A stretch of 64,000 nucleotides of DNA from Acuticoccus kalidii (lineage in GTDB: Bacteria; Pseudomonadota; Alphaproteobacteria; Rhizobiales; Amorphaceae), in assembly GCF_021556395.1 (NCBI RefSeq), contig NZ_JAKGCS010000033.1, positions 323,392-387,391 on the forward strand. The letters run 5' to 3'. Of this stretch, positions 1 through 64,000 are shown piece by piece; the stretch's first letter is position 1, and the number at the start of each line of letters is the position of its first letter. The notes under the pieces are model-generated. The model saw nothing but the letters and a program-made list of their open reading frames with translations. It searched no databases and had not been told where the DNA came from. The position numbers and the translations under genes are program-made.

Positions 1-459
1 GCTGTCGCCGGCGATGGCGAGCGCACGCCCCTCGTAGGCCGCCGCGAAGGCGTCCCAGCCGGCGACGCAGTCCTCGAGGCCGGCCGGGAAGGGCGCTTCG
101 GGCGCGAGGCGGTAGTCGATCGAGACGACCGGCGCCGCGGCGGCGACCGCGAGGGCCCGCGTACAGCGCTCGTGCGTCTCCTTCGAGCAGAAGGCCCAGC
201 CGCCACCGTGGATGTAGAGGATCGCGCCGCGTTCCTCGTCATTCGGCGGCGTGAACTCGGCCGCGTCGAGGCCCGCGAGCGCGAGGCGCCGCACCGAGGC
301 CATGTCCGGCAGATTGCGGTTCCAGCGGACATTCGTGCGCGCGGCGAGCGCACGGCCTTCGGCGGACGGAAGGGTCGTCGGGTCGGGAAGGTCGCCGTCC
401 TCCTCGGCGAGGCGGAGGAGGATCGCCATCATGGCGCTGGTCGGCTCGATCTCGCTCAT
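1..459 (-). CDS. alpha/beta hydrolase, HSL-type esterase (3' end beyond window)
   Basis: The first 153 codons of a carboxylesterase-like alpha/beta hydrolase of the hormone-sensitive-lipase family read leftward off the window edge. The oxyanion-hole motif HGGGW lies near residue 86, followed by DYRLAPEAPFPA near 120, and the visible part ends in GDS, the start of the family nucleophile motif GDSAG. The ATG at 459 overlaps the stop of the GntR gene as ATGA, so the two are translationally coupled. Such enzymes hydrolyse small esters or lactones in the cytoplasm. Next to a transporter and a sugar-acid-dehydratase-like enolase a lactone or ester substrate is plausible, but this is inference. Confidence 0.9.
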   Translation of the reverse strand, partial: MSEIEPTSAMMAILLRLAEEDGDLPDPTTLPSAEGRALAARTNVRWNRNLPDMASVRRLALAGLDAAEFTPPNDEERGAILYIHGGGWAFCSKETHERCTRALAVAAAAPVVSIDYRLAPEAPFPAGLEDCVAGWDAFAAAYEGRALAIAGDS

Positions 460-1169
460 GCGTCCGCTCCGGGTGCGGTGCCGCCGATGATCGACGGGCC
501 GAAATCAACGATCGTGGCGATGTGGTGGGAGAGCGTCTTGCCGACGGCCTTGGCATCGCCCGCGACGATCGCATCGATGATCGCGACGTGCCGATCGGCC
601 GTCTCGCGAAGGGCGCGATTGGGGGCGCTGTTCAGGATCTTGAAGCGGTGATTGTGAAGGAGGCAGCGGCTCAGGATCGGTTGAACCGCCGGAAGGTCGG
701 CGGCGGCAAAGAGGATGAGGTGGAAGAGGCGGTCATGCGCCGACAGGGCGAACTCGTCGCCCGCATCGGCGGCTTTGCGCATCGCCTCGAGCTCCACCTG
801 AAGCGCGGGGACGACGGCCTGCGGGTCGCGCGCCATCGTGCGCAGGACGCCGCGCGTCTCGATATCATGGCGGATATGGAGGAGTTCGCGCGCATCGTCG
901 GCATTGCAGTCGGCGACCGCCGTGCCCCGGTGCGGGATGCGGTTCACGAGCCCTTCCTCCTGAAGCTGGAGAAGGGCCTCGCGCACCGTGCCTTGGCTAC
1001 AGGCGAACCGGCTCGCGAGGTCGAGCTCGAGAACCACCTGCTTGGGCGAGAGCTCGCCCAGCATGATCTCCCGCTGGAGCGCGATATAGACGGCATGGCT
1101 CCGCCGCGATGCCGAACGGATGGCCCCGCCAATTGCGGGAGGAGCGGACTGAAAGCTTTCGATCGCCAT
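456..1169 (-). CDS. GntR family transcriptional regulator, FadR/FCD subfamily
   Basis: A 237-residue regulator. An N-terminal winged helix-turn-helix (about residues 22-85, with ASRFACSQGTVREALLQL as the recognition region) is followed by an all-helical FCD ligand domain with the usual metal-site histidines (H near 166 in HDRLFH and the late H in RHVAIIDAI). FCD regulators normally repress catabolic genes until a small carboxylate or sugar acid binds. It is followed by the esterase with a 4-nt overlap. A tandem TTATCG repeat 15 nt upstream of the start is repeated almost exactly upstream of the ABC transporter and enolase genes, so autoregulation and control of that locus are likely. Confidence 0.93.
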   Translation of the reverse strand: MAIESFQSAPPAIGGAIRSASRRSHAVYIALQREIMLGELSPKQVVLELDLASRFACSQGTVREALLQLQEEGLVNRIPHRGTAVADCNADDARELLHIRHDIETRGVLRTMARDPQAVVPALQVELEAMRKAADAGDEFALSAHDRLFHLILFAAADLPAVQPILSRCLLHNHRFKILNSAPNRALRETADRHVAIIDAIVAGDAKAVGKTLSHHIATIVDFGPSIIGGTAPGADA

Positions 1170-1183
1170 AAGACTCGTATGAG

Positions 1184-1200
1184 TTATCGTTATCGATATT
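1184..1200. promoter_or_regulatory. putative operator, tandem TTATCG repeat (copy 1)
   Basis: TTATCGTTATCGATATT lies just upstream of the GntR regulator start (1169, minus strand). It matches 16 of 17 bases with 5555-5571 in the divergent SBP/enolase promoter. It consists of two head-to-tail TTATCG hexamers, and the second runs into the palindrome TATCGATA. Assignment as the binding site of the local regulator is inference. Confidence 0.55.
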
Positions 1201-1212
1201 TTATACCATGCC

Positions 1213-1239
1213 CGCCGTTTGCCCGGAAGGCAAACGGCG
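1213..1239 (-). terminator. stem-loop terminator after FbpABC-like operon
   Basis: CGCCGTTTGCC and GGCAAACGGCG form a perfect 11-bp stem with a 5-nt CGGAA loop. It sits 21 nt past the stop of the ABC ATPase gene (1260) and before the GntR promoter. There is no clear U-tract on the minus strand, so termination strength is uncertain. Confidence 0.6.
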
Positions 1240-1259
1240 TGCGGCGTGCGGGGCGGGTG

Positions 1260-2318
1260 TCATCCGTCACGCTCACGTTCGATGATGCGGGCGTGATGCG
1301 GGTCGATGGTGATCGCAATGGACTCGCCTTCGCTCCGCAATCGCTGCGCGCCCTGCTCGATGAGGAGGAGGGGGCCAAGCGAGGTCTCGACGCGATATTC
1401 ACACTGCGCCCCGAGATAGGACGCCCTGCGGATGGTGCCGCCGATCGCCTCCCTGGCCGCATCCGTGATGCGCAGATGCTCCGGCCGCAGCATCACGTCG
1501 ACCGTCATCCCGGCGGGAAGCTCGGTGCCGAGTGGGAGCCCGTCGAGGACGACGCGGCTCTGTCCGTCCGGGCCCGCGATGGTGGTCGCTTCGATGACGT
1601 TGGCATCGCCCATGAAGTCGGCGACGAAGGCGCTCGCCGGTTCGTTATAAAGGCTGCTCGGCGGGCCGGATTGCTCGATCCGCCCGGCCTTCATGATGAT
1701 CACCCGGTCGGAGATCGCCATCGCCTCGGATTGGTCGTGCGTGACGTAGAGGACGGTGAGGCCGAGGCGCTGTTGGAGGTCCCGAATGTCCTCGCGGACC
1801 TGGCGGCGCAATTTGGCGTCGAGGTTCGAGAGCGGCTCGTCGAAGAGGAGGACGGCCGGTTCGAGGACCAGCGCGCGGGCGACGGCGACGCGCTGCTGCT
1901 GGCCACCCGAGATTTCGCTCGGCAGACGCTTTTCGTAGCCCGCGAGGCCGACGAGCTCGAGCTGGGCGCGGGCCCGCTCGTGCGCCTCCCTCTTGCCGGT
2001 GCGCTGGGCGATCAGCCCATAGGCGACATTGTCGACAACGTTCATGTGCGGAAACAGCGCGTAGGATTGGAAGACCATCGCGATATCGCGCTGGCTCGCC
2101 GACAGCGTGCTGACGTCCGCCCCGTCGAGGAGGATCCGCCCACGGGTCGGCATTTCAAGCCCCGCGACGAGGCGCAGGGTCGTGGTCTTTCCGCAGCCCG
2201 ACGGGCCGAGAAGGCTGACGAGCTCGTGCCGCTCCAGCGCGAAAGAAATCCCTTTGACGGCCTCGTAGGAGCCGAAGGACTTCCCGACGCTGTCGAAGAC
2301 GAGGGCGGGGTCGCTCAC
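1260..2318 (-). CDS. ABC transporter ATP-binding protein (PotA/FbpC type)
   Basis: A 352-residue ATPase that powers the importer encoded with it. Walker A GPSGCGKTT is at residues 38-46, the signature ISGGQQQR near 136, Walker B LLFDEPLSNLDAK near 157 and the switch His in YVTHDQSEA near 192. The C-terminal third (about 240-350) is a TOBE-like domain typical of iron, spermidine and related importers. The start is GTG at 2318, which overlaps the permease stop as GTGA. It is last in the SBP-permease-ATPase operon. Family resemblance is to Fe3+ and polyamine systems, but the adjacent enolase suggests an organic acid or sugar acid. Confidence 0.95.
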   Translation of the reverse strand: MSDPALVFDSVGKSFGSYEAVKGISFALERHELVSLLGPSGCGKTTTLRLVAGLEMPTRGRILLDGADVSTLSASQRDIAMVFQSYALFPHMNVVDNVAYGLIAQRTGKREAHERARAQLELVGLAGYEKRLPSEISGGQQQRVAVARALVLEPAVLLFDEPLSNLDAKLRRQVREDIRDLQQRLGLTVLYVTHDQSEAMAISDRVIIMKAGRIEQSGPPSSLYNEPASAFVADFMGDANVIEATTIAGPDGQSRVVLDGLPLGTELPAGMTVDVMLRPEHLRITDAAREAIGGTIRRASYLGAQCEYRVETSLGPLLLIEQGAQRLRSEGESIAITIDPHHARIIERERDG

Positions 2319-4444
2319 TGTGTCTCTCCCGTCGACTTGGTGTTGACGCGGCGAAACTCGGTCCGCGTCAGGATGAGCTGAAGAAGCGCCACGATGACGA
2401 TCAGGAGAACGATGAGGACGACGCTATAGGCGATGGCCCGGCCGTAATTCGTGTTCTCGACGAGGCCGATGATATAGGTCGTCGCCCAATCGTATCGCGG
2501 CGAAACGAGGAAGATGACCTGGCTCAGCGTCGTGACCGAGGAGACGAAGGCGTAGATCACCGCCGTCGCCACCGCGGGCTTCATGAGGGGGTAGAGGACG
2601 CGCCGCAATGTCATGCCGGGTCGCGCGCCGAGGGTGGTCGAGGCTTCGTCGAGACTCGGATCGATCTGCGAGAATTGCGCGAGCCCCACACGCACGCCGA
2701 TCGGCATGTTGCGCGAGATGAAGGCGACGATGAGGATCACCGCGGTCCCGGTGATTTCGATCGGCGGTGCGTTGAAAGAAAGCACATAGGCAAGGCCGAT
2801 CACGGTGCCGGGCATCGCAAAGCTCATCATCGCGGCGAACTCGAAGACGCCGCGCCCGACGAAGCGCCGCCGCGCGATGAGGTAGGCGGTGAGGAGCCCG
2901 AGCGCGGCCGTCAGCGGGGCGGCGACGGCGGCGATCCACATCGTCGTGAAGAAGAAATTCCACGCGCCGCCCGACCAGACGAGGCCATGCGGGCCGGAGA
3001 TCACGTCGAACGCGTCGAGATAGTGCGTCAGCGTGAAGGAATAGTCGCGGCCCCAGATCTGCGCGAAGCTGCCGGCGATCACCGTGCCGTAGACGGTGAC
3101 GATGAGGACGCCCCAGATCAACGTCACCCCGCCGACGAGAAGCTTCAGCGAGGGCGCGAGTTCGCCGAACTTGCCGCCGTCCCCCTTGCCGGTGACGGTC
3201 ACGAAGGATGCACCGCGCAGCCAGACCGTCTGCAACAGGAAGACGGTGAGCGAGATCGCGAGGAGGATGAGGCCGAGCCCCGCCGCCTCGCCGAGATCGG
3301 CCTGCGCGCCGACGATCTTGAAATAGATGCCCGAGGCGAGGACGCGGAAGCCGCCGCCGAGGATCAGCGGATTGCCGAGATCGGCGAGGCTTTCGATGAA
3401 GCAGAGCAGGAAGGCGTTCGCGAGACCCGGACGGATGAGCGGCAGCGTCACGGTGCGGAAGGTGTACCAGCGGCCTGCGCGAAGCGTCTGCGCGGCCTCC
3501 TCCACCGAGGGGCTGACGGAGACGAGGGTCGCGTGGATCACCATGAAGGCGAGGGGGGTGAGACCGAGCGTCTGCGCGAGCCAGACCCCCTGCGGGCCGT
3601 AGATCCAGCGTGAGGGGCGGATGTCGAAGACATCGTACATGAAGAGCGTCACCGATCCAGACCGGCCGAACAGCAGGATCAGTGCGAGGCCGACGACGAA
3701 GGGCGGCGTCACGAGCGGCAAGAGCGTCACGAGGCGGAGCGGCCCGCGCATCGGCGCGTTGGTGCGCACGATGAAGAGCGACGCGCCGAGCCCGAGAAGC
3801 GTCGCCGATAGGCCGACGGCCGTGCCGAGCCCGACCGAATTCCAGACCATGCCGCAGCGTCCGCCATCGACGAGGCAGGTCAGCCCCCAGATCTCGCGGC
3901 CGCCGAGCCGGCCCGCGAGCCCGGCGAGGACGCTGCCGGTCTCATCGGGCCGCGACACGGCTTCGAGGATTTGGGCGAGGGGAAAGAGGACGAAAAGGGC
4001 GAGGATCGCGCAGACGAGAACGAGGAGATGGGCGCCGAACCGGTCGCCATCCATCATCCCGGCACGGGCGAGCGCCGTCGCCCCGAGACCGAGGAGGGCG
4101 ACGACGGTGAGGCCCGCTCCCCAACCGACCGCCGGTTGGTTCGATAACGTGAGGGCAAGGGCGGGGTCGTAAGGTGTCCCTTGAAGGCCGCTCGACACGA
4201 GGATCCAGACCGCGCCGGCAAATGAAGCGAGCGCGGCAAGGCGTTGCGCCGCCCGGCCGCCGCCGCCACCGCCAACACCGATCCCCGCGAGAGCGAGAAG
4301 GACGGCGTAGACCGGCAGGACGGCGACCGATCCACCGAGCGCGAGGAGGAGGCCGCTCGACGCCGCGTTCGCGGGCGCCACGGCATACCAGGGCAGGACG
4401 CTCGCCGCCGCTGCGACGACGAGCCAGAACACGAACGGCCTCAT
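2315..4444 (-). CDS. ABC transporter permease, fused double domain (FbpB type)
   Basis: A 709-residue inner-membrane protein containing two fused BPD_transp_1 permease halves. Hydrophobic segments run from the N-terminus through about residue 425 and again from about 435 to 700. An EAA-type coupling loop is visible in each half (EEAAQTLRAG near 318 and DEASTTLGA near 607). This is the FbpB architecture, in which one chain supplies both transmembrane domains. It lies 22 nt downstream of the SBP gene and overlaps the ATPase gene by 4 nt. Confidence 0.95.
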   Translation of the reverse strand: MRPFVFWLVVAAAASVLPWYAVAPANAASSGLLLALGGSVAVLPVYAVLLALAGIGVGGGGGGRAAQRLAALASFAGAVWILVSSGLQGTPYDPALALTLSNQPAVGWGAGLTVVALLGLGATALARAGMMDGDRFGAHLLVLVCAILALFVLFPLAQILEAVSRPDETGSVLAGLAGRLGGREIWGLTCLVDGGRCGMVWNSVGLGTAVGLSATLLGLGASLFIVRTNAPMRGPLRLVTLLPLVTPPFVVGLALILLFGRSGSVTLFMYDVFDIRPSRWIYGPQGVWLAQTLGLTPLAFMVIHATLVSVSPSVEEAAQTLRAGRWYTFRTVTLPLIRPGLANAFLLCFIESLADLGNPLILGGGFRVLASGIYFKIVGAQADLGEAAGLGLILLAISLTVFLLQTVWLRGASFVTVTGKGDGGKFGELAPSLKLLVGGVTLIWGVLIVTVYGTVIAGSFAQIWGRDYSFTLTHYLDAFDVISGPHGLVWSGGAWNFFFTTMWIAAVAAPLTAALGLLTAYLIARRRFVGRGVFEFAAMMSFAMPGTVIGLAYVLSFNAPPIEITGTAVILIVAFISRNMPIGVRVGLAQFSQIDPSLDEASTTLGARPGMTLRRVLYPLMKPAVATAVIYAFVSSVTTLSQVIFLVSPRYDWATTYIIGLVENTNYGRAIAYSVVLIVLLIVIVALLQLILTRTEFRRVNTKSTGETQ

Positions 4445-4466
4445 GAGACGGGGATCAGTTCAACGG

Positions 4467-5492
4467 TCAGCGCTGCGAGGCGATCTCGTTATCCCACCGT
4501 TTCAGGAGATGGGAGCGCGTCTCGGCCGAGCCGTATTTGGCGAAGTCATAGTCGATGAGCTTCGTCTCATCGAGCTTCGGCGCTTCCGGCGCGGGCTCGA
4601 CATTCTTGTTCGCCTGGATCTGATAGGCGCCGGCGTCGAGGGCGAGGCCCTGCGCCTCGGCCGTCAGCGCCCAATCGTAAAATGTCTTGGCGACGTCCGG
4701 GTTCGGGCCATCTTTGATGAGGCTCATCGAGCCGATTTCGTAGCCCGTCCCGTCCGACGGTGCGACCGCCTTCACCGGGAACCCGGCCGCCGCCTGTTGG
4801 ATGACATCGTGGAGGAAGGCGATGCCGATCCCGGTCTCGCCGAGGGCGGCGGCGCGGATCCCGGCGGTGCCGGACTGGGTGTACTCGCTGATATTGCCGT
4901 CGATCCGCTTCAGATAGTCGAACGCCTCGTCCTCGCCATAGAGCTGCACGAGCGTCGCGAGCGCGGTGTAGGCGGTGCCGGACGTGTTCGGATTGGCGAC
5001 CTGGATCTCGCCTTCATAGTCCGCCTTCTCGAGGTCGGACCAGGCGAGCGGCGGGTCGAGGCCTTCGCGCTCGAAGAATTCGGTGTTGTAGCCCCAGCCG
5101 AGGACGCCGGAATAGATGCCGATGGTCTTGTAGCCGGTGGTCTCGCCCTGCTCGACGGCCCAGTCCCGCAGCTCGGAGACGTTGGGGGACTTGTACTCCT
5201 GCGTCAGCCCGTCGCTCGCGGCCTGGATGTGCGCGTCGCCCGAGCCGCCCCACCAGACATCGGCCTGGGGATTGGCCGATTCGGCACGGATCTGGGCGAG
5301 GGCCGCCCCGGTGTCCTTACGCTGCATGGCGACGCGAATGCCGGTCTCCTTCGTGAAGGCGGCGGCGGTCGCCTCGCACCAGGACTGCTGGACGCTGCAA
5401 TACATCACAAGGTTCTGCGCGGATGCTGCGCCGCTCGTGAGGGCGATGGCGCTGACCGCCGTCGCGAAGATGAGGTGTTTGGTGCCGATCAT
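4467..5492 (-). CDS. ABC transporter periplasmic substrate-binding protein (FbpA/AfuA type)
   Basis: A 341-residue solute receptor. The N-terminal signal peptide MIGTKHLIFATAVSAIALTS ends in ASA near residue 24. The mature part starts with NLVMYCSVQQ and includes the family signature NPNTSGTAYT near residue 170. The start chosen is ATG 5492, which directly precedes the signal peptide and has GGGAGG upstream. A longer in-frame extension to 5609 would run into the divergent enolase start and is not signal-like. Homologues bind ferric iron, but related AfuA/PhnS-like proteins bind phosphorylated sugars or phosphonates. The divergent enolase favours an organic ligand. Confidence 0.92.
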   Translation of the reverse strand: MIGTKHLIFATAVSAIALTSGAASAQNLVMYCSVQQSWCEATAAAFTKETGIRVAMQRKDTGAALAQIRAESANPQADVWWGGSGDAHIQAASDGLTQEYKSPNVSELRDWAVEQGETTGYKTIGIYSGVLGWGYNTEFFEREGLDPPLAWSDLEKADYEGEIQVANPNTSGTAYTALATLVQLYGEDEAFDYLKRIDGNISEYTQSGTAGIRAAALGETGIGIAFLHDVIQQAAAGFPVKAVAPSDGTGYEIGSMSLIKDGPNPDVAKTFYDWALTAEAQGLALDAGAYQIQANKNVEPAPEAPKLDETKLIDYDFAKYGSAETRSHLLKRWDNEIASQR

Positions 5493-5554
5493 GCGGGCCT
5501 CCCGTGTTCTCGTTTCTCTTGTCGCGGCGGCTTGTGTCCGCCTGCGAATTATCA

Positions 5555-5571
5555 TTATCGTTATCGAGATT
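5555..5571. promoter_or_regulatory. putative operator, tandem TTATCG repeat (copy 2)
   Basis: TTATCGTTATCGAGATT, preceded by a further ATTATCA unit, lies in the 116-bp divergent region between the SBP gene (start 5492, minus) and the enolase gene (start 5609, plus). It differs by one base from 1184-1200 upstream of the GntR gene. It could therefore control both directions. Confidence 0.55.
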
Positions 5572-5608
5572 GACGGGGACTGCAACCCCCCAGAACGAAG
5601 AGAACGCA

Positions 5609-6781
5609 ATGAGTGTGATTGAACGGGTCGAGGTCACGGGCTTCGAGTATGTCGTGGATGACCTCTCGGTCGACGAGGGCGGCTTCAATATCGTCTGCGC
5701 GCCCGGCAAGAGCCACCGGATGGTCCGCCACGCCATCACGATCCGCGACAGCGACGGCGTCGAGGGGGCCTATGTGACCGGGTGGGGCGGGACGCCGGCG
5801 GCGATCTCGCAGGTTCTCCAACTCGCCCCGCAGCTCATCGGCCGTGATCCGCTGCACCGCGAAGCGATCTATGCCCATTTCCGCTACGGCCTCCGCCAGA
5901 CCGACATGATGGGGATCGGCCTTCTCGACATTCCGCTCTGGGATCTCGCCGGCAAGCGCTTCGGCGCGTCGATCGCGACGCTCCTCGGAGGGCACAAGGA
6001 TCGCGTGCCGGCCTATGCGAGCACCATCCATGGCGACCGCAACGGCCGCCTCTCATCGCCCGAAGCCTATGTCGCGTTCGCGGAGGAGTGTCGCGCGCTC
6101 GGCTATACCGCCTTCAAGGTTCACGGCTTCAGCGAGGGCGATCCGAACGAGGAGAGCGAGACGGTGCGCCTCCTCGGGCGCCGATTTGGCGGCGAGATGA
6201 AGCTGATGCTCGACCCGTCCTGCGATCTACGCACCTTCTCCGACGCGCTGCAGGTCGGACGGGCGTGCGACGAGGCGAATTTCATGTGGATCGAAGACCC
6301 TTACCGGGACAATGGCGTCTCGATGCACGGCGCGAAGCGGCTGAAATCCTTCATCAAGACGCCGCTCCTGATGACCGAGCATGTGCGCGGGCTGGAGCAG
6401 AAGGCCGATTTCATCGTCTCCGGCGCGACGGACTATGTGCGGGCTGATCCGGAATTCGATCTCGGTATCACCGGCACGATGCGCATTGCTCACCTTGCCG
6501 AATCCTTCGGGCTCGATTGCGAGTTGCACTCTTGCGGCCCCGCCCAGCGCCATTGCATGGCCGCGATCCGCAACACCAACTTTTACGAATCGACCCTCGT
6601 CGGCCCCGGCATGAAGAACGCGCTGCCGCCGATCTACACCTGTGGCTATTCCGACGATCTCGACGCGATCGGCGCCGACGGAACCTTCCCCGTTCCCGCG
6701 GGCCCCGGTCTCGGCGTCACGTATGACTGGGACCGCATCAACGGGAACACGGTGAGCCAGCACGTCTTCACGGGGGACTGA
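5609..6781 (+). CDS. mandelate racemase/muconate lactonizing enzyme family protein (enolase superfamily)
   Basis: A 390-residue enolase-superfamily enzyme that would abstract a proton alpha to a carboxylate, most likely in dehydration or racemisation of a sugar acid. It has the N-terminal capping domain and a C-terminal barrel. A KVH pair sits at the catalytic Lys position (FKVHGF near 171). Metal ligands are D in MLDPSCD, E in WIEDPY and E in MTEHVRG. An Asp in VRADPEFD and a His in CELHSCG form the Asp-His dyad of the mandelate racemase subgroup. ATG 5609 was chosen because it opens the conserved domain; upstream in-frame codons have no domain content. It is divergent from the ABC transporter genes. 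Confidence 0.92.
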   Translation: MSVIERVEVTGFEYVVDDLSVDEGGFNIVCAPGKSHRMVRHAITIRDSDGVEGAYVTGWGGTPAAISQVLQLAPQLIGRDPLHREAIYAHFRYGLRQTDMMGIGLLDIPLWDLAGKRFGASIATLLGGHKDRVPAYASTIHGDRNGRLSSPEAYVAFAEECRALGYTAFKVHGFSEGDPNEESETVRLLGRRFGGEMKLMLDPSCDLRTFSDALQVGRACDEANFMWIEDPYRDNGVSMHGAKRLKSFIKTPLLMTEHVRGLEQKADFIVSGATDYVRADPEFDLGITGTMRIAHLAESFGLDCELHSCGPAQRHCMAAIRNTNFYESTLVGPGMKNALPPIYTCGYSDDLDAIGADGTFPVPAGPGLGVTYDWDRINGNTVSQHVFTGD

Positions 6782-7075
6782 CTGCGGATATTTCGCAACA
6801 CTGCGCAACGATTGGCGCAAATATGTGAAAAGATAAGGCCCGACATATGGCATTTTATTAGGCAGAATGCTGTATTCCGGGCATCGGATGGGTCGGAAGA
6901 GGGCACTTCCTCGTTCGACCTCCGAAGCAGCGATGCGAGAGGAGAGCCGCGAGCGGCCACGCCCCACTGTGCGGGGTGACAGGCCCGTAGCCTCTCCGGA
7001 CGTCGAAAGATCGGCGATCCGGGAACAGCGGCGATTTTTCCGATCGATGAGGCCGGTTCGCCCCGCGCCGTGCCT

Positions 7076-7336
7076 TCAGGCGGCCTCGAGCGCATAATAG
7101 CCGCGCCGCCGCTTCTTCCGGGCGAGTTCGCTGAGCGCGTCGAGCGCCTTGCCGGCGGTCGGATAAAGGTCGCTGCGCAAGCGGCCGGAGCGGCCGATGC
7201 GGCCCCATTCGCGCACCAGAACCCATTCGCCGAACAGCGTCTTCTGGATCGAGAGTGAGTAGAAGCGGCGGCGATTCTCGATCGGATCGATGCAGCGCAG
7301 ATGCAAATCCGTGGGGAAGAGATCGAGCTGTTGCAT
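7076..7336 (-). CDS. WGR domain protein
   Basis: An 86-residue protein consisting almost wholly of a WGR domain. The hallmark EWGRIGRSGR is at about residues 43-52, preceded by an aromatic strand (RRFYSLSIQKTLFG). A basic KKRRRGYY tail follows. The ATG at 7336 has AAGGAA six bases upstream. WGR domains occur in PARPs and in small stand-alone bacterial proteins and are thought to bind nucleic acid. The role of the stand-alone form is not established. It stands alone, with a 294-bp intergenic stretch (6782-7075) on its 3' side in which I see no feature. Confidence 0.9.
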   Translation of the reverse strand: MQQLDLFPTDLHLRCIDPIENRRRFYSLSIQKTLFGEWVLVREWGRIGRSGRLRSDLYPTAGKALDALSELARKKRRRGYYALEAA

Positions 7337-7455
7337 CGCGAGTTCCTTACGGCACGCGGCCGCCGGGCGACCGGGCAGGCACGTTAGTGCGTTCGAGCCC
7401 GAAGGTTGAGACGGCCGGCCGAGTCCTCCACCGCTAATGGCCTCGAGTGAGGGCG

Positions 7456-7938
7456 TCAGGGTTGATTCGCGGGGGCGGGGCCGAAGGCGCAGCGCTCCGG
7501 CTTGATGTCGATCAGCGGCGTTCCGTCGAGACAGTCGAGCCCGCGCACGATCAGCCGATTGCCGCGAACGGCGACGAGCGGCACGACGAGCGTGCCAATC
7601 GGATTGGGCCGCACCGGCGAGCGCAGGGCGAAGGTGCCGCGGCGCTCACCATGATGGCGTGGCACCTGGGCAACGAGATCGCGCCGCGCCTCGTGAAGCC
7701 AGTAAAGCACCTCGATGCGCGGGGCGTTCTCGATCCCTTCGAGCGCCGCCGCCCAGGGCTCGAACACCTCGATCTCGCATTCCGGCCCGTCGGCGCGCCC
7801 TTGCCGCGGACATTCGCTGCGGTCCGTGTAGGGCGTGTGGATCCGGCCGATAAAATAGACGCCGGCGTCCGTCGCGGCGGGAAGGGCGACCGCGCGTTCG
7901 CCGTCGCGGATCGTGGGGTCCGTCTCGGGTCGGTTCAT
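7456..7938 (-). CDS. trmO: tRNA (N6-threonylcarbamoyladenosine37-N6)-methyltransferase TrmO
   Basis: A 160-residue TsaA/YaeB/TrmO family protein, which uses SAM to methylate t6A37 in certain tRNAs. Family motifs visible are IGRIHTPY (near 32), PRQGRADGPECEIEVFEPW, the LYWLHEA helix, SPVRPNPIG (near 109-117) and the LDCLDGTPLIDIKP strand. The start is placed at ATG 7938, which has AAGGAG five bases upstream. A GTG two codons earlier would sit directly on that ribosome-binding site. Confidence 0.93.
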   Translation of the reverse strand: MNRPETDPTIRDGERAVALPAATDAGVYFIGRIHTPYTDRSECPRQGRADGPECEIEVFEPWAAALEGIENAPRIEVLYWLHEARRDLVAQVPRHHGERRGTFALRSPVRPNPIGTLVVPLVAVRGNRLIVRGLDCLDGTPLIDIKPERCAFGPAPANQP

Positions 7939-8166
7939 GGGCACTCCTTACGCGCGAAGGGCGGGCCGAATGCCAGCCTCGACGATCCTTCCGACAAGCC
8001 GCGCCGGTCGAAAGGCGGCCGATAGCGGCGCTCGATCGGCGAGGCGTCGAGCGCCGCCCTTGATATAGGCTTGTCATTCTGGCCGGATTAGCTGCACCCG
8101 CCGTGAATCGGCATGACGAATGTCATGGCCGGTTTCGCGACCGGGCTCGGACTATGAAGGTGGACT

Positions 8167-9210
8167 ATGGCGAACGGACATGCCGGCGATGCGACGATGG
8201 AGGCTTTGATGGAGCCCGTCGGCGCGATCATGGAGCGCCGCTTCGCGCGCCTTCCGGAGGCGATCTCCTGCGCCGACGCCGTCGCGAGCCTCGCCGGCCA
8301 GGCGGAGGCGGCGACGATCTATCAGGCGGCCGTGATCGGCGAGGGGGGCGGATTTCTCGGCTTCGTCTCGCTGCGCGACTGCCTCGCGGCGCCGGGAGAG
8401 ACGCCGCTCGCCCGGATCATGACGCGGCCGTCCGCGCACCTGCGCGAGACGATGGAGGCCGAAGTCGCCGCCCACCGCCTTCTCCATGACGGGGCCGAGG
8501 CCTGGCCGGTGGTGGCGCAGGACGGGACGATCGAGGGGATCGTCACCGCCGAGCGGGCGCGGGCCTATCTCCTCGCCAATTTCGAGGAGGACGCGGACCG
8601 CTTCGTCGGCATCGTCGGAACCGTGAAGGACGACTATCTCGACCACACGGTCTGGTCCGATTTCCGCCGCCGAATCCCCTGGGTGCTCGGCCTCGCGGTC
8701 GCCGGGCTCGCGGCTGGCTATGTCGTCCACATCTATGAGGACGCCCTCAGCGCGCTCGTCATCCTCGCGCTTTATATGCCGATGGTCGCCGATACCGGCG
8801 GCAATGTCGGCACCCAGTCGGCGAGCCTGATCACCCGCGCGATGTCCGTCGGGGATGTGTCGGTGCGGGACGCGGGGCGCGTCCTGTGGCGCGAGGCGCG
8901 TGTCTCGCTCCTGATGGCGGCCTCGCTTTTCACCTTCGCGTTCTTGAAGGTCTACCTCATATCGAACGCGGCCGACGTGCCGGGCGGCCTCTCGATCGAG
9001 ATGATCGGCGCAGCGATCGGCCTCGCGCTCGCAATGCAGGTGATTTCGGCGACCCTCATCGGCGCGCTGCTGCCGCTCGGAGCCGTCGCGGCCCGGCAGG
9101 ATCCGGCGGTCATCTCCGGCCCGGCGCTCACCACGATCGTCGATCTGTCGGGGCTGATCCTCTATTTCTCGATCACCACTTGGCTCCTCGGCCTCACGGG
9201 CGCGGTTTGA
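8167..9210 (+). CDS. MgtE-like Mg2+ transporter, short form
   Basis: A 347-residue magnesium channel/transporter homologue. The C-terminal membrane domain (about 172-347) has five hydrophobic segments and the family pore signature PMVADTGGNVGTQSA near 200 and the ISGPALTTIVDLSG segment near 318. Residues 1-140 resemble a CBS-pair region with weak motifs. The long helical N-terminal domain of classical MgtE is absent, so the protein is about 100 residues shorter than the usual ~450. It may sense Mg2+ differently. No Mg2+ riboswitch is recognisable upstream. Confidence 0.88.
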   Translation: MANGHAGDATMEALMEPVGAIMERRFARLPEAISCADAVASLAGQAEAATIYQAAVIGEGGGFLGFVSLRDCLAAPGETPLARIMTRPSAHLRETMEAEVAAHRLLHDGAEAWPVVAQDGTIEGIVTAERARAYLLANFEEDADRFVGIVGTVKDDYLDHTVWSDFRRRIPWVLGLAVAGLAAGYVVHIYEDALSALVILALYMPMVADTGGNVGTQSASLITRAMSVGDVSVRDAGRVLWREARVSLLMAASLFTFAFLKVYLISNAADVPGGLSIEMIGAAIGLALAMQVISATLIGALLPLGAVAARQDPAVISGPALTTIVDLSGLILYFSITTWLLGLTGAV

Positions 9211-9430
9211 GCACAACCATGAAGGCCATGATGTCGCTCCACGTGTTGTCGCGCCACGTTAAGCGCTATCCTCATCGACCGGCCGCGACGAACCGGGCCG
9301 GGAACGCTGTTCGCTTCGGCCAGGGCCATCGGAGCGAGCAGGATTCGCGCCCAAGAAGAGAAGCGAGCACGCATTTGTCCGCGCACGGGGGTCCACTCCA
9401 GCGGGTCGTGCTCAAAATGAGCCGAAGCTT

Positions 9431-10543
9431 ATGAACCGGTCCACCGAGCCGCTGATTCCTCCCTTGTTCGCCGGGCGATTGCTCGTCGCGACGGTCGTCA
9501 TCGTCGGGATCTATTTCCTGCACGGCTTTCTGGTGCCGGTCCTCGCCGCGCTCGTGATCGGGTTCGCGAGCTGGCCGCTCTACGTCAGACTCTGCGACCG
9601 GATGGGCGGCAACACGATCCTCACCGCCTCGATCGCCATCCTTCTCCTCCTCGTCTTCCTGATCGTCCCGATCACGATCGCAACGCTCTATGCGATCGGC
9701 GAGGTCGGCATCTGGTTCCACTGGATCGTTCAGCTCAACCGGACCGGGGCCGAGCCGCCCGACTGGATCGCCAACGTGCCGGCCATGGGCGAATGGCTCC
9801 AGCAGCAATGGGCGCTCTATCTCGGCCGCCCCGGCGGCATCAGCGAACTCGTCCAGGTGCTGAGCGGCGAGAATGTGCGAACGATCTATCAGGCGGTGAT
9901 CACGGTCGGTTATCGCGTGTTCGACGGTGCGCTGACGCTGATTTTCATGCTGATCGTTCTCTTCTTCGTGTTTCGCCAGGGCGAGATGCTCGTCGAGCAG
10001 TTGGACCGGATCGGCGCCAAGATCCTGCCCTTACGGTGGGAGCGGTTGTCGCGCATCGTGCCGCTCGCCGTGCGTTCGGCGGTTCTCGGGATGACGCTGA
10101 TCGCGATCGGGGAGGGCATCGTTCTCGGCGTGGCCTACTGGCTCGCCGGCGCGCCGTCGCCCGCGACGCTCGGCGTTCTCACCGCGATCATGGCGCTGGT
10201 GCCGGGTGGCGCGCCGCTGTCGATGACGTTGGTCTCGATCTATGTCGCGACGAGCGGATCCCCCTTCGCCGGCATCGCGCTGTTTTCCTGGGGCACGCTC
10301 GAATTGTTCATCGTCGACAAGACGATCCGGCCGAAGCTCGTCGGCGGGCCGATCAGCTTGCCGTTCCTGCCGACCTTCTTCGGCCTGATCGGCGGGGTGA
10401 AGACGATGGGCTTTCTCGGCCTCTTCGTCGGTCCGGTGTTGATGGCGATCCTCGTCGCGCTTTGGCGTGACTGGGTGGAAGACGCCAAGGACGAGCCGGC
10501 GCAGCCGCTTCAGGCGACCGACGAGCGGGAGAAGGTCGCCTGA
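9431..10543 (+). CDS. AI-2E family transporter (PerM/YdiK-like membrane protein)
   Basis: A 370-residue polytopic membrane protein of the AI-2E exporter superfamily. It has two N-terminal membrane helices, a central soluble segment (about 95-160), then helices including the conserved VPGGAPLSM (near 258) and a C-terminal helix pair with IRPKLVGG near 300. Family members include AI-2 exporters, Na+/H+ antiporters and many of unknown substrate, so function is open. It ends 3 nt from the convergent phaZ gene. The preceding 220-bp gap shows no clear promoter. Confidence 0.88.
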   Translation: MNRSTEPLIPPLFAGRLLVATVVIVGIYFLHGFLVPVLAALVIGFASWPLYVRLCDRMGGNTILTASIAILLLLVFLIVPITIATLYAIGEVGIWFHWIVQLNRTGAEPPDWIANVPAMGEWLQQQWALYLGRPGGISELVQVLSGENVRTIYQAVITVGYRVFDGALTLIFMLIVLFFVFRQGEMLVEQLDRIGAKILPLRWERLSRIVPLAVRSAVLGMTLIAIGEGIVLGVAYWLAGAPSPATLGVLTAIMALVPGGAPLSMTLVSIYVATSGSPFAGIALFSWGTLELFIVDKTIRPKLVGGPISLPFLPTFFGLIGGVKTMGFLGLFVGPVLMAILVALWRDWVEDAKDEPAQPLQATDEREKVA

Positions 10544-10546
10544 TCC

Positions 10547-11758
10547 TCACTCCATCGCGAGGATCATGTTGCGCACGACGGGATAGACCTCGAACTCCCA
10601 GCGCCGGCCGCTGAACACGCCATAATGCCCGGCATTGGCCTGGAGATGGTGGCGTTTCAGATGCGGGCGGAGGGAATTGCAGAGGTCATGCGCCGCGGCA
10701 GTCTGGCCGAGGGCGCAGATATCGTCGCGGCCGCCCTCGACAGTGAGGAGGGCGGTCTTGCGGATGGCGCCCGGATCAACGACTTCGCCGCGATAGGTGA
10801 AGGTGCCCTGCGCGAGTTCGGCGTTCTGGAAGATCCGGTCGATCGTCTCGAGATAGAACTCGGCCGTGAGGTCGAGAACGGCGAAATACTCGTCGTAAAA
10901 TTCGGTAATCCGCCGCGCTTTGGCGAACTCGCCGTGGAGCAGGTGGTTGAACAGCTTCTTATGCTGGTCGACGTGGCGGTTCATGTTCATCGACATGAAG
11001 GCGTAGAGCTGCACGAAGCCCGGATAGACGCGCCGTCCGGCGCCGCGATAGCGCATCGGGACGGTGGTGATGAGGTTCTCCTCGAACCAGTCGAGGCCGT
11101 GATCGTTGGCGAGGTCGTTCACCTCGGTCGGGCTCTCGCGGGTGTCGATCGGGCCGGCCATCAGCGTCATGGTGCGCGGCGTCGCCGGATTGTCCGCCGC
11201 CGACATCACCGCGACGGCGATCAGCGCCTGGACGCAGGGCTGGCACACCGCGAGAATGTTCCCGCCGGGCCCGATCGTCTCCATGAAGCGGATCATGTAT
11301 TCGATATGATCCTCGACGCCGAAGCTTCCGGCGGAGAGCGGCACGTCCCGGGCGTTCTTCCAGTCTGTGACGTAGACGTCGTGGTCGCGCAGCAGCACCT
11401 CGACCGTGTGGCGAAGGAGCGTCGCGAAGTGACCCGACAGCGGTGCCACCACGAGGATCGGCGGCTGCGGCGTGTCGATATCCTTGGCGAAATGGAGAAG
11501 ATTGCCGAACGGCAGATCGAGGGCGACCTCCTCACGAACGGCCACCTCGCGATGGCCGACCGGCACGCTGCGGATCCCGAAGGCGGGCCGCTTGTGGGTC
11601 AGGCGAAAGCGGGCGATCATCTCCATCGTCGCATCGAAGGCATGCGGCGTGAGCGGCATCAGTTGCGGCGGAGCGAACGCGTCGAGCCGTGTGTAGCGCG
11701 CGAAAAGGCGCATCGGCGCGAGCAGGTCGTCCTGCATCTGATACATCTGATAGAGCAT
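10547..11758 (-). CDS. phaZ: intracellular polyhydroxyalkanoate (PHB) depolymerase PhaZ
   Basis: A 403-residue intracellular PHB depolymerase that releases 3-hydroxybutyrate from storage granules. The nucleophile is Cys in VCQPCVQ, replacing the Ser of ordinary lipase boxes, as is known for Ralstonia-type PhaZ. The segment PLSGHFATLLRHTVEVLL precedes it, and the late His in ANAGHYGVFSGRRW is the probable catalytic base. The start is placed at ATG 11758 because the protein then opens MLYQMYQMQ, the family's usual N-terminus. ATGs at 11770 and 11779 are possible but lack a better ribosome site. It implies PHB storage in the host. Confidence 0.93.
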   Translation of the reverse strand: MLYQMYQMQDDLLAPMRLFARYTRLDAFAPPQLMPLTPHAFDATMEMIARFRLTHKRPAFGIRSVPVGHREVAVREEVALDLPFGNLLHFAKDIDTPQPPILVVAPLSGHFATLLRHTVEVLLRDHDVYVTDWKNARDVPLSAGSFGVEDHIEYMIRFMETIGPGGNILAVCQPCVQALIAVAVMSAADNPATPRTMTLMAGPIDTRESPTEVNDLANDHGLDWFEENLITTVPMRYRGAGRRVYPGFVQLYAFMSMNMNRHVDQHKKLFNHLLHGEFAKARRITEFYDEYFAVLDLTAEFYLETIDRIFQNAELAQGTFTYRGEVVDPGAIRKTALLTVEGGRDDICALGQTAAAHDLCNSLRPHLKRHHLQANAGHYGVFSGRRWEFEVYPVVRNMILAME

Positions 11759-11868
11759 ACTCAGTCCCATCGAGCCCATTTAACGCAGCCAAAAAATGCT
11801 AGTGCATCCCTTGCTGCGGTGCGACAAAATTCTCGGACACGCCAAACGATGATGAGAGTGGGGCCGGC

Positions 11869-12522
11869 ATGGCACGAGCGACACTGACGATATCCTCGAA
11901 GAATTATTCCTCCTGGTCGCTGCGGGGGTGGCTGTTGTGCAAAATGGCCGGGCTCGACTTCGAGGAGCAGCCGGTCGCGACGGACGATCCCGAGGTCCGG
12001 CAGGAGCTGTTGCTCCTTTCGCCGTCGGTGCGCGTCCCGCGTCTCAGCCATGACGGCGTCGAGGTTTGGGACACGCTCGCGATCGCGGAATATCTCAACG
12101 AAGTGGCGCCCAAAGCGGGGCTCTTCCCGAAGGACCGCGCCGCGCGGGCGCATTGCCGCGCGGTTTCCGGCGAGATGCACTCCGGTTTCTATAATCTGCG
12201 CTCGGCCTTGCCGATGAACATCAAGGCCCAGCACGAGCGGTTCAAGATCTTCTCGGGCGCTCGGCCCGATGTGCAGCGCATCAAGGATATCTGGACCGAC
12301 TGTCTCGCGACGTATGGCGGTCCGTTCCTGTTCGGCGAGCCGACGGTCGCCGATGCGATGTATGCGCCGGTCTGTACGCGTTTCCGAACCTACGCGGTGG
12401 AGCTTGAGCCGCCCTTGCAAGCCTATTGCGAGACGATCTTCGCCTGGGAGCCGATGGTGGCGTGGGCGGAGGGGGCGCAGGCCGAACCCGACGAGATGAT
12501 CGAGCTCGAAGTCGAGTTCTGA
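11869..12522 (+). CDS. glutathione S-transferase family protein
   Basis: A 217-residue GST-like protein. The thioredoxin-fold N-domain (1-80) carries YSSWSLRGWLL at the glutathione-activating position (Ser/Tyr region near 13-16), a cis-Pro strand VRVPRLSHDG and the WDTLAIAEYL helix with the gamma-Glu binding ES/DT-like pair. The helical C-domain (90-200) contains FLFGEPTVADAMYAPV, the conserved N-capping motif of GST folding. The substrate is unknown. It is divergent from phaZ with about 110 bp between the starts. Confidence 0.92.
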   Translation: MARATLTISSKNYSSWSLRGWLLCKMAGLDFEEQPVATDDPEVRQELLLLSPSVRVPRLSHDGVEVWDTLAIAEYLNEVAPKAGLFPKDRAARAHCRAVSGEMHSGFYNLRSALPMNIKAQHERFKIFSGARPDVQRIKDIWTDCLATYGGPFLFGEPTVADAMYAPVCTRFRTYAVELEPPLQAYCETIFAWEPMVAWAEGAQAEPDEMIELEVEF

Positions 12523-12837
12523 CCGGCTTCGACCGGGCGGAAAGATGCCCGCATTTCGATCGGCGCGGCGGCGTGTGCCGGTCATGCTCTCAGCCTAAGC
12601 GTGTATTCACTCGGTCGCGCGGCGTATCGGGGGCGGCCGCTGCCGTCTCCGCCGTGCTTTAGGGTGGTGGCCCGCACATCACCGCAGATGTTCCTTTGCC
12701 TTCTTCGTCATCATTGAAGTTCTAATATTTGTCCGTGACACCTTTCTGGGCACTGCCTAAGCTAAGGCCACGCGCGAAGGGCGTCGTCTACATTTCGTCC
12801 GTCGCGCTGATCGTTTTTTGAACAGAAGGGGTCTGTG
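12523..12837. other. intergenic region upstream of dipeptide-type ABC operon
   Basis: 315 bp between the GST stop and the SBP start. It must hold the promoter of the SBP-permease operon. An AT-richer patch around 12712-12730 contains TAATAT, but I see no well-spaced -35 partner. No conserved RNA motif was recognised. Confidence 0.4.
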
Positions 12838-14409
12838 ATGATCTCCTACAAGTGCGTCAGACCCATCCTGGCGGCTGCACTCCTCACCAGCGGGCTCGCG
12901 AGCACCGGCGCCGTGGCGCAGGAGCAGAGCGTTCTTCGCGTCGTGCCCTATGCGGATCTGCGCAATCTCGATCCCGTGTGGACGACTGCGATCATCACGC
13001 GGCACCACGCCTACATGATCTACGACACGCTGTTCGGCCTCAACGAGCAGCTCGAGCCGCAGCCCCAGATGGTCGCGGACTACGAGGTCAGCGAAGACGG
13101 GCTCACCTACACGTTCAATCTGCGTGAAGGGCTCACCTTCCATGACGGCGCCCCGGTGACGACGGCGGACGTCATCGCGTCCATCAAACGCTGGGAAGCG
13201 CGTGACAATGCCGGCGGCGCGCTCGCCGAAGTCACCGAATCGCTGACGGCGGTGGACGACGACACGTTCGAGCTGACGCTCAACACCCCCTATGGTCTCG
13301 TTCTGGAGAGCTTTTCGGCGCTGACCGGCCCGTTCATCATGCCGGAATCGGTCGCGTCGACCGACCCGTTCGAGCAGGTGCAAAGCCATATCGGCTCCGG
13401 CCCCTTCGTGTTCAACGAAGAGGAGTGGGTGCCCGGCAACAAGGTCGTCTACGACAAGTTCGAGGACTATGTGCCCCGCGAAGAGGCCCCGAGCGGCGCG
13501 GCCGGCGGCAAGATCGCCAAGGTCGACCGCGTCGAGTGGCTCTATCTCCCCGATCCCGGCACCGCGATGTCGGCCCTCCTCAACAACGAGGTGGACTATT
13601 GGGAGGCCCCGCCGGTCGATCTCGTTCCGGTCATGGAAGCCGATCCCAACGTCTCGGTCGACGTGCAGGATCCGTTCGGCCTCATCGTTCTCCTGCGGCC
13701 GAACCACCTTTATCCGCCCTTCGACAAGAAGGAAGTGCGGCAGGCGCTCGCCTACATGGTCGACCAGTCCGAGTACATGACCGCGATGGTCGGCGACCCG
13801 AAATATTGGCAGACCTGCCCCTCCGTGATGATGTGCGGGACACCCACCGAGACGAGCGCGGGCGGGGCCGAGCGCATGGTCACCAGCGACATGGCGAAGG
13901 CCCAGGAGCTGATCGACCAGGCCTATGACGGTGAGACGGTGGTCGTCATGCACCCGACCGACCACCCGTCGGGCCCGGCGGCGCTGATCACGGCCGCGAA
14001 GCTTCGTGAACTCGGCGTCAAAGTGGAGCTGCAGGCGATGGACTGGGCGACGCTCACCTCGCGGCGCGCCTCGAAGAACCCGCCGAATGAGGGCGGCTGG
14101 TCGATTTTCCACACCCGGACGGGCCTCGGCGCGGCGTCCCCCATCGAGCACTCCGGCGTCGCCGCCGGCGAAACCGCATGGTTCGGCTGGCCCGAGAACG
14201 AGAAGATCGAAGAGCTGCGCATCGCATGGGGCCGCGAGGCCGATGCGGAAAAGCGCAAGGCGATCATGGACGAGCTGTCGGCCGAGATCATGGACTACGG
14301 CTCGTTCGTCATGCTCGGCCAATACCAGATGCCGTCGGCGTGGCGCGCCAATGTCTCGGGTGTCGTGAAGGGCCCGATCCTCGGCTTCTGGAACATCGAG
14401 AAGCAGTAA
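12838..14409 (+). CDS. peptide/nickel-type ABC transporter substrate-binding protein (SBP family 5)
   Basis: A 523-residue periplasmic receptor of the DppA/OppA family. The signal peptide MISYKCVRPILAAALLTSGL ends near AVAQ (residue 29). The mature domain starts VLRVVPYADLRNLDPVWTT, the classic family opening, and contains the GLTYTFNLREGLTFHDG strand motif (near residues 86-102) and the SGPFVFNEEEWVPGNKVVY segment. The start is ATG 12838 with AGAAGGGG six bases upstream; the GTG codon just before is less well placed. It leads the operon with two permeases. The nearby GGT and M20 hydrolase suggest a peptide or amide ligand. Confidence 0.94.
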   Translation: MISYKCVRPILAAALLTSGLASTGAVAQEQSVLRVVPYADLRNLDPVWTTAIITRHHAYMIYDTLFGLNEQLEPQPQMVADYEVSEDGLTYTFNLREGLTFHDGAPVTTADVIASIKRWEARDNAGGALAEVTESLTAVDDDTFELTLNTPYGLVLESFSALTGPFIMPESVASTDPFEQVQSHIGSGPFVFNEEEWVPGNKVVYDKFEDYVPREEAPSGAAGGKIAKVDRVEWLYLPDPGTAMSALLNNEVDYWEAPPVDLVPVMEADPNVSVDVQDPFGLIVLLRPNHLYPPFDKKEVRQALAYMVDQSEYMTAMVGDPKYWQTCPSVMMCGTPTETSAGGAERMVTSDMAKAQELIDQAYDGETVVVMHPTDHPSGPAALITAAKLRELGVKVELQAMDWATLTSRRASKNPPNEGGWSIFHTRTGLGAASPIEHSGVAAGETAWFGWPENEKIEELRIAWGREADAEKRKAIMDELSAEIMDYGSFVMLGQYQMPSAWRANVSGVVKGPILGFWNIEKQ

Positions 14410-14476
14410 GCGGGCGGCGGCGCCTCGCGCGCCGCGCCACACGTTCGGGCCGGCGCGCACGTCGTCAGGCCCTCAT

Positions 14477-14497
14477 GGGCGGCCCCTTGGGCCGCCC
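14477..14497 (+). promoter_or_regulatory. intercistronic stem-loop between SBP and permease genes
   Basis: GGGCGGCCC-CTT-GGGCCGCCC forms a perfect 9-bp GC stem with a 3-nt loop and no following U-tract. Hairpins at this place in ABC operons are known to stabilise the abundant SBP message or to attenuate read-through into the permease genes. That role here is inferred from position. Confidence 0.6.
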
Positions 14498-14520
14498 GCA
14501 TCTCCGTTGAGAGTATATTG

Positions 14521-15468
14521 ATGCTTGCCTATGCCGTGCGGCGCCTGATCGCGACGATACCCGTTCTCTTCATCGTCGCGGTGCTGATCTTCATGCTCCT
14601 GCATCTCGGGCCGAACGACCCGGCGGCGGTGATCGCCGGCGACTTCGCCCAGCCTGAACACATCGAGCGCATCCGCCAGCAGCTCGGGCTCGATCAACCC
14701 CTTTATGCTCAGTTCTTCGATTGGATCTGGCGGGTTCTCCAGGGCGATCTCGGGGCGTCGATCTACAATCAACAGCCGGTGCTCAACCTCGTCCTCCAGC
14801 GGGCCGAGCCGACCATCGCGCTGACCCTCTCCACCATCAGTTTCGCCGTCATCGTCGGCATTCCGATGGGCGTGCTCGCGGCCTGGAAGGCCGGCAGCAT
14901 CGTCGACCGTGTCGTGATGGTGCTGGCGGTGACGGGCTTTTCCCTTCCGGTCTTCGTGCTCGGTTATATCCTCGTCTACGTCTTCGCGCTGAACCTCCAG
15001 CTCCTGCCGGTGCAGGGCTATGTCAGCTACAAAGACGGGCTCGTGCCCTTCTTCCGCAGCCTCGTCCTGCCGACTTTGTCGCTCGGCATGATCTATGTCG
15101 CGCTGATCGCCCGGATGACGCGGGCGAGCGTGATCGAGGTGCTCAACCAGGATTATATCCGCACCGCGCGGGCCAAGGGCCTGTCGACCCCGCCGATCCT
15201 GTTGATCCATGCGCTCAAGAACGCCGCGATCCCGATCGTCACCACGATCGGTCTCGGCATCGCGCTGCTGATCTCAGGCGTCGTGGTGACGGAAACGGTG
15301 TTCGCGATCCCCGGCGTCGGCCGGCTGACCGTCGATGCGATCGTGCGCAAGGACTATCCCGTGATCCAGGGCGTCCTCCTGATCTTCACCGTGGTCTACG
15401 TCCTCCTCAACCTGCTCGTCGATCTCAGCTATTCGCTGTTCGACCCGCGCATTCGCTACCAGGGCTGA
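14521..15468 (+). CDS. dipeptide-type ABC transporter permease (DppB/OppB)
   Basis: A 315-residue inner-membrane permease. It opens MLAYAVRRLIATIPVLFIVA, the standard first helix of DppB proteins. The LGLDQPLYAQFFDWIW motif follows near 55-72, six hydrophobic segments span the chain, and the EAA-type loop is RASVIEVLNQDYIRTARAKG near 199. The start is ATG 14521 rather than the TTG before it. It partners the second permease 10 nt downstream; the ATPase subunits are encoded on the opposite strand beyond the terminator. Confidence 0.94.
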   Translation: MLAYAVRRLIATIPVLFIVAVLIFMLLHLGPNDPAAVIAGDFAQPEHIERIRQQLGLDQPLYAQFFDWIWRVLQGDLGASIYNQQPVLNLVLQRAEPTIALTLSTISFAVIVGIPMGVLAAWKAGSIVDRVVMVLAVTGFSLPVFVLGYILVYVFALNLQLLPVQGYVSYKDGLVPFFRSLVLPTLSLGMIYVALIARMTRASVIEVLNQDYIRTARAKGLSTPPILLIHALKNAAIPIVTTIGLGIALLISGVVVTETVFAIPGVGRLTVDAIVRKDYPVIQGVLLIFTVVYVLLNLLVDLSYSLFDPRIRYQG

Positions 15469-15478
15469 GGCGAAGAGC

Positions 15479-16369
15479 ATGGCAATTTCAACCGTTTCGA
15501 CGACCCGCACCCCGAGCCGCTTCCGCCTTCTTCTCGGCGAAGGGGGCACCTTCACCCGGCGCAATCCGACCCTTGTCGCCGGCGGCGTGATCATCTCCTT
15601 CCTGGCGCTCCTCGCCATCTTCGCGCCGCTCGTCACGCGGTACGACCCGATCGCGCTCGACGTCGTCAACCGCCTCAAGGCACCGTCCTCCGAGCATCTC
15701 TTCGGAACCGACATGATGGGGCGCGATCTCTTCTCGCGCGTCATCTACGGCAGCCGCGTCTCACTCATGGTGGGGCTCTCGGTGGCCGCGATCGCGACGG
15801 CGATCGGCCTCGTGATCGGCCTCGCGGCGGGCCTCGTCCGCTGGGTCGACGTCGTGGTGATGCGGGTGATGGACGGGTTGATGGCGATCCCGTCGGTGCT
15901 CCTCGCGATCGCCTTCATGGCGCTCGCCGGTTCGTCGATCCGCAACATCATCATCGCGATCACCATTCCGGAGATCCCGCGCGTCGCCCGCCTGGTGCGC
16001 GGCATCGTGATGAGCGTACGCGAGCAGCCTTTCGTCGAAGCCGCGATCGCGGCAGGGACGAAGGACATTCCGCTTCTGCGCCGTCACATCCTGCCGAGCA
16101 CCATCAACCCGCTCATCGTCCAGGCGACCTATATCTCCGCCTCGGCGATCATCTCCGAGGCCTACCTGTCCTTCCTGGGGGCGGGGACGCCGCCGGAGAT
16201 TCCGAGCTGGGGGAATATCGTCGCCGAAGGGCGGGCGCTCTTCACGATCGCGCCGGGCGCCGTGCTCTTCCCGAGCATCTTTCTGGCGCTCACCGTCCTC
16301 GCGGTGAACATGCTGGGCGATGGTCTGCGTGACCGGCTCGACCCGCAAATGCAGCGGAGCCTGCGCTAA
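15479..16369 (+). CDS. dipeptide-type ABC transporter permease (DppC/OppC)
   Basis: A 296-residue permease. The N-terminal OppC_N-type helix (residues 33-58) is followed by SSEHLFGTDMMGRDLFSRVIYG (about 67-88; the GTDxxGRD core is diagnostic for DppC/OppC). The BPD domain has the EAA-like loop VEAAIAAGTKDIPLLRRHIL near 185. ATG 15479 has GAAGAG upstream. It ends the forward operon, and a double hairpin follows. Confidence 0.94.
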   Translation: MAISTVSTTRTPSRFRLLLGEGGTFTRRNPTLVAGGVIISFLALLAIFAPLVTRYDPIALDVVNRLKAPSSEHLFGTDMMGRDLFSRVIYGSRVSLMVGLSVAAIATAIGLVIGLAAGLVRWVDVVVMRVMDGLMAIPSVLLAIAFMALAGSSIRNIIIAITIPEIPRVARLVRGIVMSVREQPFVEAAIAAGTKDIPLLRRHILPSTINPLIVQATYISASAIISEAYLSFLGAGTPPEIPSWGNIVAEGRALFTIAPGAVLFPSIFLALTVLAVNMLGDGLRDRLDPQMQRSLR

Positions 16370-16423
16370 AGACGGTGGCGCGGGACAGCGCCATCGCCCG
16401 CTGACGGGCGCATGACATGACGA

Positions 16424-16442
16424 CGCCCCGCGATGCGGGGCG
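16424..16442. terminator. upstream hairpin of convergent terminator
   Basis: CGCCCCGC-GAT-GCGGGGCG forms an 8-bp stem with a 3-nt loop, 55 nt after the DppC-like stop. It lies directly before the stronger hairpin at 16454-16482. Confidence 0.55.
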
Positions 16443-16453
16443 TTGATCGACAG

Positions 16454-16482
16454 AAAAAGGCCGGGTCAGACCCGGCCTTTTT
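16454..16482. terminator. bidirectional intrinsic terminator
   Basis: AAAAAGGCCGGGT-CAG-ACCCGGCCTTTTT is a perfect 13-bp stem with a 3-nt loop. It gives a GC stem followed by a U-run on both strands. It separates the forward SBP-permease operon from the reverse ATPase operon, whose stop is at 16487. Confidence 0.9.
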
Positions 16483-16486
16483 CGTG

Positions 16487-17485
16487 TCAGTCGTTGAGGT
16501 GGCAGGCGGCGTAGTGGCCGGGCTTCACCTCGCGATAGGCCGGCGCCTCGCTGCGGCAACGGTCGAAGGCGAGGGGGCAGCGGGTGTTGAAGCGGCAACC
16601 CTTGGGCGGGTTCAACGGGCTCGGCACGTCGCCGCCGATGATCGTCCGGTCGCGCGTCACCTCGGGATCGGGGATCGGCACGGCGTTGAGAAGGGCGCGC
16701 GTGTAAGGGTGGAGCGGATCCTCGAAGAGGGCGCGCTTTTCCGCAAGCTCCACGATCTGCCCGAGATACATCACCGCGATGCGGTGGCTGATGTGCTCCA
16801 CCACAGCGAGATCGTGAGCGATGAAGAGATAGGCGATCCCCCGCTCGCGCTGCAGCTCGGTGAGGAGGTTGATCACCTGCGCTTGCACCGAAACGTCGAG
16901 CGCAGACACCGCCTCGTCGCACACGATGACCGAAGGCTCCAACGCGAGCGCCTTCGCGATCACGAGGCGCTGGCGCTGCCCGCCGGAGAATTCGTGCGGA
17001 TAGTGGTCCATCTGCTCGGGACGCAGGCCGACCCGCTCGAAGAGGCTCGCAATGTGCGCCCGGTCCGCCGGCTGGCCGAAATTGACGAGCGGCTCGGCGA
17101 CGATCTCGCCCGCGCGCATCCGCTGATTGAGCGAGGAGTAGGGATCCTGGAAGATCGCCTGGAGGTCCTGCCGGTGCGGCCGCATCGCGCCGCGATCGAG
17201 ATGGGTGATGTCGTCGTCGCCGAGGCGGATCGTGCCGCTGGTCGGCTCCACGAGGCGCAGAATGCAGCGCCCGACGGTCGACTTCCCGCAGCCCGATTCG
17301 CCGACGAGGCCGAGCGTTTCGCCGGCCCCGAGATCGAAGCTCACCCCGTCGACGGCATGAACGCGGGCGACCTCGCGGTTCAGGATGCCGCGGTGGATCG
17401 GGTAGTGCTTGGTGAGATTGTCGACGACGAGGGGGCGCGCCGCATCGGTCGCCGCCGGGCGGTCGAGCGTTGCGGCCTCAGACAT
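16487..17485 (-). CDS. dipeptide-type ABC transporter ATP-binding protein (DppF/OppF)
   Basis: A 332-residue ATPase. It has Walker [11 protein letters not shown] near 64, signature [16 protein letters not shown] near 165 and Walker [15 protein letters not shown] near 186. The C-terminal oligopeptide-transporter extension contains a [14 protein letters not shown] cysteine motif (an Fe-S-type site described in several OppD/OppF/DppD proteins). ATG 17485 overlaps the 3' end of the upstream ATPase gene by 8 nt. It works with its neighbour as the ATPase pair of the importer whose other parts lie convergently at 12.8-16.4 kb. Confidence 0.94.
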
Positions 17486-18539
17486 TGGCCGTCTCCGGCA
17501 TGGCGTTTTCCATCAGTCGGTGCGCCTCGAAGCAGGCGGTAAGGCGGCCGGGGGCCTTTTCCATGAGCGGTGGGCTCTCCTCGTGGCACTTTGCGACGGC
17601 GTAGGAGCAGCGCGGCGCAAACCGGCAACCGGGCGGCACGTTGCGCAGCGAGGGCACGAAGCCCGGCAGCTCGGTGAGGTTGCCACGCGCCTCGCGTGCG
17701 GCGGCGCCGGGCTCGGGAAGGCGCGGGATCGAGGCGAGGAGCCCCTTGGTGTAGGGATGGAGCGGGTTGCGGAACACCTCCCGCACCGTCCCGCGCTCCA
17801 TCACCTTGCCGGCGTACATGACGACGATCCGGTCGCACGTCTCGGCGACGACGCCGAGATCGTGGGTGATCATCAGCACCGCCATGCCGATCTTCTCGCG
17901 AAGCTCGCGGATCAGCTCCAGGATCTGCGCCTGGATCGTGACGTCGAGCGCGGTCGTCGCCTCATCGGCGATCAGAAGCTGCGGATTGCACGAGAGCGCC
18001 ATCGCGATCATCACGCGCTGCCGCATCCCGCCCGACAGCTCGAACGGATATTGGTTGATGCGCCGTTCCGGCTCGGGAATGTGGACGAAGCGCAGCATGT
18101 CGAGCGCGCGCTTGCGGGCGGCCGCCTTGTCGAGACCCTGGTGGACGCGGATCGTCTCGGTCATCTGATAGCCGATCTTGAGCACCGGATTGAGGCTCGT
18201 CATCGGTTCCTGGAAGATCATCGAGGCGACGTTGCCGCGGATATCGCGCATCTTGCGTTCCGAGGCGGCAGTGATCTCCGTATCGACGAGGTGGATCGAC
18301 CCTTCGACGATCCGCCCGGTCCGCTTGGCGAGAAGGCGCATGATGGACAGAGCGGTGACGCTCTTGCCGCTGCCGCTCTCGCCGACGACGCCGACCGTCT
18401 CACCGCGCTTCACGTCGAAGCTGACGCCGTCGACGGCGCGGACGATCCCGTCGCGGGTGAAGAATTGCGTTTTGAGCCCCTCGACGGCCAGCACGGTCTC
18501 GTCGGGGGCGGCGCGCTCTGGCGCGGTGGGGTTCGCCAA
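17478..18539 (-). CDS. dipeptide-type ABC transporter ATP-binding protein (DppD/OppD)
   Basis: A 353-residue ATPase. It has Walker A GESGSGKSVT near 54, signature ELSGGMRQRVMIAMAL near 166, Walker B LLIADEATTALDV near 188 and a C-terminal GCRFAPRCSYAVAKCHE cysteine cluster near 300. It starts at TTG 18539 with GAGAGG upstream; no closer ATG keeps the family N-terminus. It is the first gene of the reverse two-ATPase operon. Confidence 0.92.
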   Translation of the reverse strand: MANPTAPERAAPDETVLAVEGLKTQFFTRDGIVRAVDGVSFDVKRGETVGVVGESGSGKSVTALSIMRLLAKRTGRIVEGSIHLVDTEITAASERKMRDIRGNVASMIFQEPMTSLNPVLKIGYQMTETIRVHQGLDKAAARKRALDMLRFVHIPEPERRINQYPFELSGGMRQRVMIAMALSCNPQLLIADEATTALDVTIQAQILELIRELREKIGMAVLMITHDLGVVAETCDRIVVMYAGKVMERGTVREVFRNPLHPYTKGLLASIPRLPEPGAAAREARGNLTELPGFVPSLRNVPPGCRFAPRCSYAVAKCHEESPPLMEKAPGRLTACFEAHRLMENAMPETANV

Positions 18540-18613
18540 AAGGGAGCCTCTCTCGTGTCGTTCCGTCCGGGATGGCCGGGGCGGGCGGTGGCTTCGACCG
18601 CCCCGGAATGCGA

Positions 18614-20200
18614 TCAGTAACCGATTGCGCAGCCGTCTTTGCGCGGCTCGGAGCCGGCGATGAGGGTGCCGCGTTCATGGTCGATATAGATCGCCTGACC
18701 GCCGCCGACCGGCTCTTGCCGGACCACTTTGTGCCCGCGATCTTGCAGGTCCTGTGCCACGGCATCGCTGAAGGTCGCCTCGAGGCGCAGCTCGCCATCA
18801 TAGGCAAAGGAACGGGGCGCGGCGAGGGCGTCCTGCGGGTCGAGACCGAGATCGAGCATCCCGGTGACGACGTTGGTGTGCCCGACGGGCTGGAAGTGGC
18901 CGCCCATCACGCCGAACGGCATCATCATCGTGTCGCCCTTGCCGAGCATGGCGGGGATGATGGTGTGCATCGGCCGCTTGCGGGGCGCGATCGCGTTCGG
19001 ATGCCCTTCTTTGATGCGGAAGGAGGTGCCGCGATTTTGCAGCATGACGCCGCTCTTCGGACCCATGATGCCGGAGCCGAAACCGGAAAAGAGCGAGTTG
19101 ATGAAGGAGATCGCATTCCGGTCCTTGTCGACGACGGTGAGATAGGTCGTGTCGGAATGGACGAACGGATCGACGGGCGCGGGCGTGCCGGCCCGGTCGA
19201 GGCTGATCGAGGCGCGGATACGGTCCGCCTCCTCGGCCGAGAGGAGCCGCTCGACCGGAACGTCCACCATCGTCGGATCGCCGATCAGCGCGTCGCGGCG
19301 CAGATAGGCGGCCTTCGAGGCTTCCGCGAGGAGGTGGACCCGGTCGGCAAGGGAAAGGGACGGGTCCGTCAGGTCGAAGCCGGAGAGGACATTGAGGATG
19401 ATGAGGGCGGTGATGCCCTGACCGTTCGGCGGGATCTCGTAGACCTGATGGCCGCGATAGGTGGTGGAGATCGGCTCCACATAAGTCGGCTCGCTGGCGT
19501 CGAAATCGTCCATCGTGTGGAGGCCGCCGAGCTCGCGCAGGCGGTTCACGATGTCTTCGGCGACGGGGCCGCGATAGAACCCGTTGCGCCCGTCCTTCGC
19601 GACGCATTTGAGCGTCCAGGCGAGCTCGGGCTGGACGTGCCGTTCGCCGACCTTCGGCGCGCGGCCGCCGGGCAGGAATCGGGCGCTGGTGTTGGGATCG
19701 AGCGCCAGCTTGGAGGTGAGCTTGTCCCAGTCATAGGCGACGCGCGGGGCGACGATGAAGCCGTCTTCGGCCGCCCTGATCGCCGGCTGGAGAAGTTCGC
19801 CGATCGACTTCGTGCCATGGTCCTCGATGAGGCGGCACCAGCCGTCGACGGCGCCGGGGATCGTGACGGCATGGGGCGTCTCGACCTGGATCTCGTCGAT
19901 GCCGTGCTCGCGATACCAGTCGACGGTGGCCGCGGCGGGTGCGCGGCCCGACGCGTTGAGCCCGATCGGCTTGCCGGACGACCCCTTGGAGTAGATCGCG
20001 AAGCAATCGCCGCCGAGCCCGGTCGCCTGCGGTTCGATCACGCACAGAAGCGCCATGGCCGCGACGGCTGCGTCGACGGCGTTGCCGCCGCTGCGCAAGA
20101 CGTCGACGGCTGCGAGTGTCGCCATCGGATGGGCGGTGGCCGCAGCGCCGTTCTCGGCATAGATCGCCGAACGGCCCACGTTGAAATCGCGTCGCATCAT
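18614..20200 (-). CDS. gamma-glutamyltransferase family protein (Ntn hydrolase)
   Basis: A 528-residue self-processing Ntn hydrolase of the GGT family. GLGGDCFAIY (near 60) and the SGGNAVDAAVAA helix belong to the large subunit. The nucleophile Thr is the first of the pair in SDTTYLTVVD (near 352), where autocleavage would make the small subunit. NSLFSGFGSGIM and RPMHTIIPAML follow. ATG 20200 was chosen because AAGGA lies eight bases upstream and the domain begins at once. No signal peptide is visible, unlike periplasmic E. coli GGT, so it is probably cytoplasmic. It may be an amidase-type member such as oxamate amidohydrolase (HpxW) rather than a glutathione hydrolase. Confidence 0.9.
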   Translation of the reverse strand: MMRRDFNVGRSAIYAENGAAATAHPMATLAAVDVLRSGGNAVDAAVAAMALLCVIEPQATGLGGDCFAIYSKGSSGKPIGLNASGRAPAAATVDWYREHGIDEIQVETPHAVTIPGAVDGWCRLIEDHGTKSIGELLQPAIRAAEDGFIVAPRVAYDWDKLTSKLALDPNTSARFLPGGRAPKVGERHVQPELAWTLKCVAKDGRNGFYRGPVAEDIVNRLRELGGLHTMDDFDASEPTYVEPISTTYRGHQVYEIPPNGQGITALIILNVLSGFDLTDPSLSLADRVHLLAEASKAAYLRRDALIGDPTMVDVPVERLLSAEEADRIRASISLDRAGTPAPVDPFVHSDTTYLTVVDKDRNAISFINSLFSGFGSGIMGPKSGVMLQNRGTSFRIKEGHPNAIAPRKRPMHTIIPAMLGKGDTMMMPFGVMGGHFQPVGHTNVVTGMLDLGLDPQDALAAPRSFAYDGELRLEATFSDAVAQDLQDRGHKVVRQEPVGGGQAIYIDHERGTLIAGSEPRKDGCAIGY

Positions 20201-20549
20201 AGAATTCGTCCTTCGGGTCGGCATCGCCGGGATGCCGGGTCGTTGATCGGTCCGGACACGCCCGGTCGAGCCGAGCGTACGCATCCGTGCCGATTTTTGG
20301 GCAAGGCGCACATCGTCGGCGCACCACGCCGGAAAGGGCGAAACGCGCCGTTGCTTCCGCGGCGAAGACCGCCGGGAAGATGTCTCATGCTGCCGTATGC
20401 AAGAAACGGGCGCAATTGAATAAGAGCGGAAAGGGCGCCGCACGAGTGGATCGATGGCCCGCCAAGTTCGCCGGGCATCGGCGCGGCGCCGCCACGAGCG
20501 CCCAGAATTTGCGCACCGCGCGGCCTTCCTCTCGATGCCCGAGCGTCGA
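20201..20549. other. intergenic region between GGT-family and MarR genes
   Basis: 349 bp between the GGT-family start and the MarR stop, both on the minus strand. It should contain the GGT promoter. I see no convincing hairpin, repeat or RNA motif. Short open frames here lack coding character. Confidence 0.4.
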
Positions 20550-21176
20550 TCAGGAGGGCGTCCCCGTGCCGCCTTGATCGACCGGCGGGGCGGGGGTGGG
20601 CGCCGGTTCGACGAAGACGCCTTCGTTGTAGATGATCAATTTGCGCAGCGCGGCGGCGACCTGGTCGCGCTCGCGCTTGGTAAGCGGGGCGAGGATGTCG
20701 TGCTCGGCGTTTGCCTGGAAGGCCATGGTCGGCTCCGTCAGCGCATGGCCCGCCTCGGTGAGCGCGACGATGACGCTGCGACGATCCTCCTCGGCGGTGC
20801 GGCGCACGATGAGCCCCTGCGCCTCCAGGCGGCCGAGCACCTTCGAGAGGCCGCCGGAGCTCAGCGCCATCATGTTGTGGAGCGCCGAGGGGGTCATCTC
20901 GTAGGGGGCGCCGCTCGCCCTCAGCGTCGCGATCACCGCGTAGTCGGCATATTTCAGCCCGTGGCTTGCGAGCACGCGATTGAACGCGCGCAAGATGATG
21001 TCGTGAAGTCGCAGAATGCGCCCGGTCACGGCCTTGGCGGACGGATCGAGATCGGGTCGCTCGCGGTGCCATTGGGCAAGACCCACGTCCATCACGTCGC
21101 GACCGCCTCCGCCATTGTCGGCGCCCGATTTGTTAGCATCCTGCCTAGCATTTTCCCTGCGAGTTGCCCGCGCCAT
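20550..21176 (-). CDS. MarR family transcriptional regulator
   Basis: A 208-residue winged-helix regulator. The MarR core lies between about 45 and 175, with the recognition helix in SALHNMMALSSGGLSKVLGRLEAQGL and the wing IVRRTAEEDRRSVIVALTEAG (basic DRR tip near 137). A proline-rich tail ends the protein. ATG 21176 has GGAG five bases upstream. An ATG at 21092 would remove the low-complexity N-terminus and is possible. It is divergent from the M20 amidohydrolase across an AT-rich segment, so control of that gene is likely. Confidence 0.9.
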   Translation of the reverse strand: MARATRRENARQDANKSGADNGGGGRDVMDVGLAQWHRERPDLDPSAKAVTGRILRLHDIILRAFNRVLASHGLKYADYAVIATLRASGAPYEMTPSALHNMMALSSGGLSKVLGRLEAQGLIVRRTAEEDRRSVIVALTEAGHALTEPTMAFQANAEHDILAPLTKRERDQVAAALRKLIIYNEGVFVEPAPTPAPPVDQGGTGTPS

Positions 21177-21216
21177 CCTTGCTCCCGCTGTGTTGGCGGC
21201 CGTGCTCAATTGTCTT

Positions 21217-21256
21217 CTAAATATCTTTCTTGACAGATAAATGGAAGCATATTTAG
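21217..21256. promoter_or_regulatory. AT-rich divergent promoter with inverted repeat
   Basis: CTAAATAT (21217-21224) and ATATTTAG (21249-21256) are perfect 8-bp inverted arms 24 bp apart. TTGACA (21230-21235) lies between them in the plus orientation. The segment sits between MarR (minus) and the M20 hydrolase (plus), so it is a candidate MarR operator and promoter. No well-matched -10 box is visible. Confidence 0.45.
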
Positions 21257-21345
21257 CTAACCTCACCGTGAGCGGCCGTCTCGTATCCGGCACGGTTTTG
21301 CTCGCGCAAAAGCCAACGATGCACGCTGCGACGAGGGAGGCCGGG

Positions 21346-22677
21346 ATGTCGAAGACCAAGGCGGAAATCAAGGCGGAGGTCTGCGCCGCCATCGACCGAC
21401 GCGCCGACGAGATCATCGATATCAGCAAGCGGATCCTCGCTCACCCCGAGCTCGGTTTCAGCGAGTTCGACACGGCCCGCCTCGTGGCCGACGCCTTTTC
21501 GGAGATGGGGCTTCAGTCGCGCACCGGGCTTGCCCGAACCGGCGTCAAGACGCGCCTCAATGGTCGCAAGTCGGGGCCGACCGTCGGCATTCTGGGCGAA
21601 CTCGATGCGATCATCACGCGCGACAGCCCGGTCGTCGATCCGGCGACGGGGGCCGCCCATGGGTGCGGGCACAACGCGCAGATCGCGTCGATGATCGGGG
21701 CCGGCATGGGCCTTCAGGCGGTGATGCAATATCTCGACGGCGACGTCGTGTTGTTCGCGGTGCCCGCCGAGGAATGCATCCAGATCGAAGAGCGCCTCGC
21801 CTTGAAGGATGAAGGCGAGATCGAATTCCTCGTTGGCAAACCCGAGCTGATCCGGCTCGGCGAGTTCGACGATATCGACATGATCACCATCACCCACACA
21901 CCGCACGGCATGGACGACAGCCATGCGAGCGTCGGCGACACGCACAACGGCTCCCTGATCAAGCGGATCAAGTTCACCGGCATCACCGCGCACGCCGGCT
22001 CGTTTCCGAGCAAGGGAATCAACGCGCTGAAGGCGGCGATGCTGGGGATCGCGGCGATCGACGCGCAGCGGGAGAAATTCCGCGAGGAAGATACCGTGCG
22101 GGTGAGCCCGATCATCACCAAAGGCGGCGACGGCACGAGCTCGGTCCCGGCCGACGTGCGCATCGAGACGATGATCCGCGCCCGTACGGTGGAAGCGATG
22201 CAGCAGGCGAGCGAGATCGTCGACCGCTCGATGCGCGCCGGCGCGCTCGCGATCGGGGCGACGGTCGAGATCGAGACCGTCGGCGGCTATCTGCCGAACA
22301 ATCCCGACAAGAACCTCATTAAGCTTCAATACGACAATTGCGCCGCCGTCGTCGGCGAGGCGCACATGGGGCCGGCGCGGCAGCAGACCGGGTCGACCGA
22401 TGTCGGTGATGTCGGCTTCATGATGCCGGTCGTCCATCCGCGCAGCGGCGGCACCGAAGGCTCGCCCCACTCACGGGACTATTATGTGCGCGACCATGTG
22501 CTCGCCGCGGTCAATCCGGCGAAATCGATGGCGATGCTCGCGGTCGATCTCCTGTTCGACGATGCGGCCGAGGCAAAGCGCGTCATCGCGGAGGCCGGGC
22601 CGAAGCTCGACCGCGAAGGCTACTTGGCGCTGCGCCGCTCGTTCGACCGGAAGGAAACCTTCCCCGAGCCGGCATAG
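21346..22677 (+). CDS. M20 family amidohydrolase/peptidase (AbgB-like)
   Basis: A 443-residue zinc amidohydrolase of the M20D group, which hydrolyses N-acyl or peptide amide bonds. The metal motif AHGCGHNAQ lies near 103, PAEECIQI (Glu base and metal Glu) near 140, and a His-containing ITITHTPHGMDD segment near 180. The dimerisation domain has ITAHAGSFPSKGINAL near 214, and a late His in TEGSPHSRDY completes the metal site. ATG 21346 has GGGAGG six bases upstream; an earlier ATG at 21241 lies inside the promoter region. It resembles the p-aminobenzoyl-glutamate hydrolase subunit more than IAA-amino acid hydrolases; the substrate is unproven. Confidence 0.92.
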   Translation: MSKTKAEIKAEVCAAIDRRADEIIDISKRILAHPELGFSEFDTARLVADAFSEMGLQSRTGLARTGVKTRLNGRKSGPTVGILGELDAIITRDSPVVDPATGAAHGCGHNAQIASMIGAGMGLQAVMQYLDGDVVLFAVPAEECIQIEERLALKDEGEIEFLVGKPELIRLGEFDDIDMITITHTPHGMDDSHASVGDTHNGSLIKRIKFTGITAHAGSFPSKGINALKAAMLGIAAIDAQREKFREEDTVRVSPIITKGGDGTSSVPADVRIETMIRARTVEAMQQASEIVDRSMRAGALAIGATVEIETVGGYLPNNPDKNLIKLQYDNCAAVVGEAHMGPARQQTGSTDVGDVGFMMPVVHPRSGGTEGSPHSRDYYVRDHVLAAVNPAKSMAMLAVDLLFDDAAEAKRVIAEAGPKLDREGYLALRRSFDRKETFPEPA

Positions 22678-22689
22678 GGCTCGCATCGG

Positions 22690-22713
22690 GGCGCCCCGCG
22701 CGGGTGGGGCGCC
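22690..22713. terminator. hairpin between convergent genes
   Basis: GGCGCCCC and GGGGCGCC make an 8-bp stem with an 8-nt loop in the 37-bp gap between the M20 hydrolase stop and the MFS transporter stop. There is no U-tract, so it is a weak candidate for bidirectional termination. Confidence 0.5.
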
Positions 22714-22714
22714 G

Positions 22715-23974
22715 TCAAGAGGTTTCGTTGCGCCAGCCGAGCCGTCGCCGCGTGAACAGCGCGGCGGTGAGGGCCGCGTTGGCGAGAAGTTGCGCCCCGA
22801 AAATCGCGAATGGCCATTGGTAGTCACCGAACGATGAGACGAGGAGCGAAAAGGTCACCGGACCGATCAGGTAGCCGAGAAAGGCGACGAGGGCCCCGCC
22901 CGACGTCGCCTCGGCAATGCGATCGGGCGGCGTCATGCGGGCGATCTCGGCCATGAAGATGCCGTTCCAGCTCGCCGCGCTGAAGCCCAGAAAGAACGTC
23001 ACCGCGCCGACGAGAGCGAGCGGCGTTCCGACCGGGAGGAGGCCGTACCCGGCGACGAGGACGGCGGCGATCACCGCCTGGATCACGAGGTTGGCTGACG
23101 GGGTTCCGGTCCGGTCGGCGAGCCATCCGAGAAGGATCCGCGCGCTCGCCCCCGCGACGAGAAGGATTGCGTGAGCCATGCCCGCCTCCGCCAGCGCCAA
23201 CCCCCGTGCGGTCGACAGATACGTCACCGAGAACGAGAAGAGGCAGCTCTGGACGAGGGCGAGCGAGAAGGCGAGACGCGCGATCGCGAAGACGCGGGGA
23301 TCGGCGGCGAGCGTCGTGAAGGGCGCGGCGAGATTGCGCGTCGCGAAGAGGGGCAGCGCGGCCCCGCCGTGCGCCGGCGGATCGAGCCGCATCCTGAGCG
23401 GCTGGATCGAGAGGGCGGCGACGACAGAGACGGCGATCGCCGTCATCAGCGCCACGCGCCAACCATATGCGGCCGCGATCGGGGCGAGGAGCATCGCGGC
23501 GATGGCGCCGCCGAGTGGCGCGCCCGATTGCTTGATCGAAAAGACCAGCGTGCGATGCCGCGGCGGCGCCGTGGCGGCGAGGATTCGGCTGCCGGCCGGC
23601 GGCGTCGGGCCATACCCGACGCCGATCAGGAACGCGGCGAGAAGGAGGGCGGGCCAGAACGCCGAGGTCGCGAGCGCGGCTCCCCCCGCCGCGAGCAGCG
23701 CCCCGAATTGGAGCATCCGCACCGCGCCGAAGCGGGCGATGAACGGCGCGCCGAAGACCAGAAACAACACCACCCCGGCAGCGCTCGCCGTCGACAACAT
23801 GCCGACCCGCTCGGGCGCGATGCCGAGTTCGGCCGTGATGAGCGGCGCGATGATCGCGAGCCCCTGGTCGAGCATCGAAGCATTGATCTGCAGCGCTGAT
23901 GTCGTGGCGAGGGCCACGGCCCATAGCGGTGGTCGCATGAAGGCGTATCCGTCCGGTTCATAGCGTTCGATCAT
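22715..23974 (-). CDS. MFS transporter
   Basis: A 419-residue major facilitator superfamily permease with about 12 hydrophobic segments. The loop motif after helix 2 reads APFIARFGAVRML, and helix 4-5 has GVGYGPTPPAGSRIL, the antiporter-like motif C region. A second-half GWLADRTG loop corresponds to motif A. The start is ATG 23974; an ATG at 23938 is an alternative with a slightly better ribosome site. It converges on the M20 hydrolase and is divergent from the SDR at 24090. The substrate cannot be read from sequence. Confidence 0.9.
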   Translation of the reverse strand: MIERYEPDGYAFMRPPLWAVALATTSALQINASMLDQGLAIIAPLITAELGIAPERVGMLSTASAAGVVLFLVFGAPFIARFGAVRMLQFGALLAAGGAALATSAFWPALLLAAFLIGVGYGPTPPAGSRILAATAPPRHRTLVFSIKQSGAPLGGAIAAMLLAPIAAAYGWRVALMTAIAVSVVAALSIQPLRMRLDPPAHGGAALPLFATRNLAAPFTTLAADPRVFAIARLAFSLALVQSCLFSFSVTYLSTARGLALAEAGMAHAILLVAGASARILLGWLADRTGTPSANLVIQAVIAAVLVAGYGLLPVGTPLALVGAVTFFLGFSAASWNGIFMAEIARMTPPDRIAEATSGGALVAFLGYLIGPVTFSLLVSSFGDYQWPFAIFGAQLLANAALTAALFTRRRLGWRNETS

Positions 23975-24004
23975 ATATGCGAATGCTATTTCTATATGTG
24001 AATG
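23974..24004. promoter_or_regulatory. direct repeat in divergent MFS/SDR promoter
   Basis: TATATGCGAATG (23974-23985) and TATATGTGAATG (23993-24004) are 12-bp direct repeats with one mismatch and a 19-bp period. A TTGACA box follows at 24010-24015. Together they look like a promoter/operator between the MFS gene (minus) and the SDR-ABC operon (plus). The first copy overlaps the proposed MFS start codon. Confidence 0.45.
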
Positions 24005-24089
24005 ATTTGTTGACACCCGAGTAAATAGGCCTGAATGTCGAGGCATTCGTCGCGAGGCGGCCTCTGCGTTGGAAGCGAAAGGCAGGCGT

Positions 24090-24866
24090 GTGATTGCGAG
24101 CGGTACAGACGGGAAAAAGGTCGAACGATCCGTCGCGGTCGTGACCGGGTCTGCAAGAGGCATAGGTCGTGCCAGCGCATGTGCGCTCGCCCGCCGCGGC
24201 TTCGATCTCGCGCTCGCCGACAGGCTGGAGGCCGAACTCGCCGAGACCGAACGGCTCGTTCGCGATATCGGCGCCGATGTGATGATCCTGACCGGAGACG
24301 TGTCGGATCATGCCGACGTCCAGGAGAAGGGGCGGGCGGTGATCGAGCGGTTCGGCCGCGTCGACGTTCTCGTCAACAATGCGGGCGTGTCACAGCCGAA
24401 ATCGCTGATCGAGATCAGCGAGGAGGAGTATGACCGCACGATCGCGATCAACCTCAAGAGCTGCTTTTCCTGGTGCAAGGCCGTCGCGCCGACCATGCTG
24501 GAGCAGAAGGCGGGTCGGATCGTCAACATCTCCTCGGTGAGCGCCCATATGGGCGCGAACGCCAATGCGGTGTCGAAATTCGCCTATGTGACGGCGAAGG
24601 CCGGCATGCTCGGCATGACGCGGGCGCTGTGCAAGGAACTCGCCCCGTACATCACCGTCAACGCGATCTGTCCCGGCGCAGTGCGCACGGACCTGACGAG
24701 CGCGCTGTTCGACAAGCGCGCCGAAAAGCTCGTGGAGACGATCCCTCTCGGCCGCATCGGCACGCCGGAGGATATCGCCGAAGTGGTCGCCTTCCTCGCG
24801 ACCGTCTCACCCAATTTCATCACCGGCGAGGTCATCGACGTCGACGGTGGTCAGTACGTGAACTGA
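24090..24866 (+). CDS. SDR family oxidoreductase
   Basis: A 258-residue classical short-chain dehydrogenase/reductase. The cofactor motif TGSARGIG lies near 19-26, NNAG near 97, the catalytic Ser in NISSVSAHMG near 149, and the YVTAK pair near 165-169. An acidic Asp at the end of beta-2 (LALADR) suggests NAD+. The start is GTG 24090 with AAAGGCAGG just upstream; a TTG at 24069 is possible. It is the first gene of a co-directional run with the PotBCAD-like transporter, 34 nt before it, so it probably oxidises the imported compound or a derivative. Confidence 0.9.
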   Translation: MIASGTDGKKVERSVAVVTGSARGIGRASACALARRGFDLALADRLEAELAETERLVRDIGADVMILTGDVSDHADVQEKGRAVIERFGRVDVLVNNAGVSQPKSLIEISEEEYDRTIAINLKSCFSWCKAVAPTMLEQKAGRIVNISSVSAHMGANANAVSKFAYVTAKAGMLGMTRALCKELAPYITVNAICPGAVRTDLTSALFDKRAEKLVETIPLGRIGTPEDIAEVVAFLATVSPNFITGEVIDVDGGQYVN

Positions 24867-24900
24867 CGTCGCGTCCGCGTCTCTCGAAGAGGAGCTCCGT

Positions 24901-25803
24901 TTGACGCCTGATCCGGATACGCCCGGCATGACCGCTGCTCCCCGCCGCGAACGACGCGACTGGACGCAAGTGCTGTTGGTGCTGCCGAACACGGTTTGGC
25001 TGCTCCTCTTCATGGTGGGCGCGCTCTTCTTCTTGTTCCTCATGAGCTTGCGCGGCTACGAGCCGGGCGGGCGCGGCATGCTCGATACGTGGGAGCTGTC
25101 GAATTATTGGGCCTTCATCAGCGACCCGTTCTATCTGAAGATCCTCGGCCGCTCGCTCCTGATGGCGCTCTGGGTCACGATCGGCTGTCTGATCCTCGGC
25201 TTTCCGCTCGCCTATGCCCTGTCGCGCCTGCGCGGCATGAAGCGGGCGCTCCTCTATTTCGCGGTCCTCGTGCCGCTGTTGACGAGTGCGGTGATCCGAA
25301 CCTTCGGCTGGATGATCCTTTTGTCGAACAAAGGGTTCGTGAACCAGACGTTGATGTCGATCGGGCTGATCGATAGCCCGATCCCGATGATGTACCGGAT
25401 GACCGGCATCATCATCGCGCTGATCCAGGTGCTCTTGCCCTTCATGGTGCTCGCGCTCGACGCTGCGCTCCTCAATATCGACCGCCAGATCTACGACGCG
25501 GCGCGCAATCTCGGCGCGGGGCGGGTGCGCATCTTCTTCCGCGTGACCTTGCCGCTCGCGCTGCCCGGCATCGTGTCCGGCTCGATTCTCGTCTTCACGC
25601 TGGCGATCTCGGCCTTCGTCACGCCGGCCCTCGTCGGGGGGCCGCGCATTCCGGTGATGGCGACGCTCATTTACCAGCAGGGCATCGCGCTCCTGAACTG
25701 GCCGCTCGGCGCCGCGATCTCCCTCGTCATGCTGGTTGTCCTGGTGGTGATCTTGAGCGCTCTCATGTCGATCGCCTCGCGCGCGATGCGGAGGGCGTCA
25801 TGA
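24901..25803 (+). CDS. ABC transporter permease (PotB type)
   Basis: A 300-residue inner-membrane permease of the spermidine/putrescine-type importer family. Six hydrophobic segments run from LLVLPNTVWLLLFMVGALFF (about 23-42) to the C-terminus. The EAA-type coupling loop is YDAARNLGAGRVRIFFRVTL near 199. It starts at TTG 24901, which has GAGGAG five to six bases upstream; the ATG at 24928 has no comparable site. Its stop overlaps the next permease as ATGA. Confidence 0.93.
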   Translation: MTPDPDTPGMTAAPRRERRDWTQVLLVLPNTVWLLLFMVGALFFLFLMSLRGYEPGGRGMLDTWELSNYWAFISDPFYLKILGRSLLMALWVTIGCLILGFPLAYALSRLRGMKRALLYFAVLVPLLTSAVIRTFGWMILLSNKGFVNQTLMSIGLIDSPIPMMYRMTGIIIALIQVLLPFMVLALDAALLNIDRQIYDAARNLGAGRVRIFFRVTLPLALPGIVSGSILVFTLAISAFVTPALVGGPRIPVMATLIYQQGIALLNWPLGAAISLVMLVVLVVILSALMSIASRAMRRAS

Positions 25804-26567
25804 TCCTCTTCCTCGTCAACGCGATCATCGTCCTCTTCCTCGCCGCCCCGATCCTCGTCGTGATGGCGACGGCGTTCACGACGACGGGTTATCCGGTCTT
25901 CCCGCCGGAGGGCTTCACGCTGAAATGGTTCGCCCGCGTCTTCGAGACGGGGGAGTTCACGGACGCCGCCCAGCTCTCGGCGCTGCTCGCGATCTGCGCC
26001 ACGGCGATCGCCTGCACGCTCGGAACGCTGACCGCACTCGGCCTCTCCCGCTGGAAGGGGCGCGGCCAGTCGGCGCTGTCGGCCTTCGTGCTCTCGCCGA
26101 TCCTGTTTCCGACGATCGTCCTCGGCCTCGCGCTCCTCGTCTTTTATAGCCGCATCGGGCTTCAAGGCTCGTTCCTCGGGCTCGTGATCGGTCACTCGAT
26201 CATCACGACGCCGTTCGTCGTGCGCCTCGTGATGGCGAGCCTTTCGGAGTTCGACCCGGCGGTCGAGGAGGCCGCGCGCAATCTCGGTGCGGGCTGGTGG
26301 CGCACATTCTTCCAGGTGACGCTGCCCCTCATCCGCCCGGGCGTCCTCGCCGGCGGCGTCTTCGCCTTCATCCTCTCCTTCGACGAGCTGGTCGTGACGC
26401 TGTTCCTCGCCGCGCCCGGCATGTCGACGCTACCGATGCGGATTTTCACCTTCGTTCAGTATTCGAGCGAGCCGACGATCTCGGCGATCGCGACGATGCT
26501 GATCGTCGTCTGGGCGCTGATCGGCGTCCCGCTTTACGCCCGTTTCCTGTCCATCCGGCACAAGTAG
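25800..26567 (+). CDS. ABC transporter permease (PotC type)
   Basis: A 255-residue second permease. It opens with the hydrophobic MILFLVNAIIVLFLAAPILV, has the LKWFARVFE loop typical of PotC, and an EAA loop VEEAARNLGAGWWRTFFQV near 156. SFDELVVTLF follows near 197. It overlaps the PotB-like gene by 4 nt and precedes the ATPase by 4 nt, so the heteromeric permease is made from one message. Confidence 0.94.
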   Translation: MILFLVNAIIVLFLAAPILVVMATAFTTTGYPVFPPEGFTLKWFARVFETGEFTDAAQLSALLAICATAIACTLGTLTALGLSRWKGRGQSALSAFVLSPILFPTIVLGLALLVFYSRIGLQGSFLGLVIGHSIITTPFVVRLVMASLSEFDPAVEEAARNLGAGWWRTFFQVTLPLIRPGVLAGGVFAFILSFDELVVTLFLAAPGMSTLPMRIFTFVQYSSEPTISAIATMLIVVWALIGVPLYARFLSIRHK

Positions 26568-26571
26568 GTCC

Positions 26572-27621
26572 ATGAGCACACTCAAGCTCCAGTCCCTCGG
26601 CAAGGTCTTCGGCAACACCGCCGCGGTGGAGAAGATCGATCTTGAGGTGGGCGAGGGCGAGATGGTCGCCTTTCTCGGCCCCTCCGGCTGCGGCAAGACA
26701 ACGACGCTGCGCATGGTCGCCGGCTTCGTCGAGCCGTCCTCCGGTTCGATCCTCGTCGGCGGGAAGGACATCACCCGCCTGCCGCCGAACCGGCGCAATA
26801 TGGGCATGGTCTTCCAGTCCTACGCGCTGTTTCCGCACATGAATGTCAGCGAGAATGTCGCCTTCGGGCTGAAGGCGCGGCACGTTCCGAAGGGGGAGAT
26901 CGCGGGGCGCATCACCGCCGCGCTCGAGCTCGTCGGCCTGTCGGGCTACGAAGCGCGCTATCCGAAGGAGCTGTCGGGCGGCCAGCAGCAGCGCGTGGCG
27001 CTCGCCCGCGTGCTCGCATTGCGCCCGCAGCTTCTCCTCTTCGACGAGCCGCTGTCCAATCTCGACGCCAAATTGCGCGTTCAGATGCGCCACGAGATCC
27101 GAACCTTGCAACAAGAGGTCGGCATCACGTCGCTGTTCGTCACCCACGATCAGGAAGAGGCGATGACCATCGCCGACCGCATCGTCGTCATGAACAAGGG
27201 GCGGATCGAGCAGGTCGGTCCGCCGGCCGAGATCTACGACAATCCCCGCACCCGCTTCGTCGCCGACTTCATCGGCGCGGCCAATCTCGTCGAGGGGCGG
27301 CTCGAAGGGGATGTCTTCCAGTCGGCGCGCGGAGCAAGGCTCGATTGCGCCCCGCCCGATTTCGCGCCGACCGGCGCCCCAGTCGTCCTGTCGATCCGTC
27401 CGGAGAAGATCGAAATCCTTCCCGGCGCCGGGGAGGGCGGAACCCCCGGAACGGTGATGCGCGCCACCAAGCTCGGCGGTCTCATCGAATATGTCGTCGA
27501 GCTCGCCTCCGGCGACACGATCCTCGTCCAGAAGCAGGACCGCTCACCGGCAGATCATCTGCGCGTGGGCGAACCCGTTCGGGTGTCCTGGAACACGAAC
27601 GACGCAAGGCTCCTGCCTTGA
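26572..27621 (+). CDS. ABC transporter ATP-binding protein (PotA type)
   Basis: A 349-residue ATPase. It has Walker A GPSGCGKTT at about 35-43, signature LSGGQQQRVALARVL near 135, Walker B LLLFDEPLSNLDAKL near 155 and switch His FVTHDQEEA near 190. The C-terminal TOBE-like domain starts near 245. It is in the middle of the permease-permease-ATPase-SBP operon. The family covers polyamine, amine and opine-type substrates. Confidence 0.95.
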   Translation: MSTLKLQSLGKVFGNTAAVEKIDLEVGEGEMVAFLGPSGCGKTTTLRMVAGFVEPSSGSILVGGKDITRLPPNRRNMGMVFQSYALFPHMNVSENVAFGLKARHVPKGEIAGRITAALELVGLSGYEARYPKELSGGQQQRVALARVLALRPQLLLFDEPLSNLDAKLRVQMRHEIRTLQQEVGITSLFVTHDQEEAMTIADRIVVMNKGRIEQVGPPAEIYDNPRTRFVADFIGAANLVEGRLEGDVFQSARGARLDCAPPDFAPTGAPVVLSIRPEKIEILPGAGEGGTPGTVMRATKLGGLIEYVVELASGDTILVQKQDRSPADHLRVGEPVRVSWNTNDARLLP

Positions 27622-27652
27622 CCGGCTCAACTCGACCAGAAAGGGGACTGAT

Positions 27653-28696
27653 ATGCGGACAGTGAAACTGCGGGCTGCGGCACTTGCCGCCTCCGCCGCC
27701 GTTCTGATGGCGGCCGGAGCCGCCCACGCTCAAGAAGAGCTCACCGTGATCGTCTATGGTGGGTCCTTCGAAGAAGGCTGGCGCAAGAGCGTCATCGAGC
27801 CCTTCGAGGCCGCCAATCCGGACATCAAGGTCCGTATCGCGACCGGCCTCACCATGCAGACCGTCGCGATGATGCGCGCCCAGAAGGATGACGTGAACAT
27901 CGACGTCATCATGATGGACGAGATCGGCGCGGCGCAGGCGAACGCCGAAGGCCTCTACGAGCCGCTCTCGGTCGAAGCGGTGCCGAATCTGGAGAAGCTC
28001 TATCCCCAGTTCCGCGTCGAGGGCGATCCCTACACCAAGTTCATGTATGTGAGCCAAGCGCTCGTCTACGACACTGATATCGTGACCGAGGAGCCGACCT
28101 CCTGGAAGGCGATGTGGGATGAGGACTATGTCGGCCGCATCGCGGTGCCGGACATCACCACCTCGCACGGCGCCTTCTTCCTGCTGACCGCGGCCGACAT
28201 GAACGGCGGCAGCGTCGAGAATATCGATCCCGGTTTCGCGCTGATCAGCGAGTTGAAGCCGAGCATCCTCACCTTCTGGACCCAGCACGCCCAACTCGCC
28301 CAGCTCTTCAGCCAGGGTGAAGTGGTGATGTCCTCCTGGACGACCGACCGCGCCCAGGCGCAGATCGATGCCGGCGCGCCGCTCGCTTGGACGATCCCGG
28401 AAGAGAGCGCCTACATCATCGATTCCACGATTGGCATCGCCAAGGGGACGAAGCACCTCGAAGCCGCGCAGAAATATATCAACTTCGTCCTCGGCGAAGA
28501 GGCGCAGGCGAAGAACGCGGAGTTCACCTATCTCGCGCCGGTCAACAAGGACGTCGTGCTCGAGGAGGACGTCGCCGCCAAGCTTCCGGTGGGCGAGGGT
28601 GTGCTCGACAGCCTGAAGCAGGCCGATTGGGACTACGTGACGACGGTTCGCCCCGAGTGGACGCACCGCTGGACGCGTGAGATCACCTCACCCTGA
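27653..28696 (+). CDS. ABC transporter substrate-binding protein (PotD/polyamine-like)
   Basis: A 347-residue periplasmic binding protein. The signal peptide MRTVKLRAAALAASAAVLMA ends at AHAQ near residue 25. The mature chain begins ELTVIVYGGSFEEGWRKSVI, the usual opening of PotD-like receptors. IDVIMMDEIGAAQANAEGLY and LTFWTQHAQLAQLFSQGEV are further family features. The start is ATG 27653 with AAGGGG upstream; longer in-frame extensions overlap the ATPase gene. The ligand may be an amine, amino acid or opine-like compound; the sequence does not settle it. Confidence 0.93.
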   Translation: MRTVKLRAAALAASAAVLMAAGAAHAQEELTVIVYGGSFEEGWRKSVIEPFEAANPDIKVRIATGLTMQTVAMMRAQKDDVNIDVIMMDEIGAAQANAEGLYEPLSVEAVPNLEKLYPQFRVEGDPYTKFMYVSQALVYDTDIVTEEPTSWKAMWDEDYVGRIAVPDITTSHGAFFLLTAADMNGGSVENIDPGFALISELKPSILTFWTQHAQLAQLFSQGEVVMSSWTTDRAQAQIDAGAPLAWTIPEESAYIIDSTIGIAKGTKHLEAAQKYINFVLGEEAQAKNAEFTYLAPVNKDVVLEEDVAAKLPVGEGVLDSLKQADWDYVTTVRPEWTHRWTREITSP

Positions 28697-28709
28697 TCGG
28701 TCCGGCACG

Positions 28710-29513
28710 ATGTCCACGCCCTCTCTGACACCCGACCCGTCGTCGGTCGATCGTCCGGTCGCCATCGTCACCGGTGCCGGCCAGAGCCTCGGCAAGGCGA
28801 TCGCGGAACGGCTCCATGGCGACGGGTTCTCCGTCGCCGTGACCGACCGCGAGGCCGACCTTGCCGCAACGGTCGCGAACGGTCTCGATGCGGACGGCCG
28901 CACGGCGCGGTCCTACCATCTCGACGTGTCGTCGGCCGAGGCGATCGTCGCGGTCTTCGCCAAGGTGGCGGCGGAGATGGGCGTGCCTGCCGCGCTGGTC
29001 AACAACGCGGGCATCTACCCGAACCATGCCCTCATCGACATGCCGGTCGAGGCTTGGGACGGGGTGATGACCGTCAACCTGCGCGGCACCTTCCTGTGCA
29101 CCCAGGCGTTCGCCCGGGCGCGCGCGGCCATCGGCGGCGGCGGTGCAATCGTTAATCTCGCCTCGGCCGCTGCCTTCTCCGCACGGGTCGGCGTGGCCCA
29201 TTATAGCGCCTCGAAGGCGGGCATCGTGATGTTCACGAAGTCCGCGGCGCAGGAGTTCGGACCGCTCGGCATCCGGGTCAACGCGATCGCGCCCGGCCTG
29301 ATCGAGGTGCGGGACGATCAAGTCACCCCGGAATACCGGGACAATTATCTGTCGATGATCCCCCGCGGACGTACCGGCGTCGCCGCCGATATCGCGTCCG
29401 CCGCCGCCTATCTGGTCTCGCCCGAGGCCGACTTCGTCAACGGCCATTGTCTCGTGGTCGATGGCGGCTTTCTGACCGGACGCACGCTCGTGCGGTCCGG
29501 GGACGATGGTTGA
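28710..29513 (+). CDS. SDR family oxidoreductase
   Basis: A 267-residue short-chain dehydrogenase. NNAG lies near 102, the Ser in NLASAAAFSA near 152 and YSASK near 165. The glycine motif is TGAGQSLG, where Ser replaces the usual middle Gly of TGxxxGxG. AVTDR at the end of beta-2 suggests NAD+. ATG 28710 was chosen; an earlier start inside the SBP gene is unlikely. It follows the ABC operon closely and precedes the M28 gene by 59 nt, so it probably belongs to the same transcript. Confidence 0.9.
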   Translation: MSTPSLTPDPSSVDRPVAIVTGAGQSLGKAIAERLHGDGFSVAVTDREADLAATVANGLDADGRTARSYHLDVSSAEAIVAVFAKVAAEMGVPAALVNNAGIYPNHALIDMPVEAWDGVMTVNLRGTFLCTQAFARARAAIGGGGAIVNLASAAAFSARVGVAHYSASKAGIVMFTKSAAQEFGPLGIRVNAIAPGLIEVRDDQVTPEYRDNYLSMIPRGRTGVAADIASAAAYLVSPEADFVNGHCLVVDGGFLTGRTLVRSGDDG

Positions 29514-29572
29514 CGAGGCGTCCCGCCCGTGGGGCTGATGGGGCTCATAGTCGTGATGCGAAGAGGACTGGA

Positions 29573-31315
29573 ATGCGCACGATCGATTTGCTGAAGTCCG
29601 AGATCAGCTCGGCCAACTTGTTCTCTCATCTCGAAGAGTTCGCCCGGCGCGTGAAGCTGTCTGGCACGCCTGAGGAACTCGAAAGCTTCCACTATCTGGA
29701 GGCGCAACTCGCGGCGATGGGCTATCGCACCGAGCTTTTGCTGCACGATGCCTTCATCAGTCTGCCGGGCGACGCCAAGTTGACGGTGAACGGGGAGGCG
29801 ATCGACTGCATCACGCACTCCTTCTCGTGCGCCAACGCCGACGGCCTCACCGCGCCCGTCGTCTATGTGGGCCGCGGAACGGAGGCCGATTTCGCGGCGG
29901 TCGACGTGACCGGCAAGATCGCCCTGATCGACGGGCTCGCCTCGCCGCCGGTCAGCCGGCGGGCGAGCGAAGCCGGCGCGTCCGGCCAGATCCACGTCTC
30001 CGTTCACGAGCACAAGCACGAGATGTGCATTTCGCCCGTATGGGGAAGCCCGACCGACGAGACTGCCGGAAAGCTCCCGCGGACCGTCGTCCTCACGGTG
30101 ACGAAGGCCGACGGCGACGCCCTCAAGGCGCGGGTCGCGGCGGGGCCGGTCGAGGCCACCTTGCAGGCCGAAGTCGACACCGGATGGCGCAAGATCCCGC
30201 TTTTGGTCGGCGATATGGCGGGGCCGAAGGGCGATGCGGACGAGCCGTTCGTCATGCTCTCCGGCCACCACGACACCTGGTATTATGGCGTGATGGACAA
30301 TGGCGCGGCGAACGCCACGATGTTGGAGATCGCGCGCATTCTCGCCGCCCATCGCGATGACTGGCGTCGCGGGTTTCGCGTGTGCTTCTGGTCGGGCCAT
30401 TCGCACGGGCGCTATGCCGGCTCGTCCTGGTACGCCGAGCATTATTGGCGCGAGCTCGAAAGGCGCTGCGCCGTCCACGTCAACGTCGATTCCACCGGCG
30501 GGACGGGCAATGTCATTCTCAGCGACATGCCGGTCTCCGCCGAGCTTCGCAGCTTCGCCCGCGACGTGGTGTCCGAGACGGGCAAGCAGGAGATCAGCGG
30601 TCTTCGGATGAGCCGGGCCGGCGATCAGTCCTTCTGGGGGATCGGCGTTCCCTCGCTCTTCAACACCGCGGGCGAGCAATCGCCGGAGGGCGGCGAGAAT
30701 GTCGCCGCGTCGATCTTCAGCGGTGGCGGGCGCAAGGGGGCGGGCTTCGGCTGGTGGTGGCACACCCCCGGCGACACGATCGACAAGATCGACGCCGAGA
30801 TCCTCGACCGCGACACCGCGATCTATCTCCACGCCACCTGGCGCCTCGTCGCGGATCCGGTCCTTCCGTTCGACTATGCCGCCTTGGCCGCCGATCTCGC
30901 CGCCGAGCTCGACGCGCTCGCGGCGGTGTCAGCCCATGGTGTCGACCTCGAACCCGCCCGGACGCGTCTTGCGGACCTCGCCGGCCGGATCGAGGCCTTC
31001 AACGCGGCCATCGCCGGTGCCGATGGGGCGGCAGCGGAGTCGGCGAGCCATACGCTTCAGCGTCTGTCGCGCCATCTCGTTCCGATCGACTATACGAGCG
31101 GCGACCGGTTCACCCAGGATCCGGCGGTCGGTCAGTCGCCGTTCCCCGTCCTCGACCCGCTCCGCGCTCTCGCAAAGGCCGAGATCGGCTCGGACGCGGC
31201 GAAATTCTGTACCGTCTCGGCCGTGCGGGCGTTGAACCGCGTCGTTCATGCCCTCGACGGCGCGTGCACGGAGATCGACGCTCATCGCGCGGCCACGAAG
31301 AGCGCGGCGGTTTAG
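29573..31315 (+). CDS. M28-family peptidase homologue with PA-like insert, atypical active site
   Basis: A 580-residue protein with the glutamate carboxypeptidase II-like layout: an N-terminal part, a protease-associated-like insert (about 75-145), an M28 zinc domain (about 220-420) and a helical C-terminus. Zn-ligand equivalents are His in LSGHHDTW, Asp in MDNGAAN, Asp in VNVDSTGG and His in WWWHTPGD. The Glu-Glu pair (general base and Zn ligand) normally found in a WDAEEFGLLGS-like motif is replaced by WSGHSHGRYAGS. No signal peptide is visible, so it is likely cytoplasmic. The chemistry may differ from ordinary exopeptidases. ATG 29573 has GAGG upstream. Confidence 0.85.
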   Translation: MRTIDLLKSEISSANLFSHLEEFARRVKLSGTPEELESFHYLEAQLAAMGYRTELLLHDAFISLPGDAKLTVNGEAIDCITHSFSCANADGLTAPVVYVGRGTEADFAAVDVTGKIALIDGLASPPVSRRASEAGASGQIHVSVHEHKHEMCISPVWGSPTDETAGKLPRTVVLTVTKADGDALKARVAAGPVEATLQAEVDTGWRKIPLLVGDMAGPKGDADEPFVMLSGHHDTWYYGVMDNGAANATMLEIARILAAHRDDWRRGFRVCFWSGHSHGRYAGSSWYAEHYWRELERRCAVHVNVDSTGGTGNVILSDMPVSAELRSFARDVVSETGKQEISGLRMSRAGDQSFWGIGVPSLFNTAGEQSPEGGENVAASIFSGGGRKGAGFGWWWHTPGDTIDKIDAEILDRDTAIYLHATWRLVADPVLPFDYAALAADLAAELDALAAVSAHGVDLEPARTRLADLAGRIEAFNAAIAGADGAAAESASHTLQRLSRHLVPIDYTSGDRFTQDPAVGQSPFPVLDPLRALAKAEIGSDAAKFCTVSAVRALNRVVHALDGACTEIDAHRAATKSAAV

Positions 31316-32338
31316 ATGCTCGACCGGGTCTTGATCTGGGGCGCGGGGGCGATCGGCGGAACGGTCGGCGCCGTGCTCGCGCGCAAGGGCGTCGACGTCA
31401 CCTTCGTCGATGTCGTGCCGGAGCATGTCGCGGCGATCGACGCGTCGGGATTAACCGTCGTCGGTCCCGTGGAGGCCTTCACCGTCGCGGCGCCCGCCGT
31501 CCGTCCCGAGGCGCTCACGGGGACGTGGCGTCACGTCTTTCTGTGCGTGAAGGCCCAGCATACCGCCGACGCGGCCGAACGGCTGAAGCCCTTCCTGGCG
31601 CCGGACGCCTATGTCGTCTCGCTCCAGAACGGGCTTTGCGAGATGGAGCTCGAGGCCCGGCTCGGGCGTCAGCGGGTGATCGGCGCTTTCGTCAATTTCG
31701 GCGCGGATTATTTGGAGCCCGGCAAGGTGATCTTCTCCGGTCGCGGCGCCTTCGTTCTCGGCGAGCTCGATGGGGCGATGACGCCGCGCCTCGCCGCGCT
31801 GCTCGAGACCATCCAGCTCTTCGAGCCGGGAGCGATCGCGACCGATCGCATCTTCGCCTATCTCTGGGGCAAGCTCGGCTATGCCTCGCTCCTCTTCGCC
31901 CAGGCGCTCGGCGATCTCGGCATCGCCGACTGTCTCGCCCGCGAGGAGCTGTTGCCGCTCTTCCGCCGGCTCGCCGGGGAGACGATGCGCGTTGCGCGGG
32001 CCGAAGGGGTCGCCCCGCTCGGCTTCAACGGCTTCGATCCGGCCGCCTTCATGCCGGAGGCGAGCGAGGCCGATGCGCGGCGCTGCGTCGCCGATATGGT
32101 CGCGTTCAACCGGCCGAGCGCCAAGACCCATTCCGGCATCTGGCGCGACCTTGCGATCCGCAAGCGGCGCACCGAAGTCGACCAGCTCGTCGCCCCGATC
32201 GTCACGATCGGCGCGCGGCACGGGATCGACTGTCCGACACTCGCCCGTCTCGTCGAGATGATCCACGAGGTGGAGGAGGGCGACCGCCTGATGAGCGACG
32301 ATAATCTTCTCGTCCTCGCCGACGAAACGGCCGGCTGA
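31316..32338 (+). CDS. 2-dehydropantoate 2-reductase family protein (PanE/ApbA-like)
   Basis: A 340-residue NAD(P)H-dependent ketoacid reductase homologue. The Rossmann motif GAGAIGG lies at residues 8-14. LCVKAQHT (near 79), LQNG (near 103) and the helical C-domain with Lys in RIFAYLWGKLGYAS (near 187) match the PanE fold. The ATG follows the M28 stop without a gap, indicating coupling. In catabolic clusters such paralogues usually act on other 2-oxo or 2-hydroxy acids, so panE identity is not assumed. Confidence 0.88.
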   Translation: MLDRVLIWGAGAIGGTVGAVLARKGVDVTFVDVVPEHVAAIDASGLTVVGPVEAFTVAAPAVRPEALTGTWRHVFLCVKAQHTADAAERLKPFLAPDAYVVSLQNGLCEMELEARLGRQRVIGAFVNFGADYLEPGKVIFSGRGAFVLGELDGAMTPRLAALLETIQLFEPGAIATDRIFAYLWGKLGYASLLFAQALGDLGIADCLAREELLPLFRRLAGETMRVARAEGVAPLGFNGFDPAAFMPEASEADARRCVADMVAFNRPSAKTHSGIWRDLAIRKRRTEVDQLVAPIVTIGARHGIDCPTLARLVEMIHEVEEGDRLMSDDNLLVLADETAG

Positions 32339-32377
32339 TCGCCGACCACGCCGGACGGGACTCCTTGGGCGCCGATC

Positions 32378-33238
32378 TCAGTCGCGCGCGGCGGTCGTCG
32401 GTCCTTTGGCGCGGGACCGGGTCGCGCGTTTCGGGCGCGGCGCATCGGTCTCTTCAAGCTGGCCGAGCTTGGTCGCGAGCTCGGCGTTGAAACGGTCCGT
32501 GGTCCGCACGAGGCTTTCGATGATGTGCTCGCGGTTGGCGAGGAAATTGGCGGTGACGCAGCCGATATTGAGCGTTCCGAGAATGGCGCCCGCCGTATCC
32601 TTTAACGGCGCGGCGACGGAGGAAGCACCATCGACATGCTCCTCGATATTGACCGCATAGCCCTGGCACCTGACGCGCGACAGGATCCCGCGCAATCCGT
32701 CGGCATCGATCACCGTCTTCGGCGTGCATTTCGTGCGCGGGACGGTGGCGAGATAGTGGTCGACGGTCTCCTGAGGGAGGAAGGCGAGGATCGAGCGACC
32801 CATCGACGTGCAATAAGCGGGATAGATTGCGCCGAGCTCGATCTCGTAACGCACCTCACGCGGGCTGCGCGCCTTCTCGACGACCTCGATCTCATAGTCC
32901 GAGGTGAGGACCCCGAGCACGACGGTCTCCTGCACCTCGTTGGCGAGCGCTTTGGCGATCGGCCGCGCGAGCTTGCGCAGCACCGCGAGGCGGCCACCCA
33001 CCCACTCGTTGCCGTTGACGCGGAAGATCGGGTCCAGCCGATATTGGCCGGCGCCGTCCCGCTCGAGATATTGCTTGGCGACGAGCGTGCGCAGAAGCAT
33101 CAACGCACTGCTCTTCGGGATCGAAAGTCCGGCGGCCACATCGGCAAGGCTCACCGGATGATCCTGATTGGCGATGTGCTCCATCACGTCCAAGATCCGT
33201 GCGCCCGATTTGACCGAGCCCGGCCCGTCCTCAGCCAT
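32378..33238 (-). CDS. IclR family transcriptional regulator
   Basis: A 286-residue regulator. The N-terminal winged helix (about 8-70) includes VSLADVAAGLSIPKSSALMLL as the recognition region. The C-terminal GAF-like effector domain (about 85-260) has the YCTSMGRSILAFLP motif near 145. A basic tail PRPKRATRSRAKG ends the protein. ATG 33238 has GAGGAG eight bases upstream. It converges on the transport/catabolic operon and is divergent from the SDR at 33569. It is therefore a good candidate regulator for either. Confidence 0.93.
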   Translation of the reverse strand: MAEDGPGSVKSGARILDVMEHIANQDHPVSLADVAAGLSIPKSSALMLLRTLVAKQYLERDGAGQYRLDPIFRVNGNEWVGGRLAVLRKLARPIAKALANEVQETVVLGVLTSDYEIEVVEKARSPREVRYEIELGAIYPAYCTSMGRSILAFLPQETVDHYLATVPRTKCTPKTVIDADGLRGILSRVRCQGYAVNIEEHVDGASSVAAPLKDTAGAILGTLNIGCVTANFLANREHIIESLVRTTDRFNAELATKLGQLEETDAPRPKRATRSRAKGPTTAARD

Positions 33239-33568
33239 TCGTGCTGCTCCTCACATGCCTTGCGCGCGGCGCACGGTCGCCGGCGAGAGCGTCGCCGCGC
33301 CATGTCCATCCGACGCTGCCGATGACCGCAGAGATAAGTCCCGCATCGCGGCCGTCGACACTCGCACGCATCCTTGATGGCGGCCACTATTATGAATGGG
33401 ATTCAGATATGTAAACTGTAGCATATCGGCAAGATGATGGCGTCTTGGCTCTTCGGGGTCGTCGTCGCAGCGCCAGCGGCTGATGGCGCGATAGTGATCG
33501 GCGAAGGCGCAAACTGAAGCCCCGCCGATTGTACATATCTTAGGATCAACTCAAAAGATTTCCCAACC
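33239..33568. other. divergent IclR/SDR intergenic region
   Basis: 330 bp between the IclR start (minus) and the SDR start (plus), becoming AT-rich around 33380-33430 and 33520-33560. GAAT-GGG-ATTC (33394-33404) is a short inverted repeat in the AT-rich part that could be half of an operator. No strong promoter or RNA motif is recognisable. Confidence 0.4.
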
Positions 33569-34324
33569 ATGAGAAACAACTTCAACGGAAAAGTGGCGCT
33601 CGTGACGGGCGGTGCACAGGGGATCGGCCAAGCGATAGGCGAAGCCTTTGTGAAGGGCGGCGCCCGTGTCCATCTCGCCGATATCGCGGCCGGGGTCGCG
33701 GACGGCGGCGCCGCGATCGGGTGCCCCACCCACATCGCCGATCTGTCGAGGCCGGACGAGGCCGCCTCGATGGTCGAGGGGGTGATCGCGGCGGAGGGGC
33801 GGATCGATATCCTGGCGCTCGCCGCGGGCGGGGTTTGCGGCCAGGAAAGCGGCATCGGCATCGAAGAGACGACGATCGAGGGCTGGCACGCCCTGTTCGC
33901 TGCGAATGTCGACGCGGCCTTCAATGTCGTGAAGGCGGCCGCGCCGCATCTGCGCGCCAACGGGTGGGGGCGGATCGTGACGATCTCGTCGAGCGCGGGC
34001 ATCCGGCCGAGCCTCACGGGTCTGCCCGGCTATACCGCAGCCAAGCACGCTCTCGTCGGCCTGACGCGGCAGATGTCGGCCGAACTCGGACCGCATGGGG
34101 TGACGGCCAACTCGGTCGCGCCGGGTCTCATTTTGTCCAATCCGAGCACGATCAAACAGTGGGAGAATTACGGCCCCGACCGGCAAAATGCGATCCTCGC
34201 CTCCCTCCACACCCGCCGTCTCGGCAAAGCGAGCGACATTGCCGCCGCCGTGGCGTTTCTCGCGAGCGAAGACGCCGGCTGGATCACGGGCCAGATCCTT
34301 CCGGTCGACGGTGGCCGGCTGTAA
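33569..34324 (+). CDS. SDR family oxidoreductase with variant NNAG motif
   Basis: A 251-residue short-chain dehydrogenase. The cofactor motif TGGAQGIG lies at residues 12-19, the Ser in TISSSAG near 140 and YTAAK near 153. The structural NNAG motif is replaced by AAGG in ILALAAGGVC near 87-90. HLADI at the end of beta-2 favours NAD+. The C-terminal ITGQILPVDGGRL is normal. It stands between the IclR and FCD regulators and is probably controlled by one of them. Confidence 0.9.
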   Translation: MRNNFNGKVALVTGGAQGIGQAIGEAFVKGGARVHLADIAAGVADGGAAIGCPTHIADLSRPDEAASMVEGVIAAEGRIDILALAAGGVCGQESGIGIEETTIEGWHALFAANVDAAFNVVKAAAPHLRANGWGRIVTISSSAGIRPSLTGLPGYTAAKHALVGLTRQMSAELGPHGVTANSVAPGLILSNPSTIKQWENYGPDRQNAILASLHTRRLGKASDIAAAVAFLASEDAGWITGQILPVDGGRL

Positions 34325-34578
34325 CGCAACGCGTCAGGGCCTCATATTGGAACGGTGCGTCCTGAAATGATGCGAGAGCCCCGTGATTTCTGAAAGGATG
34401 TGACCGAGGCAGCAAATATATTTTCGCATTCCCTATCGCTCTCACCTATGCGCAGCCCATATAGTTCCAATTGCGGACAATTTCGTCCGCGGGCGTTCGA
34501 TCGCGGCTGCGCAGAGTGCCGGCACGTTTTTGCAAGCAGACGAGATTTGATCGAACCAATTTCTGGGGCTCGACCGCC

Positions 34579-35289
34579 TTGCCTGATGTGGATTTCCTCG
34601 TCGCTGGAGGCGAACGCTCGCGCATATCGCAAGGCGAAAATCTGCGCGAGCAGGTCTATCGGATCCTGAAATTCGACATCATGGTCGGGCGGTTTCGCCC
34701 TGGCGAGCACATCACGTTGCGTCAGATCACGCGCCGCCTCGGGGTGAGCACGATGCCGGCGCGGGAGGCGATCCGCCAGTTGATCAGCGAGCGGGCCCTC
34801 ACCACCCAAAGCCAGCGCGCCGTCATGGTGCCGCTGATGCGCCGGACAGAGTTCGAGGAGATCACGGCGCTGCGCCTCCACCTCGAGGGCTGGGCGACGG
34901 AGACGGCCGCCCCGCACATCACCGCCGCCGACCTCGACCTCCTTCGCACGCTGTCGCAGAATATGGACCATGCGTTCAAGCGCAACGATCTCGACGCCTA
35001 TCTCGGCGACAATTTCCGCTTCCATTTTCTCATTTATGAGCGGTCCGATCTCGACGTGCACCGCTTCCTGATCGAACTGCTGTGGATGCGGAGCGGGCCG
35101 TTGCTGCGCTATTGTCTGAGCAGCGAGGGGGCCCGCTTCACCGAGGGCACGCACGAGGCGATCATCGCGAGCCTCGAAGCGGGCGAGGCAGCGTCCGCGG
35201 CCGATCAGCTGCGCGGCGACATTTCGGAGGCGGCGAAGCGCATCAGCGCCTCCCGCTGGCGGCAGGACGGCGAACCGGCGACCTCGTGA
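34579..35289 (+). CDS. GntR family transcriptional regulator, FCD subfamily
   Basis: About 236 residues. The wHTH (roughly 18-85) contains RLGVSTMPAREAIRQLISE. The FCD domain has an acidic/histidine metal site, with His in FRFHFLIYE near 154 and THEAIIASL near 194. The start is uncertain: TTG 34579 opens just before the domain, GTG 34588 is close, and the same frame stays open to 34471. The upstream AT-rich stretch (about 34405-34470) looks like the promoter. It lies downstream of the SDR at 33569 and may be its regulator. Confidence 0.85.
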   Translation: MPDVDFLVAGGERSRISQGENLREQVYRILKFDIMVGRFRPGEHITLRQITRRLGVSTMPAREAIRQLISERALTTQSQRAVMVPLMRRTEFEEITALRLHLEGWATETAAPHITAADLDLLRTLSQNMDHAFKRNDLDAYLGDNFRFHFLIYERSDLDVHRFLIELLWMRSGPLLRYCLSSEGARFTEGTHEAIIASLEAGEAASAADQLRGDISEAAKRISASRWRQDGEPATS

Positions 35290-35309
35290 CGCCCCGCCTC
35301 CGGGGCGTC
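35288..35309. terminator. hairpin terminator after FCD regulator
   Basis: GACGCCCCG-CCTC-CGGGGCGTC is a perfect 9-bp stem with a 4-nt loop. It begins within the stop codon of the FCD regulator and lies 28 bp before the end of the convergent AEC gene. There is no U-tract. Confidence 0.6.
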
Positions 35310-35336
35310 CGGGCTCGGGCGCGATTTCGGCCGGAC

Positions 35337-36266
35337 TCAGGCCCCGAACAGCGCTTCCGTCAGCACCAGGACGACCGGCAGAGTGACGAGCGCGAGGACG
35401 GTCTGAAAGGCGACGATCCCGGCCATCAGCGGCGCGTCGCCGCCGAGCTGGCGGGCCATCACATAAGACGATGACGCCGTCGGCAGCGACTGGAACATCA
35501 CCGCGACGACCGCCGCCCGCCCGTCGAGCCCGAACAGGAGGCAGGCGAGAATGGTGACGCTCGGCATCACCGCGAACTTCACGACGGAGGCGGCGAGCGT
35601 CGGCCGCAGCGCCCGCCCGATCACCGACCATTCGAGCGCCGCGCCGACGCACAAAAGCCCGATCGGCAGCGCCGCCTGGCCGAGCGCGCGCACGCTCGCC
35701 GCGATCGCGTCCGGCAGGTCGACGCCGAGAAGGCGCACCATGATCCCCGCCGCACAGCCGAGGATCAAAGGGTTGGTGACGATGCCGCGCGCGACGCCGC
35801 GCACCGTCGGCCGCGCCGCGCCATAGCGGGCGAAGACGAGCACCACGAGAATGTTCACCGTCGGCACGATCGCCGCATTCGCAACCGCCGCGATCCCGAT
35901 CGCCGGTGCGCCGAACAATGCGAGCGCCGCCGTGATGCCGACATAGTTGTTGAAGCGCACGCCGCCTTGAAAGACCGAGGTGAAGGCGGCCCCGTCGATC
36001 CGCACATAGCGCTCCGCGACGACGAGCATCAGCGAGACGGTGACGAGCGAGAGGACGAGCGTTCCGGCGAGCTGCGGCACCGGCACCGCGCCGAGATCGG
36101 CCGTCGCGAGCCCGTGGAAGAAGAGGCAGGGCAGGAGCACGAAATAAGACAGCCGCTCCGCCGCCGGCCAGAAGCCGTCCGCCACGAAGCCGCGCCGGCG
36201 AAGGAGATAGCCGAGCCCGATCAGGAGGGCGATCGGCACAAGCGCGAGAAGGGCGGCGTGGATCAT
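35337..36266 (-). CDS. AEC family transporter (auxin efflux carrier/malonate transporter type)
   Basis: A 309-residue membrane protein with two five-helix halves. The first helix is AALLALVPIALLIGLGYLLR, and the conserved FNNYVGITAALALFG lies near 104. AALPIGLLCVGAALEW near 200 and the C-terminal QSLPTASSSYVMARQLGG near 258 are typical. Bacterial members carry small dicarboxylates such as malonate or malate. ATG 36266 has GGAGGACGG upstream; the longer frame upstream has no membrane-protein character. Confidence 0.92.
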   Translation of the reverse strand: MIHAALLALVPIALLIGLGYLLRRRGFVADGFWPAAERLSYFVLLPCLFFHGLATADLGAVPVPQLAGTLVLSLVTVSLMLVVAERYVRIDGAAFTSVFQGGVRFNNYVGITAALALFGAPAIGIAAVANAAIVPTVNILVVLVFARYGAARPTVRGVARGIVTNPLILGCAAGIMVRLLGVDLPDAIAASVRALGQAALPIGLLCVGAALEWSVIGRALRPTLAASVVKFAVMPSVTILACLLFGLDGRAAVVAVMFQSLPTASSSYVMARQLGGDAPLMAGIVAFQTVLALVTLPVVLVLTEALFGA

Positions 36267-36474
36267 GTCCGCCGTCCTCCGCCCGTCCGCGAATGCGCAT
36301 GTTCGCGCGCTCGCGCCGCTGCAATCGTCCGTTCCATCGTTGGCGTGGCCTCGGCCTACGGCGCGAGACACCGCGCCCTCATCGGTCCGCGTCGTCGGAC
36401 CTTCCACGCAAAATCTAGCGCCGTTCGCCGTGAAGGGAAAACGCGTAATCCTCGACCGAATGACGAGGAAAACT

Positions 36475-37347
36475 TTATGCTTCGTCCGCCTTCATCGCCT
36501 CGAAAAGCGGAGTGATGCCGCCGCTCCGGCTCTGCCCCTCGCGGATCAGGAGGCCGACGCGGCGGGTGAGCTGCGGTGAGCCGAAGGGCAGGCGCATCAG
36601 TGGCGGCAACCGCTCCATGCCGCGCGGCGACAGAGGGAGGATCGCGACGCCGAGCCCGTTCGCGGCCATGCGCGCCAGCGCCTCGCGGCTGTCGAGTTCC
36701 ATTTCCTCGCCGATCCTGTGGCCCTGGCGGCGCAATTCGTCCTCGATGAGCCGGCCCGCCCACGCCCGCTTGTCGAAGCGGAGGAAGGGAAGGCGCGCGA
36801 GAAGGTCCGACAGGCTCGCCCCCTCATGCTCCGGCGCGGCGACCGCCCAGAAATGATCGGTATAGACCGGCATGAAGGCAAGGCCCGACGGGTAGGGCTT
36901 CACCGGCTCCGTCGTCACCGCGACGTCGAGGGTGCCGGCCTCGACCTCGAGCGCCAGCTCGGCCGACATTCCGGAGCGCACGCGCACGCGAAGGCGCGGA
37001 TGGGCGCGCTGGAGGCGGGCGAGGCTTTCCGGCAGGCTCTCGGCGAGCGCGGTCTGGATCGCCCCGACCCGCAAGCGCCCCGCGACGCCCGGCCCGCGGC
37101 TGATCTCGTCGCCGATCGAATCGTAAAGGTCCACGACCTCGCGCGCCCGATTGACGGCGATCTCCCCCGCTTCGGTGAGCACCGGCCGCCGGCGCGAGCG
37201 GTCGAAGAGGCGGGCGCGAAACTCCTCCTCCAACGCCTTGACGTGGAGGCCGACGGCAGACGGCGTCAGCCCCAACGCATGAGCCGCGCGCGCAAAACTG
37301 CCGTGCTGGACGATGGCGAGAAGGCTGCGAAGCGCGCGGATCGACAT
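36475..37347 (-). CDS. LysR family transcriptional regulator
   Basis: A 290-residue LTTR. The N-terminal HTH (residues 1-62) has GSFARAAHALGLTPSAVGLHVKAL. The periplasmic-binding-like effector domain (about 90-285) includes GRLRVGAIQTAL and the C-terminal MAANGLGVAILPLS loop. ATG 37347 matches the usual LTTR N-terminus; in-frame codons upstream extend the chain without domain content. It lies upstream of the AEC gene on the same strand (208-bp gap with no visible feature) and opposite the YffB-like gene. Confidence 0.92.
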   Translation of the reverse strand: MSIRALRSLLAIVQHGSFARAAHALGLTPSAVGLHVKALEEEFRARLFDRSRRRPVLTEAGEIAVNRAREVVDLYDSIGDEISRGPGVAGRLRVGAIQTALAESLPESLARLQRAHPRLRVRVRSGMSAELALEVEAGTLDVAVTTEPVKPYPSGLAFMPVYTDHFWAVAAPEHEGASLSDLLARLPFLRFDKRAWAGRLIEDELRRQGHRIGEEMELDSREALARMAANGLGVAILPLSPRGMERLPPLMRLPFGSPQLTRRVGLLIREGQSRSGGITPLFEAMKADEA

Positions 37348-37552
37348 GACGGTCCCGTTGGCGAAGACGAGGCAGGACGGTGCCGCGCCCGTGCCGGTTG
37401 GGCAAGTCGCGCGCGGGCGAGGCGGCGTCGGATGCCTTTCGGCGAGGCGGGCGTGGATTGTGCGGATGGCCGGGTTGGAGCGCCGGGGAGGGGACGCCAT
37501 GATGGCCGTCCACGGCCTCCTCGCGGGGGCCATTGCTGCGCGGGAGGGAACG

Positions 37553-37897
37553 ATGTCCGTCACGATCTACGGCATCAAGAATTGCGACACGATGAAGAAG
37601 GCCTTCGCCTGGCTCGACAGCCACGGCGTCGCCTACACCTTCCACGATTACAAGAAAGCGGGCGTCGCCGAGGCGGATCTCGTCCGCTGGTGCGAGGCGG
37701 CGGGCTGGGAGACGGTCCTCAACCGCGCCGGCACGACCTTCCGCAAGCTCCCCGACGCGGCGAAGGCCGACCTCACGCGCGACAAGGCCGTGGCGCTGAT
37801 GATGGAGAATCCGTCGATGATCAAGCGGCCGGTGTTGGAGACGGGCGCGACGGTGGAGGTGGGGTTTAAGCCGGAGCGGTATGGGGCGCTGTTTTAG
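37553..37897 (+). CDS. ArsC/Spx-family protein (YffB-like)
   Basis: A 114-residue thioredoxin-fold protein of the arsenate reductase C family. It opens SVTIYGIKNCDTMKKAFAWL with a single Cys (residue 10) and lacks the CXXC pair. FHDYKKAG and MIKRPVLE (near 90, the Arg of the ArsC fold) follow. YffB-like members have no proven arsenate reductase activity, so a redox or glutathione-linked role is more cautious. ATG 37553 has GGAGGGAA upstream. Confidence 0.9.
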   Translation: MSVTIYGIKNCDTMKKAFAWLDSHGVAYTFHDYKKAGVAEADLVRWCEAAGWETVLNRAGTTFRKLPDAAKADLTRDKAVALMMENPSMIKRPVLETGATVEVGFKPERYGALF

Positions 37898-37904
37898 GGG
37901 TATC

Positions 37905-38930
37905 CGAGGTTAGGCTGGTGGACGTGTTCTATATTTTTCGTTCGTCGGATTGCTAAAAATTACGATTATCGTCGTATCCTCTCTAGGATATCTGGGGAAT
38001 TCGAAGAAAATAGTTGGGATAGTATCCGAGATTCTATGTCCAATTCGAAATGTTGTGTGATTATTGCCTTCCCAATATGTGGATTTATAAAAATACTCCG
38101 GATTCTCGGAGCCATCCTTCGATTGAATCAAACCTTAAAGCGTAAGCGAGTTCTCGCGGTGGATAATTGGCGTTTTCTATGGTTCTTTCTCCTAGGTATA
38201 AGCCCGAAACTTCCCAATTTTCGCCCAACTGCGTAATTATTGGCGCTCCCGAGCATCCTGTTCCGGCAACTTCGCTGAGTTCGAAAAAGGCTGAGCCTAC
38301 CAAGCCGGGAATGGTAAAATTTGTCCTGCGGCGTATATATCCTGAATTATAAACAAGATCGGGGTATTGCTGCCTTCGCCCGAACTGATCGTTGTGTTCG
38401 CGATCGAAAAGAATGTCTTCAGGGTATCCGAAGAGGTGATACTTCCCGCCTGAGTTATGGTGTTTAATCGATGCTTGTAAAAAAGGATGGTCAGTTACTG
38501 TTGGCCTTGCATCGATGACGGATATGTCTTCGTTCGGATGATGTTTTATAATTTCAAATTTTACAGGCGCCCACCTATCGTATTGAATTTGTAGGGCCAT
38601 TTGTTTGGTGTTCGTATTTAGTACATGCTTGGCCGTGATGAGTTTATAACTCGGCTTCAGCAAGAATCCTGTACCAGAAAGCTTGATGAATTTAATCTCA
38701 GAAGGACTCTCATATTCAAATTCAATGATCGGAAGTATATGGTTGAGGATGGCTATATCAGTCATGGTGTGCCATGAGGTGCTGTCTTACAAATGGTCAG
38801 TAGCAGAGGGTGTCAACGAAATAAGTGAAAATTCTCATGCCTGGCGTGGATATGATCCTGGTTCGGTGTTCAGGTAATTATTGAGGAAATGCACTCGCTG
38901 TAAACTGTTTCGACGACCATCAAGCCGTTC
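37905..38930. other. AT-rich genomic island carrying the protease gene
   Basis: From just after the YffB-like stop to the DUF2938 promoter the sequence switches from strongly GC-rich to visibly AT-rich, and back again at about 38930. The protease gene at 38085-38765 is the only convincing gene. Flanking AT-rich stretches (37905-38084 and 38766-38930) show no integrase, transposase, tRNA or obvious direct repeats. The edges can be placed only to within some tens of bases. Confidence 0.75.
38085..38765 (-). CDS. trypsin-like serine protease in AT-rich island
   Basis: A 226-residue chymotrypsin-fold peptidase. The catalytic triad is visible: His in LITAKHVLN (near 47), Asp in NEDISVIDA (near 80) and Ser in GTGCSGAPII (near 171). 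It opens IEFEYESPSEIKFIKLSGTG, so the protease domain starts near residue 28 with no signal peptide or membrane segment; it is probably cytoplasmic. Base composition and codon use (many AT-ending codons) differ sharply from every neighbour, indicating recent transfer. Small stand-alone trypsin-like proteins of this kind occur in accessory islands; a defence or regulatory role is only a guess. Confidence 0.85.
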   Translation of the reverse strand: MTDIAILNHILPIIEFEYESPSEIKFIKLSGTGFLLKPSYKLITAKHVLNTNTKQMALQIQYDRWAPVKFEIIKHHPNEDISVIDARPTVTDHPFLQASIKHHNSGGKYHLFGYPEDILFDREHNDQFGRRQQYPDLVYNSGYIRRRTNFTIPGLVGSAFFELSEVAGTGCSGAPIITQLGENWEVSGLYLGERTIENANYPPRELAYALRFDSIEGWLRESGVFL

Positions 38931-39005
38931 GCAGATTCCGTAGCCCCCTTGCACCCATCCCTTCAGTCCAATACCTCCACCTCCCGCCCCACCCGGACCC
39001 CCAAA

Positions 39006-39497
39006 ATGATTCTCGACTTCCTCCTCAAAAGCGTCGTCATCGGCACCGGCGCGACGCTTCTGTTCGACATCTGGGGCAGGCTCCTCAACCTCCTCTTCGG
39101 CATTCCCCTCGCCAATTGGGGCCTCGTCGGGCGCTGGTTCGCGCGGCTGCCGAAAGGGGAGTTCGTGCATGACAGCATCGCCGCGGCGCCGGCCGTGCCG
39201 GCGGAGCGGGCGATCGGGTGGATCGCGCATTATGCGATCGGCATCCTCTATGCCGGGGTCGTCATCGCCATCTGGGGGCTCGACTGGACGCGGGCGCCGA
39301 CGCTGTGGCCGGCGCTCATTGTCGGCCTCGTCACGGTTGGCGCCGGGTGGTTCATCCTGAGCCCCGGCATGGGCAACGGCATCGCCGCCAGCAAGGCGCC
39401 GAACCCCACCAAGGCGCGCTGTCTGAACCTTGCCGCGCACACCGTCTTCGGGCTCGGCCTCTGGCTCACCGCCCTCGCGATCGCGCCGTCCGCCTGA
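39006..39497 (+). CDS. DUF2938 family membrane protein
   Basis: A 163-residue membrane protein with about four hydrophobic segments. It opens MILDFLLKSVVIGTGATLLF with LFDIWGRLLN near 19. PKGEFVHDSIAAAPAVPAER precedes a YAIGILYAGVVIAIWGLDW helix. ILSPGMGNGIAASKAPNP near 119 is the conserved motif of the family. Its function is unknown. ATG 39006 was chosen because it opens the first helix. Confidence 0.85.
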   Translation: MILDFLLKSVVIGTGATLLFDIWGRLLNLLFGIPLANWGLVGRWFARLPKGEFVHDSIAAAPAVPAERAIGWIAHYAIGILYAGVVIAIWGLDWTRAPTLWPALIVGLVTVGAGWFILSPGMGNGIAASKAPNPTKARCLNLAAHTVFGLGLWLTALAIAPSA

Positions 39498-39539
39498 CAC
39501 CGTCACGGCCGCCGCCACCGCGCCCGCAGAACGCGCGCC

Positions 39540-40100
39540 TCACAGCATCCCAGGCCGGAAGAGCGACTTCCGGCTGATCGTCTTGCCCGCCACCATGAAG
39601 ACGCCGCCGCCGGTATAATGCAGCGTCTGCGGATGGGCGGGCACCGGCGCGACATGCGCGGCGACGATCTCGAAAATGAAGAAGTCGTAGCCCTCGACGA
39701 GCGCGTCCTCGTGGAGCCGGCACTCGAACGAGGCGTGGCACTCCCCGATCATCGGCGCGTCCACCGCGTCCGCCTCGATGGCGGTGAGGCCGAAGGCGTC
39801 GAACTTGTCGATCTCGGCGCCGCTGGTGTTGCCGATCTTCACCGTCTCGTCGGTGAGCGCCGTCGTCGGCAGATTGATGACGCAGACGCGGCTCTCCTGG
39901 ATCAGCCTGTGACTGTGATTGCCCCGCGAAATCATGCATCCGACGAGGGAAGGGCTGAACTCCAGGATCGTGTGCCAGCCGAGCGTCATGATATTGCGCG
40001 CCCCCGCATGGGCGCTCGAGACGAGAACGATCGGGCCCGGCTCCAGATAGCGCCGTGCGTCGTGGACGGGGTAGGGCTCGCGTCGGGGAAGCTTTGCCAT
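39540..40100 (-). CDS. flavin reductase family protein (FMN-binding split barrel)
   Basis: A 186-residue protein of the flavin reductase-like (DIM6/NTAB) family. The FMN-binding segment MTLGWHTILEFSPSLVGCMI lies near 38-57, SRGNHSHRLIQESRVCVINL near 58-77 and GYDFFIFEIVAAHV near 136. Such proteins bind FMN and either reduce free flavin for a partner monooxygenase or act on small substrates. No monooxygenase partner is adjacent. It converges on the DUF2938 gene and is divergent from the DUF1737 gene. Confidence 0.88.
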   Translation of the reverse strand: MAKLPRREPYPVHDARRYLEPGPIVLVSSAHAGARNIMTLGWHTILEFSPSLVGCMISRGNHSHRLIQESRVCVINLPTTALTDETVKIGNTSGAEIDKFDAFGLTAIEADAVDAPMIGECHASFECRLHEDALVEGYDFFIFEIVAAHVAPVPAHPQTLHYTGGGVFMVAGKTISRKSLFRPGML

Positions 40101-40229
40101 GGGGCGCCTCGTGAAGGAGCGATTGAGATTTCGTCACTCGTCTGCCATGGCGAGGACGCTTATGTCTTGGTGTCGATGCGACCGCCTTGGTAACGATGCG
40201 CCCGGCGCTTCGCTTGATGGAGAGTGCGA

Positions 40230-40436
40230 ATGAAGGCCTATCGTTTCCTGACCGGACCCGATGATGCGAGCTTCTGCCACCGCGTCACCGCCGCGCTCAG
40301 CGCCGGTTGGGAGCTCCACGGCGCGCCGAGCCTCACCTTCGACGCGGTGAACGGCCGGGTGGTCTGCGGCCAGGCCGTCGTGAAGGACGTGCCGGATCGC
40401 GATTATGATCCGGCGATGAAGCTCGGCGAGCTCTGA
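40230..40436 (+). CDS. DUF1737 domain protein
   Basis: A 68-residue protein. It opens MKAYRFLTGPDDASFCHRVT and contains AALSAGWELHGAPSLTFDA, the core of DUF1737 proteins (small domain, unknown role). ATG 40230 has GGAG seven bases upstream; GTG 40224 is less likely. It is followed after 49 nt by an alpha/beta hydrolase. Confidence 0.82.
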   Translation: MKAYRFLTGPDDASFCHRVTAALSAGWELHGAPSLTFDAVNGRVVCGQAVVKDVPDRDYDPAMKLGEL

Positions 40437-40485
40437 TCCGGCAAGGGCGTATCATCGGCGAAGCATTATGGCGGGGGGCGGCGGG

Positions 40486-41028
40486 ATGAGCGAGACACCG
40501 ATCATCACCGTGCCGGGTATTACCGGCTCCGGGCCGGACCATTGGCAGAGCCTCTGGGAGGCGCGCGATCCGCGCCTGTCCCGCTTCCGTCCCGCCGATT
40601 GGGACACGCCCGATCTCGGCGACTGGTGCGCCGCGCTCGGCCGTGCGGTGGACGCGGCGCCGTCGCCGCCGGTGCTCCTCGCGCACAGTCTCGGCTGTCT
40701 CCTGATCCTCCATGCGGCGGCGCGGCTCGGGCCGGTGGCGGGTGCCGTCCTCGTCGCGATGCCCGACCCGGACGGGCCGGCTTTTCCGGCCGAGGCGGCG
40801 GGCTTTCGCGATCCGCCCGCGGCGCGACTGCCGTTCCCCGCGCTCCTCGTCGCGAGCCCCGATGATCCCTATGGGCCGATCGCCTATCCGCGGGCGCAGG
40901 CCCCACGGATCGGCGCCCGTCTCGTCGAGGTCGGCCCGTCGGGCCACATCAACGCGGCGAGCGGGCTCGGCGACTGGCCGGAGGGGGGCCGCCTGCTGAC
41001 GGCCTTCCTCGCCGGTCTCGGCCGGTAG
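40486..41028 (+). CDS. RBBP9/YdeN family alpha/beta hydrolase
   Basis: A 180-residue small serine hydrolase. The opening TVPGITGSGPDHWQSLWE near 9-26 is the family's signature region. The nucleophile Ser is in LLAHSLGCLL near 71, the Asp in VASPDDPYGP near 127, and the catalytic His in GPSGHINAASG near 153. The start is ATG 40486 next to a G-rich Shine-Dalgarno region. The substrate is unknown. Confidence 0.9.
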   Translation: MSETPIITVPGITGSGPDHWQSLWEARDPRLSRFRPADWDTPDLGDWCAALGRAVDAAPSPPVLLAHSLGCLLILHAAARLGPVAGAVLVAMPDPDGPAFPAEAAGFRDPPAARLPFPALLVASPDDPYGPIAYPRAQAPRIGARLVEVGPSGHINAASGLGDWPEGGRLLTAFLAGLGR

Positions 41029-41229
41029 CCGCCCAGGCGCATCCGCGCCGGACCGTACGGTTTCGCCCTCGCGATCCCAGCATATCTGCCTCCCATCCCG
41101 AGCAATGGTGATGTCCTCAACGTGTCGGCACGATGGTGCTTGCGGTGATCTCGGACGACGTTCAGCATTCGTCGCGTCCGGGGCTGACGACATCGGGGAC
41201 GACACCTCGAGAGACCGCCGGGGAGGACG

Positions 41230-42156
41230 ATGACGACCAACGGCATGAAGATGATGCGCCTGCCGGTTCCCCTCAACGCCTTGCGCGCGTTCGAGGTGGC
41301 GGCGCGGCATTTGTCGATCAAGGACGCCGCCCAGGAGTTGAGCGTCACCCCCTCCGCCGTCAGCCACCAGCTTCGGATCCTCGAGGCGAGTCTCGGCTTC
41401 GACCTGATGCGGCGGACCGGGGCCGGGCTCGAGCTGACCGAAGCCGGCCGCGCGCTCGCGCCGGAGCTGACGGAGGGATTCTCGCGCATCGCGCAGGCCG
41501 TCGGCACGTTGCGCCGGGAACGGGCGGAGGGTCCGCTGCGCGTTTCGATGCTGCCGACCTTCGCGAACCACTGGCTCTCGCCGCGCCTTGCGAATTATCC
41601 GTTCGAGCGGACGGGGTGCGAACTCGTCCTGTCGACGAGCCAGTTCGCGGTCGATCTCGCCGCCGGCGCGGCCGATGCCGCGATCCGGCATGGCAAGGGA
41701 CACTGGGCCGATCTTCATGCCGACCTCCTCTTTGCCGAGACGGTCGGCCTTCTCGGCCATCCCGCACGCTTCGCCGAGGGAGAGGCGCTCCGCGCCCGCC
41801 TCGCCCGGACGAACCTTTTCCTTTCGCAGCACCGCCGGCGCAACTTCGCGGCGTGGAACGAGACGCTGCCGGGCGGTCCGATCGAGGTCGCCGGGACGAC
41901 GATCGTCGACAGCGCCGGCCTCGCTTTGCGCGCGGCGATCGACGGCGCGGGGGTGACGCTCGCGGGGATCGAGATCGCCGAGGCGGATATCGCGGCCGGC
42001 CGCCTCGCGCTCCTCATGCCGCACCGCGTCACCTGCGGCGGCTACTATCTCGTCTATGCCGACGGGATGAAGCGGGACCGGCGTCTGCGGTCGCTGCGCG
42101 AATGGCTGCTTGCCGAGCGCGCCGCGCCTCAGTCGGTCGCCTCGCCCTCCCAATAG
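41230..42156 (+). CDS. LysR family transcriptional regulator (GcvA-like)
   Basis: A 308-residue LTTR. The HTH (residues 14-72) includes LSIKDAAQELSVTPSAVSHQ, the pattern of the GcvA/AmpR branch. The effector domain carries LRVSMLPTFANHWLSPRL near 99 and CGGYYLVYADGMKRD near 274. ATG 41230 has GGAGG only three bases upstream, so the ATGs at 41245 or 41251 may be used instead. The 3' end overlaps the convergent cupin gene by 28 nt. Confidence 0.92.
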   Translation: MTTNGMKMMRLPVPLNALRAFEVAARHLSIKDAAQELSVTPSAVSHQLRILEASLGFDLMRRTGAGLELTEAGRALAPELTEGFSRIAQAVGTLRRERAEGPLRVSMLPTFANHWLSPRLANYPFERTGCELVLSTSQFAVDLAAGAADAAIRHGKGHWADLHADLLFAETVGLLGHPARFAEGEALRARLARTNLFLSQHRRRNFAAWNETLPGGPIEVAGTTIVDSAGLALRAAIDGAGVTLAGIEIAEADIAAGRLALLMPHRVTCGGYYLVYADGMKRDRRLRSLREWLLAERAAPQSVASPSQ

Positions 42157-42635
42157 TCGACCGCATCGGCGGCCCGCACCGTGAGGGCGAGACGCCGGGC
42201 CGCCTTGTCGCCCCCCGGCGCGGCGCCCGCGAAGACGGTGACCTTGCCGGAGTCGGGATACTCCATGGCGTCCGGCTCGTTCATCGTGCTGATCGCGAGA
42301 TAGCGCATCGGCCCGTCCGCCGAGGCGGTGAGCTGATGGGCGGTCTCCGCCCCACCCGCCGGACAGACGACGACCTCCCCGGCGGCGACGGGATGGGTCT
42401 GATCGCCGAAGCGCAACGTGCCGGCGCCGTCGAGGATCACGAAAAGTTCGTCATTGGCGTGGTGGCAGTGGAAGGGAAAGGCGCTCTTTCCCGCCGGCAG
42501 AACGCAGAGCCGCGCGCCGAGCCGCTCGGCGCCGAGCGGGGCGGCGATCGGGGCGAGCTCCACCGCATAGCGGCTCCCGCGGTTCTGCATCGACAGCGCG
42601 AGCTCGGACAGTTTGACGACGGGCGAAACGCTCAT
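42129..42635 (-). CDS. cupin domain protein
   Basis: A 168-residue cupin. The metal motif AFPFHCHHANDELFVILDGAG lies around 51-71 (two His, one Glu), and the second motif PAGGAETAHQLTA near 93-105 carries the third His. The start is ATG 42635; longer reading upstream overlaps the region of the divergent enoyl-CoA hydratase gene. The reaction is unknown. Its end overlaps the LysR gene end by 28 nt in convergent orientation. Confidence 0.9.
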   Translation of the reverse strand: MSVSPVVKLSELALSMQNRGSRYAVELAPIAAPLGAERLGARLCVLPAGKSAFPFHCHHANDELFVILDGAGTLRFGDQTHPVAAGEVVVCPAGGAETAHQLTASADGPMRYLAISTMNEPDAMEYPDSGKVTVFAGAAPGGDKAARRLALTVRAADAVDYWEGEATD

Positions 42636-42809
42636 GATGGGTCTCCAATCTCGGCGATGCGCCATTTTACGCGCGGGCGCCGCGCGCCAAGCGAGAAACG
42701 CGCTTCGGCGCGATTGCGCCAGTGAGGAAATCTCAGCCGCGGCGGAGGCATGTTCAATCGACAATCGGACGCCGATGGGCGGCAATCGCGGGCAGGAAGG
42801 AGACCCCCA

Positions 42810-43646
42810 ATGCCGACAGTCATCGCCGAGCGCGACGGACCGATCATGCACCTCACGCTGAACCGGCCGGAGACGCTCAACGCCCTCGATTTCGAGATGA
42901 TCGACACGCTGACCGCCCACCTCTTGGAGGCCGAAGGCGATCGGGCTTTGCGGGCGATCATCCTCACCGGGGCGGGCGAGCGGGCCTTCAGCGCGGGCGC
43001 CGACATCGCCGATCTCGCGGCGAGCATCGCGAAGGGGACGGAGGCGGCGATGGTCGAGATCGTCGCGCGCGGGCAGGGGCTCACGCGCACGATCGAGACC
43101 CTCACCAAGCCGGTGATCGTCGCCGTGAACGGCATCGCCTATGGCGGCGGATGCGAGGTGACGGAGGCGGCTCCGCTCGCGATCGCGAGCGACAGGGCGC
43201 TGTTCGCCAAGCCCGAGATCCGCCTCGGCTTCCCGCCGCCTTTCGGCGGCTCGCAGCGTCTGCCGCGCCATGTGGGGCGCAAGCGTGGGCTCGAAATGAT
43301 CCTCACCGGCGCGCCGATCGACGCCGAGCGCGCGGCGGCGATCGGGCTCGTCAACCGCGTCGTGCCGCACGGGCGGCTGATCGAGGAAGCGCGGCGGCTC
43401 GCCGACGCGATCATCGTCCACACGCCGGCCGCCGTCACGGCCTGCCTCGCCGCGGTCACGCGCGGGATCGAGGTGCCGATCGAGGAGGGGCTTGCAATGG
43501 AGGCGTCGTGGTTCGCGGGGCTTGCCGAAAGCGACGGCGTGCGCGATGGGCTTCATCGCTTCCTCGCCGCCCACCCGGATCGGCGGATCGAGGGGCGGCC
43601 ACGCGCTCCGGCGGACCTCGCCCCGCGCGGCCGCACGGACGCATGA
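42810..43646 (+). CDS. enoyl-CoA hydratase/isomerase family protein
   Basis: A 278-residue crotonase-fold enzyme acting on acyl-CoA thioesters. The oxyanion-hole motif FSAGADIADL lies near 65. Both catalytic Glu positions of true hydratases are present: GGGCEVTE near 116 and AKPEIRLG near 137. GGSQRLPRHVG follows. ATG 42810 has GGAAGGAG upstream. It is followed after 13 nt by a GNAT gene and then a thioesterase, forming a short operon that suggests a fatty-acid or aryl-CoA branch. Confidence 0.92.
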   Translation: MPTVIAERDGPIMHLTLNRPETLNALDFEMIDTLTAHLLEAEGDRALRAIILTGAGERAFSAGADIADLAASIAKGTEAAMVEIVARGQGLTRTIETLTKPVIVAVNGIAYGGGCEVTEAAPLAIASDRALFAKPEIRLGFPPPFGGSQRLPRHVGRKRGLEMILTGAPIDAERAAAIGLVNRVVPHGRLIEEARRLADAIIVHTPAAVTACLAAVTRGIEVPIEEGLAMEASWFAGLAESDGVRDGLHRFLAAHPDRRIEGRPRAPADLAPRGRTDA

Positions 43647-43659
43647 TGTGAGAGGAACG

Positions 43660-44127
43660 ATGGTCGAAATTCGCAAGGCCGGTCCCGCCGACCGCGCCGG
43701 CTGGGAAGCGCTGTTCCTGCCGCACTGCCGCCGGTTCGGTGCACCGCATATGGACGAGCCGACGCTCGACGGCCTCTGGCACCGCATCCACGATCCGGCG
43801 CATCCGATGTCGGCCTACCTTGCGACGATGGAAAACGCGCCGTCCCGCCCCGTCGGCCTCGCGCACACGATCCTTCACCCGCACACCTTCTCGCTGCGGA
43901 TGGTCTGTTATCTCGAAGACCTTTGGGTCGACGAAGCGGCGCGCGGCCATGGGATCGGCAGCGCGCTGATCGACCATCTTGTCGCCCTCGGCCGGGCCGA
44001 GGACTGGGAGCGGGTCTATTGGATCACCACGGGCGACAATGAAGGCTCGCAGCGCCTTTATGACCGGATCGCGATGCGGACCGACTATATCCTCTATCAG
44101 CGCGACATCCCGGAGCGCGCCGACTGA
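43660..44127 (+). CDS. GNAT family N-acetyltransferase
   Basis: A 155-residue GNAT. The acetyl-CoA motif A is LWVDEAARGHGIGSALIDHL near 89-108, where RGHGIG is the pyrophosphate loop. ITTGDNEGSQRLYDRIAM near 126-143 is motif B. ATG 43660 has AGAGGAA upstream. The substrate is unknown. It lies between the crotonase and thioesterase genes. Confidence 0.9.
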   Translation: MVEIRKAGPADRAGWEALFLPHCRRFGAPHMDEPTLDGLWHRIHDPAHPMSAYLATMENAPSRPVGLAHTILHPHTFSLRMVCYLEDLWVDEAARGHGIGSALIDHLVALGRAEDWERVYWITTGDNEGSQRLYDRIAMRTDYILYQRDIPERAD

Positions 44128-44152
44128 CGCCAACAAGAAGAAGGACGAGGCG

Positions 44153-44626
44153 ATGACCGTGACGGGGGAGGGGGACACGATCGAGGCCGTGCGCCGGCGC
44201 GTGCACGACAGCTTCGCGCGGCAGGGGCTGATGGCCCATCTCGGCGCGCACATCGTCGACGTCGCGCCGGGTCTGGTCACGATCCGGATGCCGTTTCGCG
44301 AGGAGCTGACCCAGCAGCACGGCTATTTCCACGCCGGCGGCACCAGCGCCATCGCCGATTCGGCCGGCGGCTATGCGGGGCTGACGATGTTTCCGGCCGA
44401 CAGCTCCGTCCTCACGGTGGAGTTCAAGATCAACCTCATCGCGCCAGCTGAAGGCGACGCGCTCGAGGCCGTCGGCCGTGTGATCAAATCCGGGCGAACG
44501 CTGACGATCTGTCAGCTCGACGTCTATGGCATCAAGGGCGAGACGCGCACCCATGTCGCCGTCGGCCAGCAGACGCTCATCTGCCTCGCGGGCCGGCCCG
44601 ATCGCCCGGCGGCGGCGGCGTCCTAG
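44153..44626 (+). CDS. PaaI-type hotdog-fold thioesterase
   Basis: A 157-residue thioesterase. The active-site helix QQHGYFHAGGTSAIADSAGG lies near 49-68, with the Asp in IADSAGG as likely catalytic acid. VEFKINLIAPAEGD near 86-99 is the second strand motif. It would hydrolyse acyl- or aryl-CoA. ATG 44153 follows GGACGAGG. It ends 4 nt from the convergent HxlR gene. Confidence 0.9.
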   Translation: MTVTGEGDTIEAVRRRVHDSFARQGLMAHLGAHIVDVAPGLVTIRMPFREELTQQHGYFHAGGTSAIADSAGGYAGLTMFPADSSVLTVEFKINLIAPAEGDALEAVGRVIKSGRTLTICQLDVYGIKGETRTHVAVGQQTLICLAGRPDRPAAAAS

Positions 44627-44630
44627 TCGG

Positions 44631-44996
44631 TCAGGCCGCCTCGGTCGCCCGCGCCCGTGCCGCGTCGACCCGGTGCTGGTTCGCGACCGCCCAGTCCCCG
44701 AGCGCATCGAGCGGGACGAGGAGATCCTTGCCGAGATCGGTGAGACAATAATCGACCCGGGGCGGGATCGTCGGCGTGACGGTGCGGGTGACGAAGCCGT
44801 CGCGTTCGAGATCGCGCAATGTGGAGGTCAGCATCTTCTGACTGATATCCTGGATCGCCCGCTTCAGCTCGGAAAAGCGCATCGGCCGGTCGCGCAAGGC
44901 GCGGACGACGATGACGGTCCATTTGCTGCCGATCTTGGCGAGGAGATCGCCCACGCGGCCACAGGCGGCTGTTGAATGATGAGGATCTGGTTTCAT
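44631..44996 (-). CDS. HxlR family transcriptional regulator
   Basis: A 121-residue winged-helix repressor/activator. KIGSKWTVIVVRALRDRPMR is the standard HxlR opening at about 21-40. FSELKRAIQDISQKMLTSTL is the recognition region and RVDYCLTDLGKDL the wing end. A single N-terminal Cys (CGRVGDLLAK, residue 12) sits where redox- or quinone-sensing Cys occurs in several HxlR proteins. The divergent FMN reductase gene starts 101 bp away, a common sensor/enzyme pair for electrophile or quinone stress. Confidence 0.92.
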   Translation of the reverse strand: MKPDPHHSTAACGRVGDLLAKIGSKWTVIVVRALRDRPMRFSELKRAIQDISQKMLTSTLRDLERDGFVTRTVTPTIPPRVDYCLTDLGKDLLVPLDALGDWAVANQHRVDAARARATEAA

Positions 44997-45097
44997 CGAG
45001 GTGCCTATGGTGAGACGAAGGTGCCGTCTTGCGGGAAACGGCTGGAATCCCGACACCCTATAGCTAACGCAGTCTCCATCGGATACCAGGGTTTCCA

Positions 45098-45652
45098 ATG
45101 AAAACCATCGCCGTCCTCGTCGGCAGCCTTCGCAAAGGGTCGATCAACCTCCGCTTCGCCCAGGCGCTCGAAAAGCTCGCCGGCGACCGCTTCCGCTTCG
45201 TCTATCCCGATCTCGGCGCGATCCCGCATTATAATGAGGATCTGTGGGCCGACCTTCCCGAATCGGTCTCGACGCTGAAGCGCCAGATCGAAGAGAGCGA
45301 CGCCGTCCTCTTCGTCACCCCCGAATATAATCGGACTTTCGCGCCGATCCTCGCGAACACCATCGCATGGGCCTCGCGCCCCTATGGCAAATCGAGCTTT
45401 CTCGGCAAACCGGGTGCGGTGATCGGCACCTCGCCGGGGCCGATCGGCTCGGCGGCGGGGCAGATGCACCTTCGCGCGCTCCTTCCCGTCGTCGGCATCG
45501 TCCAACTCGGCCAGCCGGAGGTATACCTCCAATGGAAGCCGGACATCGTGAACGAGGATCTCGCGTTCACGGACGAAGGGACACGCGATTTCCTTCTCCG
45601 TTGGATCAACGCCTTCGACCGATTCGTCGGCCAGACCGCGATCGCCGCTTAG
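45098..45652 (+). CDS. NADPH-dependent FMN reductase (ChrR/quinone reductase type)
   Basis: A 184-residue flavodoxin-fold oxidoreductase. The FMN phosphate loop GSLRKGSINLRFAQAL lies at 9-24, the TPEYNRTF loop near 70 and GTSPGPIGSAAGQMHLR near 109. Family members reduce quinones, chromate or azo dyes using NAD(P)H. It is divergent from the HxlR gene, and the shared short intergenic region (with TAGCTA at about 45061-45066) is the likely operator. Confidence 0.92.
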   Translation: MKTIAVLVGSLRKGSINLRFAQALEKLAGDRFRFVYPDLGAIPHYNEDLWADLPESVSTLKRQIEESDAVLFVTPEYNRTFAPILANTIAWASRPYGKSSFLGKPGAVIGTSPGPIGSAAGQMHLRALLPVVGIVQLGQPEVYLQWKPDIVNEDLAFTDEGTRDFLLRWINAFDRFVGQTAIAA

Positions 45653-45803
45653 GCATGTCGGAGGGGCGGCGGTCGGCGCCGCCTCTATTTCCGCCTCGAC
45701 CGCTGGCGCGCTCAGGCCGACACCCTTAACAATGGACCGAGAAACGACCCACGACGGAGCGTCGTGCACGCCGCTTCGATCAGAAGGTAAGAAGGATCGT
45801 CCA

Positions 45804-46547
45804 TTGAATACGTATGATTTTTCCGGCCGCGTCGCGGTGGTGACCGGCGGAGCGCAAGGGATCGGCGGCGCGGTCGCGTCGGTGCTCGCGGCGAACGGGG
45901 CGAAGGTCGCCGTGTGGGATCTCGACCGATCGCTCGCCGAGACGTTCGCCGCCTCGATCGGCAGTGCCGCCGCGTTCGAGGTGGACGTTGCGAACTGGGC
46001 GTCCGTCGAGGCCGCTTATAACGCCACGATCCGCGCCTTCGACAAGGTGGACATTCTCGTCAACTCGGCCGGTATCGCCGGGATGAACGCCACCGTCGCC
46101 GACTATCCGGTCGACGAGTTCGCCAAGATCTGCGCGATCAATCTCAACGGCACCTTCCACGTGAACAAGGTCGTCGTCGCGGGGATGCGGGCGCAGAATT
46201 ATGGCCGCATCGTCAACGTCGCCTCCGTCGCGGGCAAGGAAGGCAACCCCAACGCCTCGGCCTATTCGGCCTCCAAAGCGGGGGTGATCGGCCTCACGAA
46301 GTCGCTCGGCAAAGAGCTCGCGGACGTCAATGTGGCGGTGAACTGCATCACGCCGGCCGCCGCCCGCACGCGAATTTTCGATCAGATGAGTGAGGAGCAT
46401 ATCGGCTATATGCTCGCGAAGATCCCGCGCGGCCGCTTCCTGGAGGTCGACGAGGTGGCGAACATGGTCGCCTGGCTGGTGAGCGAGGAAAATTCCTTCA
46501 CGACCGGCGCCGTGTTCGACCTTTCGGGCGGCCGGGCGACTTACTGA
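45804..46547 (+). CDS. SDR family oxidoreductase
   Basis: A 247-residue short-chain dehydrogenase. The cofactor motif TGGAQGIG lies near 13-20, NSAG near 87, the Ser in NVASVAGKEG near 138 and YSASK near 152-156. AVWDLD at the end of beta-2 suggests NAD+. The start is TTG 45804 with AAGGA seven bases upstream, directly before the domain. It stands alone; its convergent neighbour is an L,D-transpeptidase 18 nt away. Confidence 0.9.
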   Translation: MNTYDFSGRVAVVTGGAQGIGGAVASVLAANGAKVAVWDLDRSLAETFAASIGSAAAFEVDVANWASVEAAYNATIRAFDKVDILVNSAGIAGMNATVADYPVDEFAKICAINLNGTFHVNKVVVAGMRAQNYGRIVNVASVAGKEGNPNASAYSASKAGVIGLTKSLGKELADVNVAVNCITPAAARTRIFDQMSEEHIGYMLAKIPRGRFLEVDEVANMVAWLVSEENSFTTGAVFDLSGGRATY

Positions 46548-46565
46548 TTCGCCGGCGCCCGCGCC

Positions 46566-46985
46566 TCAGTTGCGCACGATGATCCGTGTGTTCTCCGCTC
46601 CGACGGTGACCACGAGATCGAAGAATTTCTCTGCATCCGCCGGGTGAAGGCGGATGCAGCCGTGCGAGGCGGGGCGGCCGAGGCTGCCCGTGTCGTAGCT
46701 GCCGTGAATCGCGTAGCCGCGGTCGTAGAAGACCGAGTTGGGCATCGGCGAATCGTCATATTGTTTGGAATAATATTCCCGGTACATCCGCATCGGTCGG
46801 AACGAGCCGGTCGGCGTGCGGTAACCGGCGCGCCCGGTCGACACCTGCCAGGTGGCGATCGCCTTACCCTTGTAGACGATGGTCAACACCTGCTGCGACA
46901 GACTGACCTCGGCGACGAGGGGTTTGGCGAGCGTGGGCGCGATGCTGAGAAGAAAAACCGAAACGATCGCGGCGAGACGGAACAT
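46566..46985 (-). CDS. L,D-transpeptidase (YkuD domain)
   Basis: A 139-residue exported enzyme that forms peptidoglycan 3-3 cross-links or attaches proteins to the wall. The signal peptide MFRLAAIVSVFLLSIAPTLA occupies residues 1-20. The YkuD domain covers the rest, with YAIHGSYDTGSLGRPASHG and the catalytic Cys in SHGCIRLHPADA near 112. GYRTPTGSF is the typical N-terminal strand motif. ATG 46985 opens the signal peptide. It is divergent from the NnrU-like gene. Confidence 0.93.
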   Translation of the reverse strand: MFRLAAIVSVFLLSIAPTLAKPLVAEVSLSQQVLTIVYKGKAIATWQVSTGRAGYRTPTGSFRPMRMYREYYSKQYDDSPMPNSVFYDRGYAIHGSYDTGSLGRPASHGCIRLHPADAEKFFDLVVTVGAENTRIIVRN

Positions 46986-47094
46986 GTTTTCATCCGGCGG
47001 ACATTGGAACGATTCTCGATAAAGCTTTACAGATAGAGCGTTCAAAAAATCCTACTGAGGCCTGCGATTCTGGGGCCGATCACGGAGATTTGGA

Positions 47095-47691
47095 ATGCTC
47101 TTGATGGTTCTCGGCCTCGTCCTGTTTCTCGGGGTGCATTCGTTGCAGATCGCGTGGCCGCTCCGCGCGCGGCTTCTCGCCCGATTCGGGGCCGGCCCTT
47201 ACCGGGCGCTCTATTCGCTGGTCGCCGTGATCGGCCTCGTTCTGACGGCGGTCGGCTATGCCGTGTGGCGATTCGAAGGGGCGCCGCTGATCTACCGCCC
47301 GCCGATCTGGGGCCAGCATCTCGCGCTCCTTCTGATGTGGTTCGCGTTCGTGGCGCTCGCTGCGGCGTATGCGCCCGGTCACATCCGCAAGCGGTTGAAA
47401 CATCCCATGCTGGTGGCGGTGAAGATCTGGGCCGTTGCCCACCTCCTCGCCAATGGCGATGCCGCGACCGTCACGCTCTGCCTGGCGTTTCTCGCTTGGG
47501 CCGTGGTCGACCGAATCGCCGTCAAACGGCGCGAACGGGCCGGGCGGGCGAGCGTCGCGACCTTCAAGCCACGCTGGCGCGCCGACGCGATCGCTGTGTC
47601 TATCGGCACAATTGTTTACGTCCTGTTTGTTTGGAAGCTGCATCTGTGGCTAATAGGGGTTTCGCCGATTGCCATGGGTACGGCGATGTGA
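47095..47691 (+). CDS. NnrU family membrane protein
   Basis: A 198-residue membrane protein with about five helices. It opens MLLMVLGLVLFLGVHSLQIA with the family HS motif. RFGAGPYRALYSLVAVIGLV near 30-49 and HIRKRLKHPMLVAVKIWAVAHLLANGD near 96-122 match NnrU. Proteins of this family accompany denitrification genes in some species, but here no such genes are near. It precedes the YfgM-like gene by 22 nt. Confidence 0.9.
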   Translation: MLLMVLGLVLFLGVHSLQIAWPLRARLLARFGAGPYRALYSLVAVIGLVLTAVGYAVWRFEGAPLIYRPPIWGQHLALLLMWFAFVALAAAYAPGHIRKRLKHPMLVAVKIWAVAHLLANGDAATVTLCLAFLAWAVVDRIAVKRRERAGRASVATFKPRWRADAIAVSIGTIVYVLFVWKLHLWLIGVSPIAMGTAM

Positions 47692-47713
47692 GTTCAGCCC
47701 GACCGGAAATGTG

Positions 47714-48412
47714 ATGTCCGATATCTTTCAGGAAGTCGAAGAGGATCTGCGGCGCGAGCGCTTCAAGCGAGCGTGGGACCGCTATGGCATTTACCTCCTC
47801 GTCATCGCGGTCCTGATCGTGGTGGTCACCGCCGGCTGGCGCGGGTACGAGTATTGGCGCATGACCCAGGAGCGGGCGGCGGGCGAAGCCTTCGTCTCCG
47901 TCCTCGACGCGGTCCAGGAGACGGGCACCGTCACCTCGGCCGAGGCGCTGGTCGAATATGCCGACAGCGCGCCCGGCGGTTACGCGATGCTCGCGAAGTT
48001 CCGCGCCGCGACCGCCTATGCCGATCTCGAAGACCCCGATCGGGCGGTCACGCTCCTCGAGGAGATCGTGTCCGATCGCGACGTTCCGGCGCTCTATCGC
48101 GATCTCGCCCGGATCCGCGTCGCCCAGATCCATCTCGATCAGAACGACCCGGACGCGGCGAAGGCCGCGATCGGTCCGATCGCCCAAGACACCGGCAACG
48201 CCTATTCGCGCACTGCACAGGAGCTCATGGGGCTCGCCGCCTACATGCAGGACGATGTCGGCGAAGCGCGCCGGTGGTTTTCAGGTCTGCGTGATGGAGC
48301 CGGCACGCCGCAAGCGCTGCAACAGCGTGCGCGTCTGATGCTGGCTTTGATCACCCAGACGGCCCCCGAAGAGCAGTCCTCCACTGAGAGTGCGGCTCAG
48401 GAGACCAACTGA
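47714..48412 (+). CDS. YfgM/TPR_21-like tetratricopeptide membrane protein
   Basis: A 232-residue protein. A short cytoplasmic part (residues 1-22) is followed by a membrane anchor YGIYLLVIAVLIVVVTAGW near 24-42, then a periplasmic helical region. Repeats such as AMLAKFRAATAYADLEDPDRAVTL near 90 look like TPRs. YfgM-like proteins work with the Sec translocon and periplasmic chaperones. The stop overlaps the bamB start as TGATG, and the order yfgM-bamB-der is conserved in many bacteria. Confidence 0.9.
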   Translation: MSDIFQEVEEDLRRERFKRAWDRYGIYLLVIAVLIVVVTAGWRGYEYWRMTQERAAGEAFVSVLDAVQETGTVTSAEALVEYADSAPGGYAMLAKFRAATAYADLEDPDRAVTLLEEIVSDRDVPALYRDLARIRVAQIHLDQNDPDAAKAAIGPIAQDTGNAYSRTAQELMGLAAYMQDDVGEARRWFSGLRDGAGTPQALQQRARLMLALITQTAPEEQSSTESAAQETN

Positions 48413-49737
48413 TGCGTGTGTTGTTCCCGATCCTCCTTGCGGCCGCGGTCGGCGGTTGCGGTTCGATCTCAAGCCTCAACCCTTTCGGTTCCAAGGACGA
48501 ACATCTCGTCGGCGATCGCGAATCGGTCTTTTCGACGAACAGCCCGATGATCGACCCGTCGGAGGCGCGCGCCGCCTCGATCGGTCCGGTCCGCAACAAT
48601 CCCGATTGGCCGCAGCCGGGCGGGAACGCGTCCAACGATCCCGGTCATCTCGCTTATAATGGCGGAGGCTCCCGCGCCTGGCGGGCGAGCGTCGGCTCGT
48701 CGAGCAGCTTCGGCATGTCCGCTTTGCGTGGCACGCCGCGCATCTCGGCCCGGCCCGTCGTCGCCGGCGACCGGGTCTATGTCTATGCCCCGAACGGCAC
48801 CGTCACGGCCTTCTCCGCCTCGAATGGCGGGCGCGCCTGGCAGGTCTCGCTGCGCCCCGACGGGGAGCGCGACGCGGGTGCGGGCGGCGGCGTGACGGTC
48901 GAGAATGGCCGCGTCTTCGCCGCCACCGGCTATGGCCAGGTTGTCGCGCTCAACGCCTCCAATGGCGACGTGATCTGGACGCGCGACCTCGACGCCCCGG
49001 CCCGTGGCGCGCCGACGGCGGGCGCCGGCAAGGTCTTCGTCGTCTCCCAGAAGAACAAAGTCTACGCGATCAACCAGGAGGACGGGACCGAGGCCTTCAC
49101 CTATGCCGGCATCCCCGAGCAGGCGGGCCTTCTCGCGGTCTCTTCTCCGGCGGTGTCGGGCGATACGGTCGTCATCCCGTACACCTCGGGCGAGGTGATG
49201 GCGTTCTCCGTCTCGAGCGGCGAGCCGACCTGGCAGAGCTTCGTGACGCGCTCGATGCGCACGCTCGCCGTCTCCGGCCTCACCGACATCTCGGGCAGCC
49301 CCGTGATCGACGGTGGCACGGTCTATGCGACCGGGGTCTCCGGGCGGACGATCGCCGTCGGGCTCGGCAACGGCAACATGCAGTGGGAGCGCGATATCGG
49401 CTCGGCCCATACGCCGATCGTCTCCGGCACCACACTTTTCCTGATCGATCTCGCCGACCGCATGGTCGCGCTCAACAAGTCGACCGGCGAGACGCTGTGG
49501 ATGACCGAGCTGCCGAAGCCCCAAAAGAAGAAGGACCACGCCTATGCGGGTCCGGTCCTCGCCGGCGGCTCGCTCTACGCCATTTCGAATGACGGCCGCC
49601 TTGCGCAGCTCGACCCGCAATCGGGTAAGCTGATGGGCGATCGCAATATTGGTTCACCAGCCTATACCGCACCGATCGTCGCCTCCGGGCAGATGATCAT
49701 CGTGTCGGACGCGGGCGAGATCACGGCACTTCGATAA
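48412..49737 (+). CDS. bamB: outer membrane assembly lipoprotein BamB
   Basis: A 441-residue lipoprotein of the BAM complex, which inserts beta-barrel proteins into the outer membrane. The lipobox is AAVGGC, with the acylated Cys at residue 16. An eight-bladed PQQ-like propeller follows from about 75, with repeats such as YAPNGTVTAFSASNGGRAWQ, ALNASNGDVIWTRD, ALNKSTGETLWMTE and ALR at the end. Its ATG overlaps the upstream stop, and der follows after 4 nt. Confidence 0.95.
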   Translation: MRVLFPILLAAAVGGCGSISSLNPFGSKDEHLVGDRESVFSTNSPMIDPSEARAASIGPVRNNPDWPQPGGNASNDPGHLAYNGGGSRAWRASVGSSSSFGMSALRGTPRISARPVVAGDRVYVYAPNGTVTAFSASNGGRAWQVSLRPDGERDAGAGGGVTVENGRVFAATGYGQVVALNASNGDVIWTRDLDAPARGAPTAGAGKVFVVSQKNKVYAINQEDGTEAFTYAGIPEQAGLLAVSSPAVSGDTVVIPYTSGEVMAFSVSSGEPTWQSFVTRSMRTLAVSGLTDISGSPVIDGGTVYATGVSGRTIAVGLGNGNMQWERDIGSAHTPIVSGTTLFLIDLADRMVALNKSTGETLWMTELPKPQKKKDHAYAGPVLAGGSLYAISNDGRLAQLDPQSGKLMGDRNIGSPAYTAPIVASGQMIIVSDAGEITALR

Positions 49738-49741
49738 CACC

Positions 49742-51142
49742 ATGAAAGTCGCCATCGCGGGGCGCGCGAACGTCGGAAAATCGACGCTGTTCAACCGTCT
49801 CGTCGGCAAGCGGCTCGCCATCGTCAACGACACGCCGGGCGTCACGCGCGACCGGCGTGAGGCCGATGCGCGGTTGCAGGACCTTGCCTTCACCCTCATC
49901 GACACCGCCGGCTTCGAAGGCGCGGACGAGACGACGCTCGAAGGGCGCATGTGGCGTCAGATGACGCGCGCGCTCGACGATGCCGACATCTACCTCTTCG
50001 TCGTCGACGTGCGCGCCGGCGTCACCCCGCTCGACGAGATGCTCGCCGCCGACGTGCGCCGCCGCGGCAAACCCGTCGTCCTCATCGCCAACAAGGCCGA
50101 GGGGCGGACCGGCGATCTTGCCAGTCTCGAGGCCTATAGTCTCGGGCTCGGCGACCCGATCGCCTTCTCCGCCGAGCATGGCGAGGGGCTGTCGGACCTG
50201 CGTGACGCGCTCGCCGATGCGATGGAGGCCGTCGAGGCGGATCAGGCCCTCGCGAGCGTCCACGAGCCCGTGCTCGACACCGAGATCGACGAGGAGACCG
50301 ACGGCGAGATCGACACCGCCGCGGTCGATCCCGCCCGGCCGATCCACGTCGCGATCGTCGGCCGGCCGAATGTCGGCAAGTCAACCCTCCTCAACACGGT
50401 GATCGGCGAGGAGCGGATGCTGACGGGCCCGGAGGCGGGTCTCACGCGTGATGCGATCTCGGTGGAGTTCACCTCCGGCGATCAACGCTTCAAGCTCGTC
50501 GACACGGCGGGCCTGCGCCGCCGCGCCAAGGTGGTCGCGCCGCTCGAGCGCCTGTCGACCGCCGACACCATCCGCGCGCTGAAATATGCCGAAGCGGTGA
50601 TCGTCGTCCTCGACGCGACCCAGCCTTTCGAAAGACAGGATCTGTCGATCCTCGACCTCGTCGCGCGCGAGGGGCGGGCGATCGTCATCGCGCTCAACAA
50701 ATGGGATCTCGTTCGGGCGCCGGACGAGACGATCCGCGCCGCGCGCGAGGCGGCCTCGCGGCTCGTCCCGCAAGCGGCGGGCGTGCGTGTCGTGCCGGTG
50801 TCGGCGCTGTCCGGGCGCGGCGTGCCGAAGCTGATGGATACGGTGCGCGAGGCGGTCACCCGCTGGTCGGCGCGTATCTCGACCGGGCGCCTCAACCGTT
50901 GGCTCGAAATGGCGACCCAGCGCCATCCGCCCCCGGCGGTCGGCGGTCGGCGCATCCGCATCCGGTATATGACACAGGCGAAGACCCGTCCCCCGACCTT
51001 CATCGCCTTCTGTTCGCGGCCCGAAGTCCTGCCCGCCTCCTATCAGCGCTATCTGATGAACGGCATTCGCGAGACGTTCGATTTGCCCGGCGTGCCGATC
51101 CGTTTGACCTTGCGCAAGCAGGACAACCCCTACGCGGATTAA
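49742..51142 (+). CDS. der: ribosome biogenesis GTPase Der (EngA)
   Basis: A 466-residue double GTPase needed for 50S maturation. The first G domain has GRANVGKST at 7-15, DTAGFEG near 55 and NKAEGR near 119. An acidic linker (residues 176-199) is followed by a second G domain with GRPNVGKST near 208, DTAGLRRR near 255 and NKWDLV near 320. The KH-like domain (about 380-460) ends the protein. ATG 49742 lies 4 nt after bamB. Confidence 0.97.
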   Translation: MKVAIAGRANVGKSTLFNRLVGKRLAIVNDTPGVTRDRREADARLQDLAFTLIDTAGFEGADETTLEGRMWRQMTRALDDADIYLFVVDVRAGVTPLDEMLAADVRRRGKPVVLIANKAEGRTGDLASLEAYSLGLGDPIAFSAEHGEGLSDLRDALADAMEAVEADQALASVHEPVLDTEIDEETDGEIDTAAVDPARPIHVAIVGRPNVGKSTLLNTVIGEERMLTGPEAGLTRDAISVEFTSGDQRFKLVDTAGLRRRAKVVAPLERLSTADTIRALKYAEAVIVVLDATQPFERQDLSILDLVAREGRAIVIALNKWDLVRAPDETIRAAREAASRLVPQAAGVRVVPVSALSGRGVPKLMDTVREAVTRWSARISTGRLNRWLEMATQRHPPPAVGGRRIRIRYMTQAKTRPPTFIAFCSRPEVLPASYQRYLMNGIRETFDLPGVPIRLTLRKQDNPYAD

Positions 51143-51217
51143 GGTCCGTCCTCAGCGGCCCGCGCCCCCCGGCGCATAAATCCGGCCGCTTTACCCCGCA
51201 CGGGATCGAGGACGACC

Positions 51218-52912
51218 ATGAAGGACGCTGCGCGCCCGACCTTCACCGAGCTTTTCACGCCGAAGCTCGTCACCGTATTGCGGGAAGGCTACGGCCTTTC
51301 CAACTTCCGCTCCGACGCGCTCGCCGGGCTGACGGTCGCCATCGTCGCGCTGCCGCTGTCGATGGCGATCGCGATCGCCTCCGGCGCGAGCCCCGCCCAG
51401 GGGCTCTATACCGCGATCATCGGCGGCTTCTTCGTCTCCGCGCTCGGCGGTAGCCGCTTCCAGATCGGTGGCCCGGCCGGGGCCTTCATCGTCCTCGTCG
51501 GGGCGACGGTCGACGCGCACGGGATGGACGGGCTGATCCTCGCGACGCTGATCTCGGGCCTCGTTCTTGCTGCGATCGGCTTTTTGCGGCTCGGCACCTA
51601 TATCAAGTTCATTCCCTATCCGGTCACGGTGGGCTTCACCGCCGGGATCGCGGTGATCATTTTCGCGAGCCAGATCGCGCCGCTTCTCGGCCTGTCGATC
51701 GCTGGGGAGGAGCCGCGCGCGCTCCTCGACAAGCTTCCCGTCCTCTTCGATGCGCTGCCGACCATCAATCTGCCGACGGTGGTCGTCTCGGTCGCGACGA
51801 TCGCCATCATCGTCGGCCTCAAGCGCTATCAGCCGCGCTGGCCGGGGATGCTCGTCGCGGTCGGAGCGGGCGCGATCGCGATGGCGCTGTTCGACCTTCC
51901 GATCGCGACGATCGGCAGCCAGTTCGGCGGCATCCCGATGGGGCTGCCGGCCCCGCACCTACCGACTTTGTCGTTCGAGAAGGTAGTGGCGGTTCTGCCG
52001 AACGCGCTCGCCTTCGCGCTCCTCGGCTCGATCGAATCGCTCCTCTCCGCCGTCGTCGCCGACGGCATGACCGGCCGGCGGCACCGCTCGAATTGCGAGC
52101 TCGTCGCCCAGGGTGTCGCAAACGTCGCCTCGAGCCTCTTTCACGGCATCTGCGTCACCGGCACAATCGCCCGCACCGCCACCAATGTGCGCGCCGCCGC
52201 CCACGGTCCGATCGCCGGGATCCTGCATGCCGCCTTTCTCCTCGTCTTCATCGTCGCGGCGGCGCCGCTCGCGGCCTATATCCCCCTCGCATCGCTCGCC
52301 GGTGTCCTCGCCGTGGTCGCCTGGAACATGGTCGAGAAGCAGGCCTTCATCACCCTCGTGCGCGCCTCGTGGGGCGATGCCGCGGTACTCCTCGTAACCT
52401 TCGGGCTCACCGTCTTTCGCGACCTCACGGAGGCGATCGTGGTCGGCTTCGCGCTGGGATCGGTCCTCTTCATCCACCGCATGTCGAAGACGACGGCGGT
52501 GGAGACCGCACCTTTCGTGACCGAGGACCAGGCCGACGCCGAGGGGGGACGCACACCCTATCGCGAGGCGGAGGCGACCGACCCCGATATCGTCGTCTAT
52601 CGGATCACGGGTGTTTTCTTCTTCGGCGCGGCGGCCTCGATCGGCTCGGTCCTCGACCGGATTTCCGACCGCAGACGCGCCTTGATCGTCGACTTCGCGG
52701 CGGTCCCGTTCGTCGATTCCACCGCGGCGAACACCATTGAGGGGCTTGCCCACAAGGCGAAGCGCCAAGGGGTCGCGCTCATCCTGACGGGCGCGTCGGC
52801 GGCGGTGCGCAAGGCGCTCGAGGCCCACGGGCTGACGCCGCCATTCGTGCGGTACGAGGCGAGCGTCGAGCTGGCGCTCGCGGCGCTTCATCCGCGAGCG
52901 GAAGCGGCCTGA
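51218..52912 (+). CDS. SulP family anion transporter with STAS domain
   Basis: A 564-residue SLC26/SulP-type permease. The membrane domain covers about residues 20-430. It begins NFRSDALAGLTVAIVALPLS and contains GGSRFQIGGPAGAFIVLVG near 81-99, the anion-binding region. A C-terminal STAS domain (about 450-555) has LIVDFAAVPFVDSTAANTIE near 489. Sulfate, bicarbonate or dicarboxylates are possible substrates. It converges on the SDR gene, with the long palindrome between them. Confidence 0.93.
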   Translation: MKDAARPTFTELFTPKLVTVLREGYGLSNFRSDALAGLTVAIVALPLSMAIAIASGASPAQGLYTAIIGGFFVSALGGSRFQIGGPAGAFIVLVGATVDAHGMDGLILATLISGLVLAAIGFLRLGTYIKFIPYPVTVGFTAGIAVIIFASQIAPLLGLSIAGEEPRALLDKLPVLFDALPTINLPTVVVSVATIAIIVGLKRYQPRWPGMLVAVGAGAIAMALFDLPIATIGSQFGGIPMGLPAPHLPTLSFEKVVAVLPNALAFALLGSIESLLSAVVADGMTGRRHRSNCELVAQGVANVASSLFHGICVTGTIARTATNVRAAAHGPIAGILHAAFLLVFIVAAAPLAAYIPLASLAGVLAVVAWNMVEKQAFITLVRASWGDAAVLLVTFGLTVFRDLTEAIVVGFALGSVLFIHRMSKTTAVETAPFVTEDQADAEGGRTPYREAEATDPDIVVYRITGVFFFGAAASIGSVLDRISDRRRALIVDFAAVPFVDSTAANTIEGLAHKAKRQGVALILTGASAAVRKALEAHGLTPPFVRYEASVELALAALHPRAEAA

Positions 52913-52999
52913 CGGCGGACGTGGCCGAGGGGGGTCTCGAGAAGGTGATGGGTGCGGGACGGCCGGAGCGCTCCGACGTCACCAAGAAACAGGGGGAGC

Positions 53000-53156
53000 G
53001 CCTGTTCCTCGGAGCCCGCCATCGCTGATCGATGCCCTGAGACGGATGGCGGCCGGGCGCAAGGCACGCGCCGCTGCGCGTCGCTCTTCGGCCTTGCCCC
53101 CGACCGCCATCCGCCTCTGATCGGGCATCAGCGATGGCGGGCTCCGAGGAACAGGC
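53000..53156. repeat. long palindromic element (30-bp perfect arms, imperfect extension)
   Basis: The arms 53000-53029 and 53127-53156 are perfect 30-bp inverted copies (outer end GCCTGTTCCTCGGAG). They continue inward for about 36 bp with several mismatches (GGATGGCGGCCGGGCGCAAGGC against GGATGGCGGTCGGGGGCAAGGC), leaving a central loop of about 25 nt. The element fills the 307-bp gap between two convergent genes. It could be a palindromic repeat/MITE, a non-coding RNA or a giant terminator; no target-site duplication is evident. Confidence 0.85.
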
Positions 53157-53219
53157 TAAGCGGCGCCCGTGTTTCCGGGGAGGGGGCGAGGCCGTGCCCC
53201 TCAGGGGGCGGCGGCGCCG

Positions 53220-53966
53220 TTAGACGAAGCCGCGCTCTGTGAACGCGTAGGTGACACCGTTCTCGGTGAAGGCGGGGACGCACATCGCGGCGACCAGCGG
53301 GGCGACGGCCTCGGGCGGCTCCAGCGTGTTCGGATCCTCGCCGGGGACGGCAGCGGCGCGCATCCGGGTGCGGAGCGGGCCGGGGCTGAACAGATTGGCG
53401 CGGATCGCGGTCGAGCCGGTTTCCGCGACATAGGTTTGCACCAGCGCGTTGAGCGCGGCCTTCGAGATCGAATAGGCGCCCCAATTGGCGCGCAGCTTGG
53501 TCGCGGCGCCGGAGGTGATGAAGACGCAGCGCGCAGCGTCGGAGCGGCGAAGCGCCGGGTCGAGCGTGCGGATGAGGCGCCAGTTCGCCGTGAGGTTCAC
53601 GTCGATCGCCTCCTGCCAGACCTTCGCCGGAATATGGGCGAGGGGGGAGATGCGGCCGAGCACGCCGGCATTGCCGACGAAGACATCGAGCTTGCCCCAG
53701 CGTTCGAAGATGGAGGCGCCGAGACGGTCGATGCCTTGCCCGTCGGTGAGGTCGAGCGGGACGAGGGTGCCTTCGCCGCCGATCGCCTTCAGCTTGTCGT
53801 CGAGGGCTTCGAGATCCTCGATCTTGCGGCCGACGGCGATGACGTGCGCGCCATGGCGGCCGAGCTCGAGGGCGATCTGCTCGCCGATCCCGCGCGTTGC
53901 GCCGGTGACGAGGGCGATCCTGCCGCCCAGCGGCGACAGGTCGAAGGTCGCGAGCGGATCGCTCAC
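53220..53966 (-). CDS. SDR family oxidoreductase (purF-linked)
   Basis: A 248-residue short-chain dehydrogenase. The cofactor motif TGATRGIG lies near 21-28, GNAG near 99, the Ser in FITSGAATKL near 148 and YSISK near 161. IAVGRK after beta-2 suggests NADPH (basic residues). It starts at GTG 53966, overlapping the purF stop as GTGA; a longer frame into purF is less likely. A SDR in this position after purF is familiar from alphaproteobacterial genomes; its substrate is unknown. Confidence 0.92.
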   Translation of the reverse strand: MSDPLATFDLSPLGGRIALVTGATRGIGEQIALELGRHGAHVIAVGRKIEDLEALDDKLKAIGGEGTLVPLDLTDGQGIDRLGASIFERWGKLDVFVGNAGVLGRISPLAHIPAKVWQEAIDVNLTANWRLIRTLDPALRRSDAARCVFITSGAATKLRANWGAYSISKAALNALVQTYVAETGSTAIRANLFSPGPLRTRMRAAAVPGEDPNTLEPPEAVAPLVAAMCVPAFTENGVTYAFTERGFV

Positions 53967-55426
53967 TGCGCGTTTTCCAGGAAGGACAGCTGAGAGTGGG
54001 GGAGTTTTTCCATGCGGTCGGTCAATTGGGTCGGATAATCGCCGGTGAAGCAGGCGTCGCAATATTTCGGGCTTTCGAGGTCGCGCCGCTCTTCGCCGGC
54101 GGCGCGATAGAGGCCGTCGATCGACAGATAAGCGAGGCTGTCCACCCTGATATAGCGGGCGAGCTCCTCGACACTCATGCGTGAGGCGATGAGCTTCGAC
54201 TTTTCCGGGGTGTCGACGCCGTAAAAGCAGGAATCGGTCGTTGGCGGGCTTGCGATGCGCATGTGCACCTCGGCGGCCCCCGCCTCGCGCACCATCTCCA
54301 CGATCTTGAGCGAGGTGGTGCCGCGCACGATGGAATCGTCGACGAGGACGACGCGCTTGCCGGCGAGCACCGGCCGGTTCGCATTGTGCTTCAGCTTCAC
54401 GCCCATATGGCGGATCTGGTCGGACGGCTCGATGAAGGTGCGGCCGACATAATGGTTGCGGATGATGCCGAGATCGAAGGGCATGGCCGAGGCTTCGGCG
54501 AAGCCGATCGCCGCCGGGGTGCCGGAGTCCGGCACGGGGACGACGACGTCGGCCACGGCGGGTGCCTCGCGGGCGAGTTCGGCGCCGATGCGCTTGCGGA
54601 CCGAATAGACGTCGCGGCCGGCGACGGAGGAATCGGGCCGGGCGAAATAGACGTACTCGAAGACGCAGAAGCGGTCGGCGCTCGGCGGGAAGGGGCGGAT
54701 CGATTCGAGGCCGCGATCGGACAGGATGACGAGTTCGCCCGGCTCGACATCGCGCACATAGCGCGCGCCGATGATGTCGAGGGCGCAGGTCTCCGAAGCG
54801 AGGACGAAGGCGCCCTCATAGTCACCGATGACGAGCGGGCGAATGCCGAGCGCGTCCCGGCAGCCGATCATCATCGACGGGGTCAGCGCGACGAGCGCGA
54901 AGGCGCCCTCCACCTGCCGCACGGCGTCGACGAAACGCTCGATGAAGGTGCCCTTGGTCGAAGTCGCGAGCAGATGGATGAGCACCTCGGTGTCCGAGGT
55001 GGATTGGAAGATCGAGCCGCGCTCGCGCAATTCCTTGCGCAGGCGATGGGCGTTGGTGAGGTTGCCGTTGTGCGCAACGGCGAAGCCCCCCATCGCGGTC
55101 TCGGCGAAGAGGGGCTGGACGTTGTGGAGCGCGGGCTCGCCGGTCGTCGAATATCGATTGTGTCCGATGGCACAATCACCCTTCAGACGAGCGATGACAT
55201 CCTGGCTGGTGAAGTTGTCACCGACGAGGCCCATGTGGCGCTCGACCCGGAAGCTGCCGCGATCGCAGGCGACGATCCCGGCGGCCTCCTGGCCGCGATG
55301 CTGCAAGGCATGGAGGCCGAGCGCCGTGAGGGCGCTCGCACCTGGATTGCGGAAGACGCCGAAGACGCCGCACTCATCGTGGAAGCGGTCGCCCTCGCGA
55401 ATATCGATGAGGCGGCGTATGGCCAA
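53963..55426 (-). CDS. purF: amidophosphoribosyltransferase PurF
   Basis: A 487-residue enzyme that commits PRPP and glutamine to purine synthesis. The Ntn nucleophile is Cys19 in HDECGVFGV, preceded by a short propeptide. The PRPP loop VVLVDDSIVRGTTS lies near 360. Fe-S-type Cys ligands are present in RFCVFEYVYFARPDS, DSCFYGVDTP and the CDAC pair at 456/459, so it belongs to the [4Fe-4S] class as in Bacillus. The start is TTG 55426 one base after the cvpA stop; no ATG lies before the nucleophile. It is coupled to the downstream SDR. Confidence 0.96.
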   Translation of the reverse strand: MAIRRLIDIREGDRFHDECGVFGVFRNPGASALTALGLHALQHRGQEAAGIVACDRGSFRVERHMGLVGDNFTSQDVIARLKGDCAIGHNRYSTTGEPALHNVQPLFAETAMGGFAVAHNGNLTNAHRLRKELRERGSIFQSTSDTEVLIHLLATSTKGTFIERFVDAVRQVEGAFALVALTPSMMIGCRDALGIRPLVIGDYEGAFVLASETCALDIIGARYVRDVEPGELVILSDRGLESIRPFPPSADRFCVFEYVYFARPDSSVAGRDVYSVRKRIGAELAREAPAVADVVVPVPDSGTPAAIGFAEASAMPFDLGIIRNHYVGRTFIEPSDQIRHMGVKLKHNANRPVLAGKRVVLVDDSIVRGTTSLKIVEMVREAGAAEVHMRIASPPTTDSCFYGVDTPEKSKLIASRMSVEELARYIRVDSLAYLSIDGLYRAAGEERRDLESPKYCDACFTGDYPTQLTDRMEKLPHSQLSFLENAQ

Positions 55427-55427
55427 G

Positions 55428-56324
55428 TTAGTTCTGCACTCCGTTGCTGGTGGCGGGCGCTGTCGTCGTCCCGCTCGGAGCAGAGGTTTCCGGCGTCGTC
55501 GTGTCGGTCGGGGCGGGCGTCGTGGTCTCGCCGGTGGCGGGAGCCTCGGTGCTCGTTCCGGTCGCGCTGTCGTCTCCGTTATTGTTGGAGTCGATGAGCT
55601 GGTCGATCTGCTGCTGGTTGGTCTCGGTGCCCGGGGTCGGTTCCGTCGGCGTCGTCGGAGCGGGGCTCGTGGACGGGGCGGTCGTGGTGTCCGGAACGGT
55701 GGTCTCGGGGGTCGTCGTCTCGGGCGACGGCGTCGTGGTGCCCGGCGTCGTGACGGGGGACGGGGTCGACGTGGTCGGGGTCGAGGTGGCCGGGGTCGTC
55801 GCCGTGCCGTCTTCCTCGTCGAACGCGCCGCGGATTGCCGCTTCCGGGTCTTCGGGGATGGCCGCGATCAGCGTGTCGCCCCACTCGGACAGCTTTTCAT
55901 AGCTGACGGCGGTCGTGACCCATGCCGGGCGGTTCTGCTCGTCGACGAGCCAGTTGAAGAAGATGACCGCCACGATCACCAGAAGAAGGCCGCGCGCCGC
56001 ACCGAAGATGAAGCCGATCAGACGATCGAGCGCACCGACGGGGCTGTCCATCACGAAGTCGGAGATCTTCATGGTGATGAGGCTGACGATGATCAGCGAC
56101 ACCAGGAAGATCGCAGCGGCCGAGATGCCGACGGCAATCGTGCGATTGTCGACATATTCACTGATGAAGGGGAGGAGATCCTCGTAGAAGAGGTAGGCCA
56201 GGATCGCCGCGGCGACCCAAGCGGCTATGGACAAAACTTCGCGGACGAAGCCACGGAACATGGCGAGAAGTGCCGAAATGAGCACTACGGCAATTACCAC
56301 GCCGTCCAGGATCGCGATATTCAT
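55428..56324 (-). CDS. cvpA: CvpA family membrane protein with Thr/Pro-rich tail
   Basis: A 298-residue protein. The CvpA domain (residues 1-165) has four membrane segments and opens MNIAILDGVVIAVVLISALL; MFRGFVREVLSIAAW and DRLIGFIFGAARGLLLVI are the family motifs. From about 185 to the end lies a Thr/Ser/Pro-rich low-complexity tail (TSTPTTSTPSPVTTP and similar). CvpA was named for colicin V production and is linked to envelope homeostasis. The start overlaps the radA stop as TGATG and purF follows directly. Confidence 0.93.
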   Translation of the reverse strand: MNIAILDGVVIAVVLISALLAMFRGFVREVLSIAAWVAAAILAYLFYEDLLPFISEYVDNRTIAVGISAAAIFLVSLIIVSLITMKISDFVMDSPVGALDRLIGFIFGAARGLLLVIVAVIFFNWLVDEQNRPAWVTTAVSYEKLSEWGDTLIAAIPEDPEAAIRGAFDEEDGTATTPATSTPTTSTPSPVTTPGTTTPSPETTTPETTVPDTTTAPSTSPAPTTPTEPTPGTETNQQQIDQLIDSNNNGDDSATGTSTEAPATGETTTPAPTDTTTPETSAPSGTTTAPATSNGVQN

Positions 56325-57736
56325 CAATCGTCTCCAGAGAAGGTGCTCTGCCGCTCGTCGGCAAAGCCAGCCGGTGCGATCCGGTGGACCAAATTGACGA
56401 GCAATGCAACCTCGCTCGTGGCGCAACCGTCGACCTCGCCCGCAGCTTGTGGTGGCACGATCGCACCTTGAAAGCCGAGTTTGGCCGCTTCCTTTAAACG
56501 TCCCGTGGCGTGGGGCACGGCTCGAATGCGCCCCGAAAGACTGACTTCGCCGAAATATACCACGTCCGCCGGCAGCGCGACGCCCGCGCGCGAGGAAATC
56601 AGCGCTGCGGCGACGGCGAGATCGGCGGCGGGCTCGGCGATGCGAAGTCCTCCTGCCACCGCGAGGTAGATATCATGGGTCGATAAAGCAAGGCCACAGC
56701 GGGCTTCGAGCACCGCGAGCACCATCGAGAGGCGGGCCGAGTCCCATCCGATGACGGACCGTCTCGGGGTGCCGAGGCGGGAGGGGGTCACGAGAGCCTG
56801 GATTTCCACAAGAAGTGGTCGCGTCCCCTCCATTCCGGCGAAGACGGCCGCCCCCGGAGAGGAGACATCGCGCTCGCCGAGAAAAAGCTCGGACGGGTTC
56901 GCGACCTCCGACAGCCCGCCGCCGGTCATCTCGAAGACGCCGAGCTCGTCGGTCGGGCCGAATCGGTTCTTTGAGCCGCGCAGGAGGCGGAAGGCGTGGC
57001 TCGGGTCGCCCTCGAAGGTGAGGACGGCGTCGACCATGTGCTCGACGACGCGGGGGCCGGCGATCTGGCCGTCTTTGGTCACGTGGCCGACCAGGATGAC
57101 GGCGGCGCCCGACAGCTTCGCGTAACGGATGAGCGCTTGGGCGGAGGCGCGGACCTGCGTCACCGTGCCTGGGGAGGCGTCGGCGATCGAGGTGTGGAGG
57201 GTCTGGATGGAATCGATGACGACGAGCGTCGGCGCCGGTCCCGCGCTGAGCGTTTCGAGGATCGTCTCGACGCTCGTCTCGGCCGCGAGCGCCACCGGGG
57301 CGGCGCCGGCGCCGAGACGGCGGGCGCGGAGCTGAACCTGTGCCGTCGCCTCTTCGCCGGTCACGTAGACGACGGCGTGCCCGGCGCGCGCCAAAGAGGC
57401 GGCGGTCTGGAGGAGGAGGGTCGACTTGCCGATGCCCGGATCGCCGCCGATCAGGATCGCCGAGCCGGGCACGATGCCGCCGCCCGTCACCCGGTCGAAC
57501 TCGGCGATGCCGGTGACGATGCGCGGCTCCTCCGCGATCGGCGCGTCGAGGGTCGACAGTTCGAGGCGGCGGCCTTTGGTGCGTGAGGCCTTGCCGGTCG
57601 CGGCGGTCATGATGTCGGCCGTCGCGGCCTCTTCGACGATGGTGTTCCACTCCCCGCACGTGTCGCAGCGGCCGGCCCAGCGCGTCGTGACGGACCCGCA
57701 ATTCTGGCAGACGAAACGGCCTTGTCGGCGGGCCAT
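56324..57736 (-). CDS. radA: DNA repair protein RadA
   Basis: A 470-residue recombination ATPase that promotes branch migration. The N-terminal zinc finger CQNCGSVTTRWAGRCDTC lies at 10-27. Walker A GGDPGIGKST is near 97, and the RadA-specific KNRFGPTDELG motif near 255. The C-terminal third is the Lon-like domain (about 290-455). ATG 57736 was chosen because it opens the zinc finger; the frame runs open further upstream inside alr as a shadow. It is separated from alr by 2 nt. Confidence 0.96.
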   Translation of the reverse strand: MARRQGRFVCQNCGSVTTRWAGRCDTCGEWNTIVEEAATADIMTAATGKASRTKGRRLELSTLDAPIAEEPRIVTGIAEFDRVTGGGIVPGSAILIGGDPGIGKSTLLLQTAASLARAGHAVVYVTGEEATAQVQLRARRLGAGAAPVALAAETSVETILETLSAGPAPTLVVIDSIQTLHTSIADASPGTVTQVRASAQALIRYAKLSGAAVILVGHVTKDGQIAGPRVVEHMVDAVLTFEGDPSHAFRLLRGSKNRFGPTDELGVFEMTGGGLSEVANPSELFLGERDVSSPGAAVFAGMEGTRPLLVEIQALVTPSRLGTPRRSVIGWDSARLSMVLAVLEARCGLALSTHDIYLAVAGGLRIAEPAADLAVAAALISSRAGVALPADVVYFGEVSLSGRIRAVPHATGRLKEAAKLGFQGAIVPPQAAGEVDGCATSEVALLVNLVHRIAPAGFADERQSTFSGDD

Positions 57737-57738
57737 CG

Positions 57739-58809
57739 TCAGAGGGGGCCGTAGCGGCGCACCGCGCGTCGCGACAGGTCGGTGAGGAGCTCGTAGCCGA
57801 TCGTGCCGTCCTTCTGCGCGACGGTCTCGAGCGGCACATTGCGGCCGATGAACTCGACATAGTCGCCGCGCTTTGCCGCGATGTCGGTCACGTCGAGCGC
57901 GACGAGATCCATCGAGACGCGGCCGACGAGGCGCGTGATATGGCCGTTGACGAAGACGGGGGCGCCGTTCGTCTCGTTCGTGCCGCCGGCGGCGCGCAGA
58001 TATCCATCGGCATAGCCGAGCGAGGCGATCGCGATGCGCGAGGCTCGCCGCACCCGTTCCGCCGCTCCATAGCCGACGCTGTCGCCGGTCTCGACCTCGC
58101 GGACCTGGACGATGCGGGCTTCGAGCCGCACCGCGACTTCGAGGGGGGCGAGGTCGGGGGAGGCGGTGCCGCCATAAAGGGCGATGCCGGGCCGCACGAG
58201 GTCGTAATGGGATTGCGGCCGGGTGAGGAGGGCGGCGGAGTTCGCGAACGAGGCGGGCACGTCCTTGAAGGCCGAGCGGGCGGCGCGGAAGGCGCTTTCC
58301 TGAAGCGCATTCAAAGGGTGATGGGGCGTGTCGGCGCAAGCGAAATGGCTCGCGATCATCACCGGACGCCGCGTCACCTGAAGAGCGTCCGGCAGGGCGA
58401 CGCCGAGCCGGTTCATGCCCGTGTCGATGTTGAGGACGAAGGGGAGATCGTCCGGCCACGCATCGAGCGCGTCGAGCGAGGAAATGAACGGGATGAGACC
58501 GGCCTCGCGCGCGGCGGGCGGGTCGAAGACGCCATTGAGGATGTAGATCGTCGCGTCGGGGAGGAGGCGGCGCAATGCGAGCCCTTCGCTGACGAGGGCG
58601 ACGCAGAAGGTGCGGCAGCCGACTTTCGCGAGGTGAGGCGCGATCTCGGCCATCCCGAGACCGTAGGCGTCCGCCTTCACGGCCGCGCCGCATTCGGCCT
58701 TGGTAAGGGCGGCGAGGCGCTTGTAGTTGCGCGCGACCGCCTGCGGGTCGATCGCAAGGCGCGAGGGGGCGCCCTCGAAGTCTGTTTCGGCGAAGTCAGA
58801 TGTGGCCAC
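57739..58809 (-). CDS. alr: alanine racemase
   Basis: A 356-residue PLP enzyme that supplies D-alanine for peptidoglycan. The PLP lysine is in AAVKADAYGLG near 43. SVGYGAAERVRR near 245 contains the catalytic Tyr, and the C-terminal beta domain ends GYELLTDLSRRAVRRY. It starts at GTG 58809 with GGAG five bases upstream. First gene of the alr-radA-cvpA-purF-SDR block, in which each junction is only a few bases or overlapping. Confidence 0.95.
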   Translation of the reverse strand: MATSDFAETDFEGAPSRLAIDPQAVARNYKRLAALTKAECGAAVKADAYGLGMAEIAPHLAKVGCRTFCVALVSEGLALRRLLPDATIYILNGVFDPPAAREAGLIPFISSLDALDAWPDDLPFVLNIDTGMNRLGVALPDALQVTRRPVMIASHFACADTPHHPLNALQESAFRAARSAFKDVPASFANSAALLTRPQSHYDLVRPGIALYGGTASPDLAPLEVAVRLEARIVQVREVETGDSVGYGAAERVRRASRIAIASLGYADGYLRAAGGTNETNGAPVFVNGHITRLVGRVSMDLVALDVTDIAAKRGDYVEFIGRNVPLETVAQKDGTIGYELLTDLSRRAVRRYGPL

Positions 58810-58935
58810 GGCCGCTCCCGTCTCCCAAGTGGTGACAGCGCGTCAATCGCGACGCTGCGTCAAGACGGCGCTGCCACCGCGCGGCGGACTTGTCCACCGA
58901 TCCGGCGCGGCGACGACAGGGCCTTTCGCCACACC

Positions 58936-60291
58936 TCAGCCGACCAGTCCGAGGAACACCGCGCCCGCGAGGCTGACGCCCACGAACAGGCAGGTGATGA
59001 AGGCGAGATTGCTGCCGAGCACGAGCTGGTTGCGCGGCACGCGAAAGACCGCCGTGGCCGTGAGGAGCGCCAGCGAGCCGAGGCCCGTCACCGAACCGAT
59101 ATACCAGCCGAGCAGCACGAAGATCGCGAGCACGAGATCTTGCATCGGGTTGCCCGTGCCGATGTCCTGATAGATGGCGAGGACGATGGTCGCCGGGACG
59201 ATCATGTGGATCCCGAACAGCGGGACGAGGCCGATGAGGAGCCCGCCGGCGACGATCAGCGGATAGATCGGAAGATGCTGCGCCTCTAGCCCGGCGAGCA
59301 GGCCTTCGAGCGCCGGAATGTCGAGGATCAGCGCGGCGAGGATCAGAGCGAGTGTGAAGAGGGTGAGCTCGCCCTTCAGCCGGTCGAGCGAGAAATAGGT
59401 GTTGGTGACGGTGGTCTTCAGCGTGCCGGGGCCCATGGTGAGGGCCCAGAGGGCGCAGAAAGGGAGGAGGACGAGCGTGGCGTTCGCGAGCGTCGGCTTG
59501 TCCCAGACCGCCCCCATCAGGACGATCGCGGCGGTGAGGCCGCAGATCGGCACCAAAATCGGCCGCACGGCGACGAGAATCGCCCCCATCGCCGACGGCC
59601 GCATCCGCACCTCGCCGAGTTGCAGGCTGCCGATGAAGGTGACGAGGGTGATCACGGCGCCGGCCAGCGCGATCTGCCAGAAGGGCAGCGCCGGCAGGTT
59701 GGTCGTCACGGTCGCCATGCCGATCGTGAACGGCGACCACAGGATGATGAGCGAGGAGCCGCGCACCGAAAGCTCCGCCGCCCGCCGCCGCTCACTCGTC
59801 GGCGCGTCGCCGACGAGGGGGGCGAAGAAGGACATCACCCCGACGAGCAGAACCGAGCCGAGAAGGTGATTGACGAGGAGGATGCCGCCGCTTCGATCCG
59901 TGACGTCGACGGCTGAGAATCGATTGCGCACCGTCTCCAGCGCCGGGTGCGCCGCGATGGTGCTCCTCAGGAAGAAGAGCATCACGAGGAAGGAGGCGAT
60001 GAGGGTCGCCATCCACAGCCGGTCGAGCGCACGCGCCGGGTCGGCGCCCAGCGCCACCGCGCCGATGCCGAGGATGACGAGAAAGATCGCCCCGGCGCGC
60101 GTGAAGGCGTCGATCTCGAGGAAGGCGAAGACGAGGAAGACGAGAAGCGCGCCGATCGCGATCATCCCCGCCACGGACGAGCCCGTCAGAAGGTTGACGA
60201 GCTCGCAGGCCCAGACGAGCGCCGCGCAGACACGCATGAAGGCGCGTGCATGCGGACGCCGGCCGTGCCCGGCGGAAAGGGGGACGTTCAT
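58936..60291 (-). CDS. unknown polytopic membrane protein
   Basis: A 451-residue protein with about 11-12 hydrophobic segments and no family I can name surely. Segments such as SPFTIGMATVTTNLPALPFW (near 195) and VPLFGIHMIVPATIVLAIYQ (near 370), with polar breaks in mid-membrane, resemble re-entrant hairpins of ion-transporter-superfamily carriers (DASS, ArsB). GPGTLKTTVTNTYFSLDR near 300 and GSVTGLGSLALLTA near 408 are further polar motifs. It opens with a basic N-terminus and no signal peptide. It lies upstream of alr (126-bp gap) on the same strand. A secondary transporter is inferred. Confidence 0.75.
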   Translation of the reverse strand: MNVPLSAGHGRRPHARAFMRVCAALVWACELVNLLTGSSVAGMIAIGALLVFLVFAFLEIDAFTRAGAIFLVILGIGAVALGADPARALDRLWMATLIASFLVMLFFLRSTIAAHPALETVRNRFSAVDVTDRSGGILLVNHLLGSVLLVGVMSFFAPLVGDAPTSERRRAAELSVRGSSLIILWSPFTIGMATVTTNLPALPFWQIALAGAVITLVTFIGSLQLGEVRMRPSAMGAILVAVRPILVPICGLTAAIVLMGAVWDKPTLANATLVLLPFCALWALTMGPGTLKTTVTNTYFSLDRLKGELTLFTLALILAALILDIPALEGLLAGLEAQHLPIYPLIVAGGLLIGLVPLFGIHMIVPATIVLAIYQDIGTGNPMQDLVLAIFVLLGWYIGSVTGLGSLALLTATAVFRVPRNQLVLGSNLAFITCLFVGVSLAGAVFLGLVG

Positions 60292-60382
60292 CGTCGAAGC
60301 CTCGGTGCGATGAGGGGCCGCCGGCGATCGGGCGGCTCGCGTGGTCCCCGATTATCGCGCGCCTCGGCCTTGGATGGGAAGG

Positions 60383-60408
60383 GGGGGAAGCAAAAATGCT
60401 TTGCCCCC
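60383..60408 (-). terminator. possible terminator downstream of VOC gene
   Basis: AAGCA-AAAA-TGCTT forms a 5-bp stem, extended after a 2-nt bulge by GGGGG/CCCCC. It lies about 17 nt past the VOC gene stop (60425, minus strand). A poor U-tract makes it a modest candidate. Confidence 0.45.
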
Positions 60409-60426
60409 GACCGTCATCTCCGCCTC
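60401..60426. repeat. fragment related to the palindrome at 53 kb
   Basis: TTGCCCCCGACCG followed by TCATCTCCGCCTC matches 53094-53117 of the long palindromic element (13 identical bases, then one mismatch and a 2-nt insertion). It overlaps the 3' end of the VOC gene by two bases and the hairpin at 60383-60408. Confidence 0.5.
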
Positions 60427-60943
60427 AGGCGGCCGCCAGAAGATCGCGCAGATCGAGCCGCTGATTGCCCATCGCGACGGAGCCGTCCGCATCGACGGGC
60501 CACGCCTCGCGCGGCCGGTCCCAATAGAGTTCGACCCCGTTCTGATCGGGATCGCGCAGATAAAGTGCTTCGCTGACGCCATGGTCGCTCGCCCCGTCGA
60601 GCGGCACATTCGCGGCGGTGAGACGGCGCAGCGCGTCGCCGAGAGCGGCGCGCGTCGGATAGACGATGGCGACGTGGAAGAGGCCGGTCGTGCCGCGCGC
60701 GGGCGGTGATCCGCCTTTGCTGTCCCACGTGTTGAGACCGATATGATGGTGATAGCCGCCGGCGGAGAGAAAGGCCGCCTGATCGCCATAGCGTTGCATC
60801 AACTCGAATCCGAGAATGCCGCAATAAAAGTCGATCGACCGTTCGAGATCCGCCACCTTGAGGTGGACGTGACCGATCCTGACGCCGCCATCGACCGGCG
60901 TGGGCGTCCGGTCCGGGTCGATGGGTTTCAATCTGTCCACCAT
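60425..60943 (-). CDS. VOC family protein (glyoxalase/extradiol dioxygenase-like)
   Basis: A 172-residue vicinal-oxygen-chelate protein. Metal-ligand candidates are His in GHVHLKVADLE near 24-26, His in LFHVAIVYP near 88, and Glu in QNGVELYWDRP near 137. FYCGILGFELMQRYGDQAAF near 39 is typical of CatE-like catechol dioxygenase and related proteins. ATG 60943 has GAGGA five bases upstream. The substrate is unknown; no aromatic pathway genes are adjacent. Confidence 0.9.
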   Translation of the reverse strand: MVDRLKPIDPDRTPTPVDGGVRIGHVHLKVADLERSIDFYCGILGFELMQRYGDQAAFLSAGGYHHHIGLNTWDSKGGSPPARGTTGLFHVAIVYPTRAALGDALRRLTAANVPLDGASDHGVSEALYLRDPDQNGVELYWDRPREAWPVDADGSVAMGNQRLDLRDLLAAA

Positions 60944-61315
60944 GACTGTCCTCTTCTCCGGTTGTGATCGTCTCCGCGAGCATGCAAAGCCGCCCGCCTA
61001 ACATAAGATGCGAAAATCTGGCGTGAATGCACGACGCGCTGCGATTGTGCAGAGCCTATATTGCGTCTCTGCAATCGGGCCGGCCCATATGCGGATATGC
61101 TGCGATGCTCGGCCAGCGTGGGGGCGCTTGGCGCGCTGGGCGATCCATGCTCAACAGGGCGGGCCACTCTCAACTGGGAACGAGGCCCGTGAAGTCCGCA
61201 GACCGAACCACCTGAATGATCCCCGCGCCACGGCTCGGGGCATGGACGCGGTGCCCCCGGCATCCGCGAGTTTTCTGCGTGCGCGCAGACAGTCAACTCA
61301 TTCAGAGATCTGCAC
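60944..61315. other. intergenic region between VOC and catB-like genes
   Basis: 372 bp between the divergent VOC (minus) and catB-like (plus) genes. It should hold both promoters. I see no convincing paired promoter boxes, hairpin or RNA gene; short frames here do not look coding. Confidence 0.4.
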
Positions 61316-61948
61316 ATGGACAACCCCTTTGAAAGCCCCTTCCGGGGTGTGACCCTCGACAGGCAAGTCACCAATCCGAACATCGTGGTCGGCCGGTACA
61401 GCTATTATTCCGGCTATTATCACGGCCACGGCTTCGATGATTGCGCGCGCTATCTCCTTCCCGACGACGGGGTGGATCGGCTCGTGATCGGGAGCTTCTG
61501 CTCGATCGGATCGGGCGCGGCCTTCATCATGGCGGGCAATCAGGGCCACCGGGCCGACTGGATCAGCACCTTCCCCTTCTACTGGATGTCCGAGGAGCCG
61601 GCCTTCGCGGCGGCCGAAAACGGCTTCCGGCCCGCCGGCGACACGGTGATCGGCAACGATGTGTGGATCGGGTCGGAGGCGATCGTGATGCCCGGCGTGA
61701 CGGTCGGGGACGGCGCGGTGATCGGAACCCGTGCGCTCGTCACCCGTGATGTCGAGCCGTACGCCATCGTCGGCGGCAATCCGGCGAAGACGATCCGCAA
61801 ACGGTTCGATGACCGTGAGATCGGGTTGCTGCTCGAGATGAAGTGGTGGGACTGGCCGATCGATCGGCTGACGGCCGCGATGCCGCTCATGACCAGCGGC
61901 GACGTCGAGGCGCTTCATCGCCATTGGGCCGCGACGATCCGGGGCTAA
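61316..61948 (+). CDS. catB: type B chloramphenicol acetyltransferase (xenobiotic acetyltransferase)
   Basis: A 210-residue left-handed beta-helix (hexapeptide repeat) acetyltransferase. It closely follows the CatB pattern: [20 protein letters not shown] near 27-46, [20 protein letters not shown] near 58-77 with the catalytic His in QGHRADW near 79, [16 protein letters not shown] near 117-132 and [15 protein letters not shown] near 150. Such enzymes O-acetylate chloramphenicol with acetyl-CoA; environmental homologues may act on other xenobiotics. No integron or IS element is nearby, so it looks chromosomal. Confidence 0.92.
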
Positions 61949-61954
61949 ACGAAA

Positions 61955-61984
61955 GCGCCCGCGTTCCGGTCGGAACGCGGGCGC
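61955..61984. terminator. hairpin terminator after catB-like gene
   Basis: GCGCCCGCGTTCC-GGTC-GGAACGCGGGCGC is a perfect 13-bp stem with a 4-nt loop, 6 nt past the catB-like stop and before the end of the convergent CoxL gene. There is no U-tract, but the stem is very stable. Confidence 0.7.
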
Positions 61985-62045
61985 GATCATGGTCGCTCGT
62001 CGCCGCGCCGCTCGGTCTGACCCGAACGGCGCAGCGGATCGCGGA

Positions 62046-64000
62046 TCAGGCGGCGGCTTTGTTCGCGCCGTTGATCGTCTCCCAAAGAATCGCCGGCGTC
62101 GCCGGCATGTCGATCTGGTCGATGCCGACATTGCGATGAAGCGCATCGATGATCGCGTTCATCACCGCGCTGCACGAGCCGATCGAGCCGGCTTCGCCCG
62201 CGCCCTTGATGCCGAAATGATTGTGCGTCGACGGTACGTTGCGCGTCTCGAAATGGAAGGACGGCACGTCGTCGGCGCGCGGCAGGGCATAGTCGAGGAG
62301 GGAGGCGGTGAGGAGCTGGCCTTCCTCGTCATAGACGGTGTGCTCGAGGAGCGCCTGACCGATACCCTGAACGACACCGCCATGAACCTGACCCTCGAGG
62401 AGCATCGGGTTCACCGTCACGCCGAAATCGTCGACGATCGTGTAACGCTGAAAGGCGACTTTGCCGGTGTTCGGGTCGATCTCGACCTCGCAGATGTGCG
62501 AGCCGTTCGGGAAGGTGCATTCGGTCTGCACGATCTCGCCTTCGCCGGACAGGCCGCCGGCCTCCTTGGCGAGCTCGGCGAGCGTCACCGCACGGTCGGT
62601 GCCGACGACACGGACCGAGCCGCCCGAAAGTTCGAGGTCGCCCGAGGAGGCCTCGAGCTTGTCGGACGCGAGCGACTTCAGCTTTTCGGCGAGATCGCCT
62701 GAGGCGACGTCGACCGAGGGAAGGCCGAGCGGGATCGAGCGCGAGCCGCCGGTGCCGCCGCCGGTCTTCACCTTGTCGGTGTCGCCCTGGATCATCGAGA
62801 TCTCGGAGGGGTCGACGCCGAGCTTGTCGGCGATCACCTGGGCGTAGGCCGTCGCGTGGCCCTGACCGTTGCTCTGGGTGCCGATGAGGAGGGTGAGCTT
62901 GCCGCTCTCATCGAGCTGGACCTCGGCGCGCTCCGAGCCGGGGAAGGCGCAGGCCTCGATATAGGTCGAGATGCCGATGCCGCGGAAGACGCCGCGGGCC
63001 TTGCTCTCCGCCTCGCGGGCGGCGAAGCCGTTCCAATCGGCCTGTTCGAGGGCGCGGGTCATGTGGCCGTCGAACTCGCCGGTGTCGTAGAGGCGGCCGG
63101 AGGCGGTGGTGTAGGGCATCTGTTCCGGCTTGATGAAGTTGCGGCGACGCAGCTCCAGCCGGTCGATCCCCGTCACCCGCGCGGCCTGATCGACGAGACG
63201 TTCGATCGTGTACGAGGCCTCGGGACGGCCGGCGCCGCGATAGGCGTCTGTCGGCAAGGTGTTGGTGTAGATGCCTTTGATGGTGACGTGCATCACCGGA
63301 ATCGCGTAGACGCCCGGGCTCATCGTCGCCCCGCCCCAGGGAATGAAGGGGCCGAACTGGGCGAGATAGGCGCCCATCGCCGCCTTCAGCTCGACGCGGA
63401 GGGCGGTGAACTTGCCGTTCTCGTCGATCGCCACCTCGGCCGTCGTGACATTGTCGCGGCCCTGGCTGTCGGCCATGAAGGATTCGGTCCGCCCGCACAC
63501 CCATTTGACGGGCTTGCCGAGGCGCTTGGCCGCGACGAGCACCAGCGGATACTCGGCATAGACGAAGATCTTGGTGCCGAAACCGCCGCCGACATCGGGC
63601 GTCACCACCTTGAGGGCGGCCTCGTCGATCTTCAGCACTTCGGAGATGACGTCGCGCATCCCGTGGCCGCCTTGCGTGCCGGCGGTCAGCGTATAGCGCC
63701 CCGATGCGGTGTCGAATTCACCGATCGCGCCGCGCGTTTCCATGTAGTTCGCGACGACGCGGTTGTTGATGAGCTCGACCTTCGCGGTCTTGTGCGCTTT
63801 CGCGAAGGCGGCGTCGGTCTCGGCCTGGTTGCCCTGGCCGTAGGTGAAGGCGAGGTTGGAGCCGTGATCGGGCCAGACCAGCGGCGCATCCGCGGCGAGC
63901 GCGGCGGCGGTGTCGGCGATGCTCGGCTCGCTGTTCCAATCGACGTCGATCAGCTCGACCGCGTCGTTCGCCGCCTCGACGCTGTCGGCCACCACGAACG
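62046..64000 (-). CDS. molybdopterin hydroxylase large subunit, CoxL form II type (5' end beyond window)
   Basis: At least 651 residues of a xanthine-oxidase-family large subunit; the start lies outside the window, and the frame is open to 64000. The active-site loop reads AYRGAGR, the form II CoxL signature, not the AYRCSFR of true aerobic CO dehydrogenase. VGGGFGTK near the N-terminal third, SNGQGHATAYAQV and the C-terminal KGAGEAGSIGS (with the active-site Glu) are the Mo-cofactor motifs. Partner subunits (FAD and 2Fe-2S) would lie outside the window. CO oxidation is therefore doubtful; another aldehyde or N-heterocycle is likely. Confidence 0.93.
   Translation of the reverse strand, partial: FVVADSVEAANDAVELIDVDWNSEPSIADTAAALAADAPLVWPDHGSNLAFTYGQGNQAETDAAFAKAHKTAKVELINNRVVANYMETRGAIGEFDTASGRYTLTAGTQGGHGMRDVISEVLKIDEAALKVVTPDVGGGFGTKIFVYAEYPLVLVAAKRLGKPVKWVCGRTESFMADSQGRDNVTTAEVAIDENGKFTALRVELKAAMGAYLAQFGPFIPWGGATMSPGVYAIPVMHVTIKGIYTNTLPTDAYRGAGRPEASYTIERLVDQAARVTGIDRLELRRRNFIKPEQMPYTTASGRLYDTGEFDGHMTRALEQADWNGFAAREAESKARGVFRGIGISTYIEACAFPGSERAEVQLDESGKLTLLIGTQSNGQGHATAYAQVIADKLGVDPSEISMIQGDTDKVKTGGGTGGSRSIPLGLPSVDVASGDLAEKLKSLASDKLEASSGDLELSGGSVRVVGTDRAVTLAELAKEAGGLSGEGEIVQTECTFPNGSHICEVEIDPNTGKVAFQRYTIVDDFGVTVNPMLLEGQVHGGVVQGIGQALLEHTVYDEEGQLLTASLLDYALPRADDVPSFHFETRNVPSTHNHFGIKGAGEAGSIGSCSAVMNAIIDALHRNVGIDQIDMPATPAILWETINGANKAAA

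Follow-up and report, generated by a model that had tools for sequence, protein, structure and literature searches.

The locus described here raises the question of what a palindrome of 157 bp represents when it lies between two convergent genes of Acuticoccus kalidii. The initial annotation had seen in it a repeat element, a MITE remnant or a structured RNA. Analysis of the window (the whole stretch of 64,000 nucleotides that was analyzed) confirmed the perfect inverted arms of the palindrome, as positions 53000–53029 (GCCTGTTCCTCGGAGCCCGCCATCGCTGAT) are the exact reverse complement of positions 53127–53156 (30/30), and also confirmed that the arms of 53000–53156 continue inward with mismatches. 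That the neighboring genes are convergent was likewise confirmed, these being a SulP permease (+) and a short-chain dehydrogenase (−). The apical loop of the hairpin had been put at about 25 nt; it is ~4 nt and lies beside an asymmetric 9-nt bulge. The features of the locus are as follows:

51218–52912, plus strand: SulP sulfate permease with a STAS domain; neighbor, 3' end towards the tail
52959–53219, minus strand: whole repeat unit, the block common to the second copy on contig C23 of the A. kalidii genome (G000)
52969–52999, minus strand: conserved 3' tail, holding b and a GGTGA...GAGC motif
52982–52993, minus strand: segment b, CCTGTTTCTTGG, near-copy of a and alternative partner of a'
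53000–53016, minus strand: segment a', foot of the 3' arm, GGCTCCGAGGAACAGGC, complementary to a and to b
53000–53156, minus strand: 157-nt hairpin; the selected strand, by G-U/A-C asymmetry, is the minus strand of the window, with its 5' end at 53156
53033–53122, minus strand: inner stem, variable in sequence from copy to copy with complementarity kept; CAAGG/CCTTG tip conserved
53140–53156, minus strand: segment a, foot of the 5' arm, GCCTGTTCCTCGGAGCC
53157–53219, minus strand: weakly conserved 5' leader, its GCACGGCC opposite GGCCGT at the 3' end of the unit
53220–53966, minus strand: short-chain dehydrogenase; neighbor, 3' end towards the 5' side of the unit

Fold and anatomy of the repeat unit

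The fold of the hairpin is far stronger than expected by chance. The minimum free energy of 52990–53166 was −131.9 kcal/mol, compared to a mean of −84.9 (sd 4.5, z −10.4) for 200 dinucleotide shuffles, none of which was as low as the real sequence. The 157-nt hairpin is not directly followed by a T run on either strand, as an intrinsic terminator would be. At a loose threshold, Rfam returned only animal miRNA models and one lncRNA model, all under their gathering scores, and these matches were rejected as chance matches to a long G+C hairpin. The similarity of 53000–53156 to MIR1437, for example, scored 56–62 bits against a gathering score of 168, and long G+C hairpins attract miRNA models.

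The conserved feature proved to be longer than the palindrome, as it includes the 3' tail at 52969–52999 (minus strand). In the sense direction (window minus) the order is a weak leader, a, the variable inner stem, a', a short spacer, tail b (consensus CCTGTTCYYTGG) and then TGA...GAGC. Asymmetric internal loops of the inner stem are conserved among copies, and units of the family are about 200 to 260 bases in size. The window copy and the C23 copy were 95.8% identical over 263 aligned columns and 98.6% over a 210-bp core. The ends of the block that these two copies have in common carry GCACGGCC and GGCCGTGC, which are decayed in other copies, and it is possible that GCACGGCC facing GGCCGT is a short terminal inverted repeat. 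Subfamilies with changed arms occur, the CCTGATCG and TCTGTCCT types among them, and tail b changes together with the arm in every one. At two loci in Albimonas sp. CAU 1670 (L172:19319-19479 and L173:13976-14135) the interior of the hairpin apparently has the reverse orientation with respect to the tail, as though the hairpin had turned over between its two arms.

Family members and distribution

The proposal that the palindrome belongs to an element family, and is not a chance palindrome, was borne out by copies in its own and in related genomes. In the A. kalidii genome (5.59 Mb) blastn found seven copies, with the remainder beyond the C23 copy being 77–84% identical, and there were blastn matches in four of the seven relatives in the same genus. 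A covariance model had matches in all eight Acuticoccus genomes including that of A. kalidii, two of them weak: strong full-length copies were found in G001, G002, G004, G005 and A. kalidii, G003 and G007 gave weak or partial matches, and the copies in G006 belong to a second subfamily. Copy number among the Acuticoccus relatives ranges from one weak match to dozens. About ten second-subfamily copies (arm GCCTGATCG) lie on one 109.5-kb contig of G005 (C12; L126–L128), at a density far above the rest of that genome; genes on this contig include GH8 hydrolases, RmlD and a polysaccharide pyruvyl transferase.

A search of 84,980 species genomes for an exact 28-base pattern from the arm matched 25 stretches, which were in Acuticoccus, Albimonas, Mameliella and Maliponia only. 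The latter three genera belong to the Rhodobacterales, and the distribution of the repeat is therefore patchy across orders. An exact tail pattern matched 8 of 390 genomes of Rhodobacterales, in three of which there are real elements (Albimonas pacifica, Maliponia and G828). The other five look like chance matches: by eye there was no hairpin upstream, and the covariance model had no match in the one designated G481. In a class-wide search with the covariance model, limited to eight candidates per genome and so saying nothing on absence, 1 of 385 genomes was positive, that of A. kalidii itself. There was no match to the repeat in a phage collection, and in viral contigs the arm pattern had no matches while the four tail-pattern matches had no support from the covariance model.

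In two Albimonas genomes, the 1.26 Mb analyzed held 42 copies, or about one per 30 kb (one of these, lying across two stretches, was positioned with the help of the whole-genome match list). Extrapolation from this density gives roughly 190 copies per Albimonas genome, and a whole-genome search produced at least 150 matches in each of the two, with both strands counted. Overall, the family appears to be undescribed, with members dispersed over intergenic positions of a few marine bacteria that are unrelated to one another.

Selection on a folded single strand

Comparison of the copies revealed that compensatory change is common. An alignment of 40 distinct copies (A2, hand-picked for diversity from 63 copies, these being 69 minus six degenerate, truncated, duplicate or chance rows; model R1 was built from 30 of the 40) had 97.3% of 2,075 cells paired, and 31 of 52 pairs with change on both sides. 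None of 500 shuffles did as well, shuffle tests being inflated in general by kinship of the rows. When the partners were shifted by one to three columns, pairing fell to 40–45%.

The pairing is also asymmetric between strands. On the window minus strand there were 127 G-U pairs versus 4 A-C mismatches. As this first pair set came from folding the minus strand, the count was repeated with pairs taken from folding the opposite strand, a control biased in the opposite direction, and G-U remained in excess (84 versus 4; 24 versus 3 in Albimonas). Symmetric mutation without strand selection predicts equal numbers of G-U and A-C, so that the excess of G-U means that a folded single strand has been kept. 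However the neighboring genes were oriented, the excess was present, even for copies antisense to both of them (19 versus 1), and the choice of strand is therefore not due to read-through from a neighboring gene. The structure of the repeat is under strong, strand-specific selection.

The suggestion of a structured RNA in the initial annotation stood insofar as selection acts on the structure of one particular single strand; whether this strand is RNA or single-stranded DNA is indistinguishable here. Since a G-U pair has almost no cost in RNA, RNA offers the simpler reading and is the more likely form of the selected strand, with single-stranded DNA being possible.

An alternative helix formed by the tail

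Outside the palindrome lies tail b, a near-copy of a, and either of the two can pair with a'. At four variable positions in 102 elements, the pairing of b with its own a' was 0.909, compared to 0.767 for shuffled b and a maximum of 0.801 among 2,000 shuffles. These were 102 of 103 elements (40 + 42 + 21; one failed the arm expression), and at least two Albimonas copies enter twice, via A2 and via contigs. At position 9, a forms a Watson-Crick pair with a' in 95 of the 102 elements while b forms a G-U pair with a' in 71, which indicates that b is not a plain duplicate of a but a weaker, wobble partner of a'.

Within A2, two-sided change was seen in 30 cells of the b:a' helix, where shuffles gave 8.6 (0/500 as high), although the number of pairs with two-sided change was not above that of shuffles (4 versus 2.9, 102/500 as high). 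Since kinship of the rows inflates the shuffles, the sliding control is the better guide for this helix, and in it 90.3% of cells were paired in register versus 37–59% when shifted. Such covariation indicates that two mutually exclusive helices, a:a' and b:a', are maintained.

These observations bear on whether the arms are complementary purely through an effect on DNA, i.e., are kept so by template switching without having any function. Quasipalindromes undergo correction during replication, and the occurrence of hairpin interiors in reverse orientation to the tail is in keeping with such a process. Correction predicts perfect arms and no strand bias, however, whereas G-U far exceeds A-C, the asymmetric internal loops are conserved, and b covaries too despite being outside the palindrome. 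We consider this explanation highly improbable.

Placement of copies relative to genes

None of the 42 Albimonas copies is within a called gene (genes were called with a codon-usage caller written for this analysis). Only 4 of the 42 are in divergent gaps, compared to 111 of 377 copy-free gaps of 150–3000 bp (p 0.006). In Acuticoccus, 30 of the 36 copies with a called gene on the tail side face the 3' end of that gene, and no copy among the 35 with both neighbors called sits in a divergent gap. Orientation in tandem gaps had no consistent preference (16 versus 8 in Albimonas; 5 versus 10 in Acuticoccus), and neighboring transcription consequently does not explain the choice of strand.

On the four Albimonas contig stretches 32 of the 42 copies are on the minus strand, a count that is non-independent as sites are shared. 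No replication-strand bias was detectable by GC skew, and the skew does not explain this excess. A second short repeat, AAGCCCGCCCGCAGGGCGCC or a near-variant, was noted 3' of several Albimonas elements and may be a terminator-like hairpin.

Site history and sequence history

Synteny between the two Albimonas genomes extends over long stretches, at 81–93% nucleotide identity per block. Eighteen of the 42 element rows represent 11 comparable sites; the 24 rows lacking clean synteny on both sides were unscored. Seven of the 11 sites are filled in both species, in the same orientation in 7/7, and four are filled in one species only.

Copies at orthologous sites were no more alike than others, their identity being 0.809 versus 0.8075 for random cross-species pairs (p 0.47). 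Agreement of the 5' stem halves was 57% at orthologous sites, 63% between genomes and 68% within genomes, and stem-half identity in the seven orthologous pairs was at most 0.75. Of 421 pairs within genomes, 14 had near-identical stem halves (≥95%), versus 2 of 433 pairs between genomes. From the lack of added likeness at orthologous sites and the near-identity within genomes, copying between loci of one genome seems to outrun descent at the locus, with seven sites being a small sample.

One of the singly filled sites has, in the other species, an allele shorter by about 300 bp. At two singly filled sites the other allele appears to consist of the tail only, in that a 5' flank motif adjoins b and the hairpin is missing; such alleles are suggestive, as the 3' flank aligns well and the 5' flank poorly. 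At the site in the window, none of the seven other Acuticoccus genomes had a copy beside the orthologous dehydrogenase gene.

Stable positions and orientations, strand-specific pairing, and intergenic copies that are rare in divergent gaps would all fit an RNA element that is useful to the host, such as a transcription-end hairpin, an mRNA stabilizer or an RNase III site. Such an element would have been domesticated at gene ends and would be non-mobile, with its dispersed copies exchanging sequence by ordinary gene conversion. This would leave the patchy distribution (one exact pattern turned up real copies in 3 of the 390 genomes from a single order) and the range in Acuticoccus from one weak match to dozens of copies to be accounted for, and it sits poorly with the inconsistent orientation relative to genes and with a hairpin that has no T run after it. 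We regard it as a possible, if unlikely, explanation.

Maintenance and proposed spread of the repeat

We favor, as fairly probable, the explanation that this is a non-coding, non-autonomous dispersed repeat whose minus strand functions as a folded single strand in which b competes with a for a'. Pairing of a with a' would close the long hairpin, and tail b would compete for a' via a weaker, wobble-rich helix. Recognition of the folded strand by a mobilizing or recombining enzyme would then allow copies to spread and to overwrite one another, and the host presumably tolerates them mainly at the 3' ends of genes, away from shared promoter regions. Copies may also serve their neighbors as 3'-end hairpins. 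The stable positions of copies count against this explanation, as they are not easily reconciled with free transposition.

If the repeats were gene-less cassettes, this would account for the constancy of sites and orientation, the exchange of stems, the alleles reduced to a tail, and the way in which a, a' and b covary. In that case b would be a fixed docking site, and hairpins from a to a' would be excised or exchanged by structure-specific recombination as one folded strand, a' with a or with b making the same double-stranded site in two ways. To this we attach a low probability.

Two enzyme families, Y1_Tnp and RVT_1, were searched for in genomes with the repeat. PF01797 (Y1_Tnp, IS200/RAYT) was not found in any of the 8 Acuticoccus or the 4 other repeat-bearing genomes, several of which are drafts, and the positive control was matched in 5 of 14 genomes. 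This argues against a REP/RAYT or IS200/IS605-type element whose single-stranded hairpin is the substrate of a Y1 HUH transposase, despite a similar outline (strand-specific hairpin, intergenic, high copy number) and the hairpin-less alleles; we disfavor such an element as very unlikely. RVT_1, in a search with a positive control, was found in only one of nine element-bearing genomes, that of A. pacifica (G443), and was not found in the other eight, including Albimonas sp. CAU 1670 (G444) and A. kalidii. A retroposed, SINE-like RNA copied by reverse transcriptase, which a structured single strand with an RNA-like wobble pattern might otherwise bring to mind, is accordingly the hardest of all to credit. 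Nor was the idea of a MITE remnant substantiated: the few boundaries that were inspected showed no target-site duplication, the direct repeats a and b differ systematically, and the structure is maintained rather than decayed.

For the favored dispersed repeat, the presence of many copies without a Y1 transposase, and with reverse transcriptase in one genome only, points to another mobilizer or to a conversion process. Most bacterial palindromic repeats are known as sequences only. The present repeat provides a clean evolutionary test of the strand and of the pairs, shows an alternative helix beyond the palindrome, and separates the history of sites from that of sequences.

Comparison with known systems

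No description of the family was found in the literature that was searched, mostly outside subscription journals, and a prior description is possible. The genome paper of A. yangtzensis (PMC5747140), in the portion available, mentions CRISPR repeats only; a survey of REP sequences (PMC12306157) names neither Acuticoccus nor Albimonas; and Rfam has no family that matches the repeat at gathering score.

The repeat is multicopy, shorter than ~300 bp, non-coding and intergenic with a long stem, as are repeats of the YPAL/ERIC kind. YPAL/RU-2, the Yersinia palindromic sequence, is about 168 bp, intergenic and not A+T-rich, has internal inverted repeats, and occupies filled and empty sites between relatives, according to the excerpted part of its description (PMC2229807). 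It shares with the present repeat its length, intergenic location, lack of A+T-richness, internal rather than terminal inverted repeats, and filled and empty sites, the latter being seen in Albimonas at 4 of 11 sites. The likeness is one of description; the taxa differ, and that part of the source makes no mention of a tail-arm helix or strand asymmetry. ERIC (IRU/RU-1), in the excerpts of PMC2229807 and PMC2267715, is about 127 bp, palindromic and intergenic, folds as RNA, and has TA termini and a 7-bp TIR. Judged by those excerpts, the present repeat is likewise palindromic and intergenic; it differs in that 5,426 E. coli genomes gave no match to its unit.

GANTC, the CcrM methylation motif, occurs in 39 of 42 Albimonas copies (107 sites in stem and tail versus 23 in shuffles) and is depleted in Acuticoccus (5 of 28 copies, with 5 sites versus 14 expected from shuffles). 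The CIR repeats of Caulobacter and Brucella are intergenic with stem-loops and a GANTC motif, as excerpted from PMC2229807. The present repeat resembles them as an alphaproteobacterial intergenic repeat with stem-loops, and is unlike them in that GANTC is not conserved throughout, given the few Acuticoccus copies that carry it.

With REP/BIME elements it has in common dispersed extragenic palindromes in what is, by extrapolation, more than 100 copies per Albimonas genome, but it is much longer than those associated with RAYT, and a Y1_Tnp gene was not found in the 12 genomes. Integron attC sites fold strand-specifically, are flanked by direct repeats and leave a single-site remnant after loss, and in this they are similar to the repeat. 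Unlike attC, there is no gene cassette, and the core boxes look different by eye.

On the best reading, the repeat belongs among the non-coding palindromic repeats of the YPAL/ERIC kind, and its architecture is bistable and strand-specific. Its kind is known; as far as we have searched, what is new is the tail that makes it bistable, the strictness of its asymmetry between strands and the uncoupling of site from sequence.
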